DNA of 64,000 bases from an uncultured Micrococcaceae bacterium (GTDB lineage Bacteria; Actinomycetota; Actinomycetes; Actinomycetales; Micrococcaceae), in the NCBI GenBank assembly GCA_947502645.1, contig CANNAD010000002.1:558001-622000 (forward strand). The letters run 5' to 3'. Positions 1-64,000 of this stretch are shown one piece after another. The position numbers were made by a program, and so were the translations under genes. Every line of letters starts with the position of its first letter. Position 1 is the stretch's first letter. The notes beneath the pieces were generated by a model, which was not told where the DNA came from, did no database searches, and saw nothing but the letters and a program-made list of their open reading frames with translations.

Positions 1-229
1 ACTCTCAGATCAGGGCGGCGAACTCCTTGCGTCGGTAGTGGCATCTCTGCGAAGGTGAGCCGGCGCTGCTGGCGTCGGCCATGCCAACGGCCTGCAGCAC
101 CGTGATATGGCCCGGTTCGTTGTTGTCCCGCTTCAGAATCGAGCCTGTCCGACCACTGGGCTACCCTCTTCACACCGCCCTTGCGGAAGTGCCACAGAGC
201 CTGTCTCGGATTTCGGATAATCCTATCGA
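1..229. other. Window edge, no convincing gene
   Basis: This stretch lies downstream of the ABC ATPase gene. On the minus strand a frame of about 50 codons is open and ends with TGA at 4-6, but it has no recognisable start, domain or ribosome binding site. It could be the relic of a decayed gene or ordinary spacer. I see no terminator hairpin strong enough to call. Confidence 0.3.
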
Positions 230-1081
230 TCACGAGGTCAGCTTCCGCCGTCCAGAAAACCGATCCTCGATGATGACGCGCTGGTGGTCTCGCACTATTC
301 GCCTGCGGACTTTGGCAGCTGCCAACCGGTCCCCCGAGGCCAGTGCCTTCATGTACATGCGGTACCACTTCACCACGTCAGCGGGTGGGCCGTCCCGAAT
401 CACTTCGCCCGCGTCAATCCAGATCACCCGGTTACAGAGTTCAGTAATGGTGGGGATGCTATGACTCACCAAGAAAACGCATCCAGCCTGTCCCAATAGC
501 TCATGCATTTTCTTCTTGGTTTTGTCCTTAAATTGGTCATCGCCCGCATTCAGTGCCTCATCGATGATCAAAATCTCTGGGTTGACTGCGGCTCCGATGG
601 CAAAGCGCAGCCGTGAGCCCATGCCTGAGGAATAGGACTTCATGGGCAGGTAGATAGCATCGCCCAGCCCGGAAAGCTCAACAATGGAATCGTATTTGTC
701 CCGGATCCGCTTCTTCGTCATACCCATCGCCAGACAGCCCAGCCAGATGTTCTGGTCCCCGGACAACTCGGGCATGAGCGCCGCGTTGACCCCCAGGAGG
801 ATGGGAGTGGATGTCGCGTAGACGGAACCAGACGTAGGAGGTAGCTGTCCTGCCAGGATTTTCAGGAGGGTGCTCTTGCCCGAACCATTCTTGCCCATGA
901 TGCCAACGGACTCCCCGCGGCCAACGACCATGGACACGTTCTTCAAAGCCTGAACATCGACCGAGGAGTTACCCAGCCGTCCACCTTTCTTGGTGCTCCT
1001 CGTTCGAAAGGTCATGGAAACATCATCGATGACTACTGCGGGCTCGTCCTGGTAAATGTCTACGTCAGCTGTCCCGTCCAT
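230..1081 (-). CDS. Polysaccharide ABC transporter, ATP-binding subunit (Wzt/TagH-like)
   Basis: ATPase subunit of an ABC-2 exporter that moves a lipid-linked wall glycan across the membrane. The protein has Walker A GKNGSGKST (about residue 63), an ABC signature of the polysaccharide-exporter type around SSGMGSRLRF (about 147) and Walker B ILIIDEALNAGD (about 170). It lacks the long carbohydrate-binding C-terminal domain of some Wzt proteins. The frame is open further upstream to 1216, but ATG at 1081 is preceded by GGAGGAGAAAT, so I start there; this overlaps the permease gene by 17 bases. Last gene of the LCP-GT-permease operon. The family call is firm; the transported glycan is unknown. 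Confidence 0.9.
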   Translation of the reverse strand: MDGTADVDIYQDEPAVVIDDVSMTFRTRSTKKGGRLGNSSVDVQALKNVSMVVGRGESVGIMGKNGSGKSTLLKILAGQLPPTSGSVYATSTPILLGVNAALMPELSGDQNIWLGCLAMGMTKKRIRDKYDSIVELSGLGDAIYLPMKSYSSGMGSRLRFAIGAAVNPEILIIDEALNAGDDQFKDKTKKKMHELLGQAGCVFLVSHSIPTITELCNRVIWIDAGEVIRDGPPADVVKWYRMYMKALASGDRLAAAKVRRRIVRDHQRVIIEDRFSGRRKLTS

Positions 1082-1952
1082 ATTTCTCCTCCTCTCGCCA
1101 GAAGAAGACCAAGCCAACAACGATCGCGCCGAGCGCCCATACTGCCAGCGTTGCCCAGGACTCCCATGAAGGGGTCGTGGCATAGAGGAGAGAATCCCTG
1201 GTGATGTCCAGAACAATGAACAGCGGGTTTACCTCCATGATTCGCTGGATAACCGGCACGGACGCAAACCGGTCAATGGAGAAGAACACCGCCGAGGCGT
1301 AGAGCCACAACCGCATGGCAAAGCTGATCAGCTGCCCCAAATCATTGAAATGATGAACGAGCCGAGCAAGTACCAATCCAACACCTAGATTGAAAAAGAA
1401 CTGCAACGCAAGTACCGGGGGAATCAACAGGATACGCCAGGTAATGGCCTCCGTGGGCGGCAAGATCAGGATCATCACCATCATGGTGATCACCACGGGG
1501 ATGTTGCTGAGCAACTCGCGCACGTTGATGGCGGCCAACAACGTGGCCCGAGGAAAATTGAAGGCCTGGATCACTGTTTTGTTGCCCCGGATGGCCTGCG
1601 CACCCGAAGTGATAGCGCGCGAGCTCATCTGAAACAGGAAGACCCCGATAATCAGGAAGCCGATGAAATTTTCGATCCCCTTGCCAGTGTTGAGCAGTAA
1701 TCCAAAAATCAGGAAAAACGTCAACCCGTTGAGCAACGGACTCAGGATAATCCAGGCGTTGCCCAGCTTTTCCTGACTATTGGCGGAACCCACACGAAAG
1801 CGGGAATCGTAGAGAACAAAGTGCCTATACCGCCAGATGGATACGAGGTAATCCAGGAACCCTTGGCGTGCACCTACACGGTGGAGGCTCTTGAGGTCCA
1901 CGTAGGTACGAACGGCATGTCCACCTGGGACGGGAGCAGGAGCGCCGCTCAT
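1065..1952 (-). CDS. Polysaccharide ABC transporter, permease (Wzm/TagG-like)
   Basis: ABC-2 type permease of 295 residues and the membrane partner of the ATPase that overlaps its 3' end. It has a hydrophilic N-terminus followed by about six hydrophobic segments, beginning near NAWIILSPLLNGLTFFLIFG, with the usual ABC-2 layout and length. It overlaps the upstream glycosyltransferase gene by 4 bases, which suggests translational coupling. In Gram-positive bacteria such pairs export teichoic acids or rhamnose-rich glycans; the divergent rmlB/rmlCD genes favour a rhamnose-containing glycan here. That last step is inference. Confidence 0.9.
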   Translation of the reverse strand: MSGAPAPVPGGHAVRTYVDLKSLHRVGARQGFLDYLVSIWRYRHFVLYDSRFRVGSANSQEKLGNAWIILSPLLNGLTFFLIFGLLLNTGKGIENFIGFLIIGVFLFQMSSRAITSGAQAIRGNKTVIQAFNFPRATLLAAINVRELLSNIPVVITMMVMILILPPTEAITWRILLIPPVLALQFFFNLGVGLVLARLVHHFNDLGQLISFAMRLWLYASAVFFSIDRFASVPVIQRIMEVNPLFIVLDITRDSLLYATTPSWESWATLAVWALGAIVVGLVFFWREEEKYGRDS

Positions 1953-3685
1953 GCGCTCACCACTCCAAGGCGCTGATATGACTCCGTGAGTGCCTGCGCC
2001 CCTGTGGACCAGGTACGTGAGGTTATTATCTGCTCTCGGCCAGCGGCTCCATGAACCTTGCTCAACTCAGCGTCCCGCGTATATCCGGCAATAGCATCCG
2101 CCAGAGCCGCAGGATCTCCCGCTGTCACCGCTGTTCCGGACACTCCGTCCTCTATCACTTCGCGGAGTGCATCAAGGTCACTGTAAATGACGGGGCGTCC
2201 GCTTGCCATCGCTTCAACCGGTTTGAGTGGAGTCACAGCACGAGTCACTTCCGTGTCTCTGCGGGACACAACAAATATGTCCAGCGCCTGATGATAGAGG
2301 TGGGCACGATCGCGCGGCACGCGGCCGGTGAAAGCGGTTCGATCGCTGATACCGAGTTCAGATGCCAACAACCGCAGCGACTGTGCGGACTCACCGTCGC
2401 CCACGATGAGGCAGCGGAGGTCCGGGTAGTCCTCGGACAACAGCGCAACAGCACGAAGGAGGATGTCCAGACCTTCATAGTCAACCAGCGAACTGACGGT
2501 CCCCACATAGGTACCGTCCGAGGGTAGGCCAATCGCCCTCCGCGCGTCACACGGGGTCATCGGATTTTTCAGAAACTCATCTCCAACAGCGTTCGGATAC
2601 AGCAGCACGTTGTCAGGTTCCACACCATGGGCCTGCAAACGCCGTTTCATGGCGTCTCCCAAAGTGACAACTAGATCCGCTGACGCGCTGACCCCTGATT
2701 CACGTTCATTGAAGAGCCTATAACGCTCACTACTCATGGCGGCGGCGGATCGCCGGGATGCCCAGGTATCAGCCAACTGTCCGCGCACTTCATATACCCA
2801 GGGGATTCCCAGCGCTTGCGCTACAGCGCGCACCACCAGACCGTTGACAAAATGAGTGGTTGTCTGAAGAACCGCCGGCCGCACCTGCAGGCACAGTTCC
2901 AGCAACAAATCCGCCTGCTGCTGAAGCCGCTGATCCATTCCCCTCGCAAGGCGTGCTGGAAGCAATCGGTGATAGTCAACACCATCAACGGTATCCAGTT
3001 CGCTGGCGACAACCTTGCCTACCTGAACCGGGTAGCCCAGACGGGTAACAGCATTGACCGTCCACCCAAGATCATGCAGTGCCAGCAGTATGGAGTGGCT
3101 CCGTTGCGCATACCCGCTCTCCGTGTGTGGCAGGGAGTTGGTCAATACGTAGAGCATGCTGGATGCTTTCGGCGTATACCCTTCAACGCGCGGAATAACT
3201 GGAATCCAACCTTCGAATACCTTGAGTTCGCTCCTAAGCCGGGTAGCGAAAGCCCGGTGTCGGGCAATACCCTCCGCGTGGGCGACGGCTTCGGTCATGC
3301 AGCCGTCGTACCAGTAACGGCGTGCAACCGTTCCTCGGAGCGTCGCTACATTCGGTGGGACGCGGGAGAGCAGTTGGTCTGCAAGTTCCGGCAGTTGGGC
3401 GGCCAGCGCGATTTCTGCCAGCACTCGGTTTCGGCGAGCTGGCCGGGACGGAAGTGGAGTTGCAGCAGCCTCAAGCGCCTTAGTATTCCCTGCGATAAGT
3501 GCTGCCAATGCCGAGGCAACGGGGCTTCTGGCTATCCGGCCACAGGTGGCGAGGATTGGAGCGGCTGTTCGGGCCACGCGTTGGGGCAACCTTCGCGAGA
3601 TCAGCAGGACCAGCACCAGTGGATCGTCCTTGAGGTGCTCGCCCAGCGTGGCAGCAGCAAGCCTCGCGTTGCGGATCAACTGCAT
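1949..3685 (-). CDS. Glycosyltransferase family 4 with long helical N-terminal region
   Basis: A 578-residue protein. Residues 1 to about 170 form an Ala/Leu/Arg-rich, probably helical region with no recognised domain. From about 175 onward it has a GT-B glycosyltransferase of the GT4 type: a Gly-rich opening segment SLPHTESGYAQRSH, a nucleotide-sugar half with VGTVSSLVDYEGLDILLRA, and the GT4 loop EAMASGRPVIYSDLDALREV with both acidic residues of the E-x7-E type motif. No membrane span is evident. It overlaps both neighbours (GT at 3676, permease at 1952), so it is co-translated with the export operon. The donor and acceptor cannot be read from sequence. Confidence 0.85.
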   Translation of the reverse strand: MQLIRNARLAAATLGEHLKDDPLVLVLLISRRLPQRVARTAAPILATCGRIARSPVASALAALIAGNTKALEAAATPLPSRPARRNRVLAEIALAAQLPELADQLLSRVPPNVATLRGTVARRYWYDGCMTEAVAHAEGIARHRAFATRLRSELKVFEGWIPVIPRVEGYTPKASSMLYVLTNSLPHTESGYAQRSHSILLALHDLGWTVNAVTRLGYPVQVGKVVASELDTVDGVDYHRLLPARLARGMDQRLQQQADLLLELCLQVRPAVLQTTTHFVNGLVVRAVAQALGIPWVYEVRGQLADTWASRRSAAAMSSERYRLFNERESGVSASADLVVTLGDAMKRRLQAHGVEPDNVLLYPNAVGDEFLKNPMTPCDARRAIGLPSDGTYVGTVSSLVDYEGLDILLRAVALLSEDYPDLRCLIVGDGESAQSLRLLASELGISDRTAFTGRVPRDRAHLYHQALDIFVVSRRDTEVTRAVTPLKPVEAMASGRPVIYSDLDALREVIEDGVSGTAVTAGDPAALADAIAGYTRDAELSKVHGAAGREQIITSRTWSTGAQALTESYQRLGVVSA

Positions 3686-4938
3686 TGGCTCTGTACCTGA
3701 TTAACAACATTTCGGAGAATTTTCACGTAGTCCGAGGACAGGTTGTCGTAGTCAGCGTTGACTTTCACCCAGTCCCTGCCGCCGTCGCCCACATCCAGCC
3801 GCGCACGGTCTTCCTGTAGTTCGCTCCACAACTTGGCAATGGCCACTGGATCAGCAGCAACTACGTGTCCTGCACCGGAACTTTCGACGATGGTCCGGGC
3901 TTCCCCGAGGACGACGGCGGTGATGTGCCGGCGGATGGAGAGGACTTCATATGTTTTGGAGGGGATGGTGGTCTCAAAGGACTTCCAGTCATCCCGTAGT
4001 GAGACCACGCAGGTATCTGCCTGCTCGTAGAATTGCCGCAGCTTGTCTCCGTGGGCGGGTGGATGGAAGTCAACATTGACTTTCAGTTTGCGGGCGAGCT
4101 CTATGAGTTTTCCCTTGTTGACACCATGACCGACCATCGTGAGTTGAACCGAATCTCCAGCGATGGACGCCGCGCGGATAATAAGTCCGAGTCGCTGGCT
4201 TTCGCCATGATTACCCAGGTACAGGACCTTGAGCGGGCCCGGAACCTTTTCTGGTGGGCCGAGCGGTTCGATGGAGCTCAGACGCACACCATTGGTGACG
4301 GTATCGACCCGAGTAATGCCGCGCTCTCTGAGCGCCTGCGCGAATCCGTAGGTCACGGTGACTACCCTGTCGGCGCGTGACTGGATAGCGGTGACCGCTT
4401 CTTCCACGAGGGACTTGGCGTTCCCTTTGACGATGCGCGCATCCCGGGCCAGGTCCGGCCAGGCATCGCGCATATCCACTACCAGCGGGCGGCGGCGAAG
4501 CACAGCAAGCGCATATCCGGCACCGAGGATCGGAAGGCTGGGCACAGTCACGAGCACGACGTCCGGGCGCGGTCCCCATAGCCCCGCGGGAACGCTCATG
4601 CCCGCCGAGAACAGGTGACACATCAACTTTCCAAGGCGGGAGTGGCTGTGAGGGATTATAGGAACCCGCCGCACCTGTTCGCCGAACTCCCCTTCGTCAC
4701 AACGGAAGGAACGGCCGCCAACGTCTTTGGGCAGAATCCGTCCATCCGGGATCCGGTAAGCGATGGGGGCAACTACGTCCACATCCCAGCCCTCATGACG
4801 GAACGCTCTGACGAACTGAGTCCAGCGGCGCTGGGGTGGGCTATGTTCGGGCGCATAGGAATGCGTCAGAAGTAGTACGCGCAAGGGAGACCCCCCGGTT
4901 TCTGGCACGTGATGGTGTGAGTGATGACCCTTCAGCAT
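3676..4938 (-). CDS. Glycosyltransferase family 4 (WcaI-like)
   Basis: GT-B fold glycosyltransferase of 420 residues. The N-terminal half opens with LRVLLLTHSYAPEHSPPQRRW, typical of the GT4 subgroup that binds a lipid-linked acceptor, and continues with PLVVDMRDAWPDLARD. The C-terminal half has KVLYLGNHGESQRLG and a degenerate donor-binding loop ETTIPSKTYEVLSIRRHITAVV. The first residues are His-rich (KGHHSHHHV), which may mean the true start is slightly downstream. It lies 14 bases after the proline-rich protein gene and overlaps the next glycosyltransferase. It probably adds one sugar to the glycan exported by the same operon. Confidence 0.83.
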   Translation of the reverse strand: MLKGHHSHHHVPETGGSPLRVLLLTHSYAPEHSPPQRRWTQFVRAFRHEGWDVDVVAPIAYRIPDGRILPKDVGGRSFRCDEGEFGEQVRRVPIIPHSHSRLGKLMCHLFSAGMSVPAGLWGPRPDVVLVTVPSLPILGAGYALAVLRRRPLVVDMRDAWPDLARDARIVKGNAKSLVEEAVTAIQSRADRVVTVTYGFAQALRERGITRVDTVTNGVRLSSIEPLGPPEKVPGPLKVLYLGNHGESQRLGLIIRAASIAGDSVQLTMVGHGVNKGKLIELARKLKVNVDFHPPAHGDKLRQFYEQADTCVVSLRDDWKSFETTIPSKTYEVLSIRRHITAVVLGEARTIVESSGAGHVVAADPVAIAKLWSELQEDRARLDVGDGGRDWVKVNADYDNLSSDYVKILRNVVNQVQSQCS

Positions 4939-4952
4939 AGACCGGGCGGCAC

Positions 4953-5654
4953 CTACTCCGGTTTCTTGCTGGCGCCCGCACCGCCGCGGAGCTTGATGTA
5001 GTACAGGGCTCCAAGTGCCAGAAGTGCCACGATTACGGCGAACCGGGTTACTGGGTGAGTGGACCAGGATTCGCTACTATCCGATGCGCTCTCAGCGTCC
5101 AGGGCCGCTGCAGATGTTTCAGTCGGCGTGGGCGAGGCTGACGGCGTCTCTGAGGGCGAGGCGGTCGCAGACGGCGTCGGGGTAGGTGTGTCCGACGGCG
5201 TCGGGGTTGGGGTAGGTGTTGGTGTTTCCGCGTTTGGATCCACCACCAGGCCGGTGGCGAACTCATAGCGGTAACCCGTGTAGTAGTAGTTATCCGGATA
5301 CACCAGATTTCCGGTGCCGGGCTCAATGACGTAGCCAGTACCCGGATGGATGAGCCAACCAGTGGTGGGGTCGATCGCGAAACCAGTGACCGCGTCTATC
5401 TGCGGCCCGGGTGCCGGCGCTGGCGGCGGTGGCACGGGAGCCTGTTGCGCTGGTGGCGGGGGCGGAGGTGGAGGCGGGGCCGGGGTGTCCGACGGGCTGG
5501 GCTGCGGCGCAGGGGGCGGCGGTTCCACGGTGGGAAGAGGTTCGGGTGCAACGATGGGCGGGGGCTCGACGCCGACGGCCGTGGCCGCGGGGGCACCGGC
5601 AACCAAGGCAATAGCCATCACTGCGAGGGCCGCTCCCCAGCGTGTTCTCTTCAT
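4953..5654 (-). CDS. Proline-rich, membrane-anchored surface protein with TG repeat motif
   Basis: A 233-residue exported protein that I do not recognise by name. It has an N-terminal signal sequence (KRTRWGAALAVMAIALVAGAP), a Pro-rich stretch (about 30-85), a block of short repeats with a TG-x-x-x-x-P-x-TG rhythm (TGFAIDPTTGWLIHPGTGYV and following, about 88-145), a Pro/Thr/Ser-rich spacer (about 147-185), and a C-terminal membrane span (RFAVIVALLALGALYYI) with a short basic tail. There is no LPXTG motif, so it is probably held by the span. It sits 6 bases after the LCP gene. A wall-spanning stalk or glycan-binding protein is possible, but the function is unknown. Confidence 0.75.
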   Translation of the reverse strand: MKRTRWGAALAVMAIALVAGAPAATAVGVEPPPIVAPEPLPTVEPPPPAPQPSPSDTPAPPPPPPPPPAQQAPVPPPPAPAPGPQIDAVTGFAIDPTTGWLIHPGTGYVIEPGTGNLVYPDNYYYTGYRYEFATGLVVDPNAETPTPTPTPTPSDTPTPTPSATASPSETPSASPTPTETSAAALDAESASDSSESWSTHPVTRFAVIVALLALGALYYIKLRGGAGASKKPE

Positions 5655-5660
5655 CCCGGC

Positions 5661-6710
5661 CTACTGGTTTTTCTGCTCGAGTTGTTCAACATATTGGTGC
5701 AGGGTGTCGGTTTTCAGCGCCTCTGAAACAGCGTTGACTGCCTCTTCGTCCATGAGCACAATCGATTGCCCATCGGCTGAGGTTCCTACTCCCTGCGTGG
5801 GTAGCGTGAAGAAGTCGACGTCGCTGGTCCGTACGTCCCTCAGGCTGAACGCGAGCTTCCCGGCCTCCATGGCGCTGAGCGAATCGGACAGGGTGAGGTA
5901 GGGCGACATCTCGGACACCACGTTGTTGATGCGCACTGGGTTGGTCAGCGTTTCGGCTGTGAGGAATTTGGACATGATGGCCTTGATGAACAGCTGCTGG
6001 TTCTGTACCCGGCTGTAATCGCCGTCGGAAAAAGCCTTGCGCTCCCTGACGAACTTCAGCGCTGATTCGCCATCCAGCACCTGCGGACCAGCAGGGAAGA
6101 ACTCACCCTGGGAGCCGGAGGACTGGAACGCTTCAGGATTGTCTATTTTGACGCCGTCCAGCGCGTTGGTCAGTGCCTTGAAGCCTTCGAAATCAATGAT
6201 TGCGACATGATCTATGGGCACGTCAAAGAGACCCTCTACCGTCTGAACCACCAGGGGCACTCCCCCGAAGGACATGGCGGCGTTGATCTTGCTGGGGCCG
6301 TGCCCGGGAATATCAACCCAGGTATCACGCATGATGGACATGACCTGAATATTTTTCCGATCCCCCGGGATGTGCATCAGCATCAGGGTGTCCGAGCGCG
6401 CGCCAGCCATGGTCCCGGCGTCACCTTCGCCCCGGCTGTCACTGCCCATCAGGAGGATATTGACGGCATCTTTGGCTTCGGCAGGTTTATCCGGCCGTGT
6501 GGACTCTTCGGGAAAGGCTGTCTCGATAGTCTGCGTTTTGGAATTGAACGAGTTGGCGAGGTTCGCAACGAATACTCCTGCGACCACGGCGCCCACCAGA
6601 ACAATGCTGAGCATGACCAGAATGGTTACCCGTACGGGATGCTTCTGACTCGGCCGACGTTCCGGCTCGTCATGTTCGTGCATAAAATCGGACAAGTTTG
6701 TTTCCCCCAC
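5661..6710 (-). CDS. LytR-CpsA-Psr (LCP) family glycan-to-wall ligase
   Basis: LCP proteins transfer lipid-linked wall glycans onto peptidoglycan at the outer face of the membrane. This 349-residue protein has a cytoplasmic N-terminus, one membrane span (about 28-50, ILVMLSIVLVGAVVAGVFV) and an extracellular LCP domain with NILLMGSDSRG, ARSDTLMLMHIPGDRKN, MSIMRDTWVDIPGHG, KINAAMSFGG and the late FVRERKAFSDGDYSRVQNQQ. These carry the conserved Arg/Asp residues that bind the pyrophosphate. The start is a GTG with a weak ribosome site. It is the first gene of the wall-glycan operon and diverges from rmlB across about 64 bases. Confidence 0.93.
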   Translation of the reverse strand: MGETNLSDFMHEHDEPERRPSQKHPVRVTILVMLSIVLVGAVVAGVFVANLANSFNSKTQTIETAFPEESTRPDKPAEAKDAVNILLMGSDSRGEGDAGTMAGARSDTLMLMHIPGDRKNIQVMSIMRDTWVDIPGHGPSKINAAMSFGGVPLVVQTVEGLFDVPIDHVAIIDFEGFKALTNALDGVKIDNPEAFQSSGSQGEFFPAGPQVLDGESALKFVRERKAFSDGDYSRVQNQQLFIKAIMSKFLTAETLTNPVRINNVVSEMSPYLTLSDSLSAMEAGKLAFSLRDVRTSDVDFFTLPTQGVGTSADGQSIVLMDEEAVNAVSEALKTDTLHQYVEQLEQKNQ

Positions 6711-6717
6711 GGGCTAG

Positions 6718-7773
<1,056 letters not shown>

Positions 7774-7776
7774 CCC

Positions 7777-9213
7777 ATGGAGTACGGGCAGGAACTTCGA
7801 GTCAGTAAAACGGACATACCCGGCCTCTTGGTGCTGCATTTGCCTGTCCACGGAGACAACCGGGGCTGGTTCAAGGAGAACTGGCAGCGCGAGAAGATGG
7901 TCGCTCTGGGTTTGCCAGATTTCCGTCCGGTTCAGAACAACGTTTCCTACAATCGTCACGCTGGTACTACCCGGGGTATCCATGCGGAGCCCTGGGACAA
8001 GCTGGTCTCCGTCGCCAATGGCAGGGCCCTCGGTGCGTGGGTGGATCTCCGGGCCGGGGAGACTTTCGGTCGGACGTATTCGGTAGAGTTGGATCCTTCC
8101 ACGGCCGTGTTTGTTCCCTACGGTGTGGGCAACTCATTTCAGACGCTTGAAGACCATACGGCGTATTCCTACCTGGTCAACGACCATTGGAGTCAGGAGC
8201 ACCAACAGCAGTACACCTTCCTGAACCTGGCCGATGAATCCGTGGCCATCCCCTGGCCCATCGCCCTGTCAGGGGCAGAGCTCTCCGAAAAGGACAAAAA
8301 CCATCCACGGTTGTCCGAGGTGTCACCCATGGAGCGTCGTCGGACTCTCGTAATAGGTGCCAACGGTCAGGTGGGGACCGCACTGCGGTCGCGCTTCGCT
8401 GGCCGAACGGATGTCGACTTCATGGCGCGCGAGCAGGTGGACCTGGCGGATTCGGCGTCGCTTGCGGCCGTTGGCTGGAGCCGGTACAGCACCGTCATCA
8501 ACGCCGCGGCCTACACAGCGGTGGACGCTGCTGAATCGTCAGAAGGGAGACGGCTGGCCTGGGCCATCAATGCGGCAGCGCCGGGACAACTCGCCACGAT
8601 GGCTGCCCAGCACCATCTCACCCTGGTTCATATTTCCAGTGATTACGTGTTCGACGGCGAGCGCCCGGTACACGACGAAGCTGAGCCCTTCTCTCCGCTG
8701 GGGGTGTACGGGCAGAGCAAGGCGGCCGGGGATCTCGCGGTGCAGTTGGCGCCGCGTCACTACATTCTTCGGACGAGTTGGGTGGTGGGTGAGGGCGCCA
8801 ATTTTGTGAGGACGATGATGGGCCTCGCACAGCGGGGCGTCTCCCCAGCTGTGGTCAATGACCAGTTTGGGCGCCTGGCTTTCGCTGATGAGATAGCCCG
8901 GGCCATAGATCACCTGTTGACTGTTGGCGCTGATTTTGGAACGTATAACGTTTCCTGTGAGGGCGATCCGGTGAGTTGGGTGGAAGTGGCTCGGGAGGTT
9001 TATTCCCAGAGCGGCAGTGATCCGGCGATGGTGTCCGCCGTCAGCACTGAAGAATATTTCCGGAGCACCCCAGCGGCTCTTCGTCCCCGGCACAGCACTC
9101 TGGATCTCGGAAAGATTGTGGCCACTGGATTCTTTCCCACGGACATGATCACGGCTCTGGCTGAATATATTGCGGGAATCAGCTCACAGGGAGATGCCAA
9201 GGACACCCGATAG
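7777..9213 (+). CDS. rmlCD: Bifunctional dTDP-4-dehydrorhamnose 3,5-epimerase / reductase (RmlC-RmlD fusion)
   Basis: One 478-residue protein carries the last two steps of dTDP-L-rhamnose synthesis. Residues 1 to about 185 are an RmlC cupin: HGDNRGWFKENWQREKM, the epimerase His segment TTRGIHAEPWDKLVSVANG, and FVPYGVGNSFQTLEDHTAYS. Residues from about 188 are RmlD: RTLVIGANGQVGTALRSRF for NADPH, INAAAYTAVDAAE, ISSDYVFDGERP and YGQSKAAGD with Tyr and Lys. Such fusions are known in actinobacteria. It is translationally close to rmlB (3-base gap) and the DUF3515 lipoprotein (9-base gap), so one transcript is likely. Confidence 0.94.
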   Translation: MEYGQELRVSKTDIPGLLVLHLPVHGDNRGWFKENWQREKMVALGLPDFRPVQNNVSYNRHAGTTRGIHAEPWDKLVSVANGRALGAWVDLRAGETFGRTYSVELDPSTAVFVPYGVGNSFQTLEDHTAYSYLVNDHWSQEHQQQYTFLNLADESVAIPWPIALSGAELSEKDKNHPRLSEVSPMERRRTLVIGANGQVGTALRSRFAGRTDVDFMAREQVDLADSASLAAVGWSRYSTVINAAAYTAVDAAESSEGRRLAWAINAAAPGQLATMAAQHHLTLVHISSDYVFDGERPVHDEAEPFSPLGVYGQSKAAGDLAVQLAPRHYILRTSWVVGEGANFVRTMMGLAQRGVSPAVVNDQFGRLAFADEIARAIDHLLTVGADFGTYNVSCEGDPVSWVEVAREVYSQSGSDPAMVSAVSTEEYFRSTPAALRPRHSTLDLGKIVATGFFPTDMITALAEYIAGISSQGDAKDTR

Positions 9214-9222
9214 GCTGGCACC

Positions 9223-9708
9223 ATGCCCCGCACTTCAACACTTCCGCGTGTCCTGCTGCCTTTTGCTACCCTCACACTTTTGATGACCGGGTGCTCCCCT
9301 GTTGTTGATGTTGAACCTGCCGCTGACGCCGCCAACCCGGCGTGTGCGGAAGTGATGGTGGCTCTGCCTGATGAGATTTCAGACAATGAGTTGCGGCAGA
9401 CTGATAGTCAGGCAACGGCTGCCTGGGGTGAGCCGTCAAAGCTCATTGTCCGTTGCGGCGTCACCCCTCCTGGCCCGACGACGGACCGTTGCGTCACGGT
9501 CAATGGCATTGACTGGGTGTTGACGGAGGGAGATCCCGCGTGGACTGCGACAACGTATGGACGAGACCCGGCAGTGGAGGCTGTTTTTGATCCCAACGAG
9601 GTACCTTCCAGCACGGTACTGGTGAGTCTGGGGGGCGCGGTGGATGCCGTGCCACAGGACAACGAGTGTCTCTCTGTCACGAAGGATCAGACCATCCCCG
9701 AGGGCTGA
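9223..9708 (+). CDS. DUF3515 family lipoprotein
   Basis: A 161-residue exported protein with a lipoprotein signal: a hydrophobic stretch LLPFATLTLLMTGC ending in a lipobox-like LMTGC, Cys about residue 24. The rest matches my memory of the actinobacterial DUF3515 family: ACAEVMVALPDEI, AWGEPSKLIVRCGVTPPGPT and a conserved Cys pair. Members are usually found beside ddl or thiL, as here. The molecular role is unknown. It ends 12 bases before the convergent acetyltransferase gene. Confidence 0.85.
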   Translation: MPRTSTLPRVLLPFATLTLLMTGCSPVVDVEPAADAANPACAEVMVALPDEISDNELRQTDSQATAAWGEPSKLIVRCGVTPPGPTTDRCVTVNGIDWVLTEGDPAWTATTYGRDPAVEAVFDPNEVPSSTVLVSLGGAVDAVPQDNECLSVTKDQTIPEG

Positions 9709-9720
9709 TATCTGGGCAGG

Positions 9721-10392
9721 TCAGCGTGCCGGAACGCCCTTGACGACGGCGTGTGGGCGCACGCCATTGACGACGACGGTGCCTGCGCCGGCGATCGCGC
9801 CGTATTCCACTCGGCACCCTTCGAGGATGATTGATCCCGATCCGAGGAGTGCGCCGGTTTCCACTGTGACGTCACCAGAAACGATCGCTCCTGGGTTGAC
9901 GGTAACGAAGGATTCGATGATGGCGTCATAGCCGATGATTGAGTTGGGGCTGAGTTGAACGTGGCGTCCCAGTTCCACGTTGGCGGATATCTGGACGCCC
10001 GCGCAGATGATGGTGCCTGCCCCTATAGCCACTTGCGATCCGATGATGGCCATCGGGTGGATGGCGGTGGCGGGTGATAAGCCCGCTTCGTCCAGCATGG
10101 CGGCTGTGCGCCAGCGTACCGACGGGTTCGCTACACCGATCAGGTATTCGGCGCGTAGCCCTGATGCGAGGAAATCGGCGACGGTACCGAGGTGGATAAT
10201 TCCCCGATCCCGCAAGTATCTGATGTGCCTGGGCTTGGGATTGTCATCGACGACGCCGAGCAGACGGTAGGTAGGGCGGTCGCCATTGACGGCCTCCACA
10301 ATATCCAGGGTGTCTCGCCCAAATCCGCCAGAGCCGATCACAACGAGGGGTTGCAACCGGGCAGCGCTGGCCGCCCTGCTGCGTTGCCCCAT
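9721..10392 (-). CDS. NeuD/PglD-family sugar O/N-acyltransferase
   Basis: A 223-residue enzyme with an N-terminal PglD-type Rossmann domain (LVVIGSGGFGRDTLDIVEAVN) that binds the sugar nucleotide and a C-terminal left-handed beta-helix made of hexapeptide repeats (VAIGAGTIICAGVQISANVELG onward) that binds acetyl-CoA. NeuD and PglD acetylate sialic acid or UDP-amino sugars; the substrate here is unknown. The gene starts 4 bases after ddl and is the last of the murA-plsC-gpsA-ddl run. Its presence at the end of an envelope operon suggests modification of a surface sugar. Confidence 0.85.
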   Translation of the reverse strand: MGQRSRAASAARLQPLVVIGSGGFGRDTLDIVEAVNGDRPTYRLLGVVDDNPKPRHIRYLRDRGIIHLGTVADFLASGLRAEYLIGVANPSVRWRTAAMLDEAGLSPATAIHPMAIIGSQVAIGAGTIICAGVQISANVELGRHVQLSPNSIIGYDAIIESFVTVNPGAIVSGDVTVETGALLGSGSIILEGCRVEYGAIAGAGTVVVNGVRPHAVVKGVPAR

Positions 10393-10396
10393 GAAG

Positions 10397-11527
10397 CTAC
10401 CTCAATCCTGTTTTTCTGGTCAGTGCCAGATGGATCAGTTCGTCGATCAGTTCCGTGTACGGTAGTCCGGATTTTGCCCACATCTGCGGGTACATGCTGA
10501 TGGGGGTAAACCCGGGCATGGTGTTGATCTCGTTGATGATCAGTTCACCGCTGGGCGTGTAGAAGAAGTCCACCCGGGAGAGGCCTTCTGCAGCGACGGC
10601 GTCAAAGCCCTCTGCAGCCAGCCGCCGAACTTCCGTTGAAACCTCGGATGGGAGATCCGCGGGGCAGCTGAGTTTTGCCGCTGTCCCGTCTACGTACTTG
10701 GCCTCAAAATCATACCAGTCGTGTTCGTTATCCGATACGTCAATTTCGCCTGGCAGGCTGGTACGCGGGTCCTGGCCGTCTCGCCCCTGCAGGACGGCTA
10801 CTTCGATTTCCCTGCCTTCGATGCCGGCTTCCACGACAACTTTGGGATCCAGCTCTCTGGCGAACTCAATGGCCTGCCGAAGACCCTTCGGGGAGGTCAC
10901 GCGGGTGATGCCCATCGAGGAGCCTGCCCTCGCGGGTTTCACGAAGACCGGAAAGCTCAGTTGGCTGGCACGTTGGAGGCAGGCGTCCGCGTTGTTCTGC
11001 CACTGCCTGTCTGTGATGACTTCATATGGACCCACACGTAGGCCCGCTGATTCGAAGACGACCTTCATGAAGTGCTTGTCCATGCCGACAGCGGATGCCA
11101 GTACGCCTGCCCCTACATAGCGGACGTCAGCCATTTCCAGCAGTCCCTGCAAGGTCCCGTCCTCACCGAATGGGCCATGCAGCAGTGGCATGACGACGTC
11201 GATTCCACCGAGGCTACGTGGCGGCTGGTCCGGGGCGGTCACTACGAGTTCCTGCCCACCATCCACCTCTGACGTGAGTGAGACACCGGAGAGGGTAACC
11301 GTTTCATGGGAGCGGGTGACCTCCGGGAGGGTCTCTGACCGCAGAGACCACTGCGATGGATCCCCTGACATCAGGGACCACTGGCCGTCGCGTGTAATGC
11401 CGATGGGGACGACGTCGTACTTGGTCTTGTCAATGGCGTCCAGGACGCCGGCTGCGGTCACGCAACTCACGGCGTGCTCGCTGGATCGTCCACCAAAGAG
11501 AATGGCAATGCGGGGTTTGCGGCTCAC
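10397..11527 (-). CDS. ddl: D-alanine--D-alanine ligase
   Basis: Makes the D-Ala-D-Ala dipeptide for peptidoglycan. It is an ATP-grasp protein of 376 residues, the usual length. Visible motifs are RIAILFGGRSSEHAVS at the N-terminus, HGPFGEDGTLQGLLE, MDKHFMKVVFESAGL, the ATP-binding FVKPARAGSSMGITRV, and the metal-binding RVDFFYTPSGELIINEINTMPGF near the C-terminus. It overlaps gpsA by 4 bases. The cytoplasmic function is firmly assigned. Confidence 0.96.
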   Translation of the reverse strand: MSRKPRIAILFGGRSSEHAVSCVTAAGVLDAIDKTKYDVVPIGITRDGQWSLMSGDPSQWSLRSETLPEVTRSHETVTLSGVSLTSEVDGGQELVVTAPDQPPRSLGGIDVVMPLLHGPFGEDGTLQGLLEMADVRYVGAGVLASAVGMDKHFMKVVFESAGLRVGPYEVITDRQWQNNADACLQRASQLSFPVFVKPARAGSSMGITRVTSPKGLRQAIEFARELDPKVVVEAGIEGREIEVAVLQGRDGQDPRTSLPGEIDVSDNEHDWYDFEAKYVDGTAAKLSCPADLPSEVSTEVRRLAAEGFDAVAAEGLSRVDFFYTPSGELIINEINTMPGFTPISMYPQMWAKSGLPYTELIDELIHLALTRKTGLR

Positions 11528-12552
11528 TGCGGCCCTTCGGCTTTCAGCTCACGGGCCAATAAACGGGGGCCAAGTTCGGCAACGGAAATTTTGCCACGAA
11601 GGACGGCAACCACATTCTCTGTGATGGGGACAGAAACGTTGAGGTGTGTAGCGGCATCCAGAACAGCTTGCGCTGACTTGATGCCCTCTGCTGTCTGGTT
11701 CATGCGGTCTGTGACTTCTTCCAGCGACAGTCCCTCCCCCAGTAGGCGCCCGGCAGTGTGGTTGCGGGACAGTGGTGAAGAACAGGTGGCGATCAGGTCT
11801 CCCATACCAGCCAGCCCTGCCATGGTCTCTGCCTTGCCGCCGAGTGCCAGCGCCAATCTGGTGGTTTCTGCGAGGCCGCGTGTGATCACTGACGCCTTGG
11901 TGTTGTCCCCCATCTGACGGCCTTCACAGATGCCAACGGCGAGGGCAATGACGTTTTTGACGATCCCGCCTATTTCGGTTCCAACGACGTCCGTGTTGGT
12001 GTAGGGGCGGAAGTACGGCGCTGTGCAGCGGTTCGCGATGCGGACAGCGACGTCCTGGTCCGTGCAGGCCACCACGGACGCTGTGGGTTCCTGACGGGCG
12101 ATTTCCATGGCGAGGTTGGGACCGGACACCACCGCTATCTGGCGTGCTGGAAGGTCCAGTTCTTCCGCGATGACCTGGCTCATGCGTGAATCGGTGCCCA
12201 GCTCGAGCCCCTTCATCAGCGACACCACCAGGACATCCGGGCCAATCAGCGGCTTCCATTCCCGTAGCTGGGCGCGAAGAGTCTGGGCAGGAACGGCAAG
12301 AACCACCATGGTGACTCCAGCAAGTGCCTCGGCCACCAGCGGGTACGCCACGATGTTCTTTGGCAGGGCGATGTCATTCAGGTACTGCCGGTTACGGTGT
12401 TCGGCATTGATCTGATCCGCTATCTCGGGACGCCGGGCCCACAGTTTGATGTTCACGGCCGGGTTGGAGTCCGCCAGGATTTTAGCGAACGTTGTACCCC
12501 AGCTTCCAGCGCCCAGTACAGCAATGGCACCATCTGCGGCGTGGCCTCTCAC
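11524..12552 (-). CDS. gpsA: Glycerol-3-phosphate dehydrogenase [NAD(P)+]
   Basis: Reduces dihydroxyacetone phosphate to sn-glycerol-3-phosphate for phospholipid synthesis. The 342-residue protein has the nucleotide-binding VLGAGSWGTTFAKILAD, then SLMKGLE, VSGPNLAMEIARQEP, the catalytic Lys segment GGIVKNVIALAVGICEG and GLAGMGDLIATCSSPLSRNH. It overlaps plsC and ddl by 4 bases on either side, so the three are co-translated; product glycerol-3-phosphate feeds the phospholipid pathway in which PlsC acts. Confidence 0.96.
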   Translation of the reverse strand: MRGHAADGAIAVLGAGSWGTTFAKILADSNPAVNIKLWARRPEIADQINAEHRNRQYLNDIALPKNIVAYPLVAEALAGVTMVVLAVPAQTLRAQLREWKPLIGPDVLVVSLMKGLELGTDSRMSQVIAEELDLPARQIAVVSGPNLAMEIARQEPTASVVACTDQDVAVRIANRCTAPYFRPYTNTDVVGTEIGGIVKNVIALAVGICEGRQMGDNTKASVITRGLAETTRLALALGGKAETMAGLAGMGDLIATCSSPLSRNHTAGRLLGEGLSLEEVTDRMNQTAEGIKSAQAVLDAATHLNVSVPITENVVAVLRGKISVAELGPRLLARELKAEGPQ

Positions 12553-13298
12553 AACTGGCCATCCTCGTAGTCGCGCCCGGTCAGCCGCTGCTTTTTGGCG
12601 CGCGGATCCCAGCGCTCCGTAGGCGGTTGTTCCTGCCGCAACTCAGCAACAAGAACGGTCAAGGCAGCCATGATTCGTTCAGTTACTTCCTCAAGAACGG
12701 CCCCGGTCATGGGACGGTCGCGAAAGTCGGAGATATCCACGGGGTCCCCCACAACAAGCCGGACCTTCTTTCGTGGCCATAGGTGCAACCGCCGGGCATA
12801 GCGAGGGAAGACCTCCTGGGCGCCCCAGTGGGCAATGGGCACAATGGGTGCGCCAGTCTGCAGTGCAAGGCGGGCAGCACCGGTGTGACCCTTCATGGGC
12901 CACAGATCCGGGTCTCGTGTCAGGGTGCCTTCGGGGTACACAATGATCCCGCCGCCGTCATCGACGATCTCGCGGGCCAGGTTCAGCGGCCTACTTGCGC
13001 CGGCAGAAATTCGCTCGACGGGGATCTGCCGTGCCGCGCGGAGGGTGGCTCCCACAATGGGCACGTTGAACAGCGAAGCCTTGGCCAGGAAATGGGGCAT
13101 CACGTTCTGGTTGTACAGGAAATGCCCCACCACCACCGGATCAATTTCCGTGACGTGGTTTGGGCACACAATGAAACCGGTGTCCTGTGGAAGCTTCTCG
13201 ATACCGGACCACTCTTTGGTCATCAACAGGTTCATGACCGGACGCAGTGTGTTGGCCAGGAAGCTGAAGGTGAGCCGCGACTTCCGGGTCTCACTCAT
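12549..13298 (-). CDS. plsC: 1-acyl-sn-glycerol-3-phosphate acyltransferase
   Basis: Acylates lysophosphatidate to phosphatidate at the membrane. It is 249 residues long with the catalytic H-x4-D motif in CPNHVTEIDPVVVG, an acceptor-binding VYPEGTLTRDPDLWPMKGH and PIVPIAHWG. The protein is more basic at the C-terminus (RAKKQRLTGRDYED). It sits 9 bases after murA and overlaps gpsA by 4 bases. Confidence 0.93.
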   Translation of the reverse strand: MSETRKSRLTFSFLANTLRPVMNLLMTKEWSGIEKLPQDTGFIVCPNHVTEIDPVVVGHFLYNQNVMPHFLAKASLFNVPIVGATLRAARQIPVERISAGASRPLNLAREIVDDGGGIIVYPEGTLTRDPDLWPMKGHTGAARLALQTGAPIVPIAHWGAQEVFPRYARRLHLWPRKKVRLVVGDPVDISDFRDRPMTGAVLEEVTERIMAALTVLVAELRQEQPPTERWDPRAKKQRLTGRDYEDGQL

Positions 13299-13307
13299 CC
13301 AGTGACC

Positions 13308-14642
13308 CTACGCTGCATTGGTACGTAGGTCGATATCCACTCCGAGACCTTCGAGCTTCTCCTGAAAACGCTCATAGCCCCGGTTGATCAGTTCGATCCC
13401 CGTGACGTGGGAAACGCCGTCGGCTGCCAGTGCCGCAATCAGGTGGCTGAATCCGCCGCGCAGGTCAGGAATGTCGATGTCTGCGCCTTTAAGCTGCACG
13501 GGACCGGAGATGACGGCTGAGTGCTGGAAGTTCCGTTGCCCGAACCGGCACGGAACACTGCCGAGGCATTCGCGGTGCAACTGGATATTTGCTCCCATGC
13601 GAACCAGCGCCTCAGTGAAACCGAAACGGTTTTCATACACCGTCTCATGCACGATCGATACGCCACTGGCCTGGGTCAGTGCTACTACCAGTGGCTGCTG
13701 CCAGTCCGTCATGAATCCTGGGTGAACCCCTGTTTCCAGGACCAGCGGCTTGAGATCTCCGCCTGGGTGATAAAAGCGGATGCCGTCGTCATTGACGTCG
13801 AAAGCGCCGCCGACCTTGCGGTAGGTATTGAGGAAAGCGGTGAGGTCCTGCTGATCCGCGCCCTCAACATAGATGTCTCCGTGCGTCACCAGTGCGGCAG
13901 AGGCCCAGGAGGCTGATTCGTTGCGGTCCGGTAGCGCCCGGTGGTTGTAACCGGTGAGCTCTTCCACGCCTTCGATGCGGATCACCCTGTCCGTCTGGAC
14001 GGAGATGATGGCACCCATCTTCTGCAGAACGGCAATGAGGTCCATGATTTCGGGTTCAATCGCGGCACCGGCGAGCTCGGTGATGCCCTGCGCACGGCAC
14101 GCGGTGAGCAGCACCTGCTCGGTAGCGCCCACGGAGGGGTACGGAAGCTCAACCTTGGCACCGTGGAGTCCCTTGGGCGCGGAGATGGAGATACCGCCGG
14201 GACGCTTCTCCACCACAGCACCGAAGTTGCGGAGCACCTGCATGTGGTAATCAATGGGGCGATCGCCAATTTTGCATCCGCCGAGGTCCGGGATGAACGC
14301 TTCGCCGAGGCTATGCATCAGGGGGCCACAGAACAGGATGGGGATCCGGGAATCTCCCGCATGGGCGTCGATTTCACGGGAGGGCGCGGTCTTGGCGTTC
14401 TGAGGATCCATGGTGAGGTCCCCAGTGACTGGGTCCTTGGTAACTTCCACACCATGAATGGTCAGCAACGAGGTGACGACGTCGACGTCCTTGATCTCCG
14501 GAACGTTCCGGAGAATGGACGGCGTGCTGCCCAGCAGGGCGGCGACCATAGCCTTGGGAACGAGGTTCTTTGCCCCGCGTACCGCTACTTTGCCGTTGAG
14601 CGGAACACCGCCGCGAATGGTCAGAACGCTATCCATGAACAC
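13308..14642 (-). CDS. murA: UDP-N-acetylglucosamine 1-carboxyvinyltransferase
   Basis: First committed step of peptidoglycan synthesis, adding enolpyruvate to UDP-GlcNAc. It has 444 residues and the EPSP-synthase fold, with RGAKNLVPKAMVAALLG near the N-terminus (Lys-Asn pair), the loop DLGGCKIGDRPID that carries the catalytic Cys (the residue attacked by fosfomycin), and the late ISGPVQLKGADIDIPDLRGG. Cys, not Asp, is present at the catalytic position. ATG at 14642 or 14636 (MDSVL) could start it. Gap of 110 bases to leuD; first gene of the run down to the NeuD-like acyltransferase. Confidence 0.96.
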   Translation of the reverse strand: MFMDSVLTIRGGVPLNGKVAVRGAKNLVPKAMVAALLGSTPSILRNVPEIKDVDVVTSLLTIHGVEVTKDPVTGDLTMDPQNAKTAPSREIDAHAGDSRIPILFCGPLMHSLGEAFIPDLGGCKIGDRPIDYHMQVLRNFGAVVEKRPGGISISAPKGLHGAKVELPYPSVGATEQVLLTACRAQGITELAGAAIEPEIMDLIAVLQKMGAIISVQTDRVIRIEGVEELTGYNHRALPDRNESASWASAALVTHGDIYVEGADQQDLTAFLNTYRKVGGAFDVNDDGIRFYHPGGDLKPLVLETGVHPGFMTDWQQPLVVALTQASGVSIVHETVYENRFGFTEALVRMGANIQLHRECLGSVPCRFGQRNFQHSAVISGPVQLKGADIDIPDLRGGFSHLIAALAADGVSHVTGIELINRGYERFQEKLEGLGVDIDLRTNAA

Positions 14643-14752
14643 CTGTTTTCCTCGAAATATCCAAGCCTCCCAACACTAAAGGCTCCAGATAATCATAGGA
14701 GCTAGAGTTACCAGACTGAAATGCAGCACGCTGATCTGTTACCGCACACGGA

Positions 14753-15352
14753 TCAGGTCCGCGCAGGCAAAGTCCTTGGTTTCCAGCTGGGACGCGTTGA
14801 TTCGTAAGCTGTGATGTCCTCTTCGTGGCGCAGGGTGAGACCAATATCATCCAGGCCTTCCATAAGCCGCCAACGCGTGTAGTCATCGATGGTGAACGGT
14901 GCCACCAGAGTGTCACACGTGACCGTTCGGGACTCGAGGTCAACGGTGATCTCCGTTCCGGGGTGGTTTTCCAGAATTTTCCAGATCTGTTCGATGTCCT
15001 CCTGCGCTACCTCCGCAGCGAGAAGCCCCTGTTTTCCGGAGTTTCCCCTGAAAATATCTGCAAAGCGCGAGCTGAGGACCACACGGAATCCGTAGTCTTT
15101 CAGCGCCCAGACAGCGTGCTCCCGGGAAGATCCGGTTCCGAAGTCGCGTCCAGCCACCAGTACGGAACCGCGGGAGAATGGTTCCTTGTTCAGAATGAAT
15201 TCCGGGTCCTTCCGCCAGGCGGAGAAGAGGGCATCTTCAAACCCGGTGCGGGTGATCCGCTTCAGATACACCGCAGGGATGATGGTGTCAGTATCAACGT
15301 TGGACTGACGCAGCGGCACGCCAATGCCGGTGTGGGTGATGATCGGTTCCAT
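14753..15352 (-). CDS. leuD: 3-isopropylmalate dehydratase, small subunit
   Basis: Partner of LeuC in converting 2- to 3-isopropylmalate in leucine synthesis. From ATG 15352 the protein starts [20 protein letters not shown] and continues with [32 protein letters not shown] and [15 protein letters not shown]. The frame is open upstream to 15517, but that part overlaps leuC and is low-complexity, so it is rejected. Ten bases separate it from the leuC stop. It contains no iron-sulphur ligands, as expected for the swivelling small subunit. Confidence 0.95.
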
Positions 15353-15362
15353 GGCGGTGCTC

Positions 15363-16826
15363 CTAGGCTGCGTTGCTGGCTGGTTCGGTGGCTGCTGCGG
15401 CTGTGGGCAGCGGATCGAGGTCCGACGGCGAGCTGAGGGTGCCGCGGACGGCGGTGGCTGCTGCGACAACCGGTGAGACCAGGTGCGTTCTGCCGCCCTT
15501 GCCCTGGCGTCCTTCAAAGTTGCGGTTGGACGTTGACGCGCAGCGCTCCCCCGGTGCGAGCTGGTCCGGGTTCATGCCAAGGCACATGGAGCAGCCAGCG
15601 AACCTCCATTCCCCGCCGAAGTCAGTGAAGACCTTGTCCAGTCCTTCGGCTTCGGCCTCGAGCCGGACCCTTGCTGATCCGGGGACCACCATGAAGCGGA
15701 TGTTCGGGTCCTTTTTCCGTCCACGGATGATGTCTGCTGCGATGCGTAGATCCTCTACCCGGCTGTTGGTGCAGGAACCGAGGAATACGGTGTCCACCCG
15801 GATGTCTTTCATGGGCGTCCCGGGAACCAGATCCATGTAGGTCAGCGCGCGTTGGCAGGCCGCCTGGTCATTCTCGTCCTGGAAGTCCTCCGGTGCTGGC
15901 ACCGACTGGGACAGTGACACCCCCTGCCCGGGATTGGTTCCCCAGGTGACGAATGGCTCCAGTGTGTCTGCGTCCAGGTTGACCTCGGCGTCGAACACGG
16001 CGTCGTCGTCGGTTTTCAGTGATGTCCAGTATTCGACGGCGGCATCCCAGTCCTCGCCCTGTGGGGCGTGCGGTTTGTCCTTGAGGTAGTCGAAGGTGGT
16101 TTGGTCCGGGGCGATCATGCCGGCGCGGGCACCGGCTTCGATGGACATGTTGCAGATGGTCATGCGGGCTTCCATGGAGAGGCTGCGAATGGCGGATCCG
16201 CGGTATTCAAGGACGTAGCCCTGGCCTCCGCCGGTGCTGATCTTGGCGATCACAGCGAGGATGATGTCCTTGGAAGTTACACCGGGCTTCAGGGTGCCTT
16301 CCACGTTGATGGCCATGGTTTTGAAGGGATTCAGCGGCAGGGTCTGCGTAGCCATGACGTGCTCCACCTCGGAGGTGCCGATGCCCATGGCCAGCGCCCC
16401 GAAAGCGCCGTGGGTGGAGGTGTGGGAGTCCCCGCAGACAACGGTGAGGCCTGGCTGGGTGAGGCCCAGTTGGGGGCCGACGACGTGGACGATTCCCTGC
16501 TCGGCGTCCCCGAGGGAGTGGATTCGCACCCCGTATTCTTCGCAGTTGTTGCGCAGCGTCTGGATCTGTTTGCGGCTGGTGGGCTCGGCGATCGGTTTGT
16601 CGATGTCGATCGTGGGGGTGTTGTGATCCTCGGTGGCGATGGTGAGATCCACTCTCCGCAGGGGCCGGTCCGCCATCCGCAGACCCTCGAATGCTTGCGG
16701 CGATGTGACCTCGTGGATGAGATGAAGGTCAATGTAGAGAAGGTCCGGCTGACCGTCCTCGCCTTTGCGGACCAGGTGGTCTTCCCACACCTTTTCGGCG
16801 AGTGTTTTCTTTGTATGACCGGCCAT
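15363..16826 (-). CDS. leuC: 3-isopropylmalate dehydratase, large subunit
   Basis: Aconitase-type enzyme of leucine synthesis, about 487 residues from ATG 16826 ([15 protein letters not shown]); an earlier in-frame start at 16847 adds residues not typical of the family. Iron-sulphur ligands are visible in [15 protein letters not shown] and in [31 protein letters not shown] and [19 protein letters not shown] are further signatures. The C-terminus ends in an Ala/Ser/Pro-rich tail. It is divergent from an NdgR/LtbR-type regulator that is known in related bacteria to control leuCD. Confidence 0.96.
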
Positions 16827-16865
16827 GGCCAGCTCCCTCCACGTCATGAGTGCAGCAACTTGTTA

Positions 16866-16896
16866 TCTGCAGAGACTTGCATCTCAGATAATGAGA
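16866..16896. promoter_or_regulatory. Candidate operator in the leuC / IclR-regulator divergent region
   Basis: The 85-base gap between leuC and the regulator contains two inverted repeats: the 8-base palindrome TCTGCAGA at 16866-16873 and TCTCA-GATAA-TGAGA (perfect 5-base arms) at 16882-16896. In Corynebacterium and Streptomyces, LtbR/NdgR binds between its own gene and leuC. These are therefore plausible binding sites, though I cannot match them to a published consensus. Confidence 0.45.
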
Positions 16897-16911
16897 CGGC
16901 AATATCAGTCT

Positions 16912-17640
16912 ATGGACAACTCTAGCGGTGTCGGCGTGATTGATAAAGCAGCTATGGTGCTGGATGCTCTCGAAGCCGGCCCTACTACCCTTGCTCAATT
17001 GGTCGCGGCTACCGGATTGGCGCGTCCCACGGTCCACCGGTTGGCTCTGGCCCTGGTGCATCACCGGCTGGTTGGCCGCGACATGCAGAACCGGTTTGTG
17101 CTGGGTACACGTGTGGTGGAACTGGCTGCAGCCGCGGGTGAAGACAGGCTGATTGCCTCCGCCGGTCCTGTACTGCTGGCCCTACGAGACGCCACGGGAG
17201 AAAGCGCACAAGTGTTCCGGCGCCAGGGAGAATGGCGTGTGTGTGTGGCTTCTGCTGAACGCCCTATCGGGCTCAGGGACACCATTCCCGTTGGCACCCA
17301 ACTCACCATGAAGGCCGGTTCAGCCGCTCAGGTGCTGCTCTCGTGGGAGGACCATGACCGCTTGGTGGAAGGGCTGCACAACGCGCGCTTCACGCCTACT
17401 GTGCTGGCTGGCGTCCGACGTCGGGGCTGGGCTCAGAGCCTCGGGGAGCGGGAGTTGGGGGTGGCGTCCGTTTCGGCACCGGTTCGAGGGCCGTCCGGGC
17501 GCGTGATCGCCGCTGTTTCGATTTCCGGCCCCATGGAACGTTTAACGCGCCAGCCTGGGCGGCTTCATGCCGAGGTGGTTTCCAAAGCCGCAGCAGAGTT
17601 GACGGAGGCCCTGAAGGTTTCCACAGATAGCGTGGCCTAG
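16912..17640 (+). CDS. ndgR: IclR-family regulator of leucine genes (NdgR/LtbR type)
   Basis: A 242-residue DNA-binding protein. It starts MDNSSGVGVIDKAAMVLDAL, has an N-terminal winged helix-turn-helix (LAQLVAATGLARPTVHRLA, about 22-45) and an IclR effector domain with RRQGEWRVCVASAERPIGLRDT and VRRRGWAQSLGERELGVASVSAP. The sequence and the divergent leuCD are those of Streptomyces NdgR and Corynebacterium LtbR, which regulate leuCD and other amino-acid genes. The open frame extends upstream to 16825, but ATG 16912 fits the family start. It converges on thiL with a 4-base overlap. Confidence 0.9.
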   Translation: MDNSSGVGVIDKAAMVLDALEAGPTTLAQLVAATGLARPTVHRLALALVHHRLVGRDMQNRFVLGTRVVELAAAAGEDRLIASAGPVLLALRDATGESAQVFRRQGEWRVCVASAERPIGLRDTIPVGTQLTMKAGSAAQVLLSWEDHDRLVEGLHNARFTPTVLAGVRRRGWAQSLGERELGVASVSAPVRGPSGRVIAAVSISGPMERLTRQPGRLHAEVVSKAAAELTEALKVSTDSVA

Positions 17641-18626
17641 CGCTGGAAGTGATCCCACCCGGACTGTTCCAGCGGTGACCCGTCCATCGTCACGCCGCTA
17701 CCTTCGGCCACACTGCCTATGGCGGCAAAGCCTTCCGGGAGTGTTGCCCCGCGTGGAAAGCAGGCCAGCAGCCCGTGGTCCTCTCCCCCACCCAAGACCC
17801 AGTCCATGGCATTGATGCCCAGGTGATTCGCGGCCTCGCATAGCTTGTCCGCGAAATTGCCCAGCGCGCCGCCGTTGTAGTCAAGTGCTACGCCGCTCGC
17901 AGTTGCCAGACGCTGGCCGTCGCGTACCAGTCCGTCGGAGATATCCATCATGGCCGTCGCTCCTGCGGCTGACGCCGCTGGGCCCAGTTTCAGCGGAGGC
18001 CAAGGCCTGGACTGGCTCTGCGTCAATGATCTGAGAGAGGCGGGCAGCGCGGCTTCGCTCCGGCTGTCCTCGAGAATCGCCAAACCGGCTGCTGCATATC
18101 CGAGATTGCCACCCACCGCGATGAGTTCTCCGACGGATGCACCACTGCGTAATACCGGGTTCCGGCCTTCAAGATCACCGGTGACCGCCGCGGTGACCAC
18201 TATTTCGTTGCCTCGGCCGAGGTCCCCTCCCACTATGGAGCAGCCAGTGGCCCCCAGCCGCCGGATGGCTGCGCTCAGACCGTCAGCCAGGTCCTCCACC
18301 CAGGCAACTGGCGTGCTGGCGGGCAACGTGAGGCTGACGACGAGGGACGTAGGTGTGGCTCCCATTGCGTTGATGTCGGAGAGGTTTTGCGCTGCGGATT
18401 TCCAACCGACGTCGAACCCTGTGGAGCCATACCCGCTGGACCAGGACAGGCGGAAGTCCTGGTCCTGGACGAGTGTGTCTATGGAGATGACGGTGCGCTT
18501 GTCAGGCGCAGCGATCACTGCGGCGTCGTCCCCGGGGCCTACGATCGGGGTTCGCGGTTCGAGCCGGGGGAAGATGCGTTCGAGGAGCGCGCCTTCGCTG
18601 ATGTCTCCAACGGTCTGGTTGGTCAT
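17637..18626 (-). CDS. thiL: Thiamine-monophosphate kinase
   Basis: Phosphorylates thiamine monophosphate to the active pyrophosphate. It is 329 residues of the PurM/ThiL fold with IVGPGDDAAVIAAPD near the N-terminus, SDINAMGATPTSLVVSL, SIVGGDLGRGNEIVVT, MMDISDGLVRDGQRLA and GGGEDHGLLACFP. It overlaps the upstream GTPase gene by 4 bases and is therefore the last gene of a three-gene operon with the two membrane GTPases. Confidence 0.93.
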   Translation of the reverse strand: MTNQTVGDISEGALLERIFPRLEPRTPIVGPGDDAAVIAAPDKRTVISIDTLVQDQDFRLSWSSGYGSTGFDVGWKSAAQNLSDINAMGATPTSLVVSLTLPASTPVAWVEDLADGLSAAIRRLGATGCSIVGGDLGRGNEIVVTAAVTGDLEGRNPVLRSGASVGELIAVGGNLGYAAAGLAILEDSRSEAALPASLRSLTQSQSRPWPPLKLGPAASAAGATAMMDISDGLVRDGQRLATASGVALDYNGGALGNFADKLCEAANHLGINAMDWVLGGGEDHGLLACFPRGATLPEGFAAIGSVAEGSGVTMDGSPLEQSGWDHFQR

Positions 18627-20281
18627 CGGCCACTCATTGCTCTGGCCAAGGCATCGCGGAAGTTGTTGTACCGGGTAATTTCCGCTGTCACTGGCGCCAC
18701 TACTGCCTGCTCAGCTACTGTCCCGATGGCCGCTGTCAGCTTCCGGCGGGCCCGCCGCGCCCTTCGTCTGGCTTCGAACCGAGCGACGACGGCAGAAAGG
18801 ACGCTGAGCACAACGCCCAACAACAGCCCGGTCACCACGAGGAGGGTGGGTACGGGGAATCCTTCCACTTCGGGCGTGGGACCAAGACTGAACTGGAAGT
18901 ATCCTGCCGCGAATATGACGGTAAGCCATAGCAGTCCGGCCAGTGCCGCAGTCAGGGCAAGCCACTGGATCATTCCGACGAGAGGCCACCACCATGACTT
19001 CTTTTGGGCGCCGAGATCGGCCCCTGCGATCGCTTGATCCAGCGAATCGGGCAGCGCCTCAGCGTTTGACCGTGCGGCACGAGTGACGGCGGCCCTCCAC
19101 GGTTGGGGAATTCCTTCGCTTGCCCGGTCTCCGAAAGTGCGGACTGCCGAGTCCGCTTGGGCAAGCTGTGCGGGGCCGGCCTGCGGGAGGGATGTGCGGT
19201 TGACCAGCGGGTTGATGTCTTCCCTGTGCAGATTTAAACGCCTCAGCGGGTCTCTCCGAAATCTACCCAGCCAGCGCGTCACCGGCCAACCTGTTCCCGC
19301 GTGCGCCCGGCGGCGGTAGGAGTGCTCGACGGCGTCGACCACGACGTCCACCGATGATGCTTTGGCAAGTGCTGCGGTGAGGCTTCGGCGTTCGGCTTTG
19401 TCCGGTTCTGATATCTTTCCGCCGCGTTGGTCATCCTGCCCGGCGGAGCTCTCCAGAGCCTTCGCGGCGGCCGATGCGTCAGCGGCCAAACGCTCGGATG
19501 CCGCAGATCTTTGGTCCGCGAAGGCGCGGATTGCGCCCCGGAGTTCGGAGACGCCGTCGCCTGTTGTTGCTGACGTGGTCCGGATGGAGACTTTCTTCAG
19601 GCCGTCATCGGCAAGGATCCCCTGCAGTGAGGCAAGAACCGGTTTGACCTCTTTTTCGGCCAGTTTGTCGATCTGGTTCAGGACCACCATGGTGACGGCA
19701 CCGTGTGATGCGAGTGGTCTGAGGAAGTCGTGGTGAAGGGCTGCGTCAGCGTACTTCTGTGGGTCGAGGACCCATACGAGCACATCAACTTGCCCTGCAA
19801 GGCGTTCGACGACGTCACGATGCTGGAGGGCCGTTGAATCGAAATCAGGCAGGTCCAGCAGGATGACGCCGCCGGGAACACTCTTGTTGTTGCGTTTATT
19901 CTCTGAGGCCAGGTTTTCTTCTGGCATGACGTGGCGCTGGGTGACTTCCAGCCAGTCCAGGAGTGGTTCGCTGTTCTCGGTTCCCCACACTGCTGCGAGG
20001 GGCTCGGAGGTGGTGGGTCTGCGCGCGGCCACTGATGCCAGTGGTTGGCCGGTCACTGCGTTGAAGAGCGATGATTTGCCGCTGCCGGTTGCGCCGAAGA
20101 AACCGACGACGGTGTGCTCTGAAGATAGTGAACGCCGTCCGGAGGCTCGTTCGAGGACTGCTGTCACGGGGGCAAGGGACTCTTCCGGCAGTCTGCCCTC
20201 GGCAAGGTTCCTGGCGTCGTCGAGCGCCTCAAGTTGGTTGCGTAAGGGTGATCCCTGGGCCGCTTTGCGGTGCCGGCTCAC
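18623..20281 (-). CDS. Membrane-associated dynamin-like / YfjP-type GTPase (second of a pair)
   Basis: A 552-residue GTPase. G1 is GATGSGKSSLFNAVTG (about residues 67-82), followed by a switch Thr in RPTTSEP, G3 DLPDFDST and G4 LNQIDKLAEKE. The C-terminal part has two hydrophobic spans (LVGMIQWLALTAALAGLLWL and LLVVTGLLLGVVLSVLSAVV) and then a strongly basic Arg/Ala tail, so the G domain faces the cytoplasm from the membrane. It overlaps the first GTPase and thiL by 4 bases. Paired GTPases of this kind are common in actinobacteria, and their role in membrane remodelling or stress is not established. Confidence 0.8.
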   Translation of the reverse strand: MSRHRKAAQGSPLRNQLEALDDARNLAEGRLPEESLAPVTAVLERASGRRSLSSEHTVVGFFGATGSGKSSLFNAVTGQPLASVAARRPTTSEPLAAVWGTENSEPLLDWLEVTQRHVMPEENLASENKRNNKSVPGGVILLDLPDFDSTALQHRDVVERLAGQVDVLVWVLDPQKYADAALHHDFLRPLASHGAVTMVVLNQIDKLAEKEVKPVLASLQGILADDGLKKVSIRTTSATTGDGVSELRGAIRAFADQRSAASERLAADASAAAKALESSAGQDDQRGGKISEPDKAERRSLTAALAKASSVDVVVDAVEHSYRRRAHAGTGWPVTRWLGRFRRDPLRRLNLHREDINPLVNRTSLPQAGPAQLAQADSAVRTFGDRASEGIPQPWRAAVTRAARSNAEALPDSLDQAIAGADLGAQKKSWWWPLVGMIQWLALTAALAGLLWLTVIFAAGYFQFSLGPTPEVEGFPVPTLLVVTGLLLGVVLSVLSAVVARFEARRRARRARRKLTAAIGTVAEQAVVAPVTAEITRYNNFRDALARAMSGR

Positions 20282-22098
20282 TGTTGTTCCTCGGTTGCGG
20301 GATTGCTGTTTACTGGCTGCCCTGTTGCAAGTGCGAGCTCCTTGAGTTCGGCGGCAAGCTTGTGGAGGGTCTGGGCCTGGTTTGCGCTGCTGGATTCTCC
20401 GAGTAGTTCGAGGAAACGGCGCTTTTCTTCATCCAGCAGCGTGGCACAGCGTGTGTGCAGATCCTTGCGTGCTCTGGCTGCGAGTCTGCGTACCGCGTCT
20501 TCGCCGAATACGGCTTCGAGTACTTTCTGGCCGACGACGGCGGATCCACCGGCGATCCCAATTTCGAGTCCTGTGAGTCCAGCGGTTGTGGCAAACACGA
20601 CGATCATCAGGGCGACGGCCAGTCCATTGACGCCGAAGGAGAGCATGCGGGCTGTGAAGCGCTTGTTGGCGCCTTCTTTCTGGATCATGGTGAGCAGGTC
20701 ACCTTGCCAGGCGCGTATCTCGCTGGCAGCGCGGTCGCTGAAGTTTGATGGCAGCCGTGACATGTCTGTGGTGTGTAGCAGGGACCGGCCGGCTGGGTCG
20801 TCGCGCCAGCGTTGGTCTGTTTGTTCGGCTGCTTTCGCTGCCTGATCAATGATGACGGCTTGTAGGCCGGTTTCGATGGCGGTTTCCACGGTGACGGCGG
20901 GCGTGGGTTTGCCGGTGAAGAAGGACCCGACGCGGTCGCGGAGACGGCCGATCCCGGATTCGAGGGATCGGAAGAACTCGCCGGTGCCGACAAAGTCCTG
21001 CCATCGGGCCAGTACTTCTCCGCGCAGCAGTGTCCCGTCTTTTGTTGATTCGAGGATGCGTTCGACGGCGTCCTGGTAGGCAGTTTCCGCGTCGGTAGCC
21101 AACCTGTTGGCGGCCTTCTGCTGATTTTCTGCTGCTTCGGCGACGATGGTGACTTTGTCGGCCAGGCCTTTGACTGCGCCGGTGAGCGTGCGGCGTGCGA
21201 TGTCTGCCCGTCCGGCGGCATCTTGGGCGATGCTGGTGAGCCATTCCTTGATGGGCTGGACTGTTTCCCGTGGGAGCATTCCGAGGTTGTCCAGCGGTGT
21301 CTCGGGTATCACGAAGATGGGTGCGTCTCCGAGGCCTTGTTGTTGGAGCATCCGGGTGAGGTCTTCGGTGATTTCTTCTGCCGCGCCTTGGGGTACGCGA
21401 TCCAGTACGACGGCGACGAGGATGTCTCTGGAGGCGGCGTCGAGTAGGAGTTTCCAGGGGACGGCGTCTGCGTACCGGTTGGCGGTGGTGACGAAGAGCC
21501 AGAGGTCTGCGGCTGCGAGCAGTTGTCCTGCGAGCTGTCGGTTGTCGTCGGAAATGGAGTCGACGTCGGGTGCGTCGAGGAGCGCTACGCCTTGGGGAAT
21601 CTGTTCGTCGCCGACGAGGACCAGTGATCCAATGGCTGATGCGTCCGGGTCTACCCCCGCGTGGTCGGCAGCCTTCTCGGGCGTGCCGGACTCAACCACG
21701 ACCCCGGTGACTCTGCTGAGGTTAGGAAGGACGCGTTGGTCTGCGAACCACCGACGGTCCTCAGGGTGATGCAGCAGGATGGGTTGGCGTGTGGTCGGCC
21801 GGATGGCACCCGAGCGGGTGACCGGATGGCCGGCCAGGGCGTTGACGAGTGTCGACTTCCCGGCACCCGTGGAACCCCCGACGACGGCGAGTAGTGGCGC
21901 GTCCAGGCTCTGGTAGCGCGGGAGTATGTAGTCATCGATTTGGGCCACGGCTGCTTGGGCTGCCGTGCGGGCTTCGACTGAAGCAGGGAGATTCAGCGGT
22001 AGGGCAATCTTGGTGAGTGCATCCTGTCCGCGTTTCAGAAGGACAGTTGGCGGGTCTGGTGCAGAGTCTCCAGCGCTGGTGCCGACGTTCGTTTTCAC
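20278..22098 (-). CDS. Membrane-associated dynamin-like GTPase (first of a pair)
   Basis: A 606-residue GTPase with G1 GGSTGAGKSTLVNALAG (about 73-89), RPTTRQPILLHHPEDRRWF, G3 DAPDVDSISDD and a probable G4 VLDRVPQGA. After a long helical region a hydrophobic hairpin (VNGLAVALMIVVFATTAGLTG plus EIGIAGGSAVVGQKVLEAV) is followed by a charged tail. This layout (G domain, helical stalk, membrane paddle, helices) resembles bacterial dynamins. It probably works with the GTPase encoded immediately downstream as a hetero-pair, by analogy with other tandem bacterial dynamins; that is inference. Confidence 0.8.
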   Translation of the reverse strand: MKTNVGTSAGDSAPDPPTVLLKRGQDALTKIALPLNLPASVEARTAAQAAVAQIDDYILPRYQSLDAPLLAVVGGSTGAGKSTLVNALAGHPVTRSGAIRPTTRQPILLHHPEDRRWFADQRVLPNLSRVTGVVVESGTPEKAADHAGVDPDASAIGSLVLVGDEQIPQGVALLDAPDVDSISDDNRQLAGQLLAAADLWLFVTTANRYADAVPWKLLLDAASRDILVAVVLDRVPQGAAEEITEDLTRMLQQQGLGDAPIFVIPETPLDNLGMLPRETVQPIKEWLTSIAQDAAGRADIARRTLTGAVKGLADKVTIVAEAAENQQKAANRLATDAETAYQDAVERILESTKDGTLLRGEVLARWQDFVGTGEFFRSLESGIGRLRDRVGSFFTGKPTPAVTVETAIETGLQAVIIDQAAKAAEQTDQRWRDDPAGRSLLHTTDMSRLPSNFSDRAASEIRAWQGDLLTMIQKEGANKRFTARMLSFGVNGLAVALMIVVFATTAGLTGLEIGIAGGSAVVGQKVLEAVFGEDAVRRLAARARKDLHTRCATLLDEEKRRFLELLGESSSANQAQTLHKLAAELKELALATGQPVNSNPATEEQQ

Positions 22099-22174
22099 AA
22101 CACCATCATGTCAGGAAACTTGCGCTAGCAAGCGCTGTTGCAAGGCGTGGTTTCGTTGCAGTTGGGAGTAGCAG

Positions 22175-22204
22175 AAGGGCCCCGGACCGAAGTCCGGGAC
22201 CCTT
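22175..22204 (-). terminator. Rho-independent terminator downstream of tRNA-Glu
   Basis: On the minus strand a 13-bp stem (one G-U pair) closes a UUCG tetraloop, a very stable hairpin. It lies 8 bases beyond the 3' end of tRNA-Glu and upstream of the GTPase operon, so it ends the tRNA transcript. The run of T follows on the plus-strand side rather than the minus, so the tail is not classical. Confidence 0.7.
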
Positions 22205-22212
22205 CATTTTTG

Positions 22213-22285
22213 TGACCCCAGCGGGATTCGAACCCGCGTTACCGCCGTGAGAGGGCAGCGTACTAGGCCGCTATACGATGGGGCC
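22213..22285 (-). tRNA. tRNA-Glu (anticodon CTC)
   Basis: The 73-base minus-strand sequence folds as a cloverleaf: acceptor GGCCCCA paired with TGGGGTC (one G-U), anticodon loop CTCTCAC with CTC at its centre, and T arm CGCGGGTTCGAATCCCGC. Discriminator A. No encoded CCA. It follows tRNA-Gln by about 40 bases on the same strand. Confidence 0.95.
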
Positions 22286-22326
22286 CTAGTACTAAACAAC
22301 CGTGCAAGTCTACACGATCTTTAGCG

Positions 22327-22398
22327 CTGGGATACCAGGACTCGAACCTAGAATGTCGGTACCAGAAACCGATGTGTTGCCAATTACACCATATCCCA
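22327..22398 (-). tRNA. tRNA-Gln (anticodon CTG)
   Basis: The 72-base minus-strand sequence has acceptor TGGGATA pairing with TATCCCA, anticodon loop TTCTGGT with CTG, T arm CTAGGTTCGAGTCCTGG and discriminator G. The first gene of a two-tRNA transcript. Its 5' side faces the low-G+C glycan island. Confidence 0.94.
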
Positions 22399-22463
22399 AA
22401 GCAGCTTCTGAGCTGGATCACCGGGCAAGACCCGGACGTTCCAACGCCTCAGCACGAGTAAGA

Positions 22464-22493
22464 ACTATACCCGATGAGCGAACCAAACTACAA
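22464..22493 (-). promoter_or_regulatory. Candidate sigma-70 promoter of the tRNA-Gln/tRNA-Glu unit
   Basis: On the minus strand TTGTAG (22488-22493), an 18-base spacer and TATAGT (22464-22469) lie 66 bases upstream of tRNA-Gln. Because the tRNAs keep their own promoter, the island boundary must lie beyond about 22493. Confidence 0.5.
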
Positions 22494-22652
22494 AACCAGA
22501 TCGAGCTGGCACTCCACAGACGAACCACCACAGCTATTGGTGAGTGGACCACCAAAACCACTGCCATACGTAAACTCGATTCGGAGTACCAACTTCCAGC
22601 CAGATAGGATCGCTCAAGCAGGACGCTTATTTGGTAATCATTAGGGGGACTC

Positions 22653-23978
22653 ATGGCTCTACGTCTAACAGTTATTGGCACTGGCTATCTCGGAGCGACG
22701 CATGCCGCTGCAATGGCCGAACTTGGGTTCGAAGTACTCGGCGTCGATGTTGATCCAACGAAGATCCAAAGCCTAAACGATGGAGATCTCCCCTTCCATG
22801 AACCTGGGTTGCCAGAACTACTTCAAAGGCATGTCTCGTCGGGAAGATTGCGCTTCACAACCTCGTTCGAAGAAGCAGGAGCCTTCGGCGACGTGCACTT
22901 CATTGCGGTCGGCACTCCCCAACGAGCGGGTGAGCATAGCGCAGACCTTACTTATGTGGACTCCGCAATCAAGTCCTTGTCCGCGTCGCTCACGAAAGAC
23001 AGTCTGATAGTGGGCAAGTCGACTGTACCGGTTGGAACCGCTCGGCGACTCGAGACGCTCGTACGGGAAACAACTCCGCCTGGAGTTAGAGCGGAACTAG
23101 CCTGGAACCCCGAGTTCCTCAGAGAGGGCTTTGCCGTCGAAGACACTCTTCGGCCAGACCGCCTTGTGATCGGCTGCAAATCAGATACTGCCGAACGTCG
23201 CCTGAGGGAAGTCTACGCCTATTCACTTTCGCTTGGCACACCACTAATATGCACGGACTACGAGACAGCGGAACTCGTAAAAGTCGCAGCCAACGCCTTT
23301 CTCGCGACCAAAATTTCATTCATTAATGCCTTTTCAGAGGTAACGGAAGTAGTGGGCGGAGACATTCGAATCCTGGCGGATGCAATTGGCCACGATAAAC
23401 GAATCGGTCGGCAATTTCTAAACGCTGGAATTGGTTTTGGGGGTGGTTGCCTTCCCAAAGATATTCGCGCGCTACAGGCCAGAGTTAGCGAGCTGGGTCT
23501 TGATAGAACAATGACCTTCCTGAACGAAATTGACGAAGTAAACTTGAGGAGGCGTGACAGAACCGTCTTCCTAGTAGAAGAACTACTGGAGAACTTAGAG
23601 GGAGCACAAATCGCTGTACTTGGGACAGCATTTAAGCCGAACAGTGATGATGTCAGGGACTCCCCGGCTCTTGACGTTGCCGCTCGTCTATATGCATCTG
23701 GTGCGGAAGTCAGTGTTTATGATCCACAAGCGAATTCCAATTCGGCGAAACGCTTCCCAAGGCTGAACTATTGCGACTCAATAATTGAGGCTACTGAGGA
23801 AGCTGACGTTGTCCTGCTCCTGACTGAGTGGCAGCAATTCAAGGAACTGCAACCTGCACAGCTAGAATCGCTTGTCCGTAGGAAGAACATTGTAGATGCT
23901 CGCAATGTGTTGAATGTATGCCAGTGGGAAGAAGCCGGTTGGCAGTATAGGGCGCTAGGTCGAAAATCAGGCAGCTGA
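22653..23978 (+). CDS. ugd: UDP-glucose 6-dehydrogenase
   Basis: Oxidises UDP-glucose to UDP-glucuronate, a precursor of acidic surface glycans. The 441-residue protein has the NAD-binding TVIGTGYLGATHAAAMAELG, the substrate segment AWNPEFLREGFAVEDTLRPDRLV, the catalytic Cys in GIGFGGGCLPKDIRAL, and the C-terminal GTAFKPNSDDVRDSPAL. ATG at 22653 follows AGGGGGA at good distance. It is the first island gene next to the tRNAs and stands alone on the plus strand with the SGNH protein gene, 167 bases on. Confidence 0.95.
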   Translation: MALRLTVIGTGYLGATHAAAMAELGFEVLGVDVDPTKIQSLNDGDLPFHEPGLPELLQRHVSSGRLRFTTSFEEAGAFGDVHFIAVGTPQRAGEHSADLTYVDSAIKSLSASLTKDSLIVGKSTVPVGTARRLETLVRETTPPGVRAELAWNPEFLREGFAVEDTLRPDRLVIGCKSDTAERRLREVYAYSLSLGTPLICTDYETAELVKVAANAFLATKISFINAFSEVTEVVGGDIRILADAIGHDKRIGRQFLNAGIGFGGGCLPKDIRALQARVSELGLDRTMTFLNEIDEVNLRRRDRTVFLVEELLENLEGAQIAVLGTAFKPNSDDVRDSPALDVAARLYASGAEVSVYDPQANSNSAKRFPRLNYCDSIIEATEEADVVLLLTEWQQFKELQPAQLESLVRRKNIVDARNVLNVCQWEEAGWQYRALGRKSGS

Positions 23979-24145
23979 GACATGTTGACGGCTGGCCTCC
24001 CCAGTTCCTCAGGTAAACATGACAGACCTTGTCGGTTAATCGATACAGGCTGAGGTGCTGCCTCGGAAAAGCGCGGGCATTGTGAGGATGAAGCAGGGAC
24101 CGGCCCCAATCAGGACTCATGTTCTAAGAAGCAAAAGAGAGAACT

Positions 24146-25507
24146 ATGACTGGCGAACATACCGTAGGTTTTGTAGACAAAATTGACTCGGACAGGATCA
24201 CCGTTAGTGGCTGGGTGCGCTGCGGAGCGGACGGCGCAATTCCGAATGTTAGTGCACTCATCGGGGGGGAAACCCTCGGAGTTGCGACCATCGGAAAAGA
24301 ACGACTGGATGTTGTCCAGAATACGGGCCAGTCCAATCGCGCCTTTACGGTGCAACTTACTAGTCCAATCACCGCCGTACAGGTCTTAGGTGGTGGCTTC
24401 CAGGTCGTTGCCGAACTACTCGCAACCCAGGCGCTACTCCGTTTATCTAGCGCAGTAAAGGCCAGCGAGGCAAAATCCGCGCTCATTGAACTTTCCCGCC
24501 AAGTGTTTGATCCCAAGACTGTTATTACTGACCTGGACCGCGATGTCGACGCGGACGAAATTCACCGGGTAGACGCCAACCGAGCGGGTGCAGCCGGTCA
24601 GCTCAGCCCGTTGCTGTTTCCCATCGGTCTGCGGTCTCGTGACAAATCGACACAGCTAGGACGCGAAGGTCATCTTTTTCTAACCGGTGGATCAAACGCC
24701 CTTCACACCCAGTACGCTCTCCCTGAAACTCCCGATGGTTTCAGGCTACTTGAAAACCAGACCTCGAAATGGGCCGAGCTTATTCGCGCCCGTCATCGCG
24801 AAGTGTCAGATTTGGGTCCGATATTTTTACAGACTGTTATTCCCGAGAAACTTACCACTATGCGACGACTTGCCCCGCTGAATATATCGGGGCCCACCCC
24901 GCTGCTGGAGCGTATAGAGCACGAACTCCATGCCGACCCCTTTTGGGTTAGCGGATTGGAGATCTTCGAGAACTGGGATAGTCCCGTCGATCCATGGCAG
25001 CGCAATGACTCCCATTGTTCTCCGGCCGGGTCATTGGCAATTGCACGAGCACTCATCGAGAAGCTCCCCAACTGCGACAGAGGAATTCTACAGGATGTGC
25101 CACTCGACCGAAAAACTTACCGGGACGGCGATCTCTCAGAACGTTTTTTCGGTACTCCCATCTGGGACGAACATCTCGAGCCAGCTTCCAGTTTTCTGGC
25201 AGAAGCAGACAGTGCAGTTGAGAATACTATTTCGGTCAATCCGGATAGAGGCGTCGTAGGCACGCATATGGCTTGGCGAAATCGGAAGGCACCCATTCAA
25301 AAGTGTGTCGTAGTCTTCGGAAACTCTTATTTCGGCTCAAGCGCTAGTGAGCCAGCGAAGCTCGGGTGGTGGTTCGCACGAATGTTTGCCGAGTACCACT
25401 TAGTATGGAGCCCTGCCGTCCACATAGATTATGTTTCTCACGTCGAGCCCGATTTCGTAATTGCGCAGACCATCGAGCGATTTCTCGGCAAGATCCCGAG
25501 CTCCTGA
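24146..25507 (+). CDS. AlgX/AlgJ-like SGNH protein, putative glycan O-acetyltransferase
   Basis: A 453-residue protein. Residues 5-75 resemble a small beta domain often found beside glycosyltransferases (VGFVDKIDSDRITVSGWVRC). From about 170 it resembles AlgX/AlgJ: GREGHLFLTGGSN, then NDSHCSPAGSLAIARALIEKL in place of the usual TDTHW-type Asp/His motif (about 288), and FGNSYFGSS near 393 in place of GDSF, giving a possible Ser-His-Asp triad. There is no signal peptide, unlike periplasmic AlgX. AlgX and AlgJ O-acetylate exopolysaccharides, so a glycan-modifying role is plausible. The family call is from motif resemblance only. Confidence 0.6.
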   Translation: MTGEHTVGFVDKIDSDRITVSGWVRCGADGAIPNVSALIGGETLGVATIGKERLDVVQNTGQSNRAFTVQLTSPITAVQVLGGGFQVVAELLATQALLRLSSAVKASEAKSALIELSRQVFDPKTVITDLDRDVDADEIHRVDANRAGAAGQLSPLLFPIGLRSRDKSTQLGREGHLFLTGGSNALHTQYALPETPDGFRLLENQTSKWAELIRARHREVSDLGPIFLQTVIPEKLTTMRRLAPLNISGPTPLLERIEHELHADPFWVSGLEIFENWDSPVDPWQRNDSHCSPAGSLAIARALIEKLPNCDRGILQDVPLDRKTYRDGDLSERFFGTPIWDEHLEPASSFLAEADSAVENTISVNPDRGVVGTHMAWRNRKAPIQKCVVVFGNSYFGSSASEPAKLGWWFARMFAEYHLVWSPAVHIDYVSHVEPDFVIAQTIERFLGKIPSS

Positions 25508-25673
25508 CGTTAAAAAAGCGAATTTGCGCCGGCATCCTTATGAATGTAGCGACGGCTCTTCAACTTTTCTGGCTCTTCGCATCTAAGCGTGGTTCAGGGT
25601 CTTTTCCCGGTATGGTCTGCACTTGGTGTCATAGCGTCGTAGCAAAAACATCGTTGGACTGAGGGGCTTGCAG

Positions 25674-25914
25674 GTGACGCGCACGGCGTTGACGTTTGCT
25701 GACCGGGCCGACATCGCAGTGGAGATCGGGCGGGTAGGACGCACCGGCAGATCGCTGTGGAGCTGGGACGGTATCACACTGTGATTTGGCGGGAGCCGAA
25801 CCGTAATTCGACGACGATCCGCGGATACCGCACGGTCACCGCCGACACCAAGGGGACACAATATGTGTAACGGGTGCCGACAACACTGGATCGGCTCAGC
25901 ACGGATCACGTTCA
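25674..25914 (+). pseudogene. IS30-family transposase N-terminal fragment, frameshifted
   Basis: Translation in two frames gives the N-terminal DNA-binding part of an IS30-type transposase. Frame one, from GTG 25674, reads LTFADRADIAVEIGR; the continuation, HRQIAVELGRYHTVIWREPN then RNSTTIRGYRTVTADTK, is in another frame and ends at a TAA (25868). A further trace, TTLDRLSTD, lies beyond. The catalytic DDE domain is missing. It lies in the 404-base gap between the SGNH gene and the large glycosyltransferase. This is evidence of past insertion and decay. Confidence 0.7.
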
Positions 25915-28900
25915 TCCGCGACGAGCCGACAAGTCTGCAGAACCAATTAACCACTGAGATACGTCGGCCGTGAGGGTCTTGGCTCTTGCATCGAACGAGT
26001 GCAAATTGATGATCTCAGTTGCTTGGGCGGCTCGTTCTTCTGCCGTGCCGAAGGCCGGGAGACCGTCCGGTCCGCACAACCAGCGCAATTCATCGACACT
26101 CTCATATACCTGAACCATGCTCCCAAATACTTCTTCTAAACCCTCGACAGCATCGCTGATAACGGGGGTTCCGCATGCGACAGCGTCAAAAAGCCTGTTC
26201 TGAATAAACCCCTCTTTCGCCATGTCGGGCCAGTGATCTGCTAGTACGCGTTTCGAGGATCGATAGAACGCACCTAGATCCTCGTTCTTGACGTGCACAC
26301 CCTCGAACATCTTCGGTTCCAAGACTTCCTCCCAGCCTTGCCCAACGATGCGCAAGTCAACGCCGGAAAGCAGCGCGTCCGCAACCACCTTCCGATCGCG
26401 ATTGTGCGTGTTGGCACCCACAAAAGTGGTCGGTCGAAACCGATCGTCAGAAGAAAGCGAAGGGAGATGGAATCGGGTCACATCGGTGGCCTGGAGTAAC
26501 GGCGTAACTTTCCGGCCACTTAAGTTTGTCATCTTCGCCGACCACGAAAGGGACGAAGCATATACTAGATCAAACGCACGTAATTCATCGACCGTTACGT
26601 CATCAGGATGGCTAATAACCCACAGGACGTTGAGCGCCCCGGGAATCGGGTTGACCGTGTCTAGTCCTCTAAGAACTAGATTGACGTCATCGAATACTTG
26701 ACTCCGGTCAATATTGTGGCCGTGCCTGTAAGTCACGACCTCCCTCTGCTGTCCGCGCAACGAGTCAGCAAGCGACCCGGCATAGTATGTGTCCCCCCAG
26801 CTGTCGCCTAAGCTGCCACCCGTAGCGGCGTACCGGATACCCCATCGCTGAGCGCGACTGTCCCGAGCACGAATGACTAATGGCCGGGGAGCAGGGATGA
26901 GATTGTTATCTCCACCCACGTGCATCAGCTCGAAACCCGCGCGGCTGAACTTTTCACGCTCCGTCTCGGGGAGCTGCCCATCCCAGCGTTCCATAAAGGC
27001 ACGGCGGTTAGAGTTTATATTGCTCCCTCTTCCCGGGGTCTTACTCTCATGATGGGTTACCCTGGCCAGTGGCTCGACCACAAAATAGCCACCGGTGTCT
27101 TCAATCGCGCGTAAACAGAGATCGATATCCTCCATGCCGTTAACGAAGTACGGATCAAAGCCTCTGAGCCGAGCCACGTCCTCAGTTCTCCAGACCATAC
27201 ACGCTCCCGTGATGGCCGAAAACTTTTCCTGAGCAACGAAAGACGCGTCCTCAGGTGGGTGATTCGACAAGAAGTGTCCGGGCAAACAATTGGGAGCCAT
27301 GAAAACTGTGCCTGCCGTCTGGATGGAGTCGTCAGGATACTGCAGCAATGGCTGAACAGCAATTACTGACGGATTTTCCAGGTGCTTTAGCATTGGTGCT
27401 AACCAATTATGCCGTACCACGGTATCGTTATTCAGGAAGCAAGTGTATTCACCCGTTCCCAGAAAGGCACCATAGTTCGACCCGACTGCAAAGTTCATAT
27501 TCCGCGGCAGGCGAACGTAACGGACTCGAGGTTCGTCGTAGAACAATAGCCCGAGCGGCGCACTATAGTAATACGCAGACCCATTATCGACTATGATGAC
27601 TTCTACATCAATGTCGCCCGAATGTTCCAGAACGCTTCGCACTGCTCGAACTGTCATAGACCAGTCCTGATAAACGGGTATAGAAATCGAAACCCGCCCC
27701 GGAACGGATTCTCGTTGATGCATGGCTTGCCAATCGACGAGGTTCTTACCCAGCACGACCCACTGCCACGCCTCTGACTCCCTGGTAGTAATGCGATCAG
27801 CGCCATCCCTATCATCCCAGTATTCGCAGCCTATAAAAGGAAGGAGCTGCGGCTCAGCAAGCCTTGAAATACGAATCGCGAAATCGTGGTCTACCCAGCG
27901 TTTTAAGTGGTCGTCGAACCCGCCCGCCTCGACTGCGAGCGCTCGCTGAACGGTCAGGACATTAAGGTCGATGTGGTTGACGACCAATAGATCCTCAACA
28001 GTACCCTGATATGCCCGGTATGTAACCTCACCTGCATTATGCAGTTCAAGTCCCGCGTATACGACTCGCGAGTCGACTTCCCGCGCTCCTTTGATGGAGA
28101 GCTCTAAATAATCCTCCGGCCATACATTATCTGTATCTAGGAAAGACACCCACTCCCCGAGTGCGCGAGCCAGCCCTTCGTTTCTGGCAGCACATACTCC
28201 GCCATGTTCCACGGATACAGGGACGATGCGAGGATCTGACGATGCCATGAGCTGGACGACGTCGCGAGTCGAGTCTGTCGAGCCATCATCCACAACAATC
28301 AGTTCCCACTCTTTCACTGATTGACGTTGTACAGATCGAATCGCTCTCGCTACAGACTCGGAGCGATTCCAGGCCGGCATAATAATGCTGACCAAGGGGG
28401 TGCCCTCTGGTATCTCGGGCAAAGAAACATCCGCTAGGCGCCGGCGCCAGCTGTCTTCGATGTCACCATTCCAATGTTTCGTGTTGCGCGACTTAGACCT
28501 GTACATCTGGGCCTTGAGCGTATCCACGACGTCTCGGCGCGCATGCAGGACCGAACCCCAAACCCATTCCCCCGAAGGTGAGTCGACGACGTAATCGTCA
28601 GGGGCGTGTTCCAAGAGCCATCCCAGGGTCCCCCCGGGATGCGCCTCTGCACTTGCAGAGGTGATTACGCGGTTTCGAGTGTTCAGCATGCGGGGAACGA
28701 GCAATGGGCCAATAGCAGGTTGGGCCTCCAAGGGTCGCCTGAACCACTTCAATACGTTGCCGAATTGCCCGTTCCTCCATGCCTCCCGCAGATGTGCTGG
28801 CCACGAGCGACTATCCATGAGTGGATGAGGAGACATATCCTTCGCCATGCCGTTTTCTAGAAAATCTTCCGCGGCCCGCTGCTCGGAGGAAAAGTATTGG

Positions 28901-29043
28901 CCGCTCTGAGCCGAGTACCAGTATCTATCAAAAATCCCGCTGGAGAGGAGTAGATCGAGATCGGAAAGTTCTTCAGAAAGTGATTTCACACCTGTCCTTA
29001 ATGGATAGAGTTTGGCTGACGGAACACGCATATCGCCTAACAT
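25912..29043 (-). CDS. Large multi-domain glycosyltransferase (GT2-GT2-GT-B)
   Basis: A 1043-residue protein with three apparent catalytic modules. Residues 1-215 have no clear domain. Module 1 (about 219-440) is GT2: VSIIMPAWNRSESVARAIRS, ELIVVDDGSTDSTRD, SFLDTDNVWPEDYLE. Module 2 (about 450-700) is GT2: VSISIPVYQDWSMTVRAVRS, VIIVDNGS, CFLNNDTVVRHNWL, then GFDPYFVNGMEDIDLCLRA. Module 3 (about 725-1043) resembles a GT-B glycosyltransferase with LLQATDVTRFHLPS, FVGANTHNRDRKVVADALL and a donor loop FDAVACGTPVISDAVEGLEEVFG. No membrane span. Such enzymes can build repeating glycan units single-handed. Donors unknown. Confidence 0.8.
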   Translation of the reverse strand: MLGDMRVPSAKLYPLRTGVKSLSEELSDLDLLLSSGIFDRYWYSAQSGQYFSSEQRAAEDFLENGMAKDMSPHPLMDSRSWPAHLREAWRNGQFGNVLKWFRRPLEAQPAIGPLLVPRMLNTRNRVITSASAEAHPGGTLGWLLEHAPDDYVVDSPSGEWVWGSVLHARRDVVDTLKAQMYRSKSRNTKHWNGDIEDSWRRRLADVSLPEIPEGTPLVSIIMPAWNRSESVARAIRSVQRQSVKEWELIVVDDGSTDSTRDVVQLMASSDPRIVPVSVEHGGVCAARNEGLARALGEWVSFLDTDNVWPEDYLELSIKGAREVDSRVVYAGLELHNAGEVTYRAYQGTVEDLLVVNHIDLNVLTVQRALAVEAGGFDDHLKRWVDHDFAIRISRLAEPQLLPFIGCEYWDDRDGADRITTRESEAWQWVVLGKNLVDWQAMHQRESVPGRVSISIPVYQDWSMTVRAVRSVLEHSGDIDVEVIIVDNGSAYYYSAPLGLLFYDEPRVRYVRLPRNMNFAVGSNYGAFLGTGEYTCFLNNDTVVRHNWLAPMLKHLENPSVIAVQPLLQYPDDSIQTAGTVFMAPNCLPGHFLSNHPPEDASFVAQEKFSAITGACMVWRTEDVARLRGFDPYFVNGMEDIDLCLRAIEDTGGYFVVEPLARVTHHESKTPGRGSNINSNRRAFMERWDGQLPETEREKFSRAGFELMHVGGDNNLIPAPRPLVIRARDSRAQRWGIRYAATGGSLGDSWGDTYYAGSLADSLRGQQREVVTYRHGHNIDRSQVFDDVNLVLRGLDTVNPIPGALNVLWVISHPDDVTVDELRAFDLVYASSLSWSAKMTNLSGRKVTPLLQATDVTRFHLPSLSSDDRFRPTTFVGANTHNRDRKVVADALLSGVDLRIVGQGWEEVLEPKMFEGVHVKNEDLGAFYRSSKRVLADHWPDMAKEGFIQNRLFDAVACGTPVISDAVEGLEEVFGSMVQVYESVDELRWLCGPDGLPAFGTAEERAAQATEIINLHSFDARAKTLTADVSQWLIGSADLSARRG

Positions 29044-29047
29044 GAAG

Positions 29048-30388
29048 CTAACGGTCCGTCATGTGTCGGGCAAGCGGGGCTGTCCCAATGACGGACAACG
29101 GTTGGACCAAAGGGACCGCTGCGCTCGGTTTTTGGTCTCTATGGTCAGGAACAGAGGCGTGCGAGATAAACCATTCATAATCCCGATCCTGACGTCTCCA
29201 ACTACGACCAGCGGTGCAGCGATCATAGAGCCCATCTGGACGCATCTTGCGCATCAACGGACTCCACGGAGCTGCTGGTGCTACAGAAGTCACTGTGAGC
29301 GCATCGTCGAGAACAAAGGTCTCTACCACCTCTCCCCGCCGAATATCCACGGTCAAGCCGTTCGGCTTTGCGGTGGGAACCCCGATCTCAATTTGAAAGT
29401 CCAGTGATCCCTGGCCCTCAAAGTCCCATCGAAACGTCCAGCCAGTTAAGCGACGAGTACGCCAATGGGAGCCATCGAAGGCGGCGGCCCATACCTGCTG
29501 CGAACCGTGCTCGTCTCGCTTATGGTAGAGCGCAACCGGGTGACCGTTGCAGAAAAAACCAAGCCGAACGTTGTTATTGATGAGCCCTCGACCAGGAGGA
29601 ACCGGGTCCACTACACTCTCTGAATTTTCCACAATCGGGCGGGCTAGGACGCTTCCGGCAACGGAAGTCCAAGTCCGTAAGTCATTACTCCGGGCATAGT
29701 TTACTGTGTGAGTCGACTCGGCATCCGGTGAGTCGCGCCAAACCCAGAGTAGGTGCCATACGCCGTCCGGACCGAGGATGGGCGCATTCGTATCGAGATA
29801 CGCGTTCCGTTTACCGCTCCCGCCAACAAGCGGGCCGTCTGACAAGCATCTGTATCTCCGGGAATCATCGTCCCAACTAAGCATGATGTAATCGCCGTCG
29901 CCGCTTATACCATCACGGTATGTGAACAACAGTTCACCTGTCGTCGTACGAAGAAATCTCGGGTACGTGACTCTCCGCTCACGATTTTCCTCCACCAAAA
30001 CGCCAACTCGTTTCACCCGCTGAGGAGACACATCAGTGTCCACTACCCAATACTGAAGCTGTGACGCGTGCATGTTACCTGCCACATGAAGACTTCCCGC
30101 ACTGTCGAAGCCGAGATCTACGTAATTATGGCTATCCCATCCGACAGTCGAGTCGAGCTTCTGAAAGTTCCACGTTAGGCCGTTCACGTTCCTACTGGCT
30201 ATAGTCAAGACCCGCTCCGCATCAAAGAATGCAAGCACTTGAATGTCATTATGCTGCAGAAGAGTTGGTGGAACAGCCACGTCCGACACTACGTCTGCGA
30301 CGACTTCCACGAACTCAACTACCCTAGAGTGCGAGGTTAGACCGATGGGAAACTTGACCAATACCTCGTCACGCGACTTCATGCTCAT
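29048..30388 (-). CDS. BNR_4-type beta-propeller protein
   Basis: A 446-residue protein resembling the BNR_4 (PF15892) family: YPRFLRTTTGELLFTYRDGISGDGDYIML, then LDTNAPILGPDGVWHLLWVWRDSPDAEST, NYARSNDLRTWTSV, and LINNNVRLGFFCNGHPVALYHKRDEHG. The family contains polysaccharide lyase-like and glycan-binding seven-bladed propellers. There is no signal peptide, which is odd for a secreted lyase and may mean a role in the cytoplasm or a non-enzymatic role. It lies 4 bases from the large glycosyltransferase gene, so the two are probably co-transcribed. Family confidence moderate, function low. Confidence 0.6.
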   Translation of the reverse strand: MSMKSRDEVLVKFPIGLTSHSRVVEFVEVVADVVSDVAVPPTLLQHNDIQVLAFFDAERVLTIASRNVNGLTWNFQKLDSTVGWDSHNYVDLGFDSAGSLHVAGNMHASQLQYWVVDTDVSPQRVKRVGVLVEENRERRVTYPRFLRTTTGELLFTYRDGISGDGDYIMLSWDDDSRRYRCLSDGPLVGGSGKRNAYLDTNAPILGPDGVWHLLWVWRDSPDAESTHTVNYARSNDLRTWTSVAGSVLARPIVENSESVVDPVPPGRGLINNNVRLGFFCNGHPVALYHKRDEHGSQQVWAAAFDGSHWRTRRLTGWTFRWDFEGQGSLDFQIEIGVPTAKPNGLTVDIRRGEVVETFVLDDALTVTSVAPAAPWSPLMRKMRPDGLYDRCTAGRSWRRQDRDYEWFISHASVPDHRDQKPSAAVPLVQPLSVIGTAPLARHMTDR

Positions 30389-30502
30389 GTCAGTTCCCTA
30401 CAGATCGCACTGTGGATGAGGAGAACGCAACACAAAACCGCAAGCGATTCCACCGATATCGAGCCCCTGATTAAACCAAAGGCTTCGCACCGTCCGATTC
30501 TC

Positions 30503-31369
30503 CTAGTTGGTTGTTGTGAGATGGTGGAGGTAAAGACCATATCCGCTCTTACTGTATTTCTCCGCTTGTTCCCGTAGCTGATCGCTGGTGAGGAATCCCT
30601 GATTCCACGCGGCTTCTTCGGGACAGCCAATGGATAATCCCTGACGCTTCTGCACGCTGCGTATAAACTCCGACGCCTCATTCAGAGAGTCAAAAGTTCC
30701 GGTGTCCAGCCACGCGGTGCCGCGCGGAAGGATCTCCACCTGCAGTCTCCCCTGATTCAAGTAAATACGATTCACATCGGTAATCTCGAGTTCACCACGA
30801 GGAGACGGCTTGAGATCCTTGGCTATCTCAACAACATCATTGTCGTAAAAATAGAGGCCAGGCACAGCAAAGTGACTTTTGGGTATAGCAGGCTTTTCTT
30901 CCAGGGAAACGGCACGGCCGGCATCATCGAACTCAACAACCCCGTACGCCATCGGATCAGCAACTCTGTACGCAAATATTACTGCGCCGTCAATGTCTGT
31001 GAACCTTTTAAGTTGCGCGCCCATACCCGCACCGTAAAAGATGTTATCACCGAGGACGAGCGCCACTTCCTCTCCCCCAATATGTTCAGCACCGAGGAGA
31101 AAGGCCTGCGCCAGCCCATCTGGCGAAGATTGCTGAACATAACTTATATTCACACCGAACTGCGAACCGTCCCCGAGTAGTCGTTCAAAAGACCCGGCGT
31201 CATGAGGGGTAGTGATAATGAGGATATCTTGGATTCCGGCTAGAATCAGCGTGGACAGTGGATAATAGATCATTGGTTTGTCATAGACTGGCATCAGCTG
31301 CTTACTGGTGCCTAAAGTGATCGGGCTGAGTCGAGACCCGCTTCCGCCGGCCAGAATTATTCCTCGCAT
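30503..31369 (-). CDS. rmlA: Glucose-1-phosphate thymidylyltransferase
   Basis: First step of dTDP-rhamnose synthesis: dTTP plus glucose-1-phosphate to dTDP-glucose. From ATG 31369 the protein begins [20 protein letters not shown] and continues [20 protein letters not shown], with [12 protein letters not shown] and [24 protein letters not shown] lies upstream of this start; the longer frame to 31405 lacks support. It is the missing partner of rmlB/rmlCD, which are about 21 kb away, so the pathway is split between core and island unless a second rmlA exists elsewhere. Confidence 0.95.
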
Positions 31370-31457
31370 AACAAAATCTTCCTCCGAATGAGCTCCAAAG
31401 TACAAACTGGAGAGCCGTCATGTCGATCCCACGCTCTAACTGCGGGCGAAACCGATG

Positions 31458-32120
31458 CTAGGGACTAGTACCGAAACTGGAACATTCCACCAAGTTAAGA
31501 CCAACAGACCGAAACATCGCGCGCACACCATGCAACTGATCCTTCAATTCCGAATCATCGACTTTAATTTCTATCGCTCCAATTCCAAAGTCAGCGGCTA
31601 ACAAAACTGCCGCAGCCAGATACGGATAGCATCCGCGTTTAATCCCCAGCCCTGGCCCCGAGTGTAACCAGGCATTACTAGAAATAGTCAGTTGATCCAT
31701 CTGCAAGATGCCGCCCGAATATCTATCGGACGACAATACATTGAGGCCAAACAACCGATGCCTCCCCAAGCCATTCGCATGCGGCAATGGTGTATTGTCG
31801 TCAGACAAGATCATGAGGGTATCGCCAGACAGCGACGATTTGTCTGAGAATAGAACGGGATGAACGTTGACACTCCCTCGGCCCAAAAAGGATTGTATTG
31901 CCGAAGACGTACTCTGGCTAACAGCTGCATCGAAGAATAATCGACGGTCAGCAAACGCACCAAAGGCTAGGGAAGACGCCACCGCAAATCGATCTTGATC
32001 GAAATGCTCGATGTTATAGTCAATCCATAATTCCGGGTATAAGGGCTGAGAGTCGGACATTTCGCGAGTAGCCACAATTCCCGACCGCCCAAATGAATTT
32101 GGAACCCAGCGAAACTTCAT
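31458..32120 (-). CDS. Unknown island protein, coupled to GT2
   Basis: A 220-residue soluble protein I do not recognise. It has no signal peptide or membrane span, though LAAAVLLAADFGIGAIEI is moderately hydrophobic. Visible features are an aromatic N-terminal stretch (YPELWIDYNIEHFDQDRF), SSLAFGAFADRRLFFDAAVS and LHGVRAMFRSVGLNLVECS near the C-terminus. Its start overlaps the stop of the GT2 gene by 4 bases, so a role with that enzyme in the same glycan pathway is likely. It is the last of a three-gene unit with 32117-34207 and 34207-34611. Confidence 0.6.
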   Translation of the reverse strand: MKFRWVPNSFGRSGIVATREMSDSQPLYPELWIDYNIEHFDQDRFAVASSLAFGAFADRRLFFDAAVSQSTSSAIQSFLGRGSVNVHPVLFSDKSSLSGDTLMILSDDNTPLPHANGLGRHRLFGLNVLSSDRYSGGILQMDQLTISSNAWLHSGPGLGIKRGCYPYLAAAVLLAADFGIGAIEIKVDDSELKDQLHGVRAMFRSVGLNLVECSSFGTSP

Positions 32121-34207
32121 CGACTGGTCCTCGCTTCCGCACAGCTCGTGATAAAGTCATCCGAAAAACCCGGTAAACTAACGCTTAGAATAGACACACT
32201 ATACCCTTCCGGCAAACGGGCGAATAGCCGGCGATAGTGCTCAATAGCGGCCCCAGGAGACAGTTCTTGGGACACGAAAGCCCTGACTAACTTTTCATTG
32301 CTCCGCGCCTGGCAGGAAAATCCGCCCAAACCGCAAAGGCTTCCCAGGTCTTTCTCCGATTCGTCCGATAGATCGATTACACGCACGCGGTATGAACCTG
32401 CGGGCTGGCCTCGGACGAAGTTGGCCTCAATCCAATCACTCACTAATGCTTCCGGTCCGTCATTGGTGGCACTGGCGTTGGATACACGGACCTCGTAGTC
32501 GATACCCGACTCGCGAAGGCGCACTAGTCCCGCCATCGTAACTCCGTTAACTTCGACCATTGTCTGCTCTTGATGCGATTCCGTTTCAGCTCTAAGGCTG
32601 TATTGGAGCGTCCCGATCTCCAAGGAGAAGGCTACGAGGTCGAGTGTGGGATCGTTTGAATAGAGGACGACGTTCCGAGCAACTAGGTGGTCAGGTAAGT
32701 ATGGACTAACCTCGGCTTCGAAGGGCCTGTCCCCAATAGCGGGTAGCCACTCATCTGCGGCTGCCACCCGTTTAGGGTCTTCGGCGAGGCCGTTGGAAAA
32801 CTTCAACATCCGACGGGACATCTTGGCAGATGAGCTTTGTATCTCACCCGCTGTCCTCGTGATCTGATGACTGTGAATCCGCCGAAGAATCATGCTCTCG
32901 CCCGTATGACGTAGGTGAACCCCTGAACGGACCATCCTAAGGGCGATGTTATTGTCAACTCCGCTCTTGAGCGTCTCGTCATATCGAAAACGTGCAAAAA
33001 CATCCTTACGAATGAGCCACGTAGGATGAGTCGGGTTATGTCCGTATCTCAGAGCCGTCTGTACATTGAATTTACGATGTACAAGTCGACTAAGCGCACC
33101 GGTGTCATTGTCGAAGTGTATGGAGACCCCAAAACTGCCATGATCTCCCGGCCCAAGTCCCTCCAATTGACGCTCCAACCTCCACGGGAGCATAATGTCA
33201 TCGTCGTCATGCACGGCGATGAATGCGCCCTTGGATTCCTGCGTTCCGAAGTTGCGTGCTGCAGAAATCCCCTCATTACTCCGACGATGGTAGACAATTC
33301 TCGGATCATTAAAGGACGATATAATTGTGGGAGTGTCATCCGTCGATCCGTCGTCGACGACAATTACCTCAAAGTCCCCGAAGGTTTGCGCCAGTATAGA
33401 ATGAAGGCAGTCGGCCAAGTAAGCACCACGGTTATATGTCGCGATAACGACCGAAACGAGCGGGTCGTCGAAGTGGGCGGAGGGTGTCCAAGACCGAAGA
33501 TTACGGAAGATCGGCGCTGCTCGTTGAACCCTCCCTGCGTCAGACTGTCTCGGCCCTTCTGCCGGTACTTTTGCATTGAGCCTGCCAGCGAGCCTAAAGA
33601 TTTCTAGATCTCGATAGTTCCACGAGATAGTCATGCTAAATCGCAAGGCACGCTCGATAAAATCCTCGATAGCCACGCCCATCCCGGAAATGTTCTCATC
33701 CAAGCCTCGGATTAGGTGGTAAGACTTGCGCCGGCAGGCTAAAAACCCCATCGAGTCTGTCCTGCTCATGCGAGTCGCATCCCAACGCTCACTGAGCCCG
33801 TCCCGACTGATCTGCACTACATCGTCATGGCTCATGTCGTTAAGTGGCCGCACAAGAAACATTTGCTGACTGATTAGGTCTGGGCCGCTCTCCCCGTCAA
33901 ACCGTAGAAGTTCGTCCCAAGCGCTGGCGGAGACTACTATGCCAGCGGCCATCAGCACTAGGTATTTCGCCCCTAGACGACTAAAAGCCGTATTTACTCC
34001 CGTTGATACTGTTTGGTTTTTCGTGTATCTGATCAACTGAACATTTTCGCAATCGACATCTGACGTATCGAACGTTTCCGGGAGAACCACCAGGGTCAAG
34101 ATCTCGGTCCGCGGCGGTATTGTACCGAGAGTCCTGCTTAGGTCACCCGCCGACGTCGACGATTCAACGCCAACAATAACCCCCAAAGGACGCTGCTCAA
34201 CAGCCAT
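32117..34207 (-). CDS. Glycosyltransferase family 2 protein with extra N- and C-terminal domains
   Basis: A 696-residue protein. Residues 1-225 look like a degenerate GT-A-like domain (PPRTEILTLVVLPETFDTSD, AKYLVLMAAGIVVS). Residues about 245-440 are a canonical GT2 domain: VSVVIATYNRGAYLADCLHS, FEVIVVDDGSTDDTPTI, RSNEGISAARNFG, and the metal-binding FIAVHDDDDIMLPWRLE. The remaining 250 residues form a probable beta-rich domain of unknown kind with no family I know. No membrane spans. Both neighbours overlap it, one by a single base, so all three are co-translated. Confidence 0.8.
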   Translation of the reverse strand: MAVEQRPLGVIVGVESSTSAGDLSRTLGTIPPRTEILTLVVLPETFDTSDVDCENVQLIRYTKNQTVSTGVNTAFSRLGAKYLVLMAAGIVVSASAWDELLRFDGESGPDLISQQMFLVRPLNDMSHDDVVQISRDGLSERWDATRMSRTDSMGFLACRRKSYHLIRGLDENISGMGVAIEDFIERALRFSMTISWNYRDLEIFRLAGRLNAKVPAEGPRQSDAGRVQRAAPIFRNLRSWTPSAHFDDPLVSVVIATYNRGAYLADCLHSILAQTFGDFEVIVVDDGSTDDTPTIISSFNDPRIVYHRRSNEGISAARNFGTQESKGAFIAVHDDDDIMLPWRLERQLEGLGPGDHGSFGVSIHFDNDTGALSRLVHRKFNVQTALRYGHNPTHPTWLIRKDVFARFRYDETLKSGVDNNIALRMVRSGVHLRHTGESMILRRIHSHQITRTAGEIQSSSAKMSRRMLKFSNGLAEDPKRVAAADEWLPAIGDRPFEAEVSPYLPDHLVARNVVLYSNDPTLDLVAFSLEIGTLQYSLRAETESHQEQTMVEVNGVTMAGLVRLRESGIDYEVRVSNASATNDGPEALVSDWIEANFVRGQPAGSYRVRVIDLSDESEKDLGSLCGLGGFSCQARSNEKLVRAFVSQELSPGAAIEHYRRLFARLPEGYSVSILSVSLPGFSDDFITSCAEARTSR

Positions 34208-34611
34208 TATGACTCAGTCCGCTCTGCTAGTTCGACTGTCATAGCCGGCTGAATATATGCCCTTGTGTCGCTAAGCGGACTTGAGAGCCAGCACTCCCCG
34301 ATATAGCTCCGCACATCCTTAGTCTTTTGCTTCCATGGAAGCACCGTCAGCCCCAGTCTTTCTATGGGTGACGAGGCAGCCAACCTGGGCAATTTTATGT
34401 AGGAGGGCGCTAGTGCCTCTTGGATGTAGCAAAAAGGCCCTCGTAGAACCTTTGAATAGGTCCAGGAAAACTCGATACCCTCCACATCCTCGGAGAACTC
34501 TGCTAGCACCACAAAGTCCTTACTACTCAAAGGTTGGTAAATCTCAATCATCAACTCCATTGACGTACGAGGCTCGACGAAATTCCACTCATATGATGCT
34601 GAAGTTGCCAT
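34207..34611 (-). CDS. Unknown small island protein, coupled to GT2
   Basis: A 134-residue protein without recognised domain, signal peptide or membrane span. The pattern of alternating hydrophobic residues (MELMIEIYQPLSSKDFVVLAE, IEFSWTYSKVLRGPFCYI) suggests a beta-sandwich. ATG 34611 is preceded by AGGGGATAA, a fair ribosome site. Its stop overlaps the GT2 start by one base, which argues that it is a real gene and works with GT2. It may be a carbohydrate-binding or assembly subunit, but that is a guess. Confidence 0.5.
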   Translation of the reverse strand: MATSASYEWNFVEPRTSMELMIEIYQPLSSKDFVVLAEFSEDVEGIEFSWTYSKVLRGPFCYIQEALAPSYIKLPRLAASSPIERLGLTVLPWKQKTKDVRSYIGECWLSSPLSDTRAYIQPAMTVELAERTES

Positions 34612-35034
34612 TTATCCCCTGCTAGTCCCGCGATGTACATGAATACGCTACAGAAAAGAATCAACCAGACAGAAGATTCAGTTTTCTTTAGAAGCCGTAG
34701 CCGATGGCCGCCTCTCGCCACATCCCCAAGCGGACTGATCAGCATCTACTGGCACATGATACGTGGCCGCAAAGTGTCGCGTGATGTGCCCGGAAGGGCG
34801 ACCCCACACGGCTGCAATCGGTCCTGTGAAGGAAATCACCAACTTTCGTTCGTTGATGTCGTGCGGGCTGCTAGGGTCTATGCGAACGGCCCCCACTTTC
34901 CTGCATGGTCGTGGGTGCTGACCACCGTACGGCAACCTTACCCTACTACTACCCGTTGGGGTAGAATGTTCCCCAACCACTTAGTTTTTCCGATCACTTT
35001 GATTGCTATCCCAGATACGAGGACTTCAGTTACC
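34612..35034. other. Island spacer without a convincing gene
   Basis: About 420 bases between the small unknown gene and the glycosyltransferase at 35035. Several frames of 60-136 codons are open on both strands, but none has a good ribosome site, a family resemblance or consistent codon use, and they overlap each other. It may hold the promoter of the three-gene unit to its left, and part of it may be a decayed gene. Confidence 0.4.
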
Positions 35035-36273
35035 TCAGACTGACAGCATTCCTCGCAACTCCCTGCCAAAATTCAGAGATAGCTCCGATGCATCAAAGCG
35101 GCCGACGTGAGTGCGGACTCGCCATCTGACATCTGAGTTAATGAATCTGTCAGCCCTTTGGAATGCCGCGACTAGCTCACCGACTGAATTATCTATCGCC
35201 ATCTCGGCAATATCTCGAGTTAGATTTTCCCAGATCGCAGGAACGTTCGAAGTTATGACCGGAAGATCAAACGTCTGATAGAGGAGAATAGCTCCGCTGT
35301 TCAGCATACGATCGTACGCTGCCAAGCCGACGTCAGCAGCACGCATGTAGTACTGTACAAAATTCGCGGGTATTTTTTTTGGCTCGATGAGAACGTTAGC
35401 ACTCATCTTGCAATTATTGACGAATTCGGTGACGTCTGGATCGCTATCAGGCATACCCCCGACAATCAACTTCCGCGGTACGGCAGAATCGTTTGCACAG
35501 AACTGCTCAAATGCCTCGAGTAACTTATTCAAGCCTTTGTATGCTTTTAGAGCACCGAGGAGTACATAGACGCGATCGTCGGCCGATAATCCGAGAGTGA
35601 ACCGGGCGTTCTCTCGCGTCACGTAGTCCTCATATGTTCCTAAATAATTAGGATGAGGCGCGTATAAGACTTTCGAATGATCAAAGGAAATATAGTCCGA
35701 CATCATGTCCAATGAGGCTGCTGACAGAACATGTACTACCGTTGCTTTGTACGCAATATATCGCTGTACTTCCATTTCCAGATCAAAGAATCTACCGTTG
35801 TGGGGAATGATGTTATGGAGGGTCCAAACAATTTTTCCTCCTTTCGCGACGACGCTATCGATTCCACGCTTGAACTCTACGATTTTCTCCTTAGCCTCAC
35901 CATAGGAGGTAATAGAGTTCAATACGAATGATGTCCAGTGTATGTGCAACACGAAGGTGCTGGCTTTATGCCGAATCTGCGCGAGGCGCTCAAAGTTCCA
36001 GCTCTTAACGATCGGAACTACAGCTATCCCGACGTCCGCCATTTCCTTATATAGCAAGGCTTGGTATGGATTCACACGGCCGACCGGGGTGTAACCAAGC
36101 ACGACTGGCTTTTCGAGCATTGTTGCGCCCACTAAATCAACGGCGGCAAGCGCTTCTTTTACTGGGGACTCGTCATCACTGTAGAAACCCTGGTAGGTCA
36201 GCTGCACTTCATTCTCCCCATTAATTTTGACGCAACGCGTTTCGTTCATCTGGAATTCGATCATTTGGGCCAT
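35035..36273 (-). CDS. GT-B glycosyltransferase (group 1 type)
   Basis: A 412-residue protein with a GT-B layout. The N-terminal half contains FVLHIHWTSFVLNS, GGKIVWTLHNIIPHNGRFFD and YKATVVHVLSAASLDMM; the C-terminal half has RVYVLLGALKAYKGLNKLLEAF, PRKLIVGGMPDSD and a donor loop region AADVGLAAYDRMLNSGAILL. The TLHN-IIPHN pattern occurs in bacterial capsule and exopolysaccharide transferases. The first 50 residues are unusual for the family. It stands alone on the minus strand, divergent from the beta-helix gene. Confidence 0.75.
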   Translation of the reverse strand: MAQMIEFQMNETRCVKINGENEVQLTYQGFYSDDESPVKEALAAVDLVGATMLEKPVVLGYTPVGRVNPYQALLYKEMADVGIAVVPIVKSWNFERLAQIRHKASTFVLHIHWTSFVLNSITSYGEAKEKIVEFKRGIDSVVAKGGKIVWTLHNIIPHNGRFFDLEMEVQRYIAYKATVVHVLSAASLDMMSDYISFDHSKVLYAPHPNYLGTYEDYVTRENARFTLGLSADDRVYVLLGALKAYKGLNKLLEAFEQFCANDSAVPRKLIVGGMPDSDPDVTEFVNNCKMSANVLIEPKKIPANFVQYYMRAADVGLAAYDRMLNSGAILLYQTFDLPVITSNVPAIWENLTRDIAEMAIDNSVGELVAAFQRADRFINSDVRWRVRTHVGRFDASELSLNFGRELRGMLSV

Positions 36274-36491
36274 AAGATTGACTTCCCAGATGCCAGGAGT
36301 TGCCCTGTGACGCGAATTACGCTATAGTTCCGTCCCTAAGCGACCGACTAGGGACGACAGCAGCGCATAAGGCTTCCCAACGAGTGAATCGTAGCATGTG
36401 TTCCTAGTCCCGCTACGTACCATTGAGCGTACTAGAACAAGTCCAGGCAACGCGTGGGCGTTCACCCACCACAGACTTCAGGATAGATTGA

Positions 36492-37727
36492 ATGAGAATA
36501 CTAAGTCACATACTACTTCTGAGCGGTCTCGTCTCAAGTCTGCTGATGAGTAGCCTACCGACAGCGACCGCTTCCACCTCAGTGGAATACGTGGGCGTAG
36601 GGACCTCTGGGCTCATACAGCCGACCGGTAATGGTCGGTTCATTTATGTCGATGATCAAGGGACAGATGTGGTCCCTGTGGATCAGCCGTGGGGCCGTGT
36701 CAATTACAATCGAATCACTTGCCTCGACGGGGGGACAATGCCGGAGAATCAGCCATCTTGTCCAGAGCCTGACGAGGACCACCCCTTGCGCACGATCCAG
36801 GGAGCGGTCGTCATCGCTAAACCGGGCGACGTCGTAGTCGTACGGGCCGGAGACTATGACGAAAGGATCGGCTGGTCAGCGACGCCAGGTCTGTCCGAAG
36901 CGCCAATCACGCTTCAGTCGTACCCTGGCGAAAGAGTGACTGTAGATGGATACCTTTCCTTGAAGGGTGCCGATTATTGGTCTATTCGCGGATTTCATTT
37001 CGGATACAGTCAGATCAACACTACGGGAGAAGCCATTGTTAATTTCTTTGGAGGCACAGGGTGGTCCTTTGTGAACAATGAGGTTTCAGGTACGCGCGGT
37101 GTCGCAAACCTACTAATCCGCGAAGAGAAGCCAAACTCTGAATCAGTCGAAGATCGGACTGCGGCTGCGCCACAAAACTACTCCGTCCAGGCCAACTGCA
37201 TACGCGAGGCTGCACGCGTCGGGAGAGTGGGAGAAATGCACAATATCTATCTTATGCCGACAATATACTCTCGAGGTGGGATCATCGAGAAAAACTTGAT
37301 TGCTGGTGCTCCGCTAGGATCGAACATTAAAGCTGCGGGCAGTAGAGACCCTAATGGCGCTCCACGTCACGTGACGATTAGTCAAAATACATTACTTTAT
37401 GGTGCGTCAGGGATCACCATCGGCCAGAAGGCCGAGCGCGTGGAGACGTTGGGCAATCTAATAGCACGACCGTCGGGTTCCGGAAAGTATGATGGTGCGG
37501 TAAAGACTTACGACCTGGTAGCGGCAGACAAGAACTCGGTTAAAGACAGCCTATTGAGTGGATACGAGCACCCGATACGTCAACCTTGGGGTGCGAGTAC
37601 AAGTTTGTATCAAAAGCGAAACTCAATTAGCAATGAAGTAGAACTCATTGGATCCGTAGCTAACTGCTCTGTGAGGCCTGTGCATCCTTTAGTGCGAGAT
37701 ACCTACGGGCACTTATCAGCTGACTGA
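36492..37727 (+). CDS. Secreted right-handed beta-helix protein
   Basis: A 411-residue exported protein. It starts with a signal peptide ([19 protein letters not shown], cleavage likely after TATAS). The mature part begins with IYVDDQGTD and [22 protein letters not shown], the typical opening of pectate-lyase-like parallel beta-helices, and continues with repeating N-rich coils ([38 protein letters not shown]). Such proteins bind or cleave polysaccharides outside the cell. No catalytic residues can be assigned. Its last 25 bases overlap the end of the convergent gltX gene, so it marks the right edge of the island. Confidence 0.75.
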
Positions 37728-39229
37728 GATGAGTTCCGCAGCCGGCGCAACGACGAGTCCTTACCCAGAATGACCATGGACTCAAAGAGCGGCGGGGAAA
37801 TACGCCGCCCGGAGACCGCTACACGGACGGGGCCGAACGCCAGACGCGGCTTCAACCCCAACCCGTCAACCAGAGCCTCGCGCAAAGCCGCCTGGATAGT
37901 CTCCGCAGACCACTCCTCCAACGGCTCCAGTACTTCTAGGGCCGCATCCAGCACCTCAACAAGGTTCGTAGGCATTCCCTTGCGGGCGTCGTCCGCAACA
38001 TCAATGGCGTCGTCGGACTTGAACAGGAAAGAAAGCATCTCCGGAGCCTCACCCAACAGGGTGATACGTTCCTGAACCAACGGCGCAGCCTCGCGGAGAA
38101 TCTCCTCCTCGCGAGGAGTCAGGGTCTCCCCCACCAAGCCCGCCTGCCGTATGTACGGAACCAGCCGAGCGCGGAAATCCTCCGCCTCGAGCATCCGCAC
38201 ATGAGTGCCGTTGATGGCCTCAGCCTTCTTCAGATCAAAACGCGCAGGATTGCCCAGCACATCGTGGATATCGAAATTCTTCACGAGCTCATCAACAGTG
38301 AAGATGTCCTCATCCGCAGAGAGTGACCAGCCCAGCAAGGACAAATAGTTCAACAGCCCCTCACGGATAAATCCGCGCTCCCGGTGCAGGAACAGATTCG
38401 ACTCAGGATCCCGCTTGGACAGCTTTTTGTTCCCAGCTCCCATGACGTATGGAAGGTGCCCGAACAGCGGGATGTACTGGGCAACACCGATCTCCACCAG
38501 CGCCCGGTACAACGCGATCTGCCGCGGTGTGGAGGACAGAATGTCCTCACCACGCAGCACATGAGTGATTCCCATCAGCGCATCATCCACCGGGTTCACC
38601 AACGTATACAGCGGCGCACCATTAGGACGCACCAACGCGTAATCCGGGACCGTACCAGCCTTGAACGTGATCTCACCACGCACCAGGTCCGTGAACGTGA
38701 TGTCCTCATCCGGCATCCGCAAACGCAGCGCCGGCTCACGGCCCTCAGCACGGAACGCGTCAACCTGCTCTGACGTCAGATCCCGGTCAAAATTGTCATA
38801 CCCCAACTTGGGATCCCGGCCGGCAGCCTTGTGCCGCGCCTCGGTCTCCTCCGGCGTCGAAAAGGACTCATACACATAACCGCCATCAACAAGCTTCGCT
38901 ATGACGTCCTGATAGATATCGCCGCGCTGTGACTGCCGGTACGGCTCATGCGGCCCGCCGGCCTCAACACCCTCATCCCAGTCGATACCCAACCAGCGCA
39001 GTGCCTCAAGCAGCTGCCCGTAGCTCTCCTCGCTGTCCCGCTTGGCATCCGTATCCTCGATGCGGAAAATCATCTTCCCGCCCGTGTGCCGGGCATAAGC
39101 CCAGTTGAACAAGGCCGTCCGGATCAGACCCACATGAGGGGTACCCGTAGGGGAAGGGCAGAAACGGACACGCACCGGAGTGGCGTCGTCGACAACAGGA
39201 AGCACGGAGGAATCAGCAGAAATAGTCAT
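37703..39229 (-). CDS. gltX: Glutamyl-tRNA synthetase
   Basis: Class I aminoacyl-tRNA synthetase of 508 residues. It has the HIGH-type motif in [40 protein letters not shown], the zinc-free insertion, and the KMSKS-type motif [10 protein letters not shown]. The C-terminal anticodon domain ends [20 protein letters not shown] then [19 protein letters not shown]. The last dozen residues look unlike the family and lie in the overlap with the island's beta-helix gene, so the original 3' end may have been replaced. Function should be retained because the anticodon domain is otherwise whole. Confidence 0.95.
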
Positions 39230-39265
39230 GGTCCCCCCAGTTTAGACCGTCCAGGACAAAGCGAA

Positions 39266-39313
39266 ACCGGCCCCGAACCCAGTCACCATACGGTCACCAG
39301 GTTCAGAGCCGGC
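39266..39313 (-). terminator. Terminator of the secreted-peptide gene
   Basis: Arms 39300-39313 and 39266-39279 pair over about 13 bp (two G-U pairs) around a 20-base loop, and on the minus strand TTTCGCTTTG follows. It lies 30 bases after the peptide stop codon and 36 bases before the gltX start, so it separates the peptide transcript from gltX. Confidence 0.55.
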
Positions 39314-39342
39314 TCCTCAGATCCGCCGCTTGGAAGCTCGGA

Positions 39343-39501
39343 CTAGTTCGGCCAGTTACCAACGTTCGGCCAGTTGCCAACCATGACCGTGTATGAGCCA
39401 TCGGCGGCAGAAACAGTTGCGTCACTCGCAGAGGCAGCTGAGGCGCCCCCCACTGCAACGAGACCAGCCAACAGCAGTGAGGCGGAAAGCTTTTTAAACA
39501 T
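39343..39501 (-). CDS. Small secreted peptide precursor with tandem VGNWPN repeat (candidate signal peptide/pheromone)
   Basis: A 52-codon gene below most gene-finder limits. ATG 39501 follows AAGGA at 8 bases. The product has a textbook signal peptide: basic start MFKKLSAS, hydrophobic core LLLAGLVAVGG, and a small-residue cleavage zone ASAASAS near residue 26. About 14 residues follow, then the C-terminus is two exact copies of VGNWPN, residues 41-52. The two 18-base coding units differ at one silent site (GGC/GGT). A divergent TPR protein gene lies 157 bases away. This is the layout of an exported pro-peptide whose C-terminus is cut out as a signal, as in Phr/PapR systems, but a small structural peptide cannot be excluded. 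Confidence 0.75.
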   Translation of the reverse strand: MFKKLSASLLLAGLVAVGGASAASASDATVSAADGSYTVMVGNWPNVGNWPN

Positions 39502-39566
39502 GATGAATCCTTATCATTTGGAGTACCTCCGAGACCGTTCATGTTTCTGGAGGGCGGAACCACATA

Positions 39567-39595
39567 ATCATAAGTTCCCGCTCATATCGCCACAA
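39567..39595 (-). promoter_or_regulatory. Candidate promoter of the secreted-peptide gene
   Basis: On the minus strand TTGTGG (39590-39595), a 17-base spacer, and TATGAT (39567-39572), about 65 bases before the peptide start codon. The same -35 and spacing occur before the chitinase gene at 42301-42329. Confidence 0.5.
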
Positions 39596-39658
39596 TGCCA
39601 ATCGTGGGAAGATGTGAGGAGTCGTACGCGGCTTCCTAAGTAGAGAGAGGGTATCGCG

Positions 39659-40693
39659 GTGGTGGAAACCAGCACATCGTCGAGCAGAATTTCGTTTGAA
39701 CTCCGAGTCCATGAGTGCTGGCGTGAGCGCAACTACGAGGGAGTCCGGACCATCGCCGACCAGGGGATGGAAGCCGCACGGAATGCAGGCGACGAAGAAG
39801 CCTGGTGGAACCTGCTGTTTATCCGCGCACAAAGCCTTCGCGAAACCAACGACTTCCAGGAATGCGCCACCGACGCTCAAAAACTCCAGGAACACCCCCT
39901 CACGGCCTCATCCCCCGGACTCGAGGCCCGCGTGTCGACACTGCTATCTGCGGCCCGTCACGGATGTGGCCGCCTCCAGGAAGCCATCACTGAAGCACGG
40001 CGCGCCGTCGAGGCCGCAAATCGGGACAGCACCGTAGCCGAAGTGCGCATCGACGCCCTGCAGGCTCTCATTGCAGCCCTCGCAGAATCCGGTCATATAC
40101 AGGACGCCTGGCGTCACTGCAGAACAGTTTCAGAACTGCTGACGGCCTCCGTCAATCCCCAGACCGCAGGGAAGGCGAACTGGGTGATCGGCAACGTCGC
40201 CTTCCTCCGCGGCAAGCTCGACGACGCCGTCGCCTACCACCGCAAAGCCGCCAGCGAGCTCTCCCCCATGAATGACCTCCAACTGTGGGCCAGATTCAAC
40301 CGGGCATCCGCGCATATGCGCCTCGCTGCAGGGCTCGCAGGCGAAGAAACGCTCGAGTTCATTGACCGTGCCGAAATCGCCGAATCCATTGTTCAGGGAG
40401 GCGGCGCCGAACAACTCCAGCTCAACATCACCCGTGCCCACTGGCTGCTGGTCGAAGGCCGCTCCCACGACGCCGCCGTCATGCTCCAGACCATCTGCCA
40501 GTCCACTGAGCCCCTCGCAACGCACACCACAGCCGAAGCACACGTGCTACTGGGCGAAGCGCTTCATCAGCAAGGACAGACCGCTCAGGGGATCAAGGAA
40601 ATTACCATCGGCGAAGCCCTCTTCCGGGACGCCGGCGCAGACCACCGCGCCAAACTGGCGCAGGAAACCATCGACAAGCTCCGCGCAAGCTAG
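39659..40693 (+). CDS. TPR-repeat protein, candidate peptide receptor (Rap-like)
   Basis: A 344-residue cytoplasmic protein built entirely of helical TPR-type repeats, e.g. EAWWNLLFIRAQSLRETNDF, AEVRIDALQALIAALAESGH, AGKANWVIGNVAFLRGKLDD and AEAHVLLGEALHQQGQTAQG. It has no N-terminal helix-turn-helix, no signal peptide and no membrane span, like the Rap phosphatases rather than PlcR or Rgg. GTG 39659 is preceded by AGAGAGAGGG. It is divergent from the secreted-peptide gene and converges with the chitinase gene, overlapping at CTAG. The pairing with a peptide is what suggests a receptor; TPR proteins have many other jobs, so this stays a hypothesis. Confidence 0.75.
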   Translation: MVETSTSSSRISFELRVHECWRERNYEGVRTIADQGMEAARNAGDEEAWWNLLFIRAQSLRETNDFQECATDAQKLQEHPLTASSPGLEARVSTLLSAARHGCGRLQEAITEARRAVEAANRDSTVAEVRIDALQALIAALAESGHIQDAWRHCRTVSELLTASVNPQTAGKANWVIGNVAFLRGKLDDAVAYHRKAASELSPMNDLQLWARFNRASAHMRLAAGLAGEETLEFIDRAEIAESIVQGGGAEQLQLNITRAHWLLVEGRSHDAAVMLQTICQSTEPLATHTTAEAHVLLGEALHQQGQTAQGIKEITIGEALFRDAGADHRAKLAQETIDKLRAS

Positions 40694-42255
40694 TCCTTGC
40701 CGTCCTCCAGCTGCTGCAGCACGTCCTCGTCATCCAACATGTTCCACGCGGAGCTGTCTGCACCCTGAAGCGCCGCCTGCGGGCTGTCCGCGCGGCTCCA
40801 CCACTTCGCTTCGAAGGCATGGCCGTCAAAGAGGACCTTGCTGCCCTTCGTATACACGGTGTCCGCATCCCAATCAGGGAATGTTCCCGCGGGGACAGTC
40901 ACCTCCGGTAGCGGTGTCTCTCCCGGGAGAACCGGGCCAATAAGCTGCCAGGGAGTCTCGTCAGCCTTCAGCACCGGGTTGTCCGGGACAGCTTCCTTCG
41001 CCCACCACTTGGCTTCATACACGTTCCCGTGCCATACCACGCGGTCGCCCTCAACATACGTGGCTTCCTCAAACCACACCGGATACGGGCTCGTCTCAGG
41101 ATCATCAACCACCGCTGTGGCAGTCGCCGTCGGCTCAGACGTTGTTGGCGCAGTACTCAGTGTCAGGCCCCGACCGGAGAAACCATTGCCCAGCACCGTG
41201 GCAAAAGACCGGCCCTGCTGATCGATACCACTGCAGCTGTCCGACACCACAGAGAGATCCGGATAATTCGCGCTACACGTTGCGTCCCGGTTCAGGGACC
41301 ACATAGACATCCGCCCCACACCCATTTCCAGGGCGAAAGCGTTCAGCTTCTCAGCCGCATCGAGATCAAAAACCTCAGCAACGACGTCGTTCTGGCCGAT
41401 CATCGGCGTGATACCCAGCTTCCGCCACAACGTCTGCGGACCAAGATCAATACCGGCACGCTCATACAAAATGCCCAGCTGACGGTGCGTGGACACAGCT
41501 GCCTGCTTCGACGCCTCAAACATGGACATGGACTCCGCACGGCTAGCACCGTAATCCATCGTCATGATGTTCACGCCGGCAAGGTCTACCGACGAATCCA
41601 GGAACTGGCCAACCGCCGTCGTCCCATCCCCCGTCAACCCCGTGGGCGCAACCGGCAAGGTCAGCCACACATTCAACGGCTTGTCATCATCCCGGAAATC
41701 CTTCTGCAACCGGGCAACAGCCTCTGCACGCCGCTTCCCAGCCACAATGTCCTTGAGGTTCTCGCCCTCAATATCAAAATCCACGGTGGACACGTCATAA
41801 CGCTCAATCACCGAACGATACGCGGACACCAACTCATCAACATCCGTACACGAAGTAGCCAACTCATCATTGAGAAGACCACCAAAGGAGATAGCAACCT
41901 CGCCGCCCTCCTGCGTGAAACGGGCAATACGCCGATCCAGATCCATAGTGGACGCAGCCTCATCAAACCCGTAATAGCCACCCCAGGACGGCTTACACGG
42001 GTCCTCAGGATCAGCCACAATGAACGAGAGCACAACGCTTCCGCCAGCCTCCGTGGCCGGGGTCTCAAACTCATAGAACGGCGTAGCCGTAGCATCCACA
42101 TACCCAGCGAACCACGACTGACCATCCGCAGCCGCCCGCTGATCCGTAAACCTGCCCCACCCCACAAAAGACGCCCCCACCAAAGCCGCCGCCAACAAAA
42201 CAACGAGTGCAAGGCGTGGAACGGACAGCCTTCGACCCGGAAAGTGCTTAGACAC
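40690..42255 (-). CDS. Membrane-anchored GH18 chitinase-like protein with two CBM5/12 modules
   Basis: A 521-residue protein. Residues 12-33 form a signal-anchor (LALVVLLAAALVGASFVGW). A GH18 domain spans about 45-345 with SFGG at 123-126, the catalytic DFDIE at 159-163 (Glu163 as acid) and MTMDYG. Two chitin-binding CBM5/12 modules follow a Pro/Thr/Ala linker: one around YVEGDRVVWHGNVYEAKWWA (about 395-425) and one around YTKGSKVLFDGHAFEAKWWS (about 460-495). It is divergent from the GT2 exopolysaccharide synthase gene, so it may trim or release that polymer instead of digesting food chitin. The enzymatic class is firm; the role is inference. Confidence 0.88.
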   Translation of the reverse strand: MSKHFPGRRLSVPRLALVVLLAAALVGASFVGWGRFTDQRAAADGQSWFAGYVDATATPFYEFETPATEAGGSVVLSFIVADPEDPCKPSWGGYYGFDEAASTMDLDRRIARFTQEGGEVAISFGGLLNDELATSCTDVDELVSAYRSVIERYDVSTVDFDIEGENLKDIVAGKRRAEAVARLQKDFRDDDKPLNVWLTLPVAPTGLTGDGTTAVGQFLDSSVDLAGVNIMTMDYGASRAESMSMFEASKQAAVSTHRQLGILYERAGIDLGPQTLWRKLGITPMIGQNDVVAEVFDLDAAEKLNAFALEMGVGRMSMWSLNRDATCSANYPDLSVVSDSCSGIDQQGRSFATVLGNGFSGRGLTLSTAPTTSEPTATATAVVDDPETSPYPVWFEEATYVEGDRVVWHGNVYEAKWWAKEAVPDNPVLKADETPWQLIGPVLPGETPLPEVTVPAGTFPDWDADTVYTKGSKVLFDGHAFEAKWWSRADSPQAALQGADSSAWNMLDDEDVLQQLEDGKD

Positions 42256-42300
42256 AAATCCCCCAACAAATCATCACGGCCGAACCCCGACTGGCCCGGC

Positions 42301-42329
42301 ACTATAGTTCCAACCAACGGGAACCACAA
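42301..42329 (-). promoter_or_regulatory. Candidate promoter of the GH18 gene
   Basis: On the minus strand TTGTGG (42324-42329), a 17-base spacer and TATAGT (42301-42306), about 45 bases before the GH18 start codon. It shares the -35 element and spacing with the secreted-peptide promoter. Confidence 0.5.
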
Positions 42330-42352
42330 AAAACAATGATAGCGTTATCTCC

Positions 42353-42428
42353 GTCACGCTGATGCATGTCGGCATCAGACGCCGGGGGGCCTACGTGACA
42401 TCTGTTGGGGAGGACGGCATGACCGTCC
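42353..42428 (+). promoter_or_regulatory. Possible structured leader and operator before the GT2 synthase gene
   Basis: Three nested or adjacent inverted repeats lie in the 5' region of the GT2 gene: GTCACG/CGTGAC (42353-42358 with 42394-42399) encloses CTGATGC-ATGTCG-GCATCAG (42359-42378) and a G-run, and GGACGG-CATGA-CCGTCC lies at 42412-42428. They could form an RNA leader or protein-binding sites. They do not match the c-di-GMP riboswitch consensus that I know. Confidence 0.35.
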
Positions 42429-42446
42429 ATTAATGTCGGAGCTCGT

Positions 42447-44780
42447 ATGCAACACCAGACTGTCAAAAAGCCTGCCGAAATTTCGGATCCCGTCCAACCG
42501 ACGGCTCGCCGGCGCCAATGGGGGGCCGAAAAACGGTCCGAACCTCTCTCGATCGTCCATCCCACACCATCACGCGGAAAGATCGCCCGCGGCCGGATCG
42601 GGATCGTCGTCACCATCCTCGCGTGGCTCACCTACGTCATCTCCACGATCCTTCGCCAACTCTCCGAGAACCCCAACGCAGGATTCCGGTTCGAGCTCGA
42701 AGCGGCGTCGTACCTCGTAGTGGTCACCTTCCTGACCTTCTCCGCACTCATGTACCTCGTGGCCCGGCAAGGCGCGCTCTACCGCTTCCGCGACCACCGG
42801 CGCGTACCCCGCGGCGAACTGGACAGGCACTTCGCCACCTACGACGACGGCATCACCGTCCTCGTCCCCTCCTACGCAGAAGAACCCCAGGTAGTCCGCG
42901 GCACCCTCTGGTCCGCCGCCCTGCAGGAATTCCCGGACCTGCGCGTAGTCCTCCTCCTCGATGACCCGCCCAACCCCACCGACCCAGCCATCCGTGAACG
43001 CCTGGACACCACACGCGCACTCACCACCGAGATCGAGGCACAACTCCTCGCACCCGCAGGACGGTTCACCGCCGCCCTGGAACAATTCAAAGCCAGAGTC
43101 GAAGACCGCACCGCCGACTCCGCAGAGGAACTCTCCATCCTCATCGGCGAATACGACGCCGCAGCCCAATGGCTCGAAACCATGGCAGAAAACGAAAAGG
43201 TCGAAGACCACGTCGACGAATTCTTCGTGGACCTGGTCCTCATGGGACTGGCCCGCGAACTCCGCCTCACCATCCTCGCCCTCGAAGCCGCCCAAGCCCA
43301 GCACGACGCCCCAAACACCGGAAGAACCATAGAACTCTACCTACGGCTCACCCGGATCTTCTCAGCACGGCTGGAAACCTTCGAACGCAAACAATTCGCC
43401 TCCCTCTCGCACGAAGCGAACAAGGCGATGAACCTCAACGCGTACATCTCCCTGATGGGCAAACGCTGGCGGCGCGAAGAAACCTCCGCCGGCAAAACCG
43501 TCCTACGACCAGTCACAGCGGACGCTGCGGACGCAGCAGACATCATGGAGATCCCGGACTCCACCTACCTCCTGACGCTCGACGCCGACTCCCTCCTGCT
43601 GCGCGATTACTGCCTACGGCTGGTATACCTGCTCGAATCCCCCGGCAACGAACGCGTCGCCGTCACACAGACGCCCTACTCATCCTTCCGCGGAGCACCC
43701 ACCCGGATCGAACGCGTAGCCGGCGCCACCACAGACATCCAGCACATCCTCCACCAAGGCATGACCTACTACGGCGCCACCTTCTGGGTAGGAGCCAACG
43801 CCGTCATCCGCAAAGACGCCATCGAAGATATCGTCGAAGTCGAAGACGTAGGCGGATTCGAAATCCGCACCTACATCCAGGACCGCACCGTCATCGAAGA
43901 CACCGAATCCAGCGTGGACCTCGGCACACACGGCTGGACACTCGTCAACTACCCCGAACGCCTCAGCTACAGCGCCACACCCCCAGACTTCGGCGCCCTC
44001 GTAGTACAACGACGCCGATGGGCCAACGGCGGACTACTCATCCTGCCCAAACTATGGAACCAGCTCCGCGAACGCCGATTCCGCCGCGACCGCATCCTCT
44101 ACCGGGAAGTGCTCCTACGGGTCAACTACATGGCGTCCATCACCTGGGCCAGCTTTGGCCTGGTATTCCTGCTCGCATACCCCTACGACAGCCGGCTACT
44201 CAGCCCCGTAGTGTTCCTCGCCGCCCTCCCCTACTTCCTCGCCATGGGAAGCGACCTACGAGACTGCGGACACCGATTCAGCGACATCTTCCGCATCTAC
44301 GGATTCAACCTCGTCCTGCTGCCCGTCAACCTGGCCGGCGTCCTCAAATCCCTACAACAAGCATTCACCGGCGAGAAAATCGCGTTCGTCCGTACCCCAA
44401 AGGTCAAGGACCGCACCGCCGCCCCGGCACTATACGTCGTCGTGCCCTACGCCATCGTTGCCTTCTCGCTACTAACGCTCTGGCGAAGCATCCTCGAAGG
44501 CAACATCGGCAACGCCGCGTTCGCAGGACTCAACGCACTCCTCGCCGCCTACGCCATCCGCGCATACATCGGCATCGGCAATTCAGTCGTCGATATAGCA
44601 CTTGGTATGTTGAACTGGTTGTACGTGGCACCACGTCAAAAACGTGCTTCAGTGTCACCGGTCGTCCCCAAAGCACCGGAAGAAGTGGACTGGACGTCCA
44701 TCCTCTACCACGGCGACCGCCGACTGAACCGAGACCTCAGAGGAGAAAACGACCGCCGCCGCCGCGTCTCACTGCGGTAA
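42447..44780 (+). CDS. Processive GT2 membrane glycosyltransferase (exopolysaccharide synthase)
   Basis: A 777-residue membrane enzyme of the cellulose/chitin/hyaluronan synthase type. Two spans lie near residues 48-100 (GIVVTILAWLTYVISTIL, LVVVTFLTFSALMYLVA), then a large cytoplasmic GT-A domain with VLVPSYAEEP, VVLLLDDPPNPTD, LTLDADSLLL (about 374), IEDTESSVDLGTHGW and the processivity motif QRRRW (about 519). Four or so spans follow. The GT domain contains an unusual insertion of about 120 residues (180-300), rich in Glu and Ala. There is no PilZ domain, so any c-di-GMP control must act otherwise. First gene of a run with the STAS-like and GGDEF-EAL genes. Confidence 0.87.
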   Translation: MQHQTVKKPAEISDPVQPTARRRQWGAEKRSEPLSIVHPTPSRGKIARGRIGIVVTILAWLTYVISTILRQLSENPNAGFRFELEAASYLVVVTFLTFSALMYLVARQGALYRFRDHRRVPRGELDRHFATYDDGITVLVPSYAEEPQVVRGTLWSAALQEFPDLRVVLLLDDPPNPTDPAIRERLDTTRALTTEIEAQLLAPAGRFTAALEQFKARVEDRTADSAEELSILIGEYDAAAQWLETMAENEKVEDHVDEFFVDLVLMGLARELRLTILALEAAQAQHDAPNTGRTIELYLRLTRIFSARLETFERKQFASLSHEANKAMNLNAYISLMGKRWRREETSAGKTVLRPVTADAADAADIMEIPDSTYLLTLDADSLLLRDYCLRLVYLLESPGNERVAVTQTPYSSFRGAPTRIERVAGATTDIQHILHQGMTYYGATFWVGANAVIRKDAIEDIVEVEDVGGFEIRTYIQDRTVIEDTESSVDLGTHGWTLVNYPERLSYSATPPDFGALVVQRRRWANGGLLILPKLWNQLRERRFRRDRILYREVLLRVNYMASITWASFGLVFLLAYPYDSRLLSPVVFLAALPYFLAMGSDLRDCGHRFSDIFRIYGFNLVLLPVNLAGVLKSLQQAFTGEKIAFVRTPKVKDRTAAPALYVVVPYAIVAFSLLTLWRSILEGNIGNAAFAGLNALLAAYAIRAYIGIGNSVVDIALGMLNWLYVAPRQKRASVSPVVPKAPEEVDWTSILYHGDRRLNRDLRGENDRRRRVSLR

Positions 44781-44825
44781 CGGCACAGCAGCGAACGAAA
44801 CCGAAACATCGGGGGAGAAACGACG

Positions 44826-45209
44826 ATGGCTACTGAGGCGATGACGGACACAAACGACACACCGGAACCCTCCTACGAGGGCATAACGCGCATCGTGCTG
44901 CCCCCCGGCAAAGACATCACCCAAGAAATGGCCGCCGCCGCCAGCGCAGAAGTGAAGCTCGCCGCCACTGCAGGAGGACGCCCCCTCCTCCTCATCATCA
45001 GCGGCGTACACTCCATCACCCGAGAAGCCCGCACCGTCTACGGTGAAGCCACCGTGTCCACCGCCATCGCCGTCGTCGGAGAAAGCCCCGTAGACCGGGT
45101 GATCGGGAACTTCCTCCTCGGAGGCGCCGCACCAAGCTGCCCCAACCAATTCTTCAGCTCAGAAGCAGAAGGCCTCGCCTGGCTTGAAGGCTACCGCAAT
45201 GACCAGTGA
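44826..45209 (+). CDS. STAS/SEC14-like (DUF7793-type) protein
   Basis: A 127-residue cytoplasmic protein resembling a family annotated as STAS/SEC14-like in Micrococcaceae: GRPLLLIISGVHSITREART, STAIAVVGESPVDRVIGNFL, and CPNQFFSSEAEGLAWLEGY. It has no signal peptide. ATG follows a GGGGGAGAAACGACG site. It sits between the GT2 synthase and the GGDEF-EAL genes and overlaps the latter by 11 bases (ATGACCAGTGA), so it is co-translated. A sensor or anti-sigma-antagonist-like role is possible; function unknown. Confidence 0.65.
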   Translation: MATEAMTDTNDTPEPSYEGITRIVLPPGKDITQEMAAAASAEVKLAATAGGRPLLLIISGVHSITREARTVYGEATVSTAIAVVGESPVDRVIGNFLLGGAAPSCPNQFFSSEAEGLAWLEGYRNDQ

Positions 45210-46752
45210 CCCCCGCCTGCCCAAACTCGTAGACTGGATCGTAGCCGTAGCCCGCGGCGAACTCAGACACGAAATGACCCCCAGCAGCGCACGCGACGAC
45301 GTCGACGCCGTCATCACCGGACTGAACCTCCTCGTCGAAGAACTCGACACCGTCTACCAACAGTTCGAAGACCGGGTAGAACAACGCACCGCCGAACTCC
45401 ACGAAGCCCACCTGCAAATGCAGAAAATGGCCATGACAGACCCCCTGACCGGCCTGTCCAACCGTGTTGCCCTCGTAGCCGAACTCGACAAAGCACTCGC
45501 GTCCCACGCCGCCGGCGCGGAAAATGCGCCAGCACTGCTGCTCCTGGACCTCGACTCCTTCAAAAACGTCAACGACAGCCTCGGACACGACGCCGGCGAC
45601 CTGGTCCTCAAAGTCGTCGCAGACCGGCTACGAAACGCGGTCCGCGCCACCGACTTCGTCGCCCGCCTGGGCGGAGACGAATTCGCGATCCTCGTCCCGG
45701 ACGCAACCCTCGGAGTCGCGCAAGGCGTGGCCAACCGCATCCTCGACGCACTCAACAAACACATAGAACTCGAAGACCTCAAAATCTGGGCACGCGCCAG
45801 CATCGGCCTACGAGTCGCCGACAAGGACCAGAGCTCCGTCAGCCTCCTCCAAGACGCAGACACCGCCATGTACGCCGCAAAAGACAAAGGCCGCAGCCGT
45901 GTCAGCGTCTTCGAACCCGTCATGCTCTACGCCCGCCAAGTCCGCAACCAAACAGCCTCCGAACTCCGCGAAGCCATCGCCACCGACCAACTCGACCTCC
46001 ACTACCAGCCCGTCGTAGACCTCCGCAACGGACACATACAAGGCGTAGAAGCACTCGTCCGCTGGAACCACCCCACCCGCGGCCTCATCATGCCCGACAG
46101 CTTTGTACCCGTCGCAGAAGAAATAGGCGCCATCGTAGACCTCGACCGGTGGGTCATGACCGCAGCACTACGACAACTCCAGGACTGGAAAACCCGCTTC
46201 GACATGGACGAAGCCTTCCAACTCCGCATCAACGTCTCCTCCATGGACCTCCAACAACTAGACCTCGTAGACTTTGTGCGCAGCGCCCTCAAAGACAGCG
46301 GCATACCCCCACGCAACGTAGTCCTCGAAATCACCGAAACCGCACTCATCACCGGCGGCGACGTGGAAAGCTACTCACTCCTCAGCCTCCAGAAACTCGG
46401 CGTCTGCATAGAAATCGACGACTTCGGCACCGGCTACTCCTCCATCAGCTACCTGCGCAAACTACCCGTCAACATGGTCAAAGTAGACCGCACACTCGTA
46501 GCCGAACTAGCCGACGACGCCCAACAAAACTCCTTCGTCGCCGCCATCCTCCAACTCATCCGCGCCGCCGGACTCGACGCCGTCTTCGAAGGAATCGAAA
46601 CCAGCGAACAAGCGGCCCAACTCCGTGACATGGGCTGCATCGGCGGACAAGGCTACTTCTTCAGCCGGCCCCTGCCCCTTGAGGCGATCGAAGGGTTGCT
46701 GCGCGAATCCGCTGTGCTCCCGTTGGCCACGGAGCCCGCGCTCGGGTCCTGA
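45199..46752 (+). CDS. GGDEF-EAL protein, c-di-GMP cyclase/phosphodiesterase
   Basis: A 517-residue soluble protein from ATG 45199 (MTSDPRLPKLVDW); the open frame begins 15 bases earlier at TTG. An N-terminal helical segment (about 30-75, with coiled-coil EDRVEQRTAELHEAHLQMQK) may dimerise. The GGDEF domain is intact (RLGGDEFAIL) and has the inhibitory RxxD site (RATD) five residues before GGDEF. The EAL domain keeps EALVRW, LRINVSS, VLEITETAL, DDFGTGYSS, KVDRTL, and EGIET, so both activities may be present. It probably sets local c-di-GMP for the exopolysaccharide locus. Confidence 0.93.
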   Translation: MTSDPRLPKLVDWIVAVARGELRHEMTPSSARDDVDAVITGLNLLVEELDTVYQQFEDRVEQRTAELHEAHLQMQKMAMTDPLTGLSNRVALVAELDKALASHAAGAENAPALLLLDLDSFKNVNDSLGHDAGDLVLKVVADRLRNAVRATDFVARLGGDEFAILVPDATLGVAQGVANRILDALNKHIELEDLKIWARASIGLRVADKDQSSVSLLQDADTAMYAAKDKGRSRVSVFEPVMLYARQVRNQTASELREAIATDQLDLHYQPVVDLRNGHIQGVEALVRWNHPTRGLIMPDSFVPVAEEIGAIVDLDRWVMTAALRQLQDWKTRFDMDEAFQLRINVSSMDLQQLDLVDFVRSALKDSGIPPRNVVLEITETALITGGDVESYSLLSLQKLGVCIEIDDFGTGYSSISYLRKLPVNMVKVDRTLVAELADDAQQNSFVAAILQLIRAAGLDAVFEGIETSEQAAQLRDMGCIGGQGYFFSRPLPLEAIEGLLRESAVLPLATEPALGS

Positions 46753-46785
46753 GCTGATGTCCTGAGCGGAAACTTCGACCTACGT

Positions 46786-47382
46786 CTAGTTGACCGCTTG
46801 CAGCAGTGCCGCATACGTGCCACCGCAGACCGCCGCGCCGGTGATGAGGGAGGCAAGCAGCCGTCGTCGTACTGGTTCCCTCCGGATCAGGGACCAGGCC
46901 GCGAGCGCCAGAACTGCGGCCGGAAGTAACCCCCACCAGCCAAGCATGAGCAGGAACACCACGGCTGCTCCCCCATACGTCATCAGGGACCAGTCCAGTT
47001 GAACCTGGCGCTGGAAGAGCAGGACGACGGCGTAGCCGGCGAAGACCGCGAAAATCACTGCGGCCAGGCCCAACGGGCCATCCAGCCAGCGAACCAGACG
47101 CAACGTCAAATACATGAGGGCGCCGGCAGCGGCGACCACCGGGGTTGCGCCCAGCCTGCTAATCCCGCGCCGCAAATCATTGGCCCTGTCCAGCCAGGTG
47201 ACAATCGCCCACGGCACCAGGCACACCAGCACTGCCGCACTGATTCCCCAGATGATGCTGCCCGGCCAACCATCCTCAACGATGGGGCTGAGCAGCAGTG
47301 CCAGACCCCAGACAACTGACGGGGGCGTCAAACGCACGACGGCGGTTCCCATCCGCTCTGGAACAGGACCCGCCGTCGTCAT
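46786..47382 (-). CDS. Small integral membrane protein, function unknown
   Basis: A 198-residue protein with five to six hydrophobic segments (VVWGLALLLSPIVEDGWPG, IIWGISAAVLVCLVPWAIV, ATPVVAAAGALMYLTLRLV, LAAVIFAVFAGYAVVLLF, YGGAAVVFLLMLGWWGLLP, LLASLITGAAVCGGTYAAL). No catalytic motif was found; in particular I see no PAP2 phosphatase signature. It is encoded 22 bases after the FAH gene on the same strand and converges with the GGDEF-EAL gene. Confidence 0.75.
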   Translation of the reverse strand: MTTAGPVPERMGTAVVRLTPPSVVWGLALLLSPIVEDGWPGSIIWGISAAVLVCLVPWAIVTWLDRANDLRRGISRLGATPVVAAAGALMYLTLRLVRWLDGPLGLAAVIFAVFAGYAVVLLFQRQVQLDWSLMTYGGAAVVFLLMLGWWGLLPAAVLALAAWSLIRREPVRRRLLASLITGAAVCGGTYAALLQAVN

Positions 47383-47404
47383 CTGCTTCTTGTCTTTCCG
47401 CGTG

Positions 47405-48178
47405 TCAGCGGCGTACTGGATTCGAGAGGCGGCCGATGCCGTCGATCTCGATCTCGTAGCGCTGACCGTCGGTGATCAGTCCAACACCAGCTGGGGTGCC
47501 TGTGAGGATCAGGTCACCGGGCAGCAGGGTGAAGGCCTGGGAAACGTAGGAGACGAGTTCCTTCACGCCCCAGATCATGTCGCTGGTATTGCCGTCCTGG
47601 GTGAGCTTGCCGTCCAGCCAACCGCGGACACCCAGGTTCTCGGTATCCAATTCTGTCTCGATCCACGGGCCGATGGGGCAGGAAGTGTCGAAACCCTTGG
47701 CCCGGGCCCACTGGTTATCCGTTTTCTGCACGTCGCGTGCAGTGAAGTCATTGGCGCACGTGTACCCGAAGATCACGTCATCCACCCGCTCGGCGGGGAC
47801 GTCCTTGCAGATCCGGCCGATGACAACGGCGAGTTCCGCTTCGAAAGAGACCTGATCGGAGAACGCCGGCAGAACCACCGGATCACCCGGGCCCACAACC
47901 GCAGTGTTTGGCTTGAGGAACATCAACGGCGCCGGCGGAACCTCGTTACCGAGTTCCTGGGCGTGCTCAGCATAATTCCTGCCGATACCCACCACCTTGC
48001 TCCGCGGGATGATCGGCGCCAACAACCGCACATCCTCCAACTTGTGCCGGACGCCAGTCACCTGCACACCAGAGAAGAACGGGTCACCGCTAATCACGGC
48101 AACCTCCTCCTCGCCCTCATTTCCCTCAACAACACCAAACGCAGGATCACTATCAACAACAAAACGGGCTATACGCAT
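47405..48178 (-). CDS. Fumarylacetoacetate hydrolase family protein
   Basis: A 257-residue enzyme of the FAH superfamily, which hydrolyses C-C bonds in acylpyruvates or decarboxylates oxaloacetate. Motifs are KVVGIGRNYAEHAQELG, SDQVSFEAELAVVIGRIC (Glu metal ligands), CANDFTARDVQ, SCPIGPW and DLILTGTPAGVG. Substrate not predictable. In related genomes this gene often lies next to gltX, but here it is separated from gltX by the peptide-TPR and exopolysaccharide genes. Followed 22 bases on by the membrane protein gene. Confidence 0.9.
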   Translation of the reverse strand: MRIARFVVDSDPAFGVVEGNEGEEEVAVISGDPFFSGVQVTGVRHKLEDVRLLAPIIPRSKVVGIGRNYAEHAQELGNEVPPAPLMFLKPNTAVVGPGDPVVLPAFSDQVSFEAELAVVIGRICKDVPAERVDDVIFGYTCANDFTARDVQKTDNQWARAKGFDTSCPIGPWIETELDTENLGVRGWLDGKLTQDGNTSDMIWGVKELVSYVSQAFTLLPGDLILTGTPAGVGLITDGQRYEIEIDGIGRLSNPVRR

Positions 48179-48208
48179 GGAACAAGGCTACATGGCCGCA
48201 GACGTAGG

Positions 48209-48245
48209 AAAGTGAGGGAACCCGGACATCGAGTTCCCTCACTTT
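48209..48245 (-). terminator. Terminator of the SLH protein gene
   Basis: A perfect 13-bp hairpin, AAAGTGAGGGAAC against GTTCCCTCACTTT with an 11-base loop, lies 11 bases beyond the stop of the SLH-repeat gene and upstream of the FAH gene. Confidence 0.8.
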
Positions 48246-48255
48246 GCCGGTTGTG

Positions 48256-50847
48256 TCAGTCGGACCAGATGCCTTTGTTGAGGAGCGCAACGGCACTGTC
48301 GAGAATGCCATCCGAGGTATCAGCAACCGCTATCCTCACTGTCAATGGCGTTCCGGGCGTCACCTTCACAGAACACGTAATGGGTACCGTCAAGCCATCC
48401 ATCGCCGTGCTGTATCCACTGACCCCACCCGCATTACTAATGTAGTACTTCGAGTTGAAGTGGTCATTGACGTTGTTCACGGCCACAGGCAAGGACGTAC
48501 CTGGCACCAGTGCGCAGTTTTTGCCGTTGACAAATACGCCCATCACGTCGTTGAACGCACTGTCCACGTACTCTGGATATTCCTCGCTGGCGAAGAGGAA
48601 CTTGACATGGAGCGTGTCACCGGCCGGGACCACCGTCGCCCAGTAGCCAGCGGCATCGTAGGTGATGGTTCCACCAATGAAGGCGGATAGTGTGGGACTG
48701 CCCGTACCTCCGAGGTTGGTTGAAGCCTCGTTGTCCGCGGGCCCAACCGAATCCTGCATAGTACCCGTGGAGAGAATCCAGGCAGGACCACCGGGCCCGA
48801 AGTCGGGTACCTGACCCCACTGGGCTGCATCTCCTATGCCGCCAACATCCACCACACCGATTCCCGGACCGAACACGTCCTTCGCAACATCATCAACCGG
48901 CGGTTGCTTACCACCGCAGGCATCGCCGTGCCACAGATTGGCAGACTTCGTGAACTCCTTCTTCCACTCCGGCGTCAACTTGATACCGAACTTCTCGACA
49001 CCAGCAACGAGTCCGACAGCGCCGTTCACTCCAACATCCAGGGCACATGTATCTGTCCCTGTGACGTACTTACCGTAAACATCAAAACCGGCGCTGATTC
49101 CCGCCATGCCGTAAAGTTTCGCCGTCAGCGTTGGGCCTACTGAGACTGACGAACTACTGGTCAGGGTCGGCTGAGACATCGTCGCCATGCCATCGCCGTC
49201 GACCTCAGCAATTTTTTTGAATTTCCCGTCCTTCCAAGCCATACCCACCGACGTTGATGTTGATGCTTTTGCCGTAGCGGCAGCATTGGCATTCCACTGG
49301 CTCTTTATGTTGAGGTCCACTGACGAGTTGAACTCCACGGCAACTGGTACGGGTCCAACCTGAATATTGACCCAGGTATTGACCAACCCCAGACTCCGGT
49401 TTGCAGAGCCCTTCAGCTCACCCGCAGCCGTGACAGTTGTCTCCGCAGCAAGCGACGTATCCAGGGTGAACTGTGCCTCCTTCAATTTGAGCCAGCCGAT
49501 GTCCACCGTGGCTTTCACACCGGAATCGATAGCAAACTCGGCCGTCAAATCCAGCGTCCCTGACCCCTGTACGTCAATATGCTTCCAGGCTGTACCGCTT
49601 GTGGATTTGCTCAACTTATCGGCATACGTGAACTTCTTCTTGTAGAGGGTGGCCTCCGCGGCCGGACTCGATGATGCGTTAGGTGATCTCTCAAGCCCCG
49701 GGGCAACACCGTCCCTGTCCTGGGGGACCGCCAACGGATCGGAACCAGCCCCCGTCACAGGAAGGTCGATCACCTCGACGCCTTCAGCTGGCACAAATTC
49801 CTGCTCCACGATCGTTCCCGATGTGATCACCGGACCATCAGTAGCAAAAATGGCGTCCGGCAGTTGCGCTGGCTCTGTGGCGGCAACCTGCTGCCCGTTG
49901 GTCGCCGTCGTCACCGTCTCTACCCGGACCAGAAGACCATCTGGAGTAGTAGGAGAGAACCCGGCGATAAGAACGTCACCGGCATCAACATCCGGTACAG
50001 CCCCGCCCGCCGGACCAAAGGTCACCGTCTCCTTGACCGGATCCACCTTCTGAACCGCCGACCCGTCCTGCAGAACAATGGCCTCCGGTGTCAACACCAC
50101 ACCATCCACCTCACCCGGCAGAGAGTACCTGTACAGATACGCAGCCATGGCATCCCGGTTGATCGGCTGCAGAGGACGATACGTACCATCCGCCCATCCC
50201 GTGGTGATCCCCGACTGCTGAAGCCACACCATCTCGCGGTAGTACAGAGTTGACTTGTTGATGTCCTTAAACGGAGAAACCGCCGCCAGGGAAACACTCG
50301 GTGAACCCGCATACCGGTACAGGAACGCCGCCATGGCATCCCGGTTGATGGGCTGAAGAGCACGGTAGGTACGCGAGCCGTCCTTTTCCGTCCAGCCAGT
50401 GGAAATGCCCTTCGAATAAAGCCAGGTCATCTCCTTGTAGAACTGTTGCCCCGTTGACAAATCCTTGAACGGGGATTTGGCGGGGGCCTTGAACTCCGGC
50501 TCACCTTCCAACCGGTACAGGAAGGCCGCCATGGCATCCCGGTTAATCGCCTGCAATGGGCGGAACGTACCATCCGGCCATCCGGTGGAAATGCCCTCAT
50601 TGGCCAACCAGGACATCTCCTGGTGGAACATCATGCCGTCCGGCACGTCGGCGAATACAACGGATTTGTCCACTTCCGACGCCGCCACGCTAACCGTTGG
50701 AGTTGCCGCCGCCATTGGCGCAACCGTGAAGGCGGACACAAGGCCCCCCACGAGCCCGGCGGAGATCAAGAGCCGCTTACGCCTCTGATGACCGCGCCCA
50801 TAAAATGTCTTACTGACCCCCCGTTGCGAACGAACCATCTCATCCAT
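48256..50847 (-). CDS. Large secreted SLH-repeat protein with choice-of-anchor L domain
   Basis: An 863-residue exported surface protein. After a basic N-terminus and signal sequence (LLISAGLVGGLVSAFTVAPMA), three SLH-type repeats follow (about 66-240), each with a FxDV or FKDx opening and a repeated RDAMAAFLYR or RDAMAAYLYR end. SLH modules bind wall glycans. A middle region of beta-type sequence with many Thr/Ser/Ala residues (about 400-640) precedes a C-terminal domain with LHVKFLFASEEYPEYVDSAF (about 747-766), the signature of choice-of-anchor L. It probably is a cell-surface or adhesion protein. Neighbours do not clarify its role. Confidence 0.85.
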   Translation of the reverse strand: MDEMVRSQRGVSKTFYGRGHQRRKRLLISAGLVGGLVSAFTVAPMAAATPTVSVAASEVDKSVVFADVPDGMMFHQEMSWLANEGISTGWPDGTFRPLQAINRDAMAAFLYRLEGEPEFKAPAKSPFKDLSTGQQFYKEMTWLYSKGISTGWTEKDGSRTYRALQPINRDAMAAFLYRYAGSPSVSLAAVSPFKDINKSTLYYREMVWLQQSGITTGWADGTYRPLQPINRDAMAAYLYRYSLPGEVDGVVLTPEAIVLQDGSAVQKVDPVKETVTFGPAGGAVPDVDAGDVLIAGFSPTTPDGLLVRVETVTTATNGQQVAATEPAQLPDAIFATDGPVITSGTIVEQEFVPAEGVEVIDLPVTGAGSDPLAVPQDRDGVAPGLERSPNASSSPAAEATLYKKKFTYADKLSKSTSGTAWKHIDVQGSGTLDLTAEFAIDSGVKATVDIGWLKLKEAQFTLDTSLAAETTVTAAGELKGSANRSLGLVNTWVNIQVGPVPVAVEFNSSVDLNIKSQWNANAAATAKASTSTSVGMAWKDGKFKKIAEVDGDGMATMSQPTLTSSSSVSVGPTLTAKLYGMAGISAGFDVYGKYVTGTDTCALDVGVNGAVGLVAGVEKFGIKLTPEWKKEFTKSANLWHGDACGGKQPPVDDVAKDVFGPGIGVVDVGGIGDAAQWGQVPDFGPGGPAWILSTGTMQDSVGPADNEASTNLGGTGSPTLSAFIGGTITYDAAGYWATVVPAGDTLHVKFLFASEEYPEYVDSAFNDVMGVFVNGKNCALVPGTSLPVAVNNVNDHFNSKYYISNAGGVSGYSTAMDGLTVPITCSVKVTPGTPLTVRIAVADTSDGILDSAVALLNKGIWSD

Positions 50848-50969
50848 GGCACTGTCTTCCTGTTTAAGCCGCGTATGGCGGCATATCGGAGTAACAGTGC
50901 TGACATTAATAGTCCGGCGAATGCCGTCCTAGAGTAGCCACTACTCGTTAATCAGGGGCGGCTTAAACG

Positions 50970-51018
50970 AGTAGTCCGGCCCACCGAAAATCTCATACTC
51001 TCGGTGGACCGGACTACT
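50970..51018 (-). terminator. Strong terminator of ilvE, overlapping a second inverted repeat
   Basis: Arms 51001-51018 and 50970-50987 form an 18-bp stem with a single G-U pair and a 13-base loop, 8 bases after the ilvE stop. The distal arm also belongs to another inverted repeat (50940-50951 with 50963-50975), so two structures compete; see findings. Confidence 0.8.
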
Positions 51019-51026
51019 GAAGGACC

Positions 51027-52133
51027 TTACGCCAGGCGGGTCAACCAGCCGTTGACGTCCTCGACCGCACCGGTCTGGATGCCGAGAAGTTCCTCGCGGA
51101 TGGACATCGTCACTTCACCGGCCTTCGCTTCCGGAGCACCAATAACGGAATCGCCATCCTTCAACTCACCAATCGGCGTGATGACCGCGGCAGTACCGCA
51201 GGCGAACACCTCTGTGATGTCACCTGATTCAATGCCGTCGCGCCACTCATCCAGGGTGATCTTGCGTTCCTCAACCTTGAGGCCTCGCTGACGAGCGAGC
51301 TGCATCACCGAATCGCGGGTAACTCCCTCAAGGATGGTGCCGCTCAACGCCGGAGTGACCAGTGAGCCGTCCTTGAAAACGAAGAAGACGTTCATTCCGC
51401 CCAGTTCCTCAACGGCATTGTCATTGAACTGATCCAGGAACAGAACCTGCTTGCAGCCATGAGCCTCAGCCTCCATCTGGGCAGCCAGGGACGCCGCATA
51501 GTTGCCGCCGCACTTGGCCGCACCCGTACCGCCGCGACCAGCGCGCGCGTAATCGCGGGACAACCAGATCGACACAGGCTTCAGCTCGCCGCCGAAGTAG
51601 TTCCCGGCAGGCGAAGCAATGACACGGAAGGACACCTCGCGCGCCGGACGCACACCCAGGAACGCCTCCGTGGCAATCATGAACGGACGCAAGTACAGGG
51701 CCTCGCCGTCGCCCGAGGGAACCCACGCCTTATCAGCGCCAACCACCTGTCGCAGAGCCTCCACGAAAACATCCTCCGGGAGCTCCGGCAGAGCCAGACG
51801 ACGGGCCGAACGGTTCAACCGCTCAGCATTCTTATCCGCCCGGAACGTCCAGATCGAACCATCCGCATGACGGTAAGCCTTCAGCCCCTCAAAAATTTCC
51901 TGACCATAATGCAGGACACCAGCCGCTGGATCCAACGAAATAGGACCATACGGCTCCAGTCGGGCGTTCGACCAGCTACCCTGGCCCTGCCCATCAACCG
52001 AGTAATCCACAACAGCCGTGTGGTCCGTGAAGTAGTCACCAAATCCGGGGTTCTGGAGGATCGTGTCCCGCTCGGCGTCGGACTTCGGATTGGGATTAGG
52101 TGTCTGGGTGAATTCCAGGGAGCTGGCAGTCAT
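51027..52133 (-). CDS. ilvE: Branched-chain amino acid aminotransferase
   Basis: Fold-type IV PLP enzyme for the last step of valine, leucine and isoleucine synthesis, 368 residues from ATG 52133 (MTASSLEFTQTPNPNPKSD), which has GGAGGAAAT before it. The PLP lysine is in GTGAAKCGGNYAASL, with YGQEIFEGLKAYRH, LYLRPFMIATEAFLGVRPA and GTAAVITPIGEL. The reading frame is open further upstream to 52175, but no family-like residues precede the chosen start. Head of a leuB-ilvE pair; leuB lies 95 bases upstream. Confidence 0.95.
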   Translation of the reverse strand: MTASSLEFTQTPNPNPKSDAERDTILQNPGFGDYFTDHTAVVDYSVDGQGQGSWSNARLEPYGPISLDPAAGVLHYGQEIFEGLKAYRHADGSIWTFRADKNAERLNRSARRLALPELPEDVFVEALRQVVGADKAWVPSGDGEALYLRPFMIATEAFLGVRPAREVSFRVIASPAGNYFGGELKPVSIWLSRDYARAGRGGTGAAKCGGNYAASLAAQMEAEAHGCKQVLFLDQFNDNAVEELGGMNVFFVFKDGSLVTPALSGTILEGVTRDSVMQLARQRGLKVEERKITLDEWRDGIESGDITEVFACGTAAVITPIGELKDGDSVIGAPEAKAGEVTMSIREELLGIQTGAVEDVNGWLTRLA

Positions 52134-52228
52134 ATTTCCTCCACGAGTACCGACACGGCAGCAGAGCGCTACCAACGGGTCATTCGGTTAATGGTCACTA
52201 ACAACTCTAGGTCAAAACCCGGAAATTG

Positions 52229-53281
52229 TTAGCCCAACGCCGCCACGATGGTGTCCCCCACGTCCGACGTCGAACGCGGCCCGCTCCCCCGGTTCGCCAC
52301 ATCCTTCTCAACAGCCGCCTCAATCCTGGCGCCGGCGTCGTCGTACCCGAGATGGTGAAGCAGCAAAGCTGCAGAGAGGATGGCCGCCGTGGGATCCGCC
52401 TTCTGCTGACCGGCAATGTCCGGAGCCGAACCATGAACCGGCTCGAACATGGACGGCGCTGTGCGATCCATATTAATATTCCCGGACGCCGCCAGACCAA
52501 TGCCGCCCGTCACAGCCGCAGCGAGATCCGTGATGATGTCACCAAAAAGATTGTCCGTGACAATGACATCAAAGCGCGAAGGGTTCGTTGCCAGGAAGAT
52601 CATCGCCGCATCCACATGCAGATAATCATGGGAGACACCGGGAAACTCCTGGGCAACACGTTCCACCGTGCGCCGCCACAGATGCCCGGCATAGACCAGA
52701 ACGTTGTGCTTGTGGACCAGCGTCACGTGCTTGCGCTCACGGGTGGACGCCCTGCGGAAAGCATCGCGCACCACACGTTCCACACCATGAGCCGTATTGA
52801 TCGAGACCTCGGTAGCAATTTCATGCTCGGTGCCGCTGCGCAACACACCACCATTACCCACATACGGGCCTTCAGTGCCCTCACGGACCACCACAAAATC
52901 GATGGCCCCCGGATTCGCCAACGGACTCTCGACGCCGGTCATCAGCTTCGATGGGCGCAGATTCACATAATGATCAAGGGAGAAACGCAGCTTCAGGAGC
53001 ATCTCTCGCTCAATAATCCCCGACGGGATGCGCGTATCCCCCGGAGCCGCACCTACCGCGCCGAACAGGATTGCATCATGGCCACGCAGCTTGGCCAGAG
53101 TTTCATCCGGCAGCGTCTCACCCGTCTTCAGCCAGTGCTCCGCCCCGAGCGGATACTCCGTGAGCTTCAGCTCAACGCCGTCGGGCTCCAAAGCCTTGCT
53201 CAGGACCTTCACCGCTTCGCTGATGACCTCCGGCCCAATGCCGTCGCCGGGAATAACTGCCAGATTCATGGATGCACTCAT
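52229..53281 (-). CDS. leuB: 3-isopropylmalate dehydrogenase
   Basis: Oxidative decarboxylation of 3-isopropylmalate in leucine synthesis. The 350-residue protein has [20 protein letters not shown], the NAD/metal segments [48 protein letters not shown] and [23 protein letters not shown]. The start is uncertain: ATG 53281 has GGAGG one base upstream, and the second Met (53269) is 13 bases from it. A long open frame on the opposite strand is a shadow of this gene. leuB and leuCD are 36 kb apart here. Confidence 0.94.
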
Positions 53282-53401
53282 ACCTCCAGCATAGGAAGAT
53301 CAACCACATGCTGGGCATCCAGTCCCACCATGTGGACGCCGGCATCAGCTCAGACCACGGGTGGATGTGCGCACCACCGCGAGCGCCTAGAGTTTTACCT
53401 C

Positions 53402-54583
53402 ATGGACCTGCACCACCACTTTGTCCGCTGGATGGGGAAACACCGCCAGCTTGTTGACGCGCTGCTGGCCGGGTTCCTCTTCCTCTTCTTTGGGCTGCTC
53501 CCCTATGCGTCCATGAGCTACTCATTGCAGTTACCCGTTTCCGCTGGACTACTCCTTCCGCTGGCATGGCGGCGCACCCGTCCTGTCCTCGCGGGAGCCG
53601 CCGTCGCGCTGGTGTCCATTCTCCAGTGGGCTCTCGGCATTGACCTTGTGCCGGCCCAGTTCAGCATCTTCATGATCGTGTATGCGCTCGCTGCCTTTGG
53701 GCCGCGGTGGGCCAGTCTCGGCGGACTGGGTCTCGCGATTCTCGGCGCCATCATGGCACTGACCCGGTACGGGGAGTTTATGGGAGTGAGCCAGAGCCCA
53801 CTGGCTTTCCTCGTGATCTTCGGGTTCTCCGTTTCCTTGATCCTCGTGTGCTGGGCATTCGGGGACCTGGCCCGAAACCGCCGCCTGATGGTTCAGACCC
53901 TCGAAGACCGTGCCCGCAGGCTGGAGGTGGAACGTCAACAGGAACGGGACCTCGCCGCAGCAGACGAACGCAGCCATATTGCCCGGGAAATGCACGACAT
54001 CATTGCCCACTCGCTCTCGGTCATCATCACCCAGGCCGACGGGGCCCGCTATGCCAGCGCCGCTAACCCCGACGTCGCTCCACAAACCCTGGAGACCATT
54101 GCTGAGACGGGCCGTGCCTCATTGCGCGAAATGCGCCGGTTACTCGGAGTGCTGCGCGGCGACGAAGCATCATCAACCCGGCCCCTCCCCACGCTCGAGG
54201 ACATCCCCATCCTCGTTGACACGCTGCGATCCTCCGGACTCGACGCGCACTTCACCCTCACCGGCAAACCACGGCGAACCCTACCCCCAGGCGCGGAACT
54301 CACCGCCTACCGGGTAGTCCAGGAGTCTCTCACGAACATCCTCAAACATGCCGGACCCAACGTCCACGCCACCATCACCCAAACCTGGACGCCACGAGGG
54401 CTCGAACTCCAGACCGACGACGACGGCCGCGGCGCCGCAGCCGACCCCACCAGCGCAGGACCAGGCCAAGGAATCCGTGGAATGGGCGAACGTGTAAAAC
54501 TGTACGAAGGAACACTGACCGCCGGCCCCGCCCAAAGCGGCGGCTTCTCCGTCCGCGCGTTCATCCCCTACACGGAGGCCTGA
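53402..54583 (+). CDS. NarL/DesK-type sensor histidine kinase
   Basis: A 393-residue membrane sensor. The start is MDLHHHFVRWMGKHRQLVDALL at 53402; the open frame continues upstream antisense to leuB but is not translated. Three to four hydrophobic spans occupy residues 15-155 with no recognisable extracellular sensor loop. The HisKA_3 dimerisation domain carries the phospho-His in HIAREMHDIIAHSLSVIITQ (about 200), and the HATPase has AYRVVQESLTNILKHAGPN and GQGIRGMGERVKLYEG. It overlaps the response-regulator gene by one base. The signal is unknown, but the downstream ABC transporter suggests envelope stress or peptide antibiotics. Confidence 0.9.
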   Translation: MDLHHHFVRWMGKHRQLVDALLAGFLFLFFGLLPYASMSYSLQLPVSAGLLLPLAWRRTRPVLAGAAVALVSILQWALGIDLVPAQFSIFMIVYALAAFGPRWASLGGLGLAILGAIMALTRYGEFMGVSQSPLAFLVIFGFSVSLILVCWAFGDLARNRRLMVQTLEDRARRLEVERQQERDLAAADERSHIAREMHDIIAHSLSVIITQADGARYASAANPDVAPQTLETIAETGRASLREMRRLLGVLRGDEASSTRPLPTLEDIPILVDTLRSSGLDAHFTLTGKPRRTLPPGAELTAYRVVQESLTNILKHAGPNVHATITQTWTPRGLELQTDDDGRGAAADPTSAGPGQGIRGMGERVKLYEGTLTAGPAQSGGFSVRAFIPYTEA

Positions 54584-55290
54584 TGACCACCCCCGCACCA
54601 CCCATCCGGGTAGCGCTCGTCGACGACCAGCAACTGGTCCGGAGCGGCTTCAGCATGCTCATCAACTCACAACCCGACCTCGAGGTCGTCGCCCAGGCCG
54701 GGAACGGAGCCGAAGCCGTCGCCTCACTGGCCACCGTCAGAGCCGACGTCGTCCTCATGGACGTACGTATGCCGGGCATGGATGGGATCGAAGCAACCCA
54801 GCGCATCCTCGACCATGCCCGGGAAACCAGCGGCGGCGAACCCACCGTCCGCATCGTCGTCCTCACGACCTTTGACCTCGACGAATACGCACTCGCCGCC
54901 ATCCATGCCGGCGCCAGCGGATTCCTCCTCAAAGACGCACCACCGGAAGAACTCCTCGAAGCGATCCGCACCGTACACCGTGGCGACGCCGTCATCGCCC
55001 CCTCCACCACACGCCGGCTGCTCGAGCATGTAGCACCGATGCTCCGCCAACCCTCACCCGCAAAAGACACCCACAGCGCCGCCGTCGCCACCCTCACCGC
55101 CCGCGAGCGCGAAGTCTTCACGCTCATCGCGCAAGGGCACTCGAACCCGGAAATCGCGGCGATGCTGTTCCTGTCAGAGGCAACAGTGAAAACCCATGTG
55201 GGCCATATTCTGGCGAAACTGCAGGCCCGCGACAGGGTGCAGGCCGTGGTCATCGCCTACGAAACGGGGATCGTGTCCGCGGGAGGATGA
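54583..55290 (+). CDS. NarL/LuxR-type response regulator
   Basis: A 235-residue regulator. The receiver has RVALVDDQQLVRSGFSML, the phosphorylated Asp in VVLMDVRMPGMDGIEATQ and Lys in GFLLKDAPPEEL. The C-terminal LuxR helix-turn-helix is LTAREREVFTLIAQGHSNPE then ATVKTHVGHILAKLQARDR. It is co-translated with the kinase and followed after 100 bases by the ABC transporter genes, which it probably controls through the palindrome at 55307-55324. Confidence 0.93.
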   Translation: MTTPAPPIRVALVDDQQLVRSGFSMLINSQPDLEVVAQAGNGAEAVASLATVRADVVLMDVRMPGMDGIEATQRILDHARETSGGEPTVRIVVLTTFDLDEYALAAIHAGASGFLLKDAPPEELLEAIRTVHRGDAVIAPSTTRRLLEHVAPMLRQPSPAKDTHSAAVATLTAREREVFTLIAQGHSNPEIAAMLFLSEATVKTHVGHILAKLQARDRVQAVVIAYETGIVSAGG

Positions 55291-55306
55291 CGTCCCGGAC
55301 TGCCGG

Positions 55307-55324
55307 CTCATCCCGTGGGATGAG
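55307..55324. promoter_or_regulatory. Candidate response-regulator operator
   Basis: CTCATCCC-GT-GGGATGAG is a perfect 8-base-arm palindrome 67 bases before the ABC ATPase start and 17 bases after the response-regulator stop. LuxR-type regulators bind short palindromes like this near promoters, so it is a good candidate site for the preceding regulator. Confidence 0.5.
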
Positions 55325-55391
55325 AAGGTTTCGTCAAGGATCCCCACCAGGGGCCGATCCCCTGATGGCAACGAGTTCGTAGTGTGGAATC

Positions 55392-56168
55392 ATGACTACT
55401 TATACGAACGAAACCGGTGCCGCCCACACTGGGAAAGCCGCCAGCGGGGCCGCGGTGTCGACGTCGGGCCTGACAAAAACCTACGGCAAAGGCGATACCC
55501 GTGTAGAAGCGCTCAAAGGCATCAACCTCAGCTTCGAACGCGGCCGCTTCACCGCCATCATGGGTCCCTCCGGCTCCGGAAAATCCACGCTCATGCACTG
55601 CCTCGCCGGCCTGGACAACGCCGACGGCGGCACCATCCACATCGGCGACACCGAAATCACCAGCCTCGGCGACGCCCAACTCACACGCCTGCGCCGCACC
55701 CGCATCGGCTTCGTGTTCCAGTCCTTCAACCTCGTCCCCACCCTCACCGCCGAACAAAACATCACCCTCCCCGTCTCACTCGCCAACGGCACCGTGGACA
55801 AGGAATGGTTCACCTACATCACCACCACCCTTGGACTCACCGACCGCCTCACCCACAAACCCCACGAACTCTCCGGCGGACAGCAGCAGCGCGTCGCCGT
55901 CGCCCGCGCCCTCCTCACCCGGCCAGACGTCATCTTCGGCGACGAACCCACCGGAAACCTCGACTCACGCTCCGGCGCCGAAGTCCTCTCCCTCCTACGC
56001 CGCAGCTCCGCCGAAATGGGCCAGAGCATCATCATGGTCACCCACGACCCCGTCGCCGCCTCCTACGCGGACCGCGTGATCCTCATGAACGACGGCGCGC
56101 TCGCCGGCGAACTCACCAACCCAACAGCCGACGACGTCCTGGCCGCACTTGCCGGGCTGGGGGCCTGA
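55392..56168 (+). CDS. MacB/LolD-type ABC transporter ATPase
   Basis: A 258-residue ATPase with Walker A IMGPSGSGKSTLMHCLAGLD, Q-loop in VFQSFNLVPTLTAEQNI, signature LSGGQQQRVAVARALL and Walker B VIFGDEPTGNLDSRSG, typical of the 3.A.1.122 (MacB) type that works with FtsX-like permeases in export or mechanotransmission. It is 5 bases from the permease gene. With the two-component system upstream, the set resembles bacterial antimicrobial-peptide sensing and defence modules. Confidence 0.93.
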   Translation: MTTYTNETGAAHTGKAASGAAVSTSGLTKTYGKGDTRVEALKGINLSFERGRFTAIMGPSGSGKSTLMHCLAGLDNADGGTIHIGDTEITSLGDAQLTRLRRTRIGFVFQSFNLVPTLTAEQNITLPVSLANGTVDKEWFTYITTTLGLTDRLTHKPHELSGGQQQRVAVARALLTRPDVIFGDEPTGNLDSRSGAEVLSLLRRSSAEMGQSIIMVTHDPVAASYADRVILMNDGALAGELTNPTADDVLAALAGLGA

Positions 56169-56173
56169 ACACC

Positions 56174-58657
56174 ATGCTGCAAATAGCTCTCTCCCAACTC
56201 AAAACCCACTACCGGCGGTTCCTCGCCGTCGGACTCGCCGTGATCCTCGGCGTCGGATTCCTCTCCGCGACGCTCATGGTCGGCGGAACCACCAAAGCGT
56301 CCCTGCAGAACAGCATCGGCGCAACCTACGCCAAAGCAGACCTGGTGATCAGCGCCCAGGACGGCCTGTCTCCGGAGGCGCTCGACGCCGTCGCCGACGT
56401 TGACGGGGTCGACGGCCTCTACGCGGTGCGCATAGCCAGCACCCCGTTGAGCACAGGCAACACCACTACCTACGCCATGCTGCAGAACGTCTCACCCGTG
56501 CCCTCCATGGAACCGGCGTCGCTCACTTCCGGCGACCTGCCATCAACCGCACATGAGGTGACCGTTGATTCCGACTCGTCCAAGGATCTGGGCCTTGGCA
56601 TCGGCGATACCGTGAAACTTGACGTCGCGCCACCAACTGACGAGGCTGCTACTTCGAGCTCCCCGACCACGCCGTCCGCCCCCACCCGGGACGTGCTCAT
56701 CACCGGCATCACCGAACCCTCCGCACAGCCCTACATGGCCGGCGCCGTCCAGCTCACCGCCACCGAGGAACTCATCACAGAAGTAGCGGGACCAGATTCC
56801 CGGCCCTACAACGCCCAACTGAAACTGGCAGACGGAGCTGACACGGAAGCAACGACGTCGGCCGTCACCGCAGCACTCAAAGCCAACGGTTACGACACCG
56901 CCACCGTCCTCACCGCCGAAGAACAAACACTCGAAGACGTCGCCGCACTCTCCGGCGGCCAGGACCAACTCACCGTCGTCCTGCTGGCCTTCTCCATCGT
57001 CGCCATCATCGTCACAGCACTGGTCATCTCCAACACCTTCTCCGTCCTCGTGGCCCAACGAACCCGCGAACTCGGGTTGCTGCGATGCATCGGAGCAGAC
57101 CGGAAACAAATCCGGAACTCCGTCCTCGTGGAAGCCGCGATCGTCGGACTCCTGGCCTCCATCCTCGGCGTCCTGTTGGCCGCAGGCGTCATGGCGCTCC
57201 TCGTGGGCTGGGTGGCCCAAAACCCAGACACCGAATTTGCCACCCTCGCCATCCCGCCATCCGCCGTCGCCGTCGGAATCATCGTGGGCCTCGTCATGAC
57301 CCTCTCAGCCGCCTACCTGCCCGCCCGGGCCGCGACCGCCGTCGCACCCCTGGCAGCCCTCCGACCAGCCGAAGAAGCCGGAATCCGCAACAAACGCGGA
57401 CGGATTCGCCTGGGCATCGGCCTGTTCCTGGCCGTGACCGGTGGAGCGCTGCTGGCCTACGGCGCGGCAACAGCTGCGTTGCTCATAGCACTGCCCGGCG
57501 GGATCCTCTCCTTCCTCGGACTCCTCCTCTGTGCAGGACTGTTTGTTCCCGCACTGGTCTCCGCGTTCGGCCGCATCGCAGCACCGCTCGGCGTGCCCGG
57601 CAAACTCGCAGCCGTCAACGCCGTCCGCAACCCCAGCCGCACCACCGCAACCGCCACCGCACTACTCGTCGGCGTCACCCTGGTGACCATGATGATGACG
57701 GGAGCACAAACCTCACGCAACGCCTTCAACAACGAACTCGCAGGCGCCTACCCCGTGGACATGTCCGTAGCCGGTGTCCAGAACGCATCGACCGCCGCAC
57801 AGAAAGTATTCGACGTTCCCGGTGTAACCGCCGCCGCCGTACTCTCACCCGCCGGCACCGTGGACGAAGGATTGCCTGTCTACTCCGGATCCTCCGCCGA
57901 CGTCGCAGCCGTCCTCCGGGACGAATCCGTGCAGCTCACAGACGGCATGGTCCTGGTACCAAAAGGCTTCCCCACCACAGAGATCACCGTCACCGGAGCT
58001 GACTCAACCCTCACCCTCCCCGTGACCGAGATGAACACGGACAACTTCACACCCCTCATGACCACGGCAACAGCCGCCCAACTCGGCGCAGCCCCAGCCG
58101 GTCTCCGCAGCGAAGTCTGGATCGGCGTCGAGGACTCCATGGACGCGGCCGCCATCATGGACCTGCGCAGCGAACTCGTGGAACAACTCGGCGTCGACGA
58201 ATACCAGGTCAGCGGCGCAGCAATAGAACGGGCAACGTTCAACCAGGTCATCGACGTCCTACTGCTGGTCGTGACCGGGCTGCTCGCCATCGCCGTCCTG
58301 ATCGCACTGATCGGCGTCGCAAACACCCTGTCCCTATCCGTCCTCGAACGCACTCGCGAATCCTCCCTGCTGCGAGCGCTCGGACTCACCCGCGGGCAAC
58401 TCCGCGGAATGCTCGCCGTCGAAGCAGTCCTGATTGCCGGCGTCGCCGCCATGATCGGGTGCGTACTCGGCTCCGTGTACGGGTGGCTCGGGGCGCAATC
58501 GGCACTCGGCGCGATCGCCGTCGTCGAACCGTCCATACCCTGGCTGCAGCTGCTTGGTGTGCTCGGAGTCGCCGTCGTCGCAGGGCTCCTCGCCTCCGTG
58601 CTGCCCGCTCACCGGGCGGCCCGGCTGTCGCCGGTCGAGGGCCTCGCAGCGGAGTAG
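56174..58657 (+). CDS. FtsX-like ABC transporter permease (MacB type)
   Basis: An 827-residue permease starting MLQIALSQLKTHYRRFLAVG at 56174; the longer open frame upstream is antisense/out-of-frame filler. One span near the N-terminus (FLAVGLAVILGVGFLSATLMV) is followed by a large extracellular domain, then FtsX spans around 275-420, four more central spans, a second extracellular domain, and three C-terminal spans with RTRESSLLRALGLTRGQLRG, matched by RTRELGLLRCIGADRKQIRN in the first half. The two halves are internally duplicated. It forms a complex with the ATPase, 5 bases upstream. Confidence 0.92.
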   Translation: MLQIALSQLKTHYRRFLAVGLAVILGVGFLSATLMVGGTTKASLQNSIGATYAKADLVISAQDGLSPEALDAVADVDGVDGLYAVRIASTPLSTGNTTTYAMLQNVSPVPSMEPASLTSGDLPSTAHEVTVDSDSSKDLGLGIGDTVKLDVAPPTDEAATSSSPTTPSAPTRDVLITGITEPSAQPYMAGAVQLTATEELITEVAGPDSRPYNAQLKLADGADTEATTSAVTAALKANGYDTATVLTAEEQTLEDVAALSGGQDQLTVVLLAFSIVAIIVTALVISNTFSVLVAQRTRELGLLRCIGADRKQIRNSVLVEAAIVGLLASILGVLLAAGVMALLVGWVAQNPDTEFATLAIPPSAVAVGIIVGLVMTLSAAYLPARAATAVAPLAALRPAEEAGIRNKRGRIRLGIGLFLAVTGGALLAYGAATAALLIALPGGILSFLGLLLCAGLFVPALVSAFGRIAAPLGVPGKLAAVNAVRNPSRTTATATALLVGVTLVTMMMTGAQTSRNAFNNELAGAYPVDMSVAGVQNASTAAQKVFDVPGVTAAAVLSPAGTVDEGLPVYSGSSADVAAVLRDESVQLTDGMVLVPKGFPTTEITVTGADSTLTLPVTEMNTDNFTPLMTTATAAQLGAAPAGLRSEVWIGVEDSMDAAAIMDLRSELVEQLGVDEYQVSGAAIERATFNQVIDVLLLVVTGLLAIAVLIALIGVANTLSLSVLERTRESSLLRALGLTRGQLRGMLAVEAVLIAGVAAMIGCVLGSVYGWLGAQSALGAIAVVEPSIPWLQLLGVLGVAVVAGLLASVLPAHRAARLSPVEGLAAE

Positions 58658-58709
58658 GCCGGCGCTTCCCCCGGCGCTTCCTCCTGCGCTTCTCCTGCGC
58701 TTCTCCTCT

Positions 58710-58783
58710 GGCCGAAGTCGGGGTTTGTCCGCGAAGTCACCCCTTGTAAGGGGTGACTTCGACGGTAAAGTGTGACTTCGGCC
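58710..58783. repeat. Palindromic intergenic element, copy A
   Basis: An imperfect long palindrome. Outer arms GGCCGAAGTC and GACTTCGGCC enclose the inner hairpin CGAAGTCACCCCTT-GT-AAGGGGTGACTTCG. It follows the FtsX-like permease stop by about 53 bases. Copies B and C at 59865-59938 and 62276-62324 share the core GTCACCCC/GGGGTGAC-like arms and the flanking TTTGTCCGCG/CGG-TAAA motifs. Confidence 0.75.
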
Positions 58784-58937
58784 GGGGGCGGGCTGGGCGC
58801 TGGGCGGGGTTTGGTGCGGCGGGATGTGGTGGGGTGGGTCAGCGACTTGCCCTCCACACCACGCGGTCCGCCACACTCCTTCCACATATGGCAGGTCACA
58901 GATGCGCCCGACGACGACGGCGAGCCACGCTGGTGCC

Positions 58938-59911
58938 ATGGAACCTGTGCGGCAGCCCCTGAATGCGAATGACATCATGACGTACCAGCAACTGCGCCGT
59001 TCGGGGCTCTCGGATCAGGAAATCGCCGCAGGCACGAGCGCAGGTCGGTTCCACAGATTACGGCGAGGCGTTTTCATCGATGCACAACGATGGAACGAAG
59101 CCCCGTTCTGGGAGCAGGACCTTGTTGCGGTTCTGGCGCACCATGCCATGTCGCAAGAGCGCGGCGTCTACTCGCGCGTTTCCGCCGCGCGACTCATCGG
59201 TCTTGACCTCTGGAACGCTCCGGCGGCTGTGCACGTCATGCACGTTGGCCGCCGGGGCGACCGCGGTCCCACCGGCAACATCATTCGCCACAACCAACGA
59301 GTTCCCCCGCAGCAGATCATGAGTGTCAACGGAATACTCACCACGTCCCTGGAGCGGACCATCGTGGACTGCGCACGGATGCTCACACCGGAGAGCGCTC
59401 TCGTCACAGCGGATTCGGGCCTTCGACTGGGAGCCTCACCATTCGAGCTCGCAAAGCTCCTCAAAGCGGGTGCTGGTAGTCGAAACATCAACAGGGTCCG
59501 TCAGGCACTTGACATGGCAGACGAAGACTCGGAATCCGCTGGCGAATCACGGCTCAGGTTCAAACTTCTCCAGTGGAACTTCCCTGCGCCCGTTCTCCAG
59601 ATCAACATTCCAACCGCCGTCGGGCTATACCGCGGCGATATGGGTGGCCCGATCTCAGACTACTCGCCGAATTCGACGGCGAAGCCAAGTACACCGACTA
59701 TGGACCCGCAGCCCAGGCGTTGATCGATGAACGTCGTCGGGAAGCGCACCTGATGGAGGCCGGCTGGCAGATCATTCGGGTTCGGTGGCAGGATCTCGAT
59801 GACGGCGGCGCTGGCCTCCGCCGACGCTTCGACGCAGCCTTCGAGCGCGCGGCCCACAACAACCCGCCGAAGTCACCCTTTACCGACGAGATCACCCTTT
59901 GTGCGGGGTGA
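58938..59911 (+). pseudogene. AbiEi-antitoxin-like / DUF559 protein, frameshifted
   Basis: From ATG 58938 the protein begins MEPVRQPLNANDIMTYQQLR and carries an N-terminal AbiEi-type winged-helix region, as in proteins that end with a DUF559 nuclease-like domain. Near 59643 the frame breaks: upstream reads GLYRGDMG, while the natural continuation WPDLRLLAEFDGEAKYTDYG is one base out of frame, consistent with a one-base deletion (or a sequencing error). The C-terminal nuclease-like part runs to TGA at 59911, and its last residues (PPKSPFTDEITLCAG) are encoded inside palindrome copy B. The full product is therefore probably not made. Confidence 0.65.
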
Positions 59912-59938
59912 TCTCGTCGGTAACCCCCGACCTCGGCG
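59865..59938. repeat. Palindromic intergenic element, copy B
   Basis: Outer arms CGCCGAAGTC and GACCTCGGCG surround the inner hairpin ACCGACGAGATCACCC and GGGTGATCTCGTCGGT (59882-59921, spacer included). The element overlaps the end of the AbiEi/DUF559 reading frame and has supplied its stop codon. Confidence 0.75.
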
Positions 59939-60049
59939 ATGCTTTGCTGGGTGAGCTGGGCTGAGCTAGTTGAACGACAGGGTAGAGCGCTGGGCATACT
60001 GTACGTAGGCTTAGGATCGAGAAGCGTTCGCAGACTTCAGGAGAATCCC

Positions 60050-60568
60050 ATGAAGCAAAAAGTCCCAGCCGCCATAGATCAGGAACTCCTCAGCAAGTAC
60101 GTTCAGGACCACATGATGGCCGCACACTCCGGAGTCAAACTGTTTGAGGAAGCGAAGAAAGTCTGGGCGGGCACCGACGTAGGGCGCAGACTCGCATCCA
60201 TGACAGCGGAGATCCAAAATGAACGAGTGGAGCTGAACAAGATAGCGTCCCGGCTCAAAATCAAAGTGCCCCTGTCAAAACGGCTCATGTCCAGGACCGG
60301 CCACACCCTCTCAAGACTCAATCCCCTGAATCCGACCGGCTCCCGTGACCGCCTTCCAGGGCAACTCGAGCTCGAAGCGTTACACGCCGCCGTCGCCGGT
60401 AAGGAATGTCTGTGGCACACGCTCGCGACGCTCTCCCACGATGATCCACGCATCAGTGAGCCGCAGATTCAAAGACTTCTGGAACAGGCCAAAGACCAGC
60501 AGCACCGGATCGCCAACATCATCAGCGAAACGGCCGCTACCCGCTTCCGGGCCGATCGAACTTCCTGA
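60050..60568 (+). CDS. Small helical protein, function unknown
   Basis: A 172-residue cytoplasmic protein from ATG 60050, preceded by AGGAGAATCCC. The frame extends upstream to 59939 but that part overlaps palindrome copy B and has no coding look. The sequence is strongly helical with regular hydrophobic spacing (ELLSKYVQDHMMAAHSGVKL, RRLASMTAEIQNERVELNKI, EQAKDQQHRIANIISETAAT), which suggests a ferritin-like or four-helix bundle; metal ligands are not clear. I do not recognise the family. It converges with metG, 33 bases apart. Confidence 0.7.
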   Translation: MKQKVPAAIDQELLSKYVQDHMMAAHSGVKLFEEAKKVWAGTDVGRRLASMTAEIQNERVELNKIASRLKIKVPLSKRLMSRTGHTLSRLNPLNPTGSRDRLPGQLELEALHAAVAGKECLWHTLATLSHDDPRISEPQIQRLLEQAKDQQHRIANIISETAATRFRADRTS

Positions 60569-60601
60569 ATCCGCGGCCGAGATACGAACCGTGCCGGCGA
60601 A

Positions 60602-62209
60602 TCAGTCCTCGTACTTCGGGAAAATCGGGGTAGGCGCCGGCAGCTCTGTACCCGGCACCAAAGGTGTGGACAGCGCGGCGAAGGTGCGGGCGTCGTCGTC
60701 GGGCTGGCCGAGAACCGACAGCAGCTTGCCGGCACCGCCGGGCATAACGGGCTGAATCAGCAGTGCGACAACCCGCACCACTTCCAACGTCACGTACAGC
60801 ACAGTGTTCATGCGCTCGACGTCGGTCTTCCGCAAGACCCACGGCTGCTGCTCCGCGAAGTACGCGTTCGTCTCCCCCAGCACTGCCCATACCGCTTCGA
60901 GAGCACGGCTGAATTCCTGCCGCTCAAAGAAGTCACGGCAGATCGCTGGCAGCGCGTTGGCGCGATCCAGAATTTCCTGGTCCGCGTCCGCATACGTTCC
61001 GGGCACGGGCACCCGGCCCTCACAGTTCTTGCTGACCATGGACAATGACCGTTGTGCAAGGTTGCCAAGATTATTGGCCAGATCAGAGTTCATGCGCCCA
61101 GTAATGGCTTCATGGCTATACGATCCGTCGGCGCCGAACGGCACCTCGCGCAGAAGAAAATACCGGACCTGATCCAACCCGTACTGGTCCACCCAGTCCT
61201 GCGGAGCAACAACATTGCCCAGCGACTTGGACATCTTGATGCCCTTATTGTGCAGGTGCCCGTGGATCATGACGCGCTTGGGCAACGGCAGATCCGCACT
61301 CATCAGGAACGCCGGCCAATACACAGCGTGGAAGCGGGAAATGTCCTTCCCAATGATGTGGACATCGCACGGCCAGTACTTACTGAAAGCCTCAGAATCA
61401 GTGTCCGGGTAGCCGACGCCGGTCAGGTAGTTGGTCAGCGCGTCCACCCACACGTACATCACGTGGTCCGGGTTGCCCGGCACCGGGACTCCCCAATCGA
61501 ACGTGGTGCGGCTGATCGACAGATCTTCCAACCCTCCGCGGACAAAGCTCGCCACTTCGTTGCGTTTGGTGGCGGGTGCAGCCCAGTCCGGCTGCTCGCT
61601 GTAGAGCGCCAGAAGTTTGTCCTGATAGGCAGAGAGCCGGAAAAAGTACGACTCTTCCTCGGTCCAGGTGACCTCGGTGTCGCTTTCGGTCGAATAGCGA
61701 ACGCCGTCTTCCCGGACCTCGGTCTCATCTTCCGAGTAGAACGCCTCGTCGCGCACGGAGTACCAGCCGGCGTATTTGTCCAGATAGATGTCGCCCTTGG
61801 CTTCCATCTTCTTCCAGATAGCCTGCGCCGCCCTCAGGTGATCCTCGTCCGTGGTGCGGATGAAGCGATCGTAGGAGCTGCCGACGTCGTCGTTCATCTG
61901 CTTGAACGCCTGAGCGTTGCGGGTGGCAAGCTCCATGACGGGGATGCCCTCGCGGTCTGCGGTCTGCTGCATTTTCAGCCCGTGCTCGTCCGTGCCCGTG
62001 AGGAACCTGACGTCGAAACCGTCGAGGCGCTTGAAGCGCGCCAGGGCGTCCGCCGCGATCGCCTCGTAGGCGTGGCCGATGTGGGGGACGCCGTTGGGGT
62101 ACGAGATCGCGGTTGTTACATAAAATGGGGGCTTCGCTTCAGATGTCACACCTAAAAATCTACCGTACTCGGCGCTGCGGTAGCCCATCGATGACCCGCG
62201 CCAGGTCAT
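60602..62209 (-). CDS. metG: Methionyl-tRNA synthetase
   Basis: Class I aminoacyl-tRNA synthetase, 535 residues, short form without a C-terminal tRNA-binding domain. Motifs: the HIGH motif in [37 protein letters not shown], and the KMSKS motif in [22 protein letters not shown]. The start is uncertain: ATG 62209 has only a weak ribosome site (GGTGA), and GTG 62149 ([11 protein letters not shown]) would give a more typical N-terminus. Palindrome copy C lies in its upstream region, about 70 bases away. Confidence 0.95.
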
Positions 62210-62275
62210 AGTGCCGTCACCCGGCTATCCGCGGACCGCCTGCCTGCCCACCTGCCTCATCCAGCGCGAGATCAG

Positions 62276-62324
62276 GGTTTGTCCGCGAGATCACCCCTCA
62301 CAAAGGGTGATCTCGCGGATAAAC
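62276..62324. repeat. Palindromic intergenic element, copy C
   Basis: Inner hairpin TCCGCGAGATCACCC and GGGTGATCTCGCGGA (62282-62319, spacer included) with flanks GGTTTG and TAAACC. It lies between the serA stop and the metG start on the minus strand, in a good position to end serA transcription. The sequence ACTTCGGC follows at 62330, as in copy A. Confidence 0.75.
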
Positions 62325-62363
62325 CCCGACTTCGGCAAAAAAGAGCGAGGTGACCCGGGAAGG

Positions 62364-63959
62364 TCAGTCTTGCAGGTCTACCCCACGGGCTAGGGTGGCC
62401 CCTACCTCAGACTTCACGGCGTCGAGCAGTTCCTGCGGAACCGAGGAATCAACGGTCAGAAGGCACAGGACCTGCCCGCCGTCGTCGTTCCTGGCAACCT
62501 GCATGCCCGCAATGTTGATGTTGTGATCGCCCAGGATCCGGCCGACAGCACCAATCACCCCTGTGCGGTCCTGGTACACGAAGAGCAGCAGGTGCTCGCT
62601 GATCGGGATCTCGATCTCGAACCCGTTGACGCCCACGAGCTTCTGAATCTGGCGGTGCCCGGTCAACGTACCGGAAACCGAGATCTGCGAACCGTCAGAG
62701 AGCGCGCCTCGAACCGTGAGCACGTTACGGTACTCCTCAGACTCCGAAGTGGTGATCAGCCTGGTTGCGATGCCGCGCTGTTCGGCCAACACCGGGGCGT
62801 TGACGTAGGACACCTGTTCGGAGACGACGTCGGTGAAAACGCCCTTGAGCGCTGCGAGTTCCAACGCCTTGACGTCCAGTTCGGCGATCTCGCCCGCAAC
62901 CTCGACGTCAATGGCCGTTGGTGAATCGTGGCTCAGCGCCGTGAAGATTCGACCGAGCTTCTCCATCAAAGGAATACCGGGACGCACTTCAGGTGCGATG
63001 ATCCCTCCTGCCACGTTGACGGCGTCGGGCACCAACTCACCAGCCAGGGCGAGCCGCACCGACTTCGCCACGGACACGCCCGCCTTCTCCTGCGCTTCGT
63101 GGGTGGAGGCACCAAGGTGCGGTGTGACAACAACGTTCTCGAGTGCGAAGAACGGCAGATCGGTGCTGGGCTCATTGACGAAAACGTCAACGGCCGCACC
63201 GGCGATCGCACCAGTGGTGAGCGCCGTGTAGAGGGCGCTCTCATCGATGAGTCCGCCACGGGCAACGTTGATGACGAAGGCGGATTCCTTCATCTTGGCG
63301 AAGGCATCCGTGCCGAGCATCCCGAGAGTTTCGGGCGTCTTGGGCATGTGGATGGTCACGACGTCCGACTGCTCCAACAACTCGTCCAGGGTCACCAGAC
63401 GCACGCCCAGCTGCGCGGCCCGCGCGGAGGTCACGTAGGGGTCGTATGCGAGGATCTCGGTCTCGAATCCCTGCAGCCGGGCAGCAACGAGAGCGCCGAT
63501 GCGCCCCAGGCCAATGATCCCGATCTTCTTCTCGTACAGCTCCACACCGGTGTACCTTGAGCGCTTCCACTCGCCGTTCTTGAGCGAGGAGTTGCCGGCC
63601 GGGATGTTACGCGCCAGGCCAAGGATGTGACCAACGGTCAGTTCTGCCGCGGACACAATGTTCGACGTCGGCGCGTTGACCACCATGACGCCAGCGTGTG
63701 TGGCCGCTTTGATATCCACATTGTCCAGCCCGACGCCGGCCCTGGCGATGACCTTCAGCTTCGGTGCTGCTGCAATCGCCTCGGCATCCACCTGCGTGGC
63801 GGAGCGCACCAGGATGGCGTCCACGGATGCGATGTCCCGCAGGAGCTGGGCGCGGTCGGCGCCGTCGGTCGATCGGATCTCAAAGTCGGGACCCAGCGCC
63901 TCGACGGTGGCGGGTGATAGTTCCTCAGCAATCAGGACGACGGGTTTGGTGGGGGTCAC
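62364..63959 (-). CDS. serA: D-3-phosphoglycerate dehydrogenase
   Basis: First step of serine synthesis: oxidises 3-phosphoglycerate to 3-phosphohydroxypyruvate. The 531-residue long form has a catalytic/NAD-binding half with VNAPTSNIVSAAELTVGHIL, IIGLGRIGALVAARL and GGLIDESALYTAL, a middle ASB domain, and a C-terminal ACT-type regulatory domain (VYQDRTGVIGAVGRILGDHN). Serine feedback is expected from this architecture. Start at ATG 63959. Confidence 0.96.
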   Translation of the reverse strand: MTPTKPVVLIAEELSPATVEALGPDFEIRSTDGADRAQLLRDIASVDAILVRSATQVDAEAIAAAPKLKVIARAGVGLDNVDIKAATHAGVMVVNAPTSNIVSAAELTVGHILGLARNIPAGNSSLKNGEWKRSRYTGVELYEKKIGIIGLGRIGALVAARLQGFETEILAYDPYVTSARAAQLGVRLVTLDELLEQSDVVTIHMPKTPETLGMLGTDAFAKMKESAFVINVARGGLIDESALYTALTTGAIAGAAVDVFVNEPSTDLPFFALENVVVTPHLGASTHEAQEKAGVSVAKSVRLALAGELVPDAVNVAGGIIAPEVRPGIPLMEKLGRIFTALSHDSPTAIDVEVAGEIAELDVKALELAALKGVFTDVVSEQVSYVNAPVLAEQRGIATRLITTSESEEYRNVLTVRGALSDGSQISVSGTLTGHRQIQKLVGVNGFEIEIPISEHLLLFVYQDRTGVIGAVGRILGDHNINIAGMQVARNDDGGQVLCLLTVDSSVPQELLDAVKSEVGATLARGVDLQD

Positions 63960-64000
63960 GGCGGGGTCCTTACGGAGGTGGTGGTCAGTGGGATGAACTG

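Follow-up and report, generated by a model that had tools for sequence, protein, structure and literature searches.

To our knowledge, intracellular peptide pheromone receptors of the layout discussed here, with a TPR protein encoded next to a small secreted propeptide, have been described mainly from Bacillota, and in the Rap–Phr systems the two genes are co-directional. As far as the accessible portion of one survey extends, receptors of the RRNPPA family have at their N-termini either an HTH (Rgg, NprR, PlcR, PrgX and AimR) or a three-helix bundle (Rap and NprR), and they are reported from Firmicutes genera (PMC9765709); a second survey, again in its accessible portion, analyzed only complete Firmicutes genomes besides viruses (PMC10075063). 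For Arthrobacter, the available text of a review on Actinobacteria lists LuxR-like, AAA and REC proteins (PMC4748050). Phr3T and Phr105 are described, in an excerpt of their source, as containing tandemly repeated pheromones of 5–6 residues (PMC11343458). Searching open-access PMC with preprints excluded, we recognized no paper on the peptide–receptor pair described below, or on its motifs, among the matches listed.

The locus studied here lies in a 64,000-nucleotide stretch of DNA (the window) from a genome of 2.67 Mb, for which an initial annotation had proposed a peptide pheromone and its TPR receptor; the description of the two genes given there held up. The propeptide gene (39343–39501, minus strand, ATG start), called as an ORF and having homologues beside homologous TPR genes, encodes 52 residues laid out as a predicted Sec-type signal peptide, a short spacer and two C-terminal copies of VGNWPN, with the ORF ending in VGNWPNVGNWPN. 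An 18-base tandem repeat at 39346–39381 accounts for these copies (two units, 94% match, one mismatch), and the single mismatch is silent, as had been claimed, because both units read VGNWPN. The first unit (39364–39381, minus strand) is predicted to be pheromone from the repeat together with family-wide purifying selection on the motif codons, and the second, C-terminal unit (39346–39363, minus strand) from the ORF translation and the repeat. Divergently oriented at a distance of 157 nt, the TPR gene (39659–40693, plus strand, GTG start) encodes a 344-residue protein matching Pfam TPR_2 above the cut-off, in which a locally built profile found no HTH, in agreement with the absence of a DNA-binding domain noted earlier. 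It has no signal peptide as judged by eye and is a predicted cytoplasmic peptide receptor, with both location and peptide binding being inferred. Rfam gave no match in 39200–39800, and no promoter- or terminator-like sites were found in 39200–39760; that no sigma-70-like promoter is seen in the divergent region weighs against the pheromone reading. No informative matches were obtained with PHROGs for the TPR protein and the peptide, or with PADLOC for the TPR protein and the GGDEF-EAL protein encoded farther downstream. A weak NCBIfam match of propeptide residues 1–27 to the DWW-type pheromone model (E 0.0071; 16.7 bits, the model's cut-off being 29) was discounted as similarity between signal peptides.

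Like Bacillus Rap–Phr, the locus combines a small propeptide, its export being predicted here, with an adjoining HTH-less TPR receptor, the predicted fold of which aligns with Rap structures solved with pheromone; unlike Rap–Phr, it belongs to another phylum, has no sequence homology to that system detected in our searches, and shows a divergent gene order, a Trp-Pro core in the peptide and a GGDEF-EAL neighbour. The tandem repetition of the pheromone unit in the propeptide resembles that in Phr3T and Phr105. About half of the family carries an XRE-type HTH before the TPRs and has an adjacent secreted propeptide, as in PlcR–PapR and NprR–NprX, from which these pairs differ in coming from Actinomycetota, in a pheromone with up to 8 repeats and in having no RRNPPA family model among the matches obtained.

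We determined the distribution of the receptor in several overlapping samples. Relatives of the TPR protein were found in 55 of the 198 genomes of the relatives sample, and a profile search over 395 sampled genomes of its family found it in 221, covering 17 of 32 genera. It is rare farther out, with 18 of 297 genomes in the order sample (15 of the 18 being from the same family) and 4 of 197 in the class sample. A scan of one genome per species gave 302 relatives, and the best 80 of these, hereafter called the named loci, included 77 with titles of Arthrobacter, Paenarthrobacter or Sinomonas, from which the family of the window is inferred to be Micrococcaceae. Named loci and relatives-sample genomes overlap. 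Over all fetched loci, after exact duplicates and four partial receptor rows (two each in L184 and L213) had been left out, there were 157 distinct receptors as defined by their TPR domains, 82 without and 75 with an HTH; both the size of the family and the presence of an N-terminal HTH in about half of it go beyond what the initial annotation had described. The partial rows included a G057 receptor split over two frames, a split seen in the L184 receptor, and two tandem receptor genes occur per locus in L182, L064 and L067, the WP motifs in L182 differing between IDDWPH and VGNWPG. Arthrobacter-like loci were met in two public records, L071 and L125, that bear the titles Vibrio cholerae strain 35D and Acidobacteria MAG, respectively, the titles probably being wrong or the records contaminated.

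Co-occurrence of peptide and TPR genes in related genomes had been proposed as a check of the pheromone interpretation, and it was borne out. At least 700 bases of upstream DNA were available for 78 of the 80 named loci, and in 77 of these 78 a signal-peptide-like ORF, divergent from the receptor gene, had Trp-Pro in the mature part, the motif fitting [GN]x?WP in 76. Among signal-peptide-like ORFs of the same 80 loci, called by a simple hydrophobicity rule and not by SignalP, that motif was found in 76 of 109 in the divergent zone versus 11 of 1214 elsewhere, and at least two motif copies in 42 of 109 versus 1 of 1214. Counting distinct receptors having upstream DNA, a peptide lay beside 78 of the 79 that lack an HTH and 65 of the 75 that have one, although the 65 include at least one WP ORF that is there by chance (L221). 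Of the HTH-less receptors only the first one in L064 has none, the second receptor of that locus having a peptide, and the ten HTH-bearing misses are L022, L200, L185, L210, L172, L187, L189, L214, L175 and L176; L172 does have an ORF containing NDWP, but one that does not pass the signal rule. We relied on position beside the TPR gene, since a sequence search with the propeptide alone was unreliable, giving mostly noise in 157 of 198 genomes at E values up to 10. The pairing extends to other genera, where the motif reaches up to 8 copies (L177 and L178), and to family f17 (L174, VGGSWPT three times), and perhaps to family f37 (L218). Short ORFs without a signal peptide but ending in VGDWPD lie beside HTH-TPR genes of genus g32 (L222, 2798–2971, minus strand, in the same place as in L210; L184, 2345–2518, minus strand; and L185) and could be leaderless pheromones. 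The genome containing the window has a second receptor, with an HTH (L173, 3340–4614, minus strand; G000:C1:644366–645328), for which we found no clear signal-peptide partner, a point against the pheromone reading. A divergent ORF of 52 residues next to it (L173, 4691–4846, plus strand), with a hydrophobic start and the ending QNDWPISYPR, may be its peptide.

The propeptide motif is mostly [IV][GN]xWPx, in 1–8 copies, and so the C-termini are not of the variable, patternless kind that according to the initial annotation would have refuted the interpretation. Positions −3 to +2 were identical across all copies in 92 of 94 arrays, a comparison that L127 entered with a wrong ORF, so that its row should be distrusted. 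The constancy of Trp and Pro is circular because peptides were picked by WP; this does not apply to the I or V at −3, found in 68 of 78 HTH-less and 57 of 65 HTH propeptides, or to the place of the motif, with at most one residue following WP before the chain ends in 42 of 45 single-copy HTH-less propeptides. Selection on the peptide had been deduced earlier from the one silent difference in the window, which by itself is too weak for such a conclusion; it is the family-wide count that supports purifying selection on the motif, as estimated from codon comparisons. In 95 arrays of at least two units, the motif codons of neighbouring units differed by 294 silent and 3 replacement changes (pS 0.454, pN 0.001), with about 125 silent and 193 replacement changes (pS 0.382, pN 0.206) in linker codons of evenly spaced arrays having at least three units. 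With silent divergence this high, copy identity is not easily explained by recent duplication or gene conversion. These counts drew WP ORFs from anywhere in the fetched loci, and related arrays are not independent. Across the family the core varies (for instance VGSWPF, VGYWPY and VNNWPY), and it differed in 21 of 175 pairs of HTH-less receptors at least 75% identical to each other; close receptors thus mostly share a core, and fast specificity switching is not shown.

The AF2 model of the window TPR protein was confident (pLDDT 92.6, pTM 0.88) and all-helical, with 17 long helices. It aligned with a Rap protein solved with pheromone (8rsv; Z 25.8, 3.9 Å, 315 residues), RapF (Z 25.1, 4.0 Å, 315 residues), NprR (Z 23.4, 4.6 Å, 313 residues) and AimR (Z 22.2, 5.5 Å, 302 residues), the aligned Rap residues starting at about 42. 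Unrelated TPR proteins aligned equally, however, as seen with APPBP2 (Z 27.6, 3.3 Å, 343 residues), MalT (Z 26.0, 3.8 Å, 338 residues) and LGN (Z 21.9, 6.7 Å, 314 residues), and the top Foldseek matches were designed TPRs and LGN; because of such proteins, fold rank was not taken as proof of membership. The model of an HTH-bearing relative (pLDDT 80.9, with a poor HTH part) had LGN on top (Z 27.2, 3.7 Å, 320 residues), with the best Rap behind (Z 21.8, 5.4 Å, 325 residues). A peptide groove, the lack of which would have counted against the earlier interpretation, is therefore likely on the evidence of the model, while the fold is not specific and kinship remains unproven. Neither the Pfam and NCBIfam matches of the window protein nor its 20 PDB sequence matches included an RRNPP(A) receptor model or an RRNPP receptor, respectively, which does not exclude remote homology. 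With sequence kinship thus undetected, we did not file the protein in RRNPPA; it has no HTH, and a three-helix bundle was not looked for separately.

Two asparagines, Asn179 and Asn214, each four residues after an invariant Trp, are found in all 82 HTH-less rows, and among the 75 HTH rows the first is present in 72 and the second in 66, the second being Ile in the additional receptor of the window's genome. Both were kept in 139 of 143 receptors having a WP peptide versus 5 of 11 without (Fisher P = 5e-6, uncorrected for phylogeny). In RapF, according to the part of the source that was accessible, Asn227 is strictly conserved among Rap proteins, holds the peptide backbone and is needed for peptide binding (PMC3601957); equivalence of Asn179 or Asn214 with this residue has not been established. 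HTH-TPR receptors without a convincing WP peptide and with one or both Asn lost are those of L187, L189, L214/L220, L221, L175 and L176, and those of L022 and L200 have no peptide yet keep both Asn.

An XRE HTH precedes the TPRs in homologues from Sinomonas, many Arthrobacter and other genera, as well as in the second copy of the window's genome. The locally built profile detected it in 107 of 224 receptor hits, duplicates included, and Pfam HTH_31 and HTH_3 were matched by all four HTH-bearing homologues scanned. This PlcR/NprR-like layout, with the HTH at the N-terminus, is absent from the window's branch. In a tree of 89 receptors, obtained by thinning the 157 at 85% identity, the 60 HTH-less ones formed one side of a single branch (support 90/86, and present in 94% of 200 bootstrap trees). 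The tree was midpoint-rooted and has flagged long branches (L216, L174, L189, L203 and others); loss rather than gain of the HTH is inferred because outlying rows carry it.

The initial annotation had also pointed to c-di-GMP and exopolysaccharide genes nearby. They are present, and as sensible outputs they are backed by synteny, the output itself being inferred. Directly beyond the TPR gene lies an inserted polysaccharide pair, the first gene of which (40690–42255, minus strand) encodes a protein with CBM5/12 above and a weak GH18 match below the cut-off, and the second (42447–44780, plus strand) a family-2 glycosyltransferase (GT2) with the cellulose and PNAG synthase models CelA and PgaC as its nearest models, both below their cut-offs. 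A 127-residue DUF7793 protein follows (44826–45209, plus strand), its gene overlapping the start of that for the GGDEF-EAL protein (45184–46752, plus strand, TTG start at 45184 or ATG at 45199), which was identified by Pfam and is the predicted output enzyme. The latter carries GGDEF, RxxD and EAL motifs, and GG[DE]EF, an RxxD inhibitory site and an E[AV]L motif were present in 55 of 55 linked GGDEF-EAL homologues, from which enzyme activity is inferred. By tblastn, 55 of the 57 HTH-less named loci had a GGDEF-EAL gene on the same strand farther downstream, and none of the 23 HTH named loci did; as for the remaining two HTH-less loci, the L108 sequence ends before the place, and L074 has no GGDEF-EAL in the 9 kb available. 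In the relatives sample all 25 genomes having a placed HTH-less receptor had such a gene on the receptor's strand and no more than 5 kb away, downstream in 21 and upstream in 4. Twenty-three of these 25 were scanned for an HTH, with G073 and G079 classed by open-frame length only; the other 30 genomes with a receptor comprised 20 with a scanned HTH row and ten judged by open frames of at least 415 residues (G011, G040, G046, G052, G063, G068, G070, G075, G086 and G112).

The context around the receptor/GGDEF-EAL pair varies between groups. Allowing 6 nt either way, the GGDEF-EAL frame of 12 named loci starts no later than the TPR frame ends. In the window the two genes are 4.5 kb apart with a minus-strand gene in between, making one operon unlikely there, and such a gap of about 4.5–5 kb with a minus-strand gene was seen in the window plus six more of the 25 genomes (the G073 gap excluded) and in 7 of 55 named loci. 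The GH18-like/GT2 pair was found near the receptor in 7 named loci, in a same-genus genome and in the deep-branching L179–L181 and L186. Other genes recur as well, with identities checked on one member each: near HTH-less receptors only, a histidine kinase gene upstream (31 of 80 named loci), a methyltransferase (22 of 80) and a prolyl-oligopeptidase (16 of 80), and at HTH loci only, exporter-type ABC transporter genes upstream (19 of 80). Because of this recurrence, synteny by itself does not single out GGDEF-EAL near HTH-less receptors. The methyltransferase and the prolyl-oligopeptidase-type peptidase lie some kilobases upstream (for example L116, 4611–5417, minus strand, and L090, 2159–4375, plus strand), and the peptidase might be relevant to peptides that contain Pro, or its presence might be no more than synteny.

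We consider it probable that the pair is a peptide pheromone with its cytoplasmic TPR receptor, acting Rap-like on the GGDEF-EAL enzyme in the HTH-less branch, with cleavage, re-import, binding and output all inferred. What can be read from the genomes is the pairing of the genes, the selection on the motif, the presence or absence of the HTH and the linkage to GGDEF-EAL; no binding, secretion or mutant data lie behind the pheromone–receptor reading, which as proposed by the initial annotation is nevertheless supported, peptide binding, import and output remaining inferences. The 52-residue propeptide would be exported by Sec, processed to a short peptide containing Trp-Pro (probably VGNWPN in the window) and re-imported by an oligopeptide transporter (six OppA-like SBP_bac_5 proteins are encoded in the window's genome), whereupon the TPR protein would bind it in its groove. 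Receptors of relatives in which an XRE HTH is present at the N-terminus would then act on transcription, as PlcR or NprR do, and in the HTH-less branch the receptor would most likely contact the linked GGDEF-EAL enzyme in a Rap-like manner, thereby setting c-di-GMP and, in loci like that of the window, the making of polysaccharide by the GT2 gene pair. The proposed input here is a secreted peptide, unlike in SiaC–SiaD, where SiaC is no TPR peptide receptor. The likeness is that a partner protein would set the activity of a GGDEF enzyme, since in Pseudomonas aeruginosa, as the accessible part of the source has it, a binding partner activates the diguanylate cyclase (PMC8457831). GGDEF-EAL is the best candidate target of the HTH-less receptor because it is the most constant neighbour. 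The stronger proposal, that a TPR pheromone receptor family of Actinomycetota underwent a single loss of its DNA-binding domain and came to be wired to GGDEF-EAL, so that a secreted Trp-Pro hexapeptide directly sets c-di-GMP and thereby polysaccharide by protein contact, as a quorum-sensing peptide feeding into a second messenger, is one on which we remain evenly divided.

It is possible, if rather unlikely, that the pair is real but that the HTH-less receptor acts on something else, say an HTH-TPR paralogue or a two-component protein, with GGDEF-EAL being merely an old neighbour. Rap proteins, in the portion of the source available, mostly act on response regulators (PMC3601957), and the histidine kinase gene is confined to HTH-less loci; moreover, the GGDEF-EAL subfamily also exists in genomes without an HTH-less receptor (G035, G061, G084 and G039, for example), and the long gap with its minus-strand gene in the window and elsewhere fits that explanation. 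An old neighbour would, however, have to have stayed with the receptor across chromosomal contexts and through a changed order (upstream in 4 of 25), with frames meeting or overlapping in a dozen named loci, and yet be found at none of the 23 HTH loci. We think it very improbable that the WP peptides serve as secreted antimicrobials or in interactions between bacteria, with the TPR protein as an immunity or regulatory protein. Bacteriocin loci also pair small secreted peptides with a regulator, and the ABC exporter genes at HTH loci, together with the methyltransferase and the prolyl-oligopeptidase at HTH-less ones, would suit such a function, but these genes differ between the branches while peptide and receptor stay, the HTH-TPR homologues are regulator-like, and motifs of 5–6 residues, identical within arrays, are by inference better suited to a pheromone. 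Hardly any weight remains for the peptides acting extracellularly as wall- or polysaccharide-binding repeats beside a TPR gene placed there by coincidental synteny: the short Trp-containing repeats and the nearby carbohydrate-binding domain would agree with that, whereas the pairing persists over several genera and neighbourhoods, including HTH-TPR proteins beside other genes, and loss of a conserved Asn tends to accompany absence of the peptide (again without correction for phylogeny, and with L022 and L200 as exceptions).

Our best reading is thus that the pheromone–receptor pair works like an RRNPP system in Actinomycetota, with one branch probably controlling c-di-GMP and here polysaccharide. 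If this is right, a family of bacteria common in soil and on surfaces possesses a peptide language readable from its genomes, and a natural experiment is at hand, with a single receptor family of which one branch is transcriptional and the other is linked to c-di-GMP. The DUF7793 protein might be a partner of the GGDEF-EAL enzyme; tblastn matches to it were found in 52 loci (overlapping ones included), either beside GGDEF-EAL or some 2.4 kb upstream of the receptor. Elsewhere in the window, an 863-residue protein (48256–50847, minus strand) has SLH-like repeats, as judged by eye, containing GWPDG, the likeness of which to the peptide motif is probably due to chance.
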